Origin: a virus
IMG/VR virus record: IMGVR_UViG_3300048549_000353
Span: 1-25,981 of that record
Reading direction: 5' to 3' (one strand)
DNA length: 25,981 nucleotides
Position numbers and translations under genes: made by a program
Notes under the pieces: model-generated
Database searches by the model: none
What the model saw: the letters and a program-made list of their open reading frames with translations, nothing else
Told to the model about the DNA's origin: nothing
Shown here: piece after piece, positions 1 to 25,981 of the stretch
Layout of the letters: every line of letters starts with the position of its first letter
Position numbering within the stretch: the stretch's first letter is position 1

Positions 1-181
1 AGATGGCTCTTTGTTTGTGATAAAGTGCTTCTCTACCTTCTGTATCTTTAATGTCTGTAGATATCCATTGTTGATATCCACCATTAAGTACAGTATTAAA
101 TGCTGCTATCATTTGAGGATTCTCAAGTAATAACTTTGCATCTTGCCCAGCTTTAATCTGAGCTTCTTTTTTGTCGTCCAT
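1..181 (-). CDS. Unknown small phage protein, C-terminus cut by window edge
   Basis: An open frame starts at ATG 181-179 and runs off the left edge after 60 codons, so the C-terminus is missing. The start is well supported: AGGAG lies 6 bases upstream. The protein begins MDDKKEAQIKAGQDAKLLLE and looks mostly helical and charged, with no membrane segment or cysteine motif. It is the last visible gene of the leftward chain of small proteins after the portal, about 50 bases beyond the preceding 54-aa gene. Its position between the portal and the expected head genes suggests a head-assembly or accessory role, but I do not recognise the family and assign no function. Confidence 0.75.
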   Translation of the reverse strand, partial: MDDKKEAQIKAGQDAKLLLENPQMIAAFNTVLNGGYQQWISTDIKDTEGREALYHKQRAI

Positions 182-231
182 TGTTTTCTCCTGGATTCTA
201 TCTGCTTACGCAGGTGTAGTTGATCGCTGTA

Positions 232-396
232 TTAGCTTTTTTTTGTTAAAGATTCTTCGGTAATGTACCAAGGAATCTTCTTTTTGCCTGATAACCATCC
301 ACGAATATCATTAGGTTTATGCCCTGTATTCCTGAATACGTTTTCGACAGAAAGTCGGTTCTGTAACATGAATTTTTCTAATTCTTGTCTTGTCAT
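232..396 (-). CDS. 54-aa putative helix-turn-helix protein
   Basis: The ORF opens with ATG 396-394, which overlaps the stop of the upstream reading frame as ATGA, so it is probably translationally coupled. The 54-aa product (MTRQELEKFMLQNRLS...) has the layout of a minimal Cro/XRE-like helix-turn-helix: a first helix, then VENVFRNTGHKPNDIRGWLS as turn and recognition helix, and a basic KKK stretch after it. A DNA-binding regulator placed inside the late chain is unusual. The fold call is pattern-based. No repressor partner or operator is visible next to it, and it may equally be a small structural protein. Confidence 0.65.
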   Translation of the reverse strand: MTRQELEKFMLQNRLSVENVFRNTGHKPNDIRGWLSGKKKIPWYITEESLTKKS

Positions 397-602
397 ATTT
401 GTTTAAGTTTGTCTATTGTTGGATTCTTTTGTTTAAATTCTTTTGCTAAATCAACATGAGCTAATTTAGCAGATAAACCATTAGGATGTCCTAAAGATAT
501 ATAATGGTCATATCTATCGCTGTAATATTTACTACGTTCTATGCCTTCTTCTTTTTTTTGCTTTTTGATTTTGGAAATCCTGCTTTCATATTTGCATAAG
601 CT
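393..602 (-). CDS. -1-frame coding stretch, likely frameshift extension of the 50-aa gene
   Basis: This frame is open from 602 to the TGA at 395-393 but has no ATG, GTG or TTG. The only near-cognate candidates are ATT/ATA codons without a well-placed Shine-Dalgarno sequence. From about 551 downward it looks like genuine protein: EEGIERSKYYSDRYDHYISL, then LGHPNGLSAKLAHVDLAKEF, ending DKLKQI. Its TGA overlaps the next ATG exactly, as for its neighbours. It lies in the -1 frame relative to the 50-aa gene at 539-691, which carries the slippery heptamer A AAA AAG at 557-551. A -1 slip there gives a 99-aa fusion (47 + 52 residues). The alternative is a one-base miscount of the eight-A run, in which case there is a single 99-aa gene. 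Either way the stretch is probably translated. Confidence 0.6.
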   Translation of the reverse strand, partial: SLCKYESRISKIKKQKKEEGIERSKYYSDRYDHYISLGHPNGLSAKLAHVDLAKEFKQKNPTIDKLKQI

Positions 603-691
603 TTAGCACTTATAGTAGATTTAGATTTAGGTCTACTAGTACCTGCTTTCTTGCGTTTATTTATGTTGTGATATAGCCCTTTACTTGCCAT
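539..691 (-). CDS. Small basic marine-phage protein, frameshift donor
   Basis: A 50-aa, strongly basic protein beginning MASKGLYHNINKRKKAGTSR and containing KSTISAKAYANMKAGFP. It resembles small Lys-rich proteins I associate with marine phage genomes, whose role is unknown. The zero-frame product ends in a lysine run encoded by eight A's plus AAG triplets, followed by GCA TAG. Its ATG overlaps the end of the 26-aa gene upstream. The A AAA AAG in the reading phase of the gene is the classical bacterial -1 slippery site (as in dnaX), and the -1 frame stays open for 52 codons beyond it. Nucleic-acid binding is possible from charge alone. Confidence 0.75.
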   Translation of the reverse strand: MASKGLYHNINKRKKAGTSRPKSKSTISAKAYANMKAGFPKSKSKKKKKA

Positions 692-761
692 AACACTTCT
701 TCTTTTTTTTCATTGGTGGTCTACCACGTTTTTTTCCGTATGTTCCTGGTCCTTTTGGCAT
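681..761 (-). CDS. 26-aa basic microprotein
   Basis: A very short ORF encoding a peptide that begins MPKGPGTYGKKRGRPP and ends MKKKKKCYGK. The start codon overlaps the preceding stop as TAATG, and the end overlaps the next start, so it fits the tightly coupled chain. A peptide beginning MPKGxGTYG followed by GRPP and a lysine run is a pattern I associate with marine phages, and it contains an AT-hook-like GRP core (KKRGRPP). It carries the same 15-base A-rich string as the following gene (eight A's, then GAAGAAG). Function is unknown, and the small size limits confidence. Confidence 0.6.
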   Translation of the reverse strand: MPKGPGTYGKKRGRPPMKKKKKCYGK

Positions 762-985
762 TATAATAACCTCAATATCTCTGTAAATTTATCACTCATT
801 AAGACAAAAACAACAATAGCTCCATAAGCTACGTATTTAAATCTAAACACCTCAATTTTAACATCTTTCATATCGTCTTTTAAATCATCTATATCTGATG
901 CAATATGTGCTAAATGATTTGTTTTAATCAGATGTACATCTTTTTTTAATAATTCTAATTCTGTATTGATATCCTTATCGTTCAT
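761..985 (-). CDS. Tail-anchored membrane protein with N-terminal coiled coil, XhlA-like
   Basis: A 74-aa protein. Residues 8-45 are charged with heptad-like hydrophobic spacing (ELELLKKDVHLIKTNHLAHI, then DIDDLKDDMKDVKIEV). A hydrophobic segment at about 51-64 (YVAYGAIVVFVLM) is followed by a short tail. This matches the layout of small XhlA-type proteins associated with phage lysis, although the location between portal-side genes and the head genes is not a typical lysis cassette. It is coupled on both sides: ATGA with the gene before it and TAATG with the gene after it. A membrane location is well supported; the lysis role is only a guess. Confidence 0.6.
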   Translation of the reverse strand: MNDKDINTELELLKKDVHLIKTNHLAHIASDIDDLKDDMKDVKIEVFRFKYVAYGAIVVFVLMSDKFTEILRLL

Positions 986-1143
986 GCTAATGGCAACCTC
1001 TTGCGTTTTGGGTACATATTGAGTGCCATAGCAACTGCTTGTTTCTGTGGCTTTCCTTCTTTTTTCAGCATCTTAATCTTTTTAGAAATAAGTTTAACTC
1101 TGCTCTTTCCTTTGTAATCAGGTTTAAACTTAGGATAAGCCAT
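982..1143 (-). CDS. 53-aa basic protein, unknown
   Basis: ATG 1143-1141 overlaps the portal stop as TAATG, and the gene's own TGA overlaps the next ATG. The product (MAYPKFKPDYKGKSRVKLIS..., then KKEGKPQKQAVAMALNMYP) is lysine-rich. The stretch KEGKPQKQAVAMAL resembles short phage proteins with a KxGKPxKQAxAIAL motif (DUF6496-like), of unknown role. Being translated directly after the portal suggests a packaging, head or DNA-binding accessory. No catalytic motif is visible. Confidence 0.65.
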   Translation of the reverse strand: MAYPKFKPDYKGKSRVKLISKKIKMLKKEGKPQKQAVAMALNMYPKRKRLPLA

Positions 1144-3197
1144 TATGTTGGTCCTATGCCTACAGGTCTATTTTGTACTGCTTCTAGTGCTAGTTCCTGT
1201 TCATTAAGTTCTAATTGAGATTTTTTCAACTGTAGTTCTTGTTGCTTAATTGCTAGATCAATCGCAGCTTCTTCTTGTTTAAGTTTGAGTTCTTGTGCTT
1301 TTAGTTGCGTATCTATTTCTAGTTCTTGAGCTTGTAATTGTAATTTTTGTAATTCTACTTGTGCTTTTTGTGCAGCAACCTTTTCATCTAGTGATGGTTC
1401 TGGTGGTGCTTGTGGTGGCATCATTTCAGGATTAGATATAAATTGGTCTGTATTTTTATATCCTGATTGTGCAATAAATTCGCTAATAGCATTATACAAG
1501 TTCTTAGGTGTAACAAGACTACCCATACCACCATTTTGTACTACTGTACCTAGTAAAGTCATAATAGAAGACATTGTTTGTGTTTTAGATTGTTGCGAAC
1601 CACTACCAATACCTACATTGACAGTACAGTTAAGTTTATCTTTCCATCTTGATACATCAATTGGTACAAATTTTCTATTAAGATAGAACATTTTTTGTCT
1701 ATCTTCGTATCTTTGGACTAGTGCGTATATGTTTCTAAATAAATCTTTAACACCTGTTTCTGCAAATATTCTTGCAATAAGTTCAACTCTTTGCATTGCA
1801 GACTCTGTTGCTGCTGAAATCGCACCTGATGTCACATGTGAATTTAACACATCAGGATTGAGACCTTGGGTCATTTTAGATACACCACTTCTTTCTTCTC
1901 TAATACCATCTAGGTATTGAACCATTTGGAACGCATAAGGTTGAATTTGTGGTGTAGGTAAAGCTGTAACAGCACCTGGTGCTCTCATTCTAACAATACC
2001 ACCTGGTCTTGATGTTAATAAATCGTCTAACTCTACTTGTCCTGCTAATACTGCATAACGTGCATTGTTGGTTAGATACATGTTATCTAACAGGTTACGC
2101 ATGATTGTAGATTTAATCAGTTGGATATCTTTGACTGTATCGGCAATAGACATGCCGTAGAATTTGTGTGGGATAGGTAATGGGCAGATAGCAGAAAAAG
2201 GAATCATGTCGATTTCTTCGTTATCTAAGATATAGTTTCCACCCTTAGTAATCTTTCTAAGTTCTGCAACTCCATCGTTATCGTAGTCAATACGCATATA
2301 ACACTCATCAATCCAAACCTTTTTATTTGGACCACTACCCTCAGATGGTGGTACAGAGTCATCATCATAGCTAAATCTAGCTAGTCTTTCCTCATTTAAC
2401 TCTGCTTCTGATTGGTCATAACTTGGTATGTCTTCTACTAGTTTAGGATCATATCCTTCTGCAATTAAATCACTTACAGATTTCTTAACCCTATGACAGA
2501 CAAAGTCTGCATCTTCAAGAGATGCTGCTCTACGTGAAACTAAAAATTCTTCTGGTGGAACTGCCATAACTCTGACTTGTCCATACCCTTTATAACATTT
2601 GGCTTTAACATCATGCTCAACTATCTCAGGGCTAATCAATGTACCCATATCATCTACTTGAGCTTTTTGTTTAATATTTTTTGTGTGTTCTATAACTTCA
2701 AAGTCGTCATTTGCTAGGATTGATTGGTACTCGATCTCAGTTAGGTTGGTATACGTTTCCGTATGAACTTCCTCTTTTTCTTCCCAGAAATGTTTAATTA
2801 CTCCAGTCTTACTGATAAGTGCATCCTTAAAGGCATCATAAAGGATCTTAAACCCGTTATTTTGCTTGTTAAATACATAGTTGCAGTAGTCAGTAGCTTG
2901 TTGTGCCATTTCAACGTCTTCTGGACCTTGTGGCTCGAATTCTGCTGTGTTGTTATGTGTGGTAAAAATACGCATCAAAGACGGCATAATGTATTCGACT
3001 GTATCTCTGACATCAGTTGTAACGATTTCTGAACGACCATCAATCTCATTTCCAAACTTCTCACCAAGATAATACTTCATTGACTCCTCTCTTTGGTTGG
3101 AGAGTTCAGTATTTGCGTAGCCAGTAGCTCCTTGTATTTCGGAATTTAGCTGTGATACTAATTCGTCTTCAGTTAGTTTTCTTGGTTTTTTTGCCAT
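1143..3197 (-). CDS. Portal protein, P22-like
   Basis: A 684-aa protein of the size expected for P22-type portals, which form the dodecameric ring at the head vertex through which DNA enters and leaves. It sits directly after the large terminase and two small proteins. The N-terminal region is acidic and helical (YYLGEKFGNEIDGRSEIVTT, residues about 42-61). The middle contains portal-type wing and stem sequence (IPHKFYGMSIADTVKDIQLI), followed by GLNPDVLNSHVTSGAISAAT. Residues about 610-675 are a Gln/Leu/Lys-rich coiled coil, reminiscent of the barrel helix of P22 gp1. The start is ATG 3197-3195, inside the end of the 44-aa gene upstream. No truncation or frameshift is seen. Family assignment is by pattern. 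Confidence 0.9.
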   Translation of the reverse strand: MAKKPRKLTEDELVSQLNSEIQGATGYANTELSNQREESMKYYLGEKFGNEIDGRSEIVTTDVRDTVEYIMPSLMRIFTTHNNTAEFEPQGPEDVEMAQQATDYCNYVFNKQNNGFKILYDAFKDALISKTGVIKHFWEEKEEVHTETYTNLTEIEYQSILANDDFEVIEHTKNIKQKAQVDDMGTLISPEIVEHDVKAKCYKGYGQVRVMAVPPEEFLVSRRAASLEDADFVCHRVKKSVSDLIAEGYDPKLVEDIPSYDQSEAELNEERLARFSYDDDSVPPSEGSGPNKKVWIDECYMRIDYDNDGVAELRKITKGGNYILDNEEIDMIPFSAICPLPIPHKFYGMSIADTVKDIQLIKSTIMRNLLDNMYLTNNARYAVLAGQVELDDLLTSRPGGIVRMRAPGAVTALPTPQIQPYAFQMVQYLDGIREERSGVSKMTQGLNPDVLNSHVTSGAISAATESAMQRVELIARIFAETGVKDLFRNIYALVQRYEDRQKMFYLNRKFVPIDVSRWKDKLNCTVNVGIGSGSQQSKTQTMSSIMTLLGTVVQNGGMGSLVTPKNLYNAISEFIAQSGYKNTDQFISNPEMMPPQAPPEPSLDEKVAAQKAQVELQKLQLQAQELEIDTQLKAQELKLKQEEAAIDLAIKQQELQLKKSQLELNEQELALEAVQNRPVGIGPT

Positions 3198-3303
3198 TCT
3201 TTGCCTTTAGTGTGTCTAATTCTTTTTGTAGTTTGTCTAGTTTTTCTTCTAGTTCTTGAAGCTTATAAGCCATTTGCGTAGGCGATGCTATTAAGTTAGC
3301 CAT
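3169..3303 (-). CDS. 44-aa coiled-coil protein overlapping portal start
   Basis: ATG 3303-3301 overlaps the previous stop as TAATG. The product (MANLIASPTQMAYKLQELEE, then KLDKLQKELDTLKAK) has clear heptads over residues 13-36 and a basic C-terminus (KNGKKTKKTN). It overlaps the first 29 bases of the portal gene in another frame. I do not recognise it. A small coiled coil between terminase and portal could be a head-assembly factor or a packaging accessory, but this is inferred from position only. Confidence 0.65.
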   Translation of the reverse strand: MANLIASPTQMAYKLQELEEKLDKLQKELDTLKAKNGKKTKKTN

Positions 3304-3524
3304 TATTTTGCGTTTTTAAACCTTTGTTTTAGTTTTCTAGCTGCCGAACCACCCTCTTTCATTAATTTTTTACGAGCTTTTTTTTCCATATCTCTGCCGA
3401 TAATCTCTGAAGCCCCAAAAAGTCCTGCTGTACCTAATCCTATACCACCTAATGTTTCTCCTACTTCTTTAGCTGCTTTTTTTAATGTTTTTCTAGCTGC
3501 TAATCCTAGTAATGGTCCTGGCAT
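3303..3524 (-). CDS. 73-aa basic protein with Gly-rich hydrophobic segment
   Basis: The start ATG 3524 has a strong AGGAGAT Shine-Dalgarno, of the type repeated before many structural genes here. Residues 20-45 are Gly/Ala/Leu-rich (GETLGGIGLGTAGLFGASEI) and could insert in a membrane or form an amphipathic helix; the flanks are strongly basic (ARKTLKKAAKEV; SAARKLKQRFKNAK). It sits between terminase and portal, 9 bases after the terminase stop. Function is unknown. The amphipathic, cationic character would fit a small virion or ejection component. Confidence 0.65.
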   Translation of the reverse strand: MPGPLLGLAARKTLKKAAKEVGETLGGIGLGTAGLFGASEIIGRDMEKKARKKLMKEGGSAARKLKQRFKNAK

Positions 3525-3533
3525 TGTTATCTC

Positions 3534-4958
3534 CTAAACTATCGCTACATCTGGTCCTAGTCTACCTTTACTATTCCACTTAGATGTTTCTGTTGTACTG
3601 TGTCTTAGACTCATAACTGCATAACGTGTGGCAGACATGATGTCATCCTTAATTTTTACTATCTTACCATCTTTACGATGATATAACCTATACTCCTCAA
3701 ACCAGTCATAACAGGTGTTAAATACCTTAAATTTACCCTGTTCCATGCGAGATAGCATATCCATGATCCCTGCTTCTACTGAATTACCACCTTTCTTTTC
3801 TCCCAAAGCTGGTGGGTTCTCAAAGTGAAATGGCAACATATTGACGTTAGCTTGTCGGTAATGTTCAGCTAATGTAACACCACTACCTTTATCGTGTTGA
3901 TATCCATCATGAGGAAAAGCTATTGGTATGTAATGGCTTCCTTCTCGTTGGTTGATGTGTCCTGCATGATAGTCAGGTGTTTGTTTTGACATCTTGTAGG
4001 TGTCGTAAACATACACGATATCCTCATCTCTATCCCATGCCACCCAAACAACTGCTGTAGGGTGGTCATAGCCAAAATCGAGACCTGCGATACGAGGGTA
4101 ATGAGAGGGTATAGTAAATGGTTCACAGGTCAGGTTATCTTCTAATATCGGAAATACCAGACCACTACCTATCATGGGTATTCCTTTAGACCTCATATCT
4201 CTCTCATGAGGTGGTAATGCTTGTAAAATCTGTTCTTTCATGTCGTCAGTCAGATGGTCTGCATCTTCCCAACCTGCCGTAATCAATGCCTGTTTAGACT
4301 TTAATTCTGACGTAAAATTCTGTACTACCTCAGTCATACCTGATTCTGGGGTAAATGTCATATAGACTTGTCCTTGCTTGTCTAATGTCCTGGTTATACA
4401 TTGTGAGTATATATCTTGAGGTGGTTCTTCATCTAGCCATACTAGATCAATACTCTCCCCCATAAATTTTTCAGCACCCATTTCATATGCTTTAAAGGCA
4501 ACACGAGACCACCCACCACTTTTATGTTTAACAAGGACTGACGAGTGTGCGTTTGGTACTCCAGGTTTCCTTGTAGTTTCACCAATGAGATGTTTAGGTA
4601 TACTTCCTTTCCCTTTATCTCTCGGGTTGTCTGGTTGCCCAAATAATTCTCTTTGACAGATATCTCTTGTGGTTTCATTACTAGCACCACATACCCATGC
4701 TCTTATTGGCTCTTTAAAGCGTTTTCCTTTCCACCAACTAGGATACTCACCTGTCAAATGGATAGCCATCTCCATAGCCCCTACATAGGACTTTCCCACC
4801 CTGTTTGCAGCCATCAACAACCTTTGATTAGCTTCTTTGCCACTATCATGGAATCTTGATTGAAACTGATAAGGTTGGTAGTAGTTTAATCTATTGGTCT
4901 GTTGGCGAGTCTTAAGAGTGGATATGATCTCATCTATTCTTTGTGTATCTGTAGACAT
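3534..4958 (-). CDS. terL: Terminase large subunit (ATPase-nuclease)
   Basis: This is the DNA-packaging motor: it cuts concatemeric DNA and pumps it into the prohead using ATP. It is 474 aa, normal for the family. Walker A is AANRVGKS (about residues 50-57). Walker B with the catalytic acid is SIDLVWLDEEPP (about 169-180). The RNase H-like nuclease domain follows, with RIAGLDFGYDHP (D294), AFPHDGYQHD (D351) and IKDDIMSATRYAV (D438/D439) as likely metal ligands. The start has a near-consensus Shine-Dalgarno (GGGGGTGG) 6 bases upstream. It is the first gene after the 540-base gene-free stretch and appears to lead the leftward late operon. The small subunit is more than 9 kb away. Confidence 0.95.
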   Translation of the reverse strand: MSTDTQRIDEIISTLKTRQQTNRLNYYQPYQFQSRFHDSGKEANQRLLMAANRVGKSYVGAMEMAIHLTGEYPSWWKGKRFKEPIRAWVCGASNETTRDICQRELFGQPDNPRDKGKGSIPKHLIGETTRKPGVPNAHSSVLVKHKSGGWSRVAFKAYEMGAEKFMGESIDLVWLDEEPPQDIYSQCITRTLDKQGQVYMTFTPESGMTEVVQNFTSELKSKQALITAGWEDADHLTDDMKEQILQALPPHERDMRSKGIPMIGSGLVFPILEDNLTCEPFTIPSHYPRIAGLDFGYDHPTAVVWVAWDRDEDIVYVYDTYKMSKQTPDYHAGHINQREGSHYIPIAFPHDGYQHDKGSGVTLAEHYRQANVNMLPFHFENPPALGEKKGGNSVEAGIMDMLSRMEQGKFKVFNTCYDWFEEYRLYHRKDGKIVKIKDDIMSATRYAVMSLRHSTTETSKWNSKGRLGPDVAIV

Positions 4959-5499
4959 AGTTATCCACCCCCTATTGTAATGATTTTTTTTCTAAATACA
5001 ACTATATCTTGTGTTCTTGTTAGATTGAATTAGCACATGTTGTGTTATCGTATATACACTTATATTTACCCAAGAGAATATGGATGGGACTACACTTATA
5101 TACTTGTTGACTCATGGGGGGTTGAGGTGTCTAGCTAGAACAATAATCAGATAACACCCTTTTAAAGCTATCTACAAGCCACGTTATGAGCTTTTATTTT
5201 CATTTAGGTAGTCTTAGTGTCTAGAATAATAAACTATCTATAATTAATCATATACTTGATATTATTTATTAAGATTTATTTAGAGTGTTGGTATGCGTGG
5301 CGATACGTTTATTTTCTAAGTATAAAAAACCTAAAACCTAGTTAAAAACAAATAACCTCTTCTTATATATCTTCTTATACCCTTATATATATTGCTCTAT
5401 AGCATAGCGTTGAATTGCTTACCTTTTGGCGATTTCTCATAGTCTGAAAAACTACCTTAATTTAGCTGATATTTGTTATTTGATACACAAAAGAAAAAG
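4959..5499. promoter_or_regulatory. Gene-free region upstream of terminase, probable late control region
   Basis: No ORF longer than about 21 codons with a ribosome site is seen on either strand. The region is AT-rich with one G-rich patch near 5116-5127. Repeated words include TACACTTATAT at 5055-5065 and 5091-5101, GTGTCTAG at 5127-5134 and 5217-5224, and TCTTCTTATA twice near 5350-5390. No consensus sigma-70 pair stands out for the terminase operon. Because the leftward early operon ends in a terminator just beyond this region, a late promoter must lie here or read-through must be regulated. Candidate activator sites are the paired repeats. Inference from position. Confidence 0.45.
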
Positions 5500-5537
5500 A
5501 CAATAAAAAAGGCATCATAAATGAATATAATGCCTTA
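5500..5537 (-). terminator. Rho-independent terminator of leftward early operon
   Basis: Inverted repeat AAGGCAT (5509-5515) and ATGCCTT (5530-5536) with a 14-base loop. Read on the minus strand, the stem is followed directly by TTTTATT. It lies 25 bases after the stop of the 119-aa gene at 5562, the expected place for the end of the leftward early transcript. On the plus strand the downstream side has no comparable T run, so the terminator is directional. Confidence 0.75.
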
Positions 5538-5561
5538 GTATTATGTAGTTATGATTTTATA

Positions 5562-5921
5562 TTAATATTCATCATCAATTAATTTTTTAATTTTCCATAA
5601 CTTCATTTCTACATTATTATATTTTTGATATAGACATTCATATCTTTTTAATAAAATTTCATGTTCTTGCTTCCAATCGGTAGCAAATGGAGTTTCGATA
5701 TTCTTTATTCCTTGCTTGGTTATGGTATAAAGATTGTCTTTGCCTTTTGCGATTACTCCTTTTGAATGGTTTAAATTACTTAGATTTGTGCTCCAATAAC
5801 CCTGTGGTGCTTTGTCTGAGTGATCTTTGTCGACATTATAAAGAAAGTTTTGCATTTCTTTATAAGTCATTTTTCTGGATTTTAATTCTTTTAATAATTG
5901 TGTTGCTTTGCTTTGTTTCAT
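5562..5921 (-). CDS. 119-aa putative winged-helix DNA-binding protein
   Basis: The N-terminal 75 residues have a winged-helix look: helix (ATQLLKELKSRKMTYKEMQN), then a recognition-helix candidate (YWSTNLSNLNHSKGVIAKGK) and a wing ending DNLYTITKQGIKNI. The last 35 residues are a likely coiled coil (HEILLKRYECLYQKYNNVEM). It is the last gene before the terminator at 5500-5537. Codon use is very AT-rich, like the two genes before it and richer in Asn, Lys and Ile than the structural genes, hinting at an accessory set. A transcription regulator is the most likely reading, at low certainty. Confidence 0.6.
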   Translation of the reverse strand: MKQSKATQLLKELKSRKMTYKEMQNFLYNVDKDHSDKAPQGYWSTNLSNLNHSKGVIAKGKDNLYTITKQGIKNIETPFATDWKQEHEILLKRYECLYQKYNNVEMKLWKIKKLIDDEY

Positions 5922-5933
5922 TATTTATCCTCT

Positions 5934-6209
5934 TTAATATTTTCTTTGAATATTTGGCACGATATTTCTTAATGCCGTGTCTATATGAGTATTTTTTAAA
6001 TAGCTAATACTATCTTTAAAAGTATTGTTAAATATATTTTTATAACAATACCAATATAAATCCCATCTAAATCGGACGTTTAAGTCATTTGTTTTATCGG
6101 ATTTAGCAAAATTTCCATTTTCATAGCGATTAACAAGATATGGATTAGCTTTTAATATAGAATTAATTTCTTCTTTAATGTAATCATAATGTATTTTTTC
6201 AATTTTCAT
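5934..6209 (-). CDS. 91-aa phage protein of unknown function
   Basis: Starts at ATG 6209 and ends 12 bases before the next gene. The product contains NDLNVRFRWDLYWYCYKN followed later by NTHIDTALRNIVP. The pattern DLNxRFRWDL...HIDTALRxIVP is one I associate with small phage proteins of unknown role. There are no transmembrane or metal-binding motifs. It sits in an AT-rich group of three short genes transcribed leftward, probably from the promoter-like site at 6482-6509. Confidence 0.65.
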   Translation of the reverse strand: MKIEKIHYDYIKEEINSILKANPYLVNRYENGNFAKSDKTNDLNVRFRWDLYWYCYKNIFNNTFKDSISYLKNTHIDTALRNIVPNIQRKY

Positions 6210-6213
6210 GTTT

Positions 6214-6363
6214 TTAACCCTCTATATGTTTATTATGTTCTTTTCTGCCTATTCTGATGATTTTATTGGCTTTTTTTATACTAAAGCCATAATAATCAGC
6301 AAATGCCGAAACAGTTAAAAAATTATTTAAATAATCTAAAAATAATTTAATGTTTTTTGTCAT
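6214..6363 (-). CDS. 49-aa putative helix-turn-helix protein
   Basis: A longer frame is open back to 6435, but the start at 6363 is preferred because GAGAGGTGAG precedes it at the right distance, while the upstream ATG at 6435 has no Shine-Dalgarno. The 49-aa product (MTKNIKLFLDYLNNFLTVSA) continues with FADYYGFSIKKANKIIRIGR, which reads as a helix-turn-helix (SAFADYYGFSIKKANKII). It could be a small regulator or excisionase-like protein. The upstream-extended version would be 73 aa. Confidence 0.55.
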   Translation of the reverse strand: MTKNIKLFLDYLNNFLTVSAFADYYGFSIKKANKIIRIGRKEHNKHIEG

Positions 6364-6382
6364 CTTCTCACCTCTCAAAAGT

Positions 6383-6412
6383 TTAATAATATATCTATCT
6401 GTACAAGTGCAA
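6383..6412 (-). promoter_or_regulatory. Weak sigma-70-like promoter candidate before the 49-aa gene
   Basis: On the minus strand TTGCAC (6412-6407) and TATTAA (6388-6383) are separated by 18 bases, about 20 bases before the preferred start at 6363. The match is moderate in an AT-rich background where such sites arise by chance. It would be an alternative to the stronger site at 6482-6509. Confidence 0.3.
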
Positions 6413-6481
6413 TCATTAAAAAATATAATATGCATGTTCCAATAATTGCACCTAACCTCTTATGTTTATTAGTTATCTTTA

Positions 6482-6509
6482 ATTATAGTCATATATATCA
6501 TATATACAA
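6482..6509 (-). promoter_or_regulatory. Leftward promoter candidate with 13-bp motif in spacer
   Basis: Minus-strand TTGTAT (6509-6504) and a perfect TATAAT (6487-6482) are separated by 16 bases. The spacer holds TCATATATATCAT (plus strand 6489-6501), which reappears as its reverse complement inside the spacer of the promoter at 7652-7682. It would drive the three AT-rich genes ending at 5562. The start point would be near 6475. Confidence 0.5.
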
Positions 6510-6596
6510 GTTTATTTTTATCTCATGAATTTAATTAATATTATTTAATTCTAAAGATTTTTAGCTTGAATTATGCTAGATAGATTGAATAATATT

Positions 6597-6660
6597 TGGC
6601 TAGTTTTTGGCGAATTGGCTAATATTTGGCTAAGTTTGGCTAAGTTTGGCTATGTCTGGC
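6597..6660. repeat. Helically phased TGGC repeat block
   Basis: Seven copies of TGGC end at 6600, 6611, 6619, 6630, 6640, 6650 and 6660, so most are spaced 10 or 11 bases. The core unit is GGCTAAGTTT, repeated almost exactly at 6628-6657. GATTGAAT flanks the block at 6583-6590, 6663-6670 and 6681-6688. The block lies in a gene-free gap between the 58-aa gene (ending 6722) and the promoter at 6482-6509. Phased short repeats like this suit a multi-copy protein-binding site such as replication iterons or an operator array. The function is unproven. Confidence 0.6.
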
Positions 6661-6721
6661 TTGATTGAATGAACGACTAGGATTGAATGAGTGGACTTCC
6701 ATGTCCTTGCGTTATATGAAA

Positions 6722-6898
6722 CTAAATTATATGGTTTTCTATGTAACTTATGGCGAATCGTTCTTTATCGTTTGAAGTAAACACCTTAGAATTTAAGCCA
6801 TATTTATGTCTTATTGAATTAATCTCGTTACAATAACAAACCCATTCTTGATTGATTGTATCTTGATTTTGCTCTAAAAACTCGTTCTTGTATCCCAT
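6722..6898 (-). CDS. 58-aa unknown protein
   Basis: ATG 6898-6896 follows immediately on the stop of the preceding gene (TAA ATG), so the two are coupled. The product begins MGYKNEFLEQNQDTINQEWV and ends SYIENHII. It has two cysteines close together (CYC, residues 21-23) and no recognisable domain. It is the last gene of this sub-operon before the phased repeat block. Confidence 0.6.
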   Translation of the reverse strand: MGYKNEFLEQNQDTINQEWVCYCNEINSIRHKYGLNSKVFTSNDKERFAISYIENHII

Positions 6899-7228
6899 TT
6901 ACTCTTCCTTAAAATCACCTTGAACACTAGGTATGGCATCATCACCATATTCAGTACCCTCAAAAGTTACTGTTATACCTGTTGAATATTCTTGTTCTTC
7001 TCCCACGTCATCTATCTGTGAATCTTGATAAATATCTGTTACTTCATCTTCTGTTAATTGTCTGTCGCTTTTAATAGTCCATGATCTAACATCAACAGTT
7101 TGTTCACTTGCTTCATATATGTATTGTTTGCTCATTTTTTCCTCTCTCTTGTTAAAAATTGTATCCCAATTACTCTTTACTTGTTCTTCTGGTACTTGCG
7201 ATCTTCTTCTTGTATCTCCTTTACCCAT
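6899..7228 (-). CDS. Dual-start gene: MGKGD-type phage protein with internal start
   Basis: The full frame encodes 109 aa. Residues 1-26 (MGKGDTRRRSQVPEEQVKSN, then WDTIF) match a short conserved phage peptide pattern, MGKGDxxR...NWDxIF, often seen as a separate small protein. At residue 32 a second ATG (7135-7133) is preceded by GAGAGG and would start a 78-aa acidic protein, MSKQYIYEASEQTVDVRSWT, ending with GDDAIPSVQGDFKEE. Both starts look usable. The first overlaps the end of the upstream gene by 8 bases. The gene could be a fusion of two small genes or a nested pair in one frame. Function is unknown for both parts. Confidence 0.65.
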   Translation of the reverse strand: MGKGDTRRRSQVPEEQVKSNWDTIFNKREEKMSKQYIYEASEQTVDVRSWTIKSDRQLTEDEVTDIYQDSQIDDVGEEQEYSTGITVTFEGTEYGDDAIPSVQGDFKEE

Positions 7229-7493
7229 GTCTGCCCCAATTTTTTATACATTGGTCGAAATGTTTGTTTATATCAAAGTCTTCGCCTTCTGATGTTATCG
7301 GCAGTTTTTTTAAACCTGGTATATCGTCTTGGTATGGATTTTCCTCAGAAATACTTTTTATTCTTGCTATGGCATTTTCTTGATACTCATAAGGCATACT
7401 AGCTAAATGATTAACTAGTCTTACAATGACTAATTGATCTTCTTCGCTTAACTCATTTATCCTACATGCTACTGATATTTTATGTTCACTCAT
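7221..7493 (-). CDS. 90-aa unknown protein
   Basis: ATG 7493-7491 is preceded by AGAGAGG. The product (MSEHKISVACRINELSEEDQ...) is helical and mildly acidic, with no cysteine cluster or membrane segment, and ends FDQCIKNWGRHG. It is the first gene after the structured, gene-free segment at 7501-7673 and is probably transcribed from the promoter at 7652-7682, so the foldable RNA would be its 5' leader. I do not recognise the family. Confidence 0.65.
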   Translation of the reverse strand: MSEHKISVACRINELSEEDQLVIVRLVNHLASMPYEYQENAIARIKSISEENPYQDDIPGLKKLPITSEGEDFDINKHFDQCIKNWGRHG

Positions 7494-7508
7494 TTACTCA
7501 TCCTCTCT

Positions 7509-7644
7509 GGCAGATAGGTGTTAGTTTTGCTCCATACATAGCCATCTTGGTAGTCTTTATGTTGGCTTTCAAGGACTAAGAATCACCAACCATCTAACAC
7601 TATCTACCTTTATAACATCTCGTTTAGTTACCCTCTAACTAAAC
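7509..7644 (-). ncRNA. Predicted structured leader or small RNA
   Basis: On the minus strand a perfect 9-bp hairpin, GTTTAGTTA (7644-7636), loop GAGGG, TAACTAAAC (7630-7622), comes first. A long-range helix then pairs 7608-7594 (GGTAGATAGTGTTAG) with 7524-7509 (CTAACACCTATCTGCC): 15 pairs with one G-U and one bulged base. The enclosed 69 bases can form further short stems (GTTGG 7590-7586 with CCAAC 7565-7561, or TAGTC 7578-7574 with GACTA 7555-7551 as a partly exclusive alternative). A promoter-like site lies directly upstream at 7652-7682 and the 90-aa gene begins 16 bases downstream. It may be a cis-acting leader (switch, attenuator, protein-binding leader) or a processed RNA. No known class was recognised. 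Confidence 0.55.
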
Positions 7645-7651
7645 TGTAACC

Positions 7652-7682
7652 ATTATAAACATGATATATATGATTATGTCAA
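7652..7682 (-). promoter_or_regulatory. Strong-consensus leftward promoter upstream of structured RNA
   Basis: Minus-strand TTGACA (7682-7677) and TATAAT (7657-7652) are both perfect sigma-70 consensus hexamers, with a longer than ideal 19-base spacer. The spacer contains the 13-bp motif shared with the 6482 promoter (plus strand 7661-7673). The -35 overlaps the end of the upstream 64-aa gene. The predicted start (about 7645) coincides with the 5' edge of the perfect 9-bp hairpin. Confidence 0.6.
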
Positions 7683-7868
7683 TAGCTTTTCTACTTCTTT
7701 ATCGCATTTCTTTTTATCGCTATCGGATAACATAGAATAAGCCACTTTTCCTCTTAGATTTTGCCTACGAGAACGAAGTTTGGCTTCTTCCAGATTCTTT
7801 TCATAATATCGTTTCTTGTGTTCTCTTATCTTATCTGGATTTTTCTGAGCCCATGTTTGTTTTTCCAT
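7674..7868 (-). CDS. 64-aa protein resembling the N-terminal arm of HNH endonucleases
   Basis: The product (MEKQTWAQKNPDKIREHKKR, then YYEKNLEEAKLRSRRQN) is a highly charged helix. The pattern WxxKNPDKxREHKKRYYEKN is typical of the N-terminal DNA-binding arm of phage HNH homing endonucleases, but no HNH residues follow. It could be a remnant, or an independent small DNA-binding protein. It starts 9 bases after the SSB-like gene, within the recombination operon. Confidence 0.6.
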   Translation of the reverse strand: MEKQTWAQKNPDKIREHKKRYYEKNLEEAKLRSRRQNLRGKVAYSMLSDSDKKKCDKEVEKLLT

Positions 7869-7877
7869 ATTTCTCTC

Positions 7878-8165
7878 CTAGAATGGTGGTGTATCATCAT
7901 TGAATATTGCTTCAATGTCATTAATATTTTTCTTATCTTGGCTACCCAGCTTGTCTTTTGGATTGTATGTGTTGATCTCGCCATATAGTTTACCATTTTT
8001 GGCTTTCTTAACGTCTACATTGATCCATTCATCTGGATTACCTATTTCTTTTTTCATCCATGCTATGAGCTGTTTTTTATTCACACCTATTCGCATTTCA
8101 ATGAAGTCTTTGTCTGATTCATTAAAATACAAACCCTCACTAAATTTTTTATCATTCTGTGCCAT
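7878..8165 (-). CDS. Possible single-strand DNA-binding protein
   Basis: A 95-aa protein, shorter than typical bacterial SSB. The body has alternating strand-like segments (FIEMRIGVNKKQLIAWMKKE; DEWINVDVKKAKNGKLYGEI), which would suit a small OB-like fold or another beta domain. The C-terminus is acidic and ends FNDDTPPF, close to the DDDIPF-type tip by which SSBs recruit partners. It overlaps the exonuclease gene by 14 bases and follows the annealing protein, so an SSB role in the recombination module fits. The core is not a recognisable SSB, so the call rests on the tail and context. Confidence 0.5.
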   Translation of the reverse strand: MAQNDKKFSEGLYFNESDKDFIEMRIGVNKKQLIAWMKKEIGNPDEWINVDVKKAKNGKLYGEINTYNPKDKLGSQDKKNINDIEAIFNDDTPPF

Positions 8166-8838
8166 TGTCTACCTCGTGTATTAAGTTAAATAATTTGTCA
8201 TCTACAACAAATTCTTCTGTTTTTTCTGTAAACTCTTGCTCTGATAACAAAGCAAAAGCATATTCCATAAGTCTTTGTTCAAGATATTCCTCATATTCTG
8301 GGTTTCTCTCGATTTCATAGACTTGGAATTTGTGTGGACACCAATTAATAAAGTGTGTCTTCTCTGGTGCATACCCCAAACGATCTAGTACATATTGTTG
8401 TCCGAATATCTGGGTTGTATACTTAGATTTTATATCCTCTAATGAATAGATATCTTCTCCCATTTTAGGGCATTTCGCTTCGCATATTGTCTTGAAACAG
8501 TCAGTTATGCCATCTGGTGTTGATGATAGACTGACTATTCCTTTGTCTGTTTGTGCAAAATCATGCAATTCAAAGGATTTTTGGTTGTCTAAGATAAAAT
8601 AAAAGTCTTTACCTTTTTTACCTCTAAAATCAGCATACGATTTAAGGGCGTTTATTTCATTATTTCGACCATACTCAACATAGCCGAGTGCAAAACTAGA
8701 AATTTCAGGTTTTTCACCCAAAATATCCATTTGAAGTCTGGTATTTCTCTTACCATGACTTCCTCTGCCTTTGATGTACTTGTTAAACCCCAAATAGTCA
8801 ATAAATTGGCTAGATGACAGGTTATAATACTTACGCAT
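8152..8838 (-). CDS. YqaJ-type viral recombinase / lambda-like exonuclease
   Basis: A 228-aa PD-(D/E)XK nuclease that would resect 5' ends of double-stranded DNA to give 3' tails for annealing. Visible motifs are YGRNNEINALKSY (about residues 56-68, with the conserved Glu of the first helix), SSTPDGITD (D109) and ICEAKCP (E120, K122), which together form the catalytic D...ExK. YTTQIFGQQYVLDRLG (about 140-155) carries the conserved Gln/Tyr helix. Length matches the family. Its start lies inside the annealing-protein gene (8-base overlap), the standard pairing of exonuclease with annealing protein in phage recombination systems. Confidence 0.88.
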   Translation of the reverse strand: MRKYYNLSSSQFIDYLGFNKYIKGRGSHGKRNTRLQMDILGEKPEISSFALGYVEYGRNNEINALKSYADFRGKKGKDFYFILDNQKSFELHDFAQTDKGIVSLSSTPDGITDCFKTICEAKCPKMGEDIYSLEDIKSKYTTQIFGQQYVLDRLGYAPEKTHFINWCPHKFQVYEIERNPEYEEYLEQRLMEYAFALLSEQEFTEKTEEFVVDDKLFNLIHEVDNGTE

Positions 8839-9274
8839 TGTCTAAGTCTTGTTCTGATTTGGCTTTCTTGCTAACAGGTTTAGGTGTTGGCTCGATTTCT
8901 GCGTCTGAATAAAACAAATCATACACATTAAGAATCTTAAGGACTGCACGATCAAACCCTCTTTTCTCTGCCATTGCATAGTAATACTTAGACATACAGT
9001 TTTGAGGACTTGCCTCACCATAAGTCTCTATGACCATATCACCTTTAGTGGCAATACATTTGATTGCTACACACACATCATATCTGCTTTCTACATCATG
9101 AAATTTACAGGTTATTCCCTCGATTCCTGCTACTTTCTCTAAAGCTGAATGTAAAATGATCCAATTTTGGCTCTGTTGGTGAAACCAAAAATCAGCATCA
9201 CGATCATCTTTGCTCTTAGGTTTAGTGAGATTATACTTATCAGCAAACTCACTTCTTGAATTATCTTTACTCAT
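8831..9274 (-). CDS. Single-strand annealing protein (ERF/Rad52-like)
   Basis: I place the start at ATG 9274 (MSKDNSRSEFADKYN) because GGAG sits 7 bases upstream; an in-frame ATG at 9286 has no such site. The 147-aa product shows a conserved annealing-protein feature near its C-terminus: GEASPQNC, then YYYAMAEKRGFDRAVLKILN, and VYDLFYSDAE. The AEKRxFDRAVLK motif is typical of phage annealing proteins. The N-terminal half (DADFWFHQQSQNWIILHSAL) has the expected strand/helix mix. It is the first gene of the leftward early operon, behind the TTTACA/TATAAT promoter, and is followed at once by its exonuclease partner. The exact subfamily is uncertain. Confidence 0.72.
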   Translation of the reverse strand: MSKDNSRSEFADKYNLTKPKSKDDRDADFWFHQQSQNWIILHSALEKVAGIEGITCKFHDVESRYDVCVAIKCIATKGDMVIETYGEASPQNCMSKYYYAMAEKRGFDRAVLKILNVYDLFYSDAEIEPTPKPVSKKAKSEQDLDNA

Positions 9275-9302
9275 ATTATTCTCCATTTACTATATAGAGA
9301 CA

Positions 9303-9331
9303 ATTATATGAAATATTTGTACTATTGTAAA
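9303..9331 (-). promoter_or_regulatory. Leftward early promoter
   Basis: Minus-strand TTTACA (9331-9326) and perfect TATAAT (9308-9303) with an ideal 17-base spacer, about 30 bases before the preferred start of the annealing protein. The -35 lies within the palindrome at 9323-9336, so a repressor bound there would block it. It is the best sigma-70 match in the window. Confidence 0.7.
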
Positions 9332-9336
9332 CAATA
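9323..9336. promoter_or_regulatory. Palindromic operator between divergent early operons
   Basis: TATTGT-AA-ACAATA is a perfect 6+6 inverted repeat with a 2-base centre. A second, wider pair TACTAT (9320-9325) and ATAGTA (9341-9346) shares part of it. It covers the -35 of the leftward promoter and of a candidate rightward one, the usual position for a repressor or switch protein. The cognate protein is not identified; small HTH proteins elsewhere in the window are candidates. Confidence 0.5.
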
Positions 9337-9353
9337 TATGATAGTATTATTAT
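9325..9353 (+). promoter_or_regulatory. Rightward early promoter candidate
   Basis: TTGTAA (9325-9330) and TATTAT (9348-9353) with a 17-base spacer. The -35 lies in the same palindrome as the leftward -35. A second candidate, TTGTAA (9426-9431) and TATCAT (9449-9454), also with 17 bases between, sits closer to the first gene but would leave almost no leader before AGAGG at 9461. One of them presumably drives the 9474-14111 operon. Confidence 0.4.
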
Positions 9354-9473
9354 CAGTAAGTGGTTTTATTTAGGTTTGTAATAAAAACAAACAAAAACAA
9401 AACAAAGAAACAAGTAATTAAATACTTGTAAAGAAAAAATTAAATAAATATCATATATCGAGAGGAAAGTACA

Positions 9474-9932
9474 ATGGAAAATGATGATTTAACAAGATTC
9501 TATCAAATGATGGATAATTTATATCCAAATCAACCTAAATTAAACAAAGATCAGAAAAGGTTTTGGTACTTGGCTTTCAAAGAATATGACATAGAAAGTC
9601 TAGTCAGATGTCTACATGAACACACTAAAAGCGTTGAACGTGGCAGGTGGAGACCAGAGATATCAGATATCATGAAGTATTTATCACAGGATAATTCAGA
9701 ATTAGAGGAAATCTGGCAGATGTTTTTTGATAGGAAATATGACAAAATTCAGGATGAATTAGCAAAAGAACTCTATCTCAAGATGGGTGGGTTGTCGTTA
9801 AATCGTTTAAGCACTAAGGAGCTAGAATACAAGAAAAGAACATTCATTGACTTGTATATGAACAGGAAATCACTAGAAAAGATACAGAATCTACCACCTA
9901 AAGCTAAGAAAACACTATTGGAGAAGAAATGA
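9474..9932 (+). CDS. Possible helicase loader / G39P-like replication protein
   Basis: First gene of the rightward operon, with AGAGG 8 bases before ATG. The 152-aa product starts with a helical domain: MENDDLTRFYQMMDNLYPNQ, then RFWYLAFKEYDIESLVRCLH and RGRWRPEISDIMKYL. This order (short helix, W-x-x-x-L/F...Y-D, a ~30-residue helical repeat, then FxPxxxEI-like RWRPEISDI) resembles the N-terminal domain of phage G39P-type helicase loaders. The C-terminal half is charged and probably partly disordered. No helicase lies in the window, so the partner would be elsewhere or the host DnaB. A resemblance by eye only. Confidence 0.45.
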   Translation: MENDDLTRFYQMMDNLYPNQPKLNKDQKRFWYLAFKEYDIESLVRCLHEHTKSVERGRWRPEISDIMKYLSQDNSELEEIWQMFFDRKYDKIQDELAKELYLKMGGLSLNRLSTKELEYKKRTFIDLYMNRKSLEKIQNLPPKAKKTLLEKK

Positions 9933-10282
9933 TTAGATTACATGATACCGAGCTTGAACAAGCGATTATTGAATTAAGAGAAAAGGGTAAAGAACTTGGC
10001 ATTGCTGAGGGTGAATATGAGTATCTTGTGGCTATGCAAAAGACCACTAAAGCTACTGTATTTCTGGAAACCAAACAACAAGGATTAACGATTAAAGAAA
10101 GAGAAGCTATTGCTGAAACACACAAAGATGTAGTCAAATACATACCTTTGATTAAAGAACAAAAGCAAAAATATATAGCACTCAGACACACGATTTCGAG
10201 CATCTTAGAAAGCTGTAACTTGTTTAGAACAAAGTCAGCAAACCTAAGAGGTGAGAAAAAACTCTATGGTGAGTTAGGTTAA
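9929..10282 (+). CDS. 117-aa coiled-coil protein, unknown
   Basis: ATG overlaps the previous stop as ATGA. The product is almost entirely helical and charged (LEQAIIELREKGKELGIAEG; LIKEQKQKYIALRHTISSIL), with coiled-coil potential at both ends and one cysteine. Coupling to the possible helicase loader suggests a role in replication, perhaps as a binding partner. I do not recognise the family. Confidence 0.6.
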   Translation: MIRLHDTELEQAIIELREKGKELGIAEGEYEYLVAMQKTTKATVFLETKQQGLTIKEREAIAETHKDVVKYIPLIKEQKQKYIALRHTISSILESCNLFRTKSANLRGEKKLYGELG

Positions 10283-10301
10283 TTAACAATAGGAGAATAA
10301 A

Positions 10302-10862
10302 ATGGAGTGTTTAACTTGGAAACCTGAAGAACTAATAGCAGTTGCTTCTGCTCTTTTGAAGGATGATAAAAAAAACAATGAAAAAATATTTGAAAGAAAA
10401 AAGTCTCTCAATGATGAATTTTATACTTTTTTAAGAGTATTATCTAATGAATATAAATATAGATATCAAAAAGAATGTAGTTATATAAGTGAAAACTTTG
10501 CAAACGGATTACATTTTGTATCAAAAAGAAACTTAGAGTATTTGGTTTTTGAGCTAGTGTATGGCTTTATTAAACCAGAAGAAATACGAAATAAAGTAAA
10601 AGAGGAAATAGAAAGAATATCTGATCCGTCAATTACTTTTAACGAAGCGATGAAAAAACAAAATGACGGAATGATGGAAACATTAAGTTTTTATTCAATT
10701 ATGGGTGCTTTAGCAATAAAAATAAGTGATGGTGAAATTGATATTCATGACTTCAAAATAGATAAAGATTTGCGTAAACATCTTAAAAAAATAATGAGCC
10801 ACGATAAGTTTATGCATGAACAACAAAGGAAAAAGATAGAGAGAGTACAAAATAAAAATTAA
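10302..10862 (+). CDS. 186-aa unknown helical protein
   Basis: Starts at ATG 10302 with AGGAG upstream and ends 14 bases before the next gene. It is helical, with many Lys, Glu and Asn residues and no membrane or metal motif. Recognisable stretches are MECLTWKPEELIAVASALLK at the N-terminus and HDFKIDKDLRKHLKKIMSHD near the C-terminus. It is more AT-rich than its neighbours on both sides and sits between two conserved-looking phage genes, which suggests an inserted accessory gene. A host-takeover or defence-related role is possible but unsupported. Confidence 0.65.
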   Translation: MECLTWKPEELIAVASALLKDDKKNNEKIFERKKSLNDEFYTFLRVLSNEYKYRYQKECSYISENFANGLHFVSKRNLEYLVFELVYGFIKPEEIRNKVKEEIERISDPSITFNEAMKKQNDGMMETLSFYSIMGALAIKISDGEIDIHDFKIDKDLRKHLKKIMSHDKFMHEQQRKKIERVQNKN

Positions 10863-10876
10863 CAATAGGAGAGGGT

Positions 10877-11194
10877 ATGAATATATTAAAATATAAAGAC
10901 ATAGTTTTTGAATTACTGAGTTCCTCCCCTATGACTAGAGATAACGACACGTTGTTGATATCTCTGGTCTGGGATGTACAACTCAAACAAAAAGACTATA
11001 TAGGATCGAGGGATTTTCTTGATGTTATGCGACTTGGATATCTTGCTAAACCTGAATCGGTTACAAGAGCCAGAAGAAAAATACAAGAAGACAATCCTTT
11101 ACTTAGAGGTAAAACACATGGTAAAAGACAAGAAGAACAGTCAAATGTTCTAAATCAATTAAATCAATGGGAGGAAAACAATGAGTATAGATGA
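10877..11194 (+). CDS. Phage protein with helix-turn-helix-like core
   Basis: A 105-aa product with a pattern I associate with temperate and lytic phage early regions: LLISLVWDVQLKQ, then DFLDVMRLGYLAKPESVTRA and RRKIQEDNPLLRG. The segment AKPESVTRARRKIQEDNPLL reads as a DNA-recognition helix with flanking arginines. A role in DNA binding or transcription is possible. The Shine-Dalgarno is GGAGAGG. It overlaps the start of the next gene by 14 bases. Confidence 0.6.
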   Translation: MNILKYKDIVFELLSSSPMTRDNDTLLISLVWDVQLKQKDYIGSRDFLDVMRLGYLAKPESVTRARRKIQEDNPLLRGKTHGKRQEEQSNVLNQLNQWEENNEYR

Positions 11195-11429
11195 GCTAAG
11201 AGGAATGGAGAAAGCATACAAAGAAGTAAAAACTTTATGTAAAGGTATGCAAACAAAAAATGCAGAAGATATTATTGAGAAGTCTACAAATTCAATAGCA
11301 AGTATTTTAGTAAAGCATTGTGATGAACTTATATCAGTAATTCAAGAAAGCATAGATGGTGAAATCGAAAGAATGTATCAAATGATGGAGGGTAAAAAAG
11401 ATGATAGACAAGATCACAGAGATTTGTAA
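11181..11429 (+). CDS. 82-aa helical protein, unknown
   Basis: The product begins MSIDELRGMEKAYKEVKTLC and is helical throughout, with a highly charged C-terminus (KKDDRQDHRDL). GGGAGG stands 9 bases before ATG, inside the end of the previous gene. No domain is recognised. It overlaps the 33-aa membrane peptide gene downstream by 29 bases. Confidence 0.6.
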   Translation: MSIDELRGMEKAYKEVKTLCKGMQTKNAEDIIEKSTNSIASILVKHCDELISVIQESIDGEIERMYQMMEGKKDDRQDHRDL

Positions 11430-11502
11430 TCAACTACCTGATATAGTTAAAGCAGTTATATTTGTATCAGCTATTAGTATTTTTTGGTCATTGGTGTTGT
11501 AA
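11401..11502 (+). CDS. 33-aa single-pass membrane peptide
   Basis: An ATG at 11401 preceded by GGAGGG opens a 33-codon frame whose TAA overlaps the next ATG (TAATG). The peptide begins MIDKITEICNQLPDIVKAVI and ends with a hydrophobic stretch, VIFVSAISIFWSLVL, long enough to cross a membrane. The good ribosome site and the coupled stop/start argue that it is a true gene despite its size. Possible roles include a small holin-like, superinfection or host-inhibitory peptide. Confidence 0.55.
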   Translation: MIDKITEICNQLPDIVKAVIFVSAISIFWSLVL

Positions 11503-11957
11503 TGAAACCTGACAAAAGAAAAAAGATAGCAGAAGAACAAAAAATAGATGAGATTTTTGATCAAATAAGTGCTCCATGGCACAGAAAAGGTAACATAAGT
11601 TATTATAGATGGAGAAACTATCAATATTTCAAAGTCAAATGGTCTACTTTAACACCAAAACAAAGAGACGAAATGTTTTTATTTGAATTAGAACTTTATG
11701 ATTTCTTATCTATTAGTATTATTAATGCTTTTTATCAACGAAACTTAGAGACAGTCGGGGAGATGAAAGATTTCTTTTTCAGTCATTCTAGTAACTATAT
11801 TTTAAACAATATGTACAACATGGGTAAAAGAAACATACAATATTTAGCTATGTTTATGTTGGAATTTTACCCAGAAGAGTTTGAAAAAAGTGATAAGAAG
11901 ATAGAGGTAAAAGTGCCTAGAAAAAAGATAAAACCATATGATGTGTTTTATATTTAA
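11502..11957 (+). CDS. 151-aa unknown protein
   Basis: I choose ATG 11502 (TAATG overlap with the 33-aa peptide gene) over a TTG at 11484. The product is basic and rich in aromatic residues: ISYYRWRNYQYFKVKWSTLT, then FELELYDFLSISIINAFYQR, and a basic tail VKVPRKKIKPYDVFYI. No catalytic or metal motif is seen. It lies immediately upstream of the YbcO-like nuclease with two bases between stop and start. Function unknown. Confidence 0.65.
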   Translation: MKPDKRKKIAEEQKIDEIFDQISAPWHRKGNISYYRWRNYQYFKVKWSTLTPKQRDEMFLFELELYDFLSISIINAFYQRNLETVGEMKDFFFSHSSNYILNNMYNMGKRNIQYLAMFMLEFYPEEFEKSDKKIEVKVPRKKIKPYDVFYI

Positions 11958-11959
11958 CT

Positions 11960-12256
11960 ATGTATCGAAATAAAAAACTATTAGAACTGATGAGGGAACT
12001 AGACTGTCAGCATTGTGGTGCGAGTGATGGAACTGTATGTGCCTGTCACTCAAACCAATCTCGCCATGGCAAAGGAATGGGTTTAAAAGCACCTGATTCC
12101 CTTGTTGTTGCTCTTTGCCACAGGTGTCATTATTTAATGGATAGTGGGAAGCAGTTAAGCAAACAAGAACGTAGAGACATGTGGACTGAAGCATATGTCA
12201 AAACAATGAGAACATTAATTGAAAGTGAGAGGTTAATTATTAATGATAAAAATTGA
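11960..12256 (+). CDS. YbcO/DUF1364-like zinc nuclease
   Basis: The 98-aa product carries DCQHCG (residues 15-20), CACHSNQSRHGKGMGLKAPD (27-46) and LCHRCHYLMDSG (52-63). Paired CxxC/CxC motifs, then a His- and Gly-rich stretch with KAPD, then CHxCH, match the DUF1364/YbcO family of small HNH-fold nucleases in lambdoid nin regions, thought to act on recombination or branched DNA. The two-Cys pairs presumably bind structural zinc and H31/H36/H56 are candidate catalytic ligands. Its place just upstream of a Q-like gene mirrors the lambdoid order. Confidence 0.72.
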   Translation: MYRNKKLLELMRELDCQHCGASDGTVCACHSNQSRHGKGMGLKAPDSLVVALCHRCHYLMDSGKQLSKQERRDMWTEAYVKTMRTLIESERLIINDKN

Positions 12257-12461
12257 GAAAAATATACCGATAGTAAACAATGGTAGACCTTGTAAGTATA
12301 AAGAATATGTTGATGCTTTCTTGGATATGGATAAGGGAGATTCATTTGTAGTAGACAACTACAAGATCGTTAATTCTGTTAGAAAACATGCATGGAAGAA
12401 AAAGGTTGCACTAAGTTTTAGAAAATTATCAACCGATAGATACAGAATTTGGAGAATATAA
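12243..12461 (+). CDS. 72-aa unknown phage protein
   Basis: ATG lies inside the end of the nuclease gene (14-base overlap). The product has a strand-rich pattern: MIKIEKNIPIVNNGRPCKYK, then DMDKGDSFVVDNYKIVNSVR and KVALSFRKLSTDRYRIWRI. The sequence IP...MxxGDSFxV...SxR.A in front and KxxxRxxxDxxRIWRI at the end is a pattern I associate with very small phage proteins of unknown function. The following gene starts in its stop codon (TAATG). Confidence 0.65.
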   Translation: MIKIEKNIPIVNNGRPCKYKEYVDAFLDMDKGDSFVVDNYKIVNSVRKHAWKKKVALSFRKLSTDRYRIWRI

Positions 12462-12751
12462 TGGGTTGGTTTTTAACACGACTCGATGCTAAAGCATTTG
12501 ATTTAGAATGTAAAAACATAGATGGAACTAAGAGATGGTCTGATGAGGATATCAAGATACTGTATAAAATAGAGGATGCAGAGCCAAAGTCTAATGGAAT
12601 TGGCGACACTCATTTCCCTTGGGGTTTGAATCCTAACTTACAATACTATATGATAGAGCAATACAAACTACATGGTGATGACTATTTGAAATCAATAGGC
12701 ACAAGGGTAGAACAAGAGAGGAAAAAGATAGGTAAGAAACGTGAAAGCTGA
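12461..12751 (+). CDS. 96-aa unknown protein
   Basis: ATG 12461 overlaps the preceding TAA (TAATG), with GGAG 8 bases before; a TTG 12 bases upstream in frame is less likely. The product begins MGWFLTRLDAKAFDLECKNI and contains WSDEDIKILYKIEDAEPKS followed by HFPWGLNPNLQYYMIEQYKL. No domain is recognised. It overlaps the Q-like gene by 11 bases. Confidence 0.62.
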   Translation: MGWFLTRLDAKAFDLECKNIDGTKRWSDEDIKILYKIEDAEPKSNGIGDTHFPWGLNPNLQYYMIEQYKLHGDDYLKSIGTRVEQERKKIGKKRES

Positions 12752-13280
12752 TCTACTATCACTTCTGACTGCAAAGTCTATGAACTATGAACTCTCTAGT
12801 GGGAATCACGATGCAATAACATCTGAAGATATTGCTCACTTTTTGGGGACTAGGGGATTGGACAATAGAGAATATGATTTTCTCATGGCGAAATACACAG
12901 ACAACAACTATGCTAGATCATTGGTATTCGATGATATCTACGAGGAAGTCTGCGATATATTCTTCAAACATATAAACCCAAAAGAAATAAGAGGGGATAA
13001 ATATCTAATTAGAAACTTTATCAACTTATCATTGAGAGAAGTTATCTTAACTGTCTGTCCTTTCTGTCAAGGCAGGGGGGTAGTCAAATCTAAAGATAGT
13101 ATTGACAAGTGCTATCATTGTGAGGGTACAGGACAATTTATTTATGATGATGATAATCGACCAGAGTTTTTAGGTATGGATAAAAAAGATTATATGGAAT
13201 TTAAAAAACCCTACATGGAAACATTAGAGTTTGTAAAGAACATTGAGATTAATGCTCTAGCTAAGATTGGCGATGAATGA
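12741..13280 (+). CDS. Q-antiterminator-like zinc-finger protein
   Basis: A 179-aa protein starting with GTG. A helical N-terminal half precedes two DnaJ-like zinc knuckles: CPFCQGRGVV (C106, C109) and CYHCEGTGQF (C124, C127). This is the arrangement in lambda Q (a CxxCxGxG pair within an all-helical protein). Lambda Q binds DNA at the late promoter and joins RNA polymerase so that it ignores terminators. The gene position, near the end of the rightward early operon after a YbcO-like nuclease, agrees. Against it, the late genes here are on the opposite strand. A Com-like translational activator of the overlapping Mom-like gene is a second possibility. Confidence 0.55.
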   Translation: MKADLLSLLTAKSMNYELSSGNHDAITSEDIAHFLGTRGLDNREYDFLMAKYTDNNYARSLVFDDIYEEVCDIFFKHINPKEIRGDKYLIRNFINLSLREVILTVCPFCQGRGVVKSKDSIDKCYHCEGTGQFIYDDDNRPEFLGMDKKDYMEFKKPYMETLEFVKNIEINALAKIGDE

Positions 13281-13899
13281 AAAGCTCAATAAAAATGATT
13301 GTAAAATTTATGAGTGTAAATTTAAGGATATAAGAAATATATTTGAAAACTATCATTATAAAAAAGGACACATAGGTGGTGGTATAAGTATGTGTTTTGC
13401 TATGACTATTAATGATATTGTTTGTGGAGGATCGGTTTTAGGAAAACCTAGGCACGAAAAAAAATATAAAAATTGTATAGATATAAGGAGAATGGCTTGT
13501 TTGGATGAGTCTCCTAAAAATAGTGAAAGTTGGTTTTTGGGAGCAATAATAAAATGGATAGCAATAAAAACTAATTATGATTTTGTGCTGTCTTATAGTG
13601 ATAAAACAGTTGGGCATAAAGGAACAATATATAAAGCATCAAATTTCAAATGTATAGGAGAGACTACACCGACTAAATATGTTGAATGGAACGATAAAGT
13701 TTATCATCCAAGGTCATTGTCTATTGATAGAGATTACTCATACAAAATGAGAGAAGCCGTTAAAACTGGCGAAGCAATTATAAAAACAGGGTTGCCAAAA
13801 AAAATATGGTTATATGAAATAAGAGAAAAACAAAGAAACAAAAATATATTGTTTGAAAATATAAAATCTCTTGATGGGCAAAAAACATTAAACATATAA
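13273..13899 (+). CDS. Mom-like DNA-modification enzyme (GNAT fold)
   Basis: The 208-aa product (from ATG 13273; a TTG two codons earlier is less likely) resembles phage Mu Mom, which converts adenine in DNA to N6-carbamoylmethyladenine and thereby blocks many restriction enzymes. Seen here: NYHYKKGHIGGGISMCFAM (about 26-44), VCGGSVLGKPR (50-60), CIDIRRMACLDESPKNSESW (68-87), SYSDKTVGHKGTIYKASNF (107-125) and YVEWNDKVYHPRS (136-148). The order, N-terminal strand/helix, GAxxFG-like turn, LxRM.CxDESPxNxESxFL and YSD..GHxGTIYxAxxF, is the family pattern. It overlaps the zinc-knuckle gene by 8 bases and is the last well-supported gene of the rightward operon. Substrate unproven. Confidence 0.72.
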   Translation: MNEKLNKNDCKIYECKFKDIRNIFENYHYKKGHIGGGISMCFAMTINDIVCGGSVLGKPRHEKKYKNCIDIRRMACLDESPKNSESWFLGAIIKWIAIKTNYDFVLSYSDKTVGHKGTIYKASNFKCIGETTPTKYVEWNDKVYHPRSLSIDRDYSYKMREAVKTGEAIIKTGLPKKIWLYEIREKQRNKNILFENIKSLDGQKTLNI

Positions 13900-13946
13900 A
13901 TAAACTAAAATGGACTAGCTCACTCATCCTCTCTTGTGGGTTAGTC

Positions 13947-14111
13947 TTGACATCATTTAATTTCTATCCAATGAATCTTTATGTGCAGTTTTTAGGTGTG
14001 CTGGGTTGGTTGGTTGTCGGAATCAAAACTAAAGATCATCCGATTTCTTTTGTGAATGGAGTTGGATTGGCAATTTTAGGTTCTGGTATCATATATAGCC
14101 AAAATTTGTAA
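13947..14111 (+). CDS. Small two-span membrane protein, start uncertain
   Basis: The frame is open from 13875 to TAA 14109-14111. The visible protein reads LILSCGLVLTSFNFYPMNLY, then VQFLGVLGWLVVGIKTKDHP and NGVGLAILGSGIIYSQNL, giving two or three hydrophobic segments. The first ATG (13971) would cut off the first hydrophobic helix. TTG 13947 keeps part of it, and near-cognate ATT/ATA codons further up would keep all of it. None has a good ribosome site. The composition is that of a genuine small membrane protein. It lies just after the Mom-like gene and before the convergent small terminase. Confidence 0.5.
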   Translation: MTSFNFYPMNLYVQFLGVLGWLVVGIKTKDHPISFVNGVGLAILGSGIIYSQNL

Positions 14112-14175
14112 AAAAAGTAGCCCTAGAATCGCCATAATCCAATTTAAACAAGGTAGGTGATACCAATAGTAACCA

Positions 14176-14670
14176 CTAATGTGTAAGTCTATTCTCGTCC
14201 ATTTTAGAGTCCTTTTCAGGGGTATCGCCTGATTCATCCTCTGTATTGTCCTGAATCATAGCTAATTTAGGTTTTAGAGCAGGAATCTTGCTAACTAGAC
14301 CTTGTAGTTCTTCAATTAACTCAGCATCACTCTTTTGTGTAGCTTTATCTACATTCAGATTTATATTCTGAGAACTAAAACCACCCATCTCTAAAACTAA
14401 TTTTGCTGTATTGAGTCTAACTGCATCTTGTTCTGATCTAAGTAAGTCTTGTAGGACTGTAATAGCTAGTCCAGATGTTGATGTGATTCTGTCTTCGTTC
14501 TTCTCTCTGATTTCATGAGCATATTTCTTTTTAAGATATGAACCCATCTGTGTTGGATTAGATGTCCATCCTGCTTTCTTAGCTGATTGTGTTGCATTAC
14601 CTGCTGTCTCTCCCTCTAGGTAATAATCTATAAATTTTTGTTCGTCTTCTTTACTTATCTTTCTGGGCAT
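14176..14670 (-). CDS. terS: Terminase small subunit
   Basis: The 164-aa product has an N-terminal DNA-binding domain with the Terminase_2-type pattern: KFIDYYLEGETAGNATQSAK, then KAGWTSNPTQMGSYLKK. A central helical part (TVLQDLLRSEQDAVRLNTAK) and an acidic C-terminal tail (AMIQDNTEDESGDTPEKDSK) follow. It would recognise the packaging start site and regulate the large subunit. It overlaps the 103-aa gene upstream by 20 bases and is the last gene of the leftward run from the right side, far from terL on the linear window. The separation is easily explained if the late transcript passes through the rest of a circular genome. Confidence 0.78.
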   Translation of the reverse strand: MPRKISKEDEQKFIDYYLEGETAGNATQSAKKAGWTSNPTQMGSYLKKKYAHEIREKNEDRITSTSGLAITVLQDLLRSEQDAVRLNTAKLVLEMGGFSSQNINLNVDKATQKSDAELIEELQGLVSKIPALKPKLAMIQDNTEDESGDTPEKDSKMDENRLTH

Positions 14671-14962
14671 CTGCGTTCTCCAATAACCATATCTTTAATT
14701 TATTAATTGTCTCTTTAGGTAGAGGTAAGTCTTTTCTATATTTAATCCAAGACTTATCCAATACGAGACTCCCATCTATATCTACTTGCGTATCAGATCC
14801 TGAGATGTGACTAACAAGTGTTATAGTTTTGTCGTTTTCTTCAACGACTAATCCGATTGATATACAGTCAGCTAATGTGCTTTCTAATTCTTTTATGTTC
14901 GTCCACCCTGATGTTGGGGTGATTGCATCTTCCCAATTTATCACTACTAATTTTGGTTTCAT
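14651..14962 (-). CDS. 103-aa unknown phage protein
   Basis: Starts at ATG 14962, overlapping the stop of the phosphoesterase gene, and runs into terS. The product is a small beta-rich domain: VVINWEDAITPTSGWTNIKE, then CISIGLVVEENDKTITLVSH, and a basic helix near the end. The VxWxDA...W...C.SVG.xVxEDxxxIxL pattern is frequent in marine phage small proteins, with no known role. Translational coupling with terS and the phosphoesterase suggests a function in packaging or late DNA metabolism. Confidence 0.68.
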   Translation of the reverse strand: MKPKLVVINWEDAITPTSGWTNIKELESTLADCISIGLVVEENDKTITLVSHISGSDTQVDIDGSLVLDKSWIKYRKDLPLPKETINKLKIWLLENADAQKDK

Positions 14963-16038
14963 TTTTTGTTTCTTAGATAATTAAGATAATCAGCACCCTC
15001 TTGTACTTCCCAAAATACTTTAATAAAGTCTGGATGATCTTCTGTGAGTTCAGTATTAAATACAGCAACAGCACAAGCTGACATCATCTTACATGGAAGA
15101 TTAAGTTGTTTAGCAAAGTTGTCGTACTTCTTATATGAACCTACTTGTACACAGTGCATAATCTTATCTGAGTTAGCATCCTTGATAGGGCTATATCCTG
15201 ATACATGAGTATGACCTGCTATGAGTAAGTGGTCTCTTGCATTGAACAATGCGTGTTTAACAATACCATGAGCTGTATTGTACATGGAATGTCCTCTGAA
15301 ATTATGAGAACAGTTTACCTTTATTTCGTGTTTAGGTAGTTTGATTTTAAGTCTTGCGTTATGGTTAGAGTATACAGTTTTTAGAGGTTTACACATCCAA
15401 GTAATCGGATCACCCTCCATAGCCCACATATCATGGTTTCCTGCAACGATAAAGATATAAGGTGTTGCATTGACTAACCATTCTACTAACTGCCATTGTT
15501 GTTCGCCATTAGTTGTTTGGTCTGCCCATAATCCTGCTAACTTACCACGTCTAGCCCAGTTATTAGATAAGTCACCAACAGAACAGGCATACATACCCTC
15601 TGTATCATTGACTATATCTATGTGCTTTCTAAGTGATACCCAATCACATCCATCATCATCAACATGAGGATCGCCTTGAATATATAATCCTATAGGTTTC
15701 TTATCATTTATCTTTATGTTGATAAACTTTTCAGACTTTTCTCTTGCTTCTTTTCTTTTGAATACTTCTGTTCTTGCATTGATTAATTCTTCTGTAGACC
15801 AATCAAGATTCTGAGCTTCTTCTAATTCATAATTCTTTATAACTTCAGGGTTTGATGTTTTCTTATTACAAGTCCTGCACTTCCATCTCTTTCTTTGTTT
15901 TTCTGAGCCATCTGTACCTGCTTTAATCAAGTGGGTTGATTTACAATGAGGGCAACATAAAGCATTACCATCTTCATTTCTTTGTATGATACCTACTCTA
16001 CTGTAGTTACCACCATTGTTATGTATTTGGTTTGTCAT
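14959..16038 (-). CDS. Calcineurin-like metallophosphoesterase with N-terminal zinc ribbon
   Basis: A 359-aa two-domain protein. Residues 28-57 contain CCPHC and CRTC, a four-Cys zinc ribbon resembling transposase/recombinase DNA-binding ribbons. From about 115 the phosphoesterase motifs appear in order: GDPHVD (122-127), GDLSNN (155-160), GNHD (200-203), SHNFRGHS (244-251) and GHTH (275-278), so all metal ligands of the family are present. It should hydrolyse phosphodiester or phosphomonoester bonds with two metal ions. The substrate (DNA ends, cyclic nucleotides, protein phosphates) cannot be told. The zinc ribbon favours nucleic acid. It lies two genes before terS, coupled to both neighbours. 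Confidence 0.85.
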   Translation of the reverse strand: MTNQIHNNGGNYSRVGIIQRNEDGNALCCPHCKSTHLIKAGTDGSEKQRKRWKCRTCNKKTSNPEVIKNYELEEAQNLDWSTEELINARTEVFKRKEAREKSEKFINIKINDKKPIGLYIQGDPHVDDDGCDWVSLRKHIDIVNDTEGMYACSVGDLSNNWARRGKLAGLWADQTTNGEQQWQLVEWLVNATPYIFIVAGNHDMWAMEGDPITWMCKPLKTVYSNHNARLKIKLPKHEIKVNCSHNFRGHSMYNTAHGIVKHALFNARDHLLIAGHTHVSGYSPIKDANSDKIMHCVQVGSYKKYDNFAKQLNLPCKMMSACAVAVFNTELTEDHPDFIKVFWEVQEGADYLNYLRNKK

Positions 16039-16247
16039 TTGTTTTTTTCCTGTTTAATTAGATATTCGAGATACCACTTAGCTTTCTCTAAGTCTTGTAT
16101 AGGTGTGCCTTTGTAAGGGAATCGGGTAACGTATTTCACGATGTTCCCACGAACATAATCCATATCCCATGATCTTATGTATTCGATTGTCTCTATACCT
16201 TTAGTATAATGACTTGGTCGATTAATAAGGTCTTCTTTCTTCTTCAT
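16035..16247 (-). CDS. DUF3310 family protein
   Basis: Typical DUF3310 sequence: NRPSHYTKGIETIEYIRSW, then YVRGNIVKYVTRFPYKGTP and DLEKAKWYLEYLIKQ. The hallmark PxHYxxGxxE.I..I, GNxxKYxxRxxxKG and DLxKAxWYLxxLI are all present. The family is small and common in phages; its biochemical role is unknown, with a nucleotide-kinase-like relation suggested in some annotations. I prefer ATG 16247 (70 aa, MKKKEDLINRPSHY); an in-frame ATG at 16268 lies inside the previous gene without a spaced Shine-Dalgarno. The end overlaps the phosphoesterase start. Confidence 0.85.
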   Translation of the reverse strand: MKKKEDLINRPSHYTKGIETIEYIRSWDMDYVRGNIVKYVTRFPYKGTPIQDLEKAKWYLEYLIKQEKNK

Positions 16248-16431
16248 CAATCTTATCCATAACTTCATCCCAAGTTATCGGTGTACAATTTAAGAACACT
16301 ATACCACCATATTTATAGTCAAGTCTATTATTGATTCTTGACTTAATGCTGATTTCTGCTTTGGGATCAATCGCATGGATTGCTTTGATGATTTGCATTT
16401 CCCTTTTTGTGTAGGGAATATTTGCACTCAT
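16222..16431 (-). CDS. 69-aa unknown protein
   Basis: ATG 16431 has a strong AGGAGAT ribosome site. The product has a helix (TKREMQIIKAIHAIDPKAEI) and a strand-rich second half (KYGGIVFLNCTPITWDEVMD). It is the first gene after the two hairpins at 16505-16560 and begins the small sub-operon that leads to terS. No domain is recognised. Confidence 0.62.
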   Translation of the reverse strand: MSANIPYTKREMQIIKAIHAIDPKAEISIKSRINNRLDYKYGGIVFLNCTPITWDEVMDKIDEEERRPY

Positions 16432-16504
16432 AGTTATCTCCTATTAGTTTAAGCATATATCCATCTAGTGATGTAATATGACATAACCAATATAAGTATA
16501 AACT

Positions 16505-16560
16505 CTAAGACTGATAGTTCAGGTCTTAGATATTTCGTTCTTACCTTACTTAATAAGAAC
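16505..16560 (-). other. Two adjacent perfect hairpins in intergenic gap
   Basis: CTAAGAC (16505-16511) pairs with GTCTTAG (16523-16529), loop 11; GTTCTTA (16537-16543) pairs with TAAGAAC (16554-16560), loop 10. Both have 7-bp perfect stems and lie in the 142-base gap between the genes at 16574 and 16431. Read leftward, the second stem encountered (16529-16505) is followed by AGTTTATACTTAT, a weak U-rich run. They may be a leaky terminator, a processing site or a stabilising element. Confidence 0.5.
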
Positions 16561-16573
16561 TTAATTATCTTTA

Positions 16574-16780
16574 TCATCGCATTAAAGGATTACTATTTCT
16601 AGCTTTTAAACCCTCTAATTCTGTTCTAAGTATTGATAATTCTTTTTCTAGTGGCGTTATGTCTGGAACTGTTCTGGACTCAACCACCTCTAATCTGTTT
16701 AAAATCTGCCCAACTTGAACAAACAAACCACCTAATGTAATAACTAGTCCTAGTATTCCTGCTATTGTCTTGATGTCCAT
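16574..16780 (-). CDS. 68-aa membrane protein with C-terminal coiled coil
   Basis: An N-terminal hydrophobic helix (IAGILGLVITLGGLFVQVGQ, about residues 6-25) is followed by a coiled coil (LNRLEVVESRT; EKELSILRTELEGLKARN). This is the layout of small lysis-related membrane proteins (i-spanin-like) and of some virion membrane anchors. It overlaps the end of the 403-aa gene by 19 bases. No lysozyme is next to it, so a lysis role is unproven. Confidence 0.6.
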   Translation of the reverse strand: MDIKTIAGILGLVITLGGLFVQVGQILNRLEVVESRTVPDITPLEKELSILRTELEGLKARNSNPLMR

Positions 16781-17973
16781 AGTCTGTCCTCGTAAGTTTG
16801 ATTTGGGTAAATGTTTCTAATATCAACATAGTTACTGTTAGTGTATGTACCTATATCAATACTTTGTAATTCAGGTTGTATAAATATATCTGTGTTTACT
16901 TTTGAGTAAGAAGATATTTTATTATCTTTAGCCATGACTTTAGCTACTATCATTTGTGTAGCTTTTAGCTGACCATCTATTGTTTTAATTTTGTCTGCTA
17001 CTTTAATAGATATTTCTTCTATTGTTAGTTCGGTTTCAAAACTCCTACTGTTGTCTTGTGTGCTTTCAGATACTCCTGCTGATTCTGTTTCGACAGCTCC
17101 TCCTGTATCTTCACCCACTTCCGTATCTCTTTCTGTTTCTTCGACAACTTCTGTTTCATTTACTTCCTCCAAAGGTGCTTCAACTATTTCTTCAAATACT
17201 TCTTCGATAGCAGGTTCTTCTATAACTTCTTCTACTATCTCAGGTTCTATCATAGCAGGAGCTAATACAATAGTCTCCTCTACAAATTCTTCTTCTATAA
17301 AAATAGGTTCTTCTATTATCTCTACAACTGGTTCTTCAAAAACTACTTCTTCAATAATAGGTTCTTCGTAAACAAATTCTTCTATATATATCTCTTGTAT
17401 ATCATTCGATATTTCTGTAATAGCTGATTGTGTTGCAACATCTACTACTACAGGATCATACTCGATAAACAATGTAGGACTTTTTAAGTCAGCACCATAA
17501 TGAGATATAGAATTACTGTTCTCATTAAAAGTATATCTAACTGTTATGTCGTAATCTTCTTGGCTATTGTTACCAATAATAATTGAATCAGTATGTGTGC
17601 AATAATAACAGCCATCGTTGTTTATAGTTTTAGTCTGTGTAGTTACATTGCCATTATCATCTACTAAAGTTTGTGTTATCTCTACGTTTTGTTCTATCTG
17701 ATTCCAGAACCAAATATCTGCACCTGCCGTAGATGTAAACCCATTATTAATAATACCTTTAGATAATCCTGCATCATTTTGTAATGAGATACTATTTTCT
17801 ATGTATTCTCCATCAACACCTGCTGCAATATTATTACCATGATTGTGGTCATTTGTTCCAGACCAACCATTGGCAAAGTTATTGCCATCATAAATCTGTT
17901 GGTTAAGGAGATTTTCTGTGGTGTCTGAATTTGCCACTAGAGGTAGCATTAACAGTATCAAAAACTTTTTCAT
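16762..17973 (-). CDS. Secreted or virion surface protein with signal peptide and Glu-rich stalk
   Basis: A 403-aa product. The N-terminus KKFLILLMLPLVANS is a likely Sec signal peptide with cleavage near residue 16. Residues about 17-175 form a beta-rich domain: NNFANGWSGTNDHNHGNNIA, then STAGADIWFWNQ and a CYYC pair at 122-125, ending SPTLFIEYDP. This looks like a jelly-roll or carbohydrate-binding domain. Residues about 193-290 are a low-complexity Glu/Val/Ile stretch with repeating EEP (EEPIIEEVVFEEPVVEIIEE). The tail (300-403) is helical then aromatic. A phage protein carrying a signal peptide suggests export to the host envelope, perhaps for lysis, superinfection exclusion or display. 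Confidence 0.6.
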   Translation of the reverse strand: MKKFLILLMLPLVANSDTTENLLNQQIYDGNNFANGWSGTNDHNHGNNIAAGVDGEYIENSISLQNDAGLSKGIINNGFTSTAGADIWFWNQIEQNVEITQTLVDDNGNVTTQTKTINNDGCYYCTHTDSIIIGNNSQEDYDITVRYTFNENSNSISHYGADLKSPTLFIEYDPVVVDVATQSAITEISNDIQEIYIEEFVYEEPIIEEVVFEEPVVEIIEEPIFIEEEFVEETIVLAPAMIEPEIVEEVIEEPAIEEVFEEIVEAPLEEVNETEVVEETERDTEVGEDTGGAVETESAGVSESTQDNSRSFETELTIEEISIKVADKIKTIDGQLKATQMIVAKVMAKDNKISSYSKVNTDIFIQPELQSIDIGTYTNSNYVDIRNIYPNQTYEDRLWTSRQ

Positions 17974-18514
17974 TACCTAGTTCATCCCATCGTTGTTTAG
18001 CTTGTTTACCAATTAATCCATCTATAGGACATGGTGTACCTGCATCCATCATAGATTTCCAAACAGCTTTGTCTTGGCACATCAATGATATCGCTGCAAC
18101 TTTCATACCTAAACCATTAAGCAGTTTAGCTTTCTTTCTGCGTTCACACTCCATATCGTGATAATAAGTACCCATAGATGTGCTAAAGCCAATAACAGTC
18201 ATGCCAATAGAAAGGGGTATAACACAACTGTCTTGACCATATACTGACATTGATGGTGCTGTTGCAGAATTGACAGCAGTCTCTTGATTAGAATTATTAG
18301 TTGTAGAATTAGTAGTTGTATTTGTTTGTCCACCAGTATAGTTATTGGTCGTTTCTTGAGAGTACCCACCTGATATAGCTGTATTACTTCCTGATGTATT
18401 CGTTTGAGTGTTAGTTGTAGCACCTGTTGACGAGGTATCTGATACAGCATCTTCTATTGCGTAACCTAAAATTAGTACAATTATAATAACGAGTGCTAGA
18501 TAAATTCTATTCAT
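17903..18514 (-). CDS. Membrane-anchored Ser/Thr/Asn-rich protein with conserved Cys domain
   Basis: The start is placed at ATG 18514 (ATGA overlap with the upstream stop); an in-frame ATG at 18526 is possible. The 203-aa product starts with a hydrophobic anchor (IYLALVIIIVLILGYAI), then a Ser/Thr/Asn/Gly-rich stretch of about 60 residues, then a cysteine-containing domain: SMSVYGQDSCVIPLSIGM, later GMKVAAISLMCQDKAVWKSM and DAGTPCPIDGLIG. The Cys domain resembles one I recall from marine phage genomes, of unknown function. The anchor and linker suggest that the domain acts outside the inner membrane. It overlaps the next gene by 71 bases, the longest overlap in the window. Confidence 0.62.
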   Translation of the reverse strand: MNRIYLALVIIIVLILGYAIEDAVSDTSSTGATTNTQTNTSGSNTAISGGYSQETTNNYTGGQTNTTTNSTTNNSNQETAVNSATAPSMSVYGQDSCVIPLSIGMTVIGFSTSMGTYYHDMECERRKKAKLLNGLGMKVAAISLMCQDKAVWKSMMDAGTPCPIDGLIGKQAKQRWDELGNEKVFDTVNATSSGKFRHHRKSP

Positions 18515-18756
18515 CGGCATTTCCATTTACGAAGTGCTAATGCTTTGCGAGTTGGTCTTCCTTTACTGTCTTTCATAGGACCTTTAACACCAGACATTCT
18601 TGCACAAAAACTTGCACGTCTTTTCGCAGCTTTTGAACCTTTTTTTACTTTACCTGTTACAGGCTTTTTAAGATTAGCACCTGTAGTACGTTTAAAATAT
18701 TTTCTACCTGCTTCGTTTAATCCACCTGACTTGCTTTGATATCTTTTTGCGACCAT
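18511..18756 (-). CDS. DUF6321-like small basic protein
   Basis: The 81-aa product has the pattern SKSGGLNEAGRKYFKRTTGA, later AAKRRASFCARMSGVKGPM, then RKALALRKWKCR. GGLN..GR.YF....G..LK, AxRRxSFCARM.GxKG and ALRKWxC are the hallmarks of a short basic protein family widespread in aquatic phages (I recall it as DUF6321). Function is unknown; its strong charge suggests nucleic-acid binding or a virion role. It lies 1 base after the upstream gene. Confidence 0.75.
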   Translation of the reverse strand: MVAKRYQSKSGGLNEAGRKYFKRTTGANLKKPVTGKVKKGSKAAKRRASFCARMSGVKGPMKDSKGRPTRKALALRKWKCR

Positions 18757-18757
18757 T

Positions 18758-19189
18758 TTATTTCCTTGTTAGTGAGCCACCAAAATATAGCCCTATAATT
18801 GAGAATATAGTATGAGATTGTAAACTTGTTATAAATATGCCTTGTCCTTCTTTCCATACTGTAGTTTCATAAGAAGAACCAAATATCCAAAAGCCTGAAT
18901 CTACCTCTGTTGTTACTTGATAGATAACATTAATGTCCGTAAAAATAGGAGCGATTATAGGTACAACTATAATAGAAAAAACGCACATCAATGCTATCCA
19001 TCTTCTAGTATGTTTTGTATGGGCATCTTGTATACCTCTAGCTTTGTCAGTTTGTTTTGCAGCAAATCCTGCACGTTGCATAAGCATCTTTTGTTTTTCA
19101 GCTTCAGCTTGTCCTTTTTGTGCCATTATAGACATAACGCCACCAAGAACAGTAGAAGCTAACATTGACAATAGCTCCATGGGTATCAT
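18758..19189 (-). CDS. Three-helix membrane protein, possible holin
   Basis: A 143-aa product. Hydrophobic segments: LLSMLASTVLGGVMSIMA (about 5-22), WIALMCVFSIIVVPIIAPIF (about 64-83) and TIFSIIGLYFGG (about 127-138). Between the first two lies a charged helix (AEAEKQKMLMQRAGF). The layout resembles the 'holin of 3TMs' family linked to release of phage or gene-transfer particles. No endolysin is visible in the neighbourhood, so the role as holin is unproven. The start overlaps the end of the large virion protein (ATGA-type). Confidence 0.5.
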   Translation of the reverse strand: MIPMELLSMLASTVLGGVMSIMAQKGQAEAEKQKMLMQRAGFAAKQTDKARGIQDAHTKHTRRWIALMCVFSIIVVPIIAPIFTDINVIYQVTTEVDSGFWIFGSSYETTVWKEGQGIFITSLQSHTIFSIIGLYFGGSLTRK

Positions 19190-21558
19190 TTTACATTTCC
19201 ATAAAAATTAGATTTTTGATTAGGCAATAACTCATCATTAGATAATTCTATTCCTGATTGTCTAAGAACTTCTAACATTTTATTATAAGAAGCAGGATTT
19301 AATGTAGCTAAAAGTTTAGATTTATTTTTATTAAAAGCTGTTGCAGTTTTATTTTCATTTGCAAATCTTTCCCAAAATTCTTTTCCTGCTTCTCTTCCTG
19401 CTACACCTTTTAATTGTGCTTTCTTTAATAAACTTTTTCCATAAGGTTGACTTAAAAATTTACTCATTTGATAAACTAAACCCAAAGTCATTAAACTTCC
19501 TGTTATTCCTGCTCCTGAAGAAAATGCACCAATTCCTAATGCTCCTATACCTAAACTTGCTCCTGCAGACATCAATACTGCTCTTCTTGTTACGAATTCA
19601 CTCATTCTAGGGTTGTCAGGTAAATATTTTAATACATTAACAAAGTTGTCTAATTCTTTTATAAACACTTTTCCTTCTTTTTCTCCTAAACCGAGTTTAA
19701 GCCTTTCTTCTATTAATCTTTTTCTAGCTTTATTTCCATCTAAACCTAATTCTCTTTTTATAGTAACGTCATCTAAACTCCCTTTAGCATTTATATTTTT
19801 AAATAATGACCTTTCAAATATGTCATCCATATCTGTCATTACCATTTTTTTATACTGCTCTTTACCTAAAGTTTCTTTTAAATAAGGTTGCATTTTTAAA
19901 TCATCAAAATATGTTGTAACTAAATCAATGTCTGTTTTTTTATCTAATGAAGATTTTTTAGCAAACTGAAACCCTGCTTCTGATAAAATATCATCCATGT
20001 TTCCGTCTAATTTAGAGTTCATTGATTTAACAATAGAATTGCTTTTCCCTAAATAAGCTAATAATGGAGCATTTAATGCTATATTATTTTTTAGTTTTGC
20101 ATTACTTTTGTTTGCTTCGTTTAAAATTGCACCAGGATTTATTCCATTAGACCCTCTTACTCTCGTAAGCCTTTGTTCTAAAGCTGATTGTAAAGTTCTA
20201 AATTGTTCTAATGATGTTTTAACATTCATGTTAACAACTTCTTGTCCTGTTCTTCCTCTTACTTCTCTGCTCTCTAATTCTGTAACTTTCTTTCTAACCT
20301 CTGTATACAATCTTTGTACTTGTTGTCCTGTTAGTGATGCAGGTTGTCCATATAATTTAGCGCCCCTTGTTACGTCTCTAAGGTCTTTATCAAATTGTTT
20401 AGAAGCGTTAAATTTAGGAGTGTCTGCTCTATTTCGTAAAGGGTTACTTCTTGATGATGTTATCAATTTCGACAGTGGAACATTTATAGGAGCTTCTGCT
20501 GTTCCTATATTAACAGGTTTAGTTATATCAACCTTTCCTACTGTTTTCATTGTATCATCAAAAACTTTGTAAGAATTTGATTTAACATTAGCCATGTCAT
20601 TTAATCTGTTTGTTAATGCTCTAATAGCTACTCCTGCCTGTTCTTGTTGTAAATTTGCTAGTAATGTACCATCAGTAGATACAATTTTTCCTTGTGGATT
20701 TACAGAATAACTCCTTGACAATAATGGTTTTAAATTTGTTGCTTTCCCTTGTTGATTAAAAACTTTTAATCCATCTACTAACCTTGATGTCATATTTTTT
20801 ATGTTTTCATCGTATAGTTCTCTTTGTGGAGTTCCTGCAACTGGCATCCTACCTGCTGCTTGAAAATAAGCCCGTATTGCAGGTTTTGCTACCATTCCTA
20901 ATGCAGGAGTTAATCCTTGCCTTTCTACTTCTGCACTTAGTTTGTTCATGTATGCTATGTTTTCATCTGTTTGCGATGTTAAAAATTTTGTAAGTATTCC
21001 TACTTTTCTTTCAGGAATAGAATTTCCTATTTTATTTAACTCTTCATCTGTTCTTTTGCTTAAATTTGTAGCTCCTTTTGATGAAAGCTGTTTACCTTTA
21101 TTAATTAATCCTCCGATAGCATTTCCTGCTATACCAAAAGCTAAAGTACCCCCTGCGTCAACTGCACCTGCTGTACCTACTCTTTTCATTTTTTCACCCA
21201 TAGGCATCATAGGTAAGTCAGGATTCATAAATTCAGAAAACTCTTGAAATAATGCTGTTGCAGCAGCACCACCAACACCTGCCCCTGCTGAAACTCCAGG
21301 CAATCCACCTCGTATACCTGCTAACGCACCTATAGTAGCTCCTGTAACACGCATAACGGGTTCTAGTGCGCCAGGTAATGTTGTAGGATATTCGTCTTCA
21401 CCAATTAATCCTAATTGAATGCCTTTGTTTCTTACACGTTCATAATATTCTTTTGAGTCTATTCTTCCCGTTTGTAACAGCGTACTTCCTACACCTTTGT
21501 AGTTAGTAAATTCTTTTTGTATTTTATCTTGTAATTTTTTTCTTTCTAGTGGTGACAT
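19186..21558 (-). CDS. Large internal virion / DNA-ejection protein
   Basis: A 790-aa protein. After a helical N-terminus (SPLERKKLQDKIQKEFTNYK), residues about 70-170 form Gly/Ala-rich hydrophobic segments (VTGATIGALAGIRGGLPGVS; AGAVDAGGTLAFGIAG), and a second hydrophobic pair is near the C-terminus (about 665-705). The middle is helical and charged. Such size, gly-rich membrane-seeking segments and position near the fibre genes fit podoviral internal proteins that leave the head and cross the host envelope with the DNA (as P22 gp16/gp20, T7 gp15/gp16). No lytic transglycosylase motif was seen. The assignment is from architecture and context rather than a motif. Confidence 0.6.
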   Translation of the reverse strand: MSPLERKKLQDKIQKEFTNYKGVGSTLLQTGRIDSKEYYERVRNKGIQLGLIGEDEYPTTLPGALEPVMRVTGATIGALAGIRGGLPGVSAGAGVGGAAATALFQEFSEFMNPDLPMMPMGEKMKRVGTAGAVDAGGTLAFGIAGNAIGGLINKGKQLSSKGATNLSKRTDEELNKIGNSIPERKVGILTKFLTSQTDENIAYMNKLSAEVERQGLTPALGMVAKPAIRAYFQAAGRMPVAGTPQRELYDENIKNMTSRLVDGLKVFNQQGKATNLKPLLSRSYSVNPQGKIVSTDGTLLANLQQEQAGVAIRALTNRLNDMANVKSNSYKVFDDTMKTVGKVDITKPVNIGTAEAPINVPLSKLITSSRSNPLRNRADTPKFNASKQFDKDLRDVTRGAKLYGQPASLTGQQVQRLYTEVRKKVTELESREVRGRTGQEVVNMNVKTSLEQFRTLQSALEQRLTRVRGSNGINPGAILNEANKSNAKLKNNIALNAPLLAYLGKSNSIVKSMNSKLDGNMDDILSEAGFQFAKKSSLDKKTDIDLVTTYFDDLKMQPYLKETLGKEQYKKMVMTDMDDIFERSLFKNINAKGSLDDVTIKRELGLDGNKARKRLIEERLKLGLGEKEGKVFIKELDNFVNVLKYLPDNPRMSEFVTRRAVLMSAGASLGIGALGIGAFSSGAGITGSLMTLGLVYQMSKFLSQPYGKSLLKKAQLKGVAGREAGKEFWERFANENKTATAFNKNKSKLLATLNPASYNKMLEVLRQSGIELSNDELLPNQKSNFYGNVK

Positions 21559-21560
21559 AA

Positions 21561-22526
21561 TTACTCTTTAAAATAGTTAGTTAATTCGTCTAGGTCTTGT
21601 TGTGTAAACTCACCTGCTATTTTATCGGGGTCTCCGTAAAAAGCTGACTCTCCATATCCTCCTTGTTCAAAAGCTCCAGTAACAACATCTAATCTATCTA
21701 CCATGTATTTGAGGTCTGCAAGTTTTTGTGCATATTCAGATTTTTTAGTAGCCGTATCAGCTCCTGACAACAATCTTTCGAACTGTGGAATTTGACTTCT
21801 AAATGTGTTCTTTAATTTAGAGTATTTTGAGTAAGCTATATCATCTCCTTCTAGTGCATTTACAGGTATTGTTTTTTGTATTTGTTCTAACAAGAATTTA
21901 GAAGGTCTGCCTGAAAATAAGTCAGCACCAATAGATAATATAGTTCTGTTTAATTCTTCTCTTGCTGCTAAAGCTTGGTTGGATTCTAAATCTTTCATTC
22001 CTATAGCAGAGCCTACTTTTGCAAATGCCATTTGTGTAGCATCTAATGCACCAAACGCTTCAGGTACGAGTGAATCTTGTTTTTGTTCTTCAATAGTAGG
22101 GGTTCTGTTTACTTCCTGTGGTGGTGCTAAATCTGCCATTTCTTTTAATAATTTAGTATTTGCTTGTTTTTGACTTACTATGCTTTGTAACATAGTTGGG
22201 TCCATACGACTAGGAGCGCCTAATGCTCTCGTAATAGCTTGTCCTGGCATTTCTCCTGGTTTTGTATATGCAGCTTCAGAAGCAACGCTGAACAAATCTT
22301 TTATTCCTTTTGCTTCTTTATATTTTGCCATTGCTTCAGGAGTTACATTTCCTGTCAATGCTGCATCAACTAATGCTAAATTAGGATTAAAAAACGTAGC
22401 AACGTCTTGTACGTTTATGCTTTTGGGTATTGTAGGTTCAGGCGCTCTGCCGTCTTGTGGTTCTCTTTCGTCAAAAAAACCTGCCATTCTTGAACCGACT
22501 GTTTGTATATCATCAAATAAACTCAT
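21561..22526 (-). CDS. Virion-associated protein, probable ejection partner
   Basis: A 321-aa product with an AGGAGAG ribosome site. It begins MSLFDDIQTVGSRMAGFFDE and is Ala-, Pro- and helix-rich; the C-terminus is helical (FTQQDLDELTNYFKE). The GFFD motif also occurs in the next protein upstream. It lies 2 bases before the 790-aa protein and 8 bases after the 510-aa one. Together these three form a compact block typical of internal virion proteins. No recognised domain. Confidence 0.6.
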   Translation of the reverse strand: MSLFDDIQTVGSRMAGFFDEREPQDGRAPEPTIPKSINVQDVATFFNPNLALVDAALTGNVTPEAMAKYKEAKGIKDLFSVASEAAYTKPGEMPGQAITRALGAPSRMDPTMLQSIVSQKQANTKLLKEMADLAPPQEVNRTPTIEEQKQDSLVPEAFGALDATQMAFAKVGSAIGMKDLESNQALAAREELNRTILSIGADLFSGRPSKFLLEQIQKTIPVNALEGDDIAYSKYSKLKNTFRSQIPQFERLLSGADTATKKSEYAQKLADLKYMVDRLDVVTGAFEQGGYGESAFYGDPDKIAGEFTQQDLDELTNYFKE

Positions 22527-22534
22527 TTTCTCTC

Positions 22535-24067
22535 CTAATCAAAAAATCCAAAACCTTTTTTATAATATTCAGGGTCAAAGAAACCTAAAGGTCTTTGTCC
22601 ATAAAAATTTTGCATAGGTGTTGTGTTGTTTAAAAATCCCATAGGTTGTTGTTGTTGCCCCATAAAACTTCCACCCCCTTGAGAAAGTTGACCAAGATAA
22701 TTAGCTAAAGCAAATATATCTGATGTTTTTTGTTTTAATGGAACATCTTGTGGTTTTTCAGATTGTGCAGTAGACATAGTACCATCTGCATTAACTGTCC
22801 TCACGTCAGGTCTTAAATTTTCTGTAGCAGTAATATTTTCACCTGTTGATATAATACCTGTTGTTGGGTCTTGTATAGTACCTGGAACTACTACATTTTT
22901 TTTGCCACTTACTATTTCATCTTCGGTAACAACATCGTATCTAGGGTCTTCGACATCAGGAACTATATATGTATTAGATTTTGTGTCGAACACTTTTCTT
23001 ACATATTTAGGTTCTTCTCCTATATCAAAAGTTCTTTGAAAAATATTTCTATCTGAATCTGCTTCTATCCTAGCAAAACCTGGGTATTTATCTTGTTCTT
23101 TTGTTCCTATTTCTGAAATAGCTGAACCTGTTTTTATAGCTGCTTGTGCTTGTGCTAATGCATCGAATCCTTTTTGTGCGTCTGATTTTTGCCTTGCATC
23201 TGCGTCTGTTTCTTCTAAATTCATTACATTCATTTGTGCATTAAATTTAGCTTTACGAGCCTGTTCTGCTTCTTCAGGTGACAAACCTATATATTCGTTT
23301 TGATTCATACCTGTTCTATATATATTAGAAGGGTCATTAGCATATATAGAAGCTAACTGTTCATTTCCTTGTTTATTGATAGGATTGTCAGGGTCATTTA
23401 GTGGATTAGAAGCCCTTTCTAAAAATGAACCCTCTTCTCTTTGCCTGTTATAAATGTTCATTGAACTTTTAAATTCGTTGTACTCAGACAATGTAGGAGC
23501 TTTAATTTCTTCTGCCCCTTCAGTACCTACTGCTAACCTAGAATCGAATGTTTCTTCCTCACCACTTGCCGAGTAAATGCCACCACCCAACAAACCTCCC
23601 CCTATAACTCTAGGGTCACTACTAACATTAAGAAGACCTCTACCTGCTTTACCTACTCCTTCTTTTACTGTAGTTAATAATCCTTTTCCTTTTTCTCCTT
23701 GAGGATAATTTATGCTACCTTTTGTAACTTTATTGCTAGAAGATTGTGTTGTTCCTATTAGATTTTTTTTCTGTCCTGTTCCACCTATACTTGTAATAGG
23801 GTTTGATTTTAGTACATCTGCTTGTGGTTTATCGACTCTAACATTTATAACATTTTTATTACTAACAACATCTTTCCCACCAAGTTTTTGCGTTATATCC
23901 CCTTTCTTTTTTACTGTGTTATAAGTGTTGTTTATTTCTTTTGCTGTTTTTTTGTCAACACCAAGTTCTTTCATTATTCCTTGTATTCTTTTTTTGCCAT
24001 ATTTAGACGCAATAGCCCTCAGTCCTGCGTAACTTAATTGAACTAATGCTGGTACAAATGCAACCAT
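22535..24067 (-). CDS. Virion-associated protein with GFFD C-terminus
   Basis: A 510-aa product, AGGAGAT ribosome site. The N-terminal 45 residues are a basic helix (VPALVQLSYAGLRAIASKYG); a Gly-rich segment follows around 150-170 (RVIGGGLLGGGIYSASG), then a long acidic helical central part. The C-terminus is Gln/Gly/Phe-rich (GSFMGQQQQPMGFLNN) and ends GQRPLGFFDPEYYKKGFGFF plus D, with two GFFD copies. Architecture and context point to an internal virion or ejection protein. Function unproven. Confidence 0.6.
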   Translation of the reverse strand: MVAFVPALVQLSYAGLRAIASKYGKKRIQGIMKELGVDKKTAKEINNTYNTVKKKGDITQKLGGKDVVSNKNVINVRVDKPQADVLKSNPITSIGGTGQKKNLIGTTQSSSNKVTKGSINYPQGEKGKGLLTTVKEGVGKAGRGLLNVSSDPRVIGGGLLGGGIYSASGEEETFDSRLAVGTEGAEEIKAPTLSEYNEFKSSMNIYNRQREEGSFLERASNPLNDPDNPINKQGNEQLASIYANDPSNIYRTGMNQNEYIGLSPEEAEQARKAKFNAQMNVMNLEETDADARQKSDAQKGFDALAQAQAAIKTGSAISEIGTKEQDKYPGFARIEADSDRNIFQRTFDIGEEPKYVRKVFDTKSNTYIVPDVEDPRYDVVTEDEIVSGKKNVVVPGTIQDPTTGIISTGENITATENLRPDVRTVNADGTMSTAQSEKPQDVPLKQKTSDIFALANYLGQLSQGGGSFMGQQQQPMGFLNNTTPMQNFYGQRPLGFFDPEYYKKGFGFFD

Positions 24068-24077
24068 AATTTATCTC

Positions 24078-24983
24078 CTAATCAAATAATCCTAATGCTG
24101 ATGCTGCGCCTATTGCTAGAGCGTATGGTCCTGCCGCACCTAATCCCATTCCTGCAGACATGCCTATTGCGTCAGAAGTTAATGCACCATATGTTCCTAA
24201 TCCTAAAGCTGCACCACCTAACGCTCTCTGACCAAATGTAGGGTCGGGAGCATTCATAGATGTTGTTCTACTTCCAGGCAAAATATTTGCTTGTACTAAA
24301 CCACTATAATCTTGCAATGCTTGATAAGGTCTTTGTTGTTCAGCTTCAAATCTTGCTCTTGCTTCATCAATAGCTAATTGTTCTCTTGCTTGTTCTGCCA
24401 TTCCAACCTGTCCTAATGTTTGTGCAGGAACACTCATAGCAGCTAAAGTTTGAGGAGCAGAATACAATGCTCTAGCTTGTTGCGTTAGAGAATCTTTATA
24501 AGCTTGATTATACATTTTAGAAGATATATCTCCTGCTTTAGTCATATAATCCCCAATTACACCTTGTTCTAGTATTGCTTGTCTTGTGCCACCTAGCTGT
24601 CCTGCTTGTGTAGCACCACGTCTTGCTTGTTGTAATAATCCTTGAGCTTGGGAATACACAGGTCTTAATGCAGCTTGTGTTGCACCTGCAAGATATGGGT
24701 TAGATGCTAAATTCATAGGTCCACCTAGAGCAAATTGTTGCGCACCTGCTAAATCACTAGCTAATTGAGCTTGAGGTCCTAATGCTGTTCCAACCTGTAA
24801 AGCTTCTGCTAATGCAGTTTTTTCTGTTGGTTCTGCATATGTTCTTCCTTGATAGACTTGTGGTCCACCCATTCCATATAGCTGTTGTGCTTGTGAATAT
24901 ACATCTGTTAAATAAGGCTGTTGACCTGCCCATGGGTCAGCTTTTTGGACAGTATTTGTACTGCCACCTCCACCTTTGCTCAT
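24078..24983 (-). CDS. Ala-rich virion protein (MSKGGGG type)
   Basis: A 301-aa product, AGGAGAA ribosome site. It begins MSKGGGGSTNTVQKADPWAG, continues QQPYLTDVYSQAQQLYGMGG and is then dominated by Ala/Gln helices (LLQQARRGATQAGQLGGTRQ). The last 40 residues are Ala/Gly hydrophobic (GGAALGLGTYGALTSDAIGM) and end ALGLFD. The N-terminal Gly run followed by PWxxQQPYLTDxYxxAQxLY is a pattern I associate with marine podovirus structural proteins placed before ejection proteins. Probably an internal virion or head-tail component. Confidence 0.62.
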   Translation of the reverse strand: MSKGGGGSTNTVQKADPWAGQQPYLTDVYSQAQQLYGMGGPQVYQGRTYAEPTEKTALAEALQVGTALGPQAQLASDLAGAQQFALGGPMNLASNPYLAGATQAALRPVYSQAQGLLQQARRGATQAGQLGGTRQAILEQGVIGDYMTKAGDISSKMYNQAYKDSLTQQARALYSAPQTLAAMSVPAQTLGQVGMAEQAREQLAIDEARARFEAEQQRPYQALQDYSGLVQANILPGSRTTSMNAPDPTFGQRALGGAALGLGTYGALTSDAIGMSAGMGLGAAGPYALAIGAASALGLFD

Positions 24984-24992
24984 ACTATTCTC

Positions 24993-25427
24993 CTAGTGTA
25001 TTGTTGTAAGTTCTTTTCCAAGTATTGTGTATGTTTGTTCATACCCAAAACTTTTTAATTTTTTTATAAATCCTTTGCGACATACTGTTTCCATAGCTTC
25101 GCATTCTTGTTCTATAGACCACTCTTCTAATATTTCTAAAACTTCTGCTACCCACTCTTCCATACCTTCACCACCTAATGTAACGATTCTGCATACTTTT
25201 TTTTGTGGATATCTAATTATTTGTGTAGTAACTACAGCTTTTATTTTTTTGTTATTTTCTTCATCAAATACAATCCACAATTGCATTTCTTTTTCTTTTA
25301 AAAAAAAGTAAATATCATGCGTGTCCATTTCTTCTTGAGCTTTGTTAATACCCATTTCTACATATTGTTTACAATCTCCCCACACGTCATCAATATACTC
25401 TGCAGGTATACCAGATACATAAATCAT
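24993..25427 (-). CDS. GNAT-like acetyltransferase in structural module
   Basis: A 144-aa product, AGGAGAA ribosome site. It has the strand/helix plan of a GNAT: an N-terminal helix (AEYIDDVWGDCKQYVEMGIN), strands (MQLWIVFDEENNKKIKAVVT; KKVCRIVTLGGEGMEEWVAE), helix (VLEILEEWSIEQECEAMETV) and a last strand with FGYEQTYTILGKEL. The acetyl-CoA loop QxxGxG/A is replaced by LGGEGMEEW, so catalysis is uncertain. Similar proteins occur in podoviral structural operons between fibre and internal-protein genes, where their job is unknown. Confidence 0.6.
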   Translation of the reverse strand: MIYVSGIPAEYIDDVWGDCKQYVEMGINKAQEEMDTHDIYFFLKEKEMQLWIVFDEENNKKIKAVVTTQIIRYPQKKVCRIVTLGGEGMEEWVAEVLEILEEWSIEQECEAMETVCRKGFIKKLKSFGYEQTYTILGKELTTIH

Positions 25428-25436
25428 TGCTTTCTC

Positions 25437-25981
25437 CTATTGACTTACTTGTATAATACTTATTGTAGCTGATGGAGTAGCAGGTGCAAATGCTGTAGCT
25501 GCTAATGGGTCTATATCTATATCGGTGTCATCTGCTGCCATCATTGCTTGTAGATAATCACCTGCAGTTATGTCAAATATCCCTGCTTTAGATAGTGTTC
25601 TTCTATGGTTATTAGTTGCAAGTGTATGTGCTATTCCTGCTCCTGTTACATCTGTACCATTTATTCTTGGGAAAAACCATATATCTTTGTTGTTACCACT
25701 TTGCGAATGTAACAATGCAGAAAAGTTTACATAGTATTTACCACTACGACTAAATTCTATCTTAGATGTATCAACTCCATTAATGCTTATTCCTTGTGAG
25801 TATACTAATGTGTTCCAAGTTATAGCTTGTGCTGTATCTGCAGTAGCTATATTCTGTGCTGTTGTATCGGCAATCTGTGCAAAATCACCTGCACCACTAC
25901 CACCTGCAAATGCTCTCCATACAGTACCATCATAGTAATATAGGTTTTCACCTTGTCCTGGATTCCAGTTAGTCCCATCAG
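25437..25981 (-). CDS. Fibre or appendage protein with C1q-like tip, N-terminus cut by window edge
   Basis: The frame is open to the right edge (180 complete codons visible) and ends at 25437, so the N-terminal part lies outside. It begins DGTNWNPGQGENLYYYDGTV, a repeat-like fibre linker, then continues IADTTAQNIATADTAQAITW, DTSKIEFSRSGKYYVNFSAL, IWFFPRINGTDVTGAGIAHT and KAGIFDITAGDYLQAMMAAD, ending ATISIIQVSQ. The order W...SxxIxFxxSGKYYVxFSxxL...NGTDV...GDYLQ is that of a C1q/TNF-like jelly roll, used by phages as a trimeric receptor-binding or head-decoration tip. It probably recognises the host surface. The next gene downstream starts 9 bases later. Confidence 0.75.
   Translation of the reverse strand, partial: DGTNWNPGQGENLYYYDGTVWRAFAGGSGAGDFAQIADTTAQNIATADTAQAITWNTLVYSQGISINGVDTSKIEFSRSGKYYVNFSALLHSQSGNNKDIWFFPRINGTDVTGAGIAHTLATNNHRRTLSKAGIFDITAGDYLQAMMAADDTDIDIDPLAATAFAPATPSATISIIQVSQ

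Follow-up and report, generated by a model that had tools for sequence, protein, structure and literature searches.

Layout of the locus

The window, by which we mean the whole stretch of DNA analysed, is a 25,981-bp marine phage contig. On its minus strand a non-coding leader extends from a promoter-like site to the gene for a 90-aa protein, which matched no known family (Table 1). A preliminary description of this DNA had reported both consensus hexamers and a segment without a long open reading frame just before the 90-aa gene, and both observations hold. The hexamers are exact and lie 19 bp apart; the site is missing from the list produced by a consensus scan because this spacer exceeds the usual 16–18. 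Relatives carry TTGACA, TTGAAA, TTGAAT or TTGCAT at the −35 position and TATAAT or weaker A/T-rich variants at −10. From these promoter-like hexamers, the transcript start is predicted near 7645 (minus strand).

Folding returned the perfect 9-bp hairpin (minus strand, 7644–7622) and the 15-pair helix with one bulge (here P1; 7608–7594 paired with 7524–7509) that had been described earlier, the latter to the exact base. The inner extension of P1 diverges in two relatives (L025 and L058), yet the three pairs adjacent to the core are kept. The fold of the whole leader has a z-score of −2.06, and 4 of 200 shuffled sequences folded equally well. This energy is only modestly better than that of the shuffles and would by itself be weak proof, and the case for a structured RNA thus rests on comparison. 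Folding of the plus strand gave a z-score of −1.5 and nothing of interest.

Table 1. Features of the leader and its flanking genes in the window.
Feature	Positions	Strand	Basis or remark
64-aa upstream gene	7868-7674	-	constant neighbour in the leader group
-35 hexamer TTGACA	7682-7677	-	exact consensus, read directly
-10 hexamer TATAAT	7657-7652	-	exact consensus, read directly; 19-bp spacer
5' hairpin, 9 bp, GTTTAGTTA-GAGGG-TAACTAAAC, loop GAGGG	7644-7622	-	identical in 19/19 leaders of the group
P1 outer helix, 5' arm GGTAGATAG, shared socket	7608-7600	-	folding and comparison
P1 inner extension, 5' side TGTTAG	7599-7594	-	folding
Core A, exchangeable part, 69 nt	7593-7525	-	conserved in relatives; replaced by core B in others
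Candidate pseudoknot stem 1, GTTGG / CCAAC	7590-7586 / 7565-7561	-	sequence; pairs invariant
Candidate pseudoknot stem 2, TAGTC / GACTA	7578-7574 / 7555-7551	-	sequence; pairs invariant
P1 inner extension, 3' side CTAACA	7524-7519	-	folding; C7518 bulged
P1 outer helix, 3' arm CTATCTGCC	7517-7509	-	folding and comparison
Shine-Dalgarno site AGAGAGGA, directly 3' of P1	7508-7501	-	sequence
90-aa downstream gene, variable cargo	7493-7221	-	one of 7 cargo families in the group

One helix, two unrelated cores

A search with the 90-aa protein returned three contigs, and a search with a string around the 5' hairpin identified the leader in 18 contigs, giving 19 loci together with the window. The promoter-like site, the 5' hairpin and the outer helix of P1 are retained in all 19 of these IMG/VR leaders. 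P1 encloses either of two unrelated cores, core A in the window, L003, L011, L013 and L014, and core B in the remaining 14, and covariance models of the two found no intermediates between cores. Core A of the window is 97–99% identical to its copies in L003, L011, L013, L025 and L058. Two contigs with different cores (L012 with B, L013 with A) have 97.4% identity across 4.1 kb, and the difference between them is an exact exchange of the core between the arms GGTAGATAG and CTATCTACC, at the edges of P1.

The 64-aa upstream gene is constant in the group, and seven families of downstream genes follow the 19 leaders. The same gene may be preceded by core A or by core B, and each core precedes several genes, indicating that the choice of core does not depend on what gene follows. 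As read from these alignments, P1 is a socket for interchangeable cores. One locus only (L010:1763–1870) has what may be a trap for the start site: its ribosome-binding region, GGATAGGTAGATG, has the sequence of the P1 5' arm and could pair with the P1 3' arm instead.

Conservation of the RNA structure

We assessed pairing in an alignment (A1) of 21 distinct core-B units, comprising P1, stem 1 and a crossing stem 2. Paired bases occupy 94.2% of cells, and the covariation score is 0.203 against 0.105 ± 0.011 in shuffled alignments, none of which (0/500) scored as high; the signal is lost when the partners are slid by 1–3 columns. Stem 2, which forms the pseudoknot, is by itself 99% paired, with UA, GC and CG types, and again 0/500 shuffles scored as high. 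By inspection, the GC type has originated at least twice (window group; L036/L051) and the CG type in L035. Double changes affect five pairs of the core-B P1 and two pairs of the pseudoknot stem.

A second alignment (A2) held six distinct core-A sequences. Here the pairing of P1 is complete (100%); one pair shows a double change and three others a one-sided change, and the inner helices are invariant. The compensatory changes that the preliminary description had named as a supporting result for the closing helix are thus clear for the socket helix across the family and weak for the core-A helix taken alone. We conclude from this comparison that the segment in the window is a real folded RNA of a modular family, the pairing of which has been kept with compensatory changes.

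Conservation is much higher in the cores than in the genes around them. Between the window and L025, core A is 98.7% identical at the DNA level, terL 75.4% and the exonuclease gene 55.9%; the near-identity of core A could reflect strong selection, recent transfer or both. As a class the cores are not unusually stable (mean z-score −0.4), and core B alone stands out (−3.8), for which reason we rejected a pseudoknot as a rule for all cores.

Tandem arrays of cores in other phages

About 70 further phage contigs carry tandem arrays built from cores A and B and some 40 others. A search with core A led to L025 and L033, in which A is arrayed in tandem with two further cores, a variant of B and a third kind, C, each unit closed by arms like GGATAGATAGG and CCTATCTATCC. 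We identified core B in 36 contigs. The linker TTAATGAATT is common to the arrays, and the array linker TATCTATCCTTAATGAATT was found in 56 stretches, two of which (L057 and L096) are coding coincidences and were dropped, the match lying within coding sequence. The interiors of the GATA-type stems cluster into 49 groups, which we take as about 40 distinct cores because a few groups are nested or concatenated units. With a partner arm defined as nine or more contiguous pairs and an array region by a 700-base limit, GATA-type 5' arms had a partner in 125 of 134 cases near array anchors against 26 of 71 elsewhere, the latter background being overestimated since it includes some array units beyond the 700-base limit.

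The cores are not bound to the GATA helix: core B also lies inside the helix GGGGCC-GATAGG/CCTAAA-GGCCCC (L052) and nested within another module (L036, L051), and the core TTTATATGGCTATGTT is closed either by TGTCTAAG/CTTAGACA or by TGTGTAGG/CCTACACA. In core H, the tip varies in length (25 vs 51 nt) between conserved ends. Open reading frames lie between the modules of two arrays (L063, L091), and in one of the 36 loci scanned a tRNA-Asn(GTT) gene forms one unit of the RNA array (L046:864–990). A single array region was present in each record searched.

The small linker hairpins of other arrays (GCCTAGTGATAGGT) start with the same letters as this tRNA-Asn, to whose acceptor stem they may be related. 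The last element of an array is often a short hairpin, with GATATAAC or GATGTAAC between it and the gene, as we noted in L055, L056, L061, L065, L068, L076, L079 and L094; the 5' hairpin of the window, followed by GAGATGTTATA, resembles this pattern. A 228-aa RecE-like exonuclease (PHROG 434, E 1e-4) is encoded at 8152–8838 of the window, two genes upstream of the module locus, and its counterpart lies directly upstream of the L025 array (1182–1856); such a phage recombinase could drive the exchange of modules.

Two other identities were considered for the arrays or their cores and rejected. Arrays of identical repeats, as in type III antitoxins or CRISPR-like loci, do not agree with cores that differ within an array and recur between phages. 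Letters resembling a hammerhead occur in one core, that of L102 and L064; the required stems are not formed, and Rfam was silent.

Carrier phages and their probable host

The large terminase of the window shares 60% identity with its counterpart in Pelagibacter phage Baldr and has relatives at 84–98% in L003, L008, L009, L013, L025, L033, L062 and L074. In 20 other carrier records, some of 53–55 kb, we found no such relative. L055 encodes a terminase 80% identical to the one in Pelagibacter phage Hodr, and those of L056, L068 and L094 are 75–80% identical to that of this SAR11 phage in a translated search. As the terminases differ among carriers, the modules are common to at least two phage lineages, and these sequence relationships make SAR11 the likely host.

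The modules are absent from the genomes of Hodr and Baldr themselves. The array of L065 separates the homologues of two overlapping Hodr genes (15115–15462 and 15431–15958). At the sensitivity used, isolate phages gave no match to the L025 array, to several joined cores or to the L103 array, and core B was not found in GTDB genomes, where one match to a linker, in Clostridium, was judged to be chance.

The locus tags of Hodr and Baldr seem to be swapped between GenBank records OQ414635 and OQ414636. We additionally noted that Hodr (L109, OQ414635) carries a 330-nt non-coding operon leader of its own at 12037–12372, with a folding energy of −100 kcal/mol and a z-score of −5.4. The CCAAAGGAGGATAA of the first gene is predicted to be paired with a long anti-Shine-Dalgarno stretch of the leader, TTTTCCTCCTTTGG, from which a competing hairpin (TGATCAT/ATGATC) could release it; on these predicted folds, the Hodr leader is a far better candidate for a switch than the leader of the window.

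Possible roles of the modules

Core A itself contains competing helices, which the preliminary description had taken as the signature of a switching leader. This interpretation was not supported by the comparison, since the stems in question are absent from core B, which occupies the same socket ahead of the same genes. Control of the 90-aa gene by an attenuator or a ligand-sensing riboswitch would suit the position in a 5' untranslated region, the compact conserved core and the competing helices of core A. The same genes follow either of two unrelated cores, however, the same core precedes unrelated genes, and some 40 cores in one frame are unlike any riboswitch set. Neither did we find an aptamer tied to the genes of one pathway, the seven cargo families and two cores being uncoupled. 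Cores A and B share no expression platform, and no intrinsic terminator was found in the leader of the window. Predictions for 11 leaders leave the Shine-Dalgarno site mostly unpaired in 10 of them (0.71–0.91, with 0.79 in the window; 0.35 in L011), and no alternative pairing of it common to A and B leaders was found among the 11. With helices private to core A, no terminator and a Shine-Dalgarno site that is mostly open, a metabolite switch is very unlikely.

That the modules act as DNA, with the arms of P1 as recombination or hairpin sites and the cores as passengers without an RNA function, would account for the nearly identical arm sequence that delimits exchange in many phages and for the shared linker. 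This we consider barely credible, given the conservation of the cores relative to neighbouring genes and the covariation of the core-B pseudoknot, which only a single strand can form. Module and next gene also share a strand at 71 of 76 loci (with a crude ORF caller), indicating a strong bias of orientation. The same bias, with modules always upstream of genes, fits a generic 5' leader that acts in cis by protecting against exonucleases, by blocking RNase entry or by modifying RNA polymerase to read past terminators, as put of phage HK022 does. The cores would then be interchangeable because any such fold serves, and cargo independence agrees with so generic a role. The 5' hairpin begins at about the predicted transcript start, P1 ends beside the Shine-Dalgarno site, and in some array phages (L039, L048 and L054 among them) P1 starts close behind a TTGACA promoter-like site. 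Against a cis role, each record has one array region rather than one ahead of each operon, array units are mixed with a tRNA and whole open reading frames, several arrays are intergenic with no evident promoter in front, and conservation of the cores nearly base for base exceeds what a generic obstacle needs. We regard the cis-acting leader as the chief competing explanation, serious but somewhat doubtful.

The reading that we favour, at roughly even chances, is that each cassette encodes a structured RNA that acts in trans once it has been released from its leader or array by cleavage at A/U-rich linkers. Related phages carry from one to several different modules in tandem, among small genes and once with a tRNA. 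The RNA would be read from the promoter heading an accessory operon, the units would be separated at the linkers, and each core would act on a component of the host, in an accessory role like that of the small proteins interspersed with the modules. Phages would trade cores, probably by homologous recombination through the shared arms of P1. A trans role is suggested by the nature of the array as an accessory island, mixed with open reading frames and an excisable tRNA (a tRNA must be excised to function), and by the single region per record, the near-absolute conservation of cores and their independence of cargo. On the other side, all modules so far precede a gene, a position equally suited to a cis role, the cores are neither unusually stable as a class nor generally pseudoknotted, and their near-identity could stem in part from recent transfer rather than selection. 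One might speculate that the modules serve in anti-defence or takeover of the cell. More tentatively than the trans role itself, we suggest that pelagiphages may hold an exchangeable library of RNA effectors, dozens of unrelated folded cores on a common helix that are arrayed and traded, each core targeting a host component in trans (a defence system, RNA polymerase or a ribonuclease, for example).

Comparison with known RNAs

Searches of Rfam 15 at the gathering threshold gave no match in the window, in agreement with the preliminary description, which had recognised no class, nor in L025 or 11 of 12 further array loci; the single match among the 12 was the tRNA of L046. Permissive scans returned chance-level matches only, and ARAGORN and Rfam found no tRNA or tmRNA in the window.

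Phage tRNA arrays can hold extra stable RNAs, such as RNA C and RNA D beside the tRNAs of T4. These resemble the modules as small structured phage RNAs in tandem adjoining a tRNA, whereas here about 40 cores share one interchangeable closing helix, the modules stand in 5' leaders and among open reading frames, and tRNAs are rare. In type III toxin-antitoxin systems, tandem repeats of one pseudoknotted RNA (ToxI) precede the gene of an endoribonuclease toxin. A small pseudoknotted RNA ahead of a small gene and tandem units are common to both; however, the units of the arrays are different cores, the window holds a single unit, the downstream genes vary, and no toxin family was matched among the cargo proteins. 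The put RNA of HK022 is a structured antiterminator at the start of early phage transcripts and is independent of cargo. The modules are likewise independent of cargo; the window group and some arrays lie directly downstream of a promoter-like site, and other arrays are intergenic. The modules differ from put in their dozens of unlike cores and single locus per record, and we know of no shared sequence.

Exonuclease-resistant RNAs (xrRNAs) are compact pseudoknots, sometimes in tandem, in the 3' untranslated regions of eukaryotic RNA viruses, where they act on Xrn1 (PMC5760640). By description they are like the modules (core B being the compact pseudoknot here) in lying, sometimes in tandem, in untranslated regions of viruses; unlike them, the modules are upstream of genes and in phages. 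Structured leaders in phages of marine bacteria include the manA and wcaG riboswitches (PMC2864571) and a glutamine riboswitch, with a tmRNA, in Melnitz (PMC9004378). Those are single classes tied to particular genes, in contrast to the modules, which have no Rfam match.

We found no publication on such arrays in a literature search that left most subscription papers and all preprints outside its reach, and no described counterpart of a set of exchangeable cores on a common helix. On sequence comparison, what appears to be new is thus the modular architecture and not a function. SAR11 bacteria, like their phages, belong to the most abundant organisms of the sea, and to our knowledge little is known of the means by which the phages take over the cell. 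The modules are directly testable, since cultured relatives of the carrier phages exist. A combinatorial set of about 40 conserved cores on a common mounting helix would provide a wealth of natural RNA folds and, if the proposal of an RNA effector library is true, be an RNA counterpart of protein anti-defence islands.
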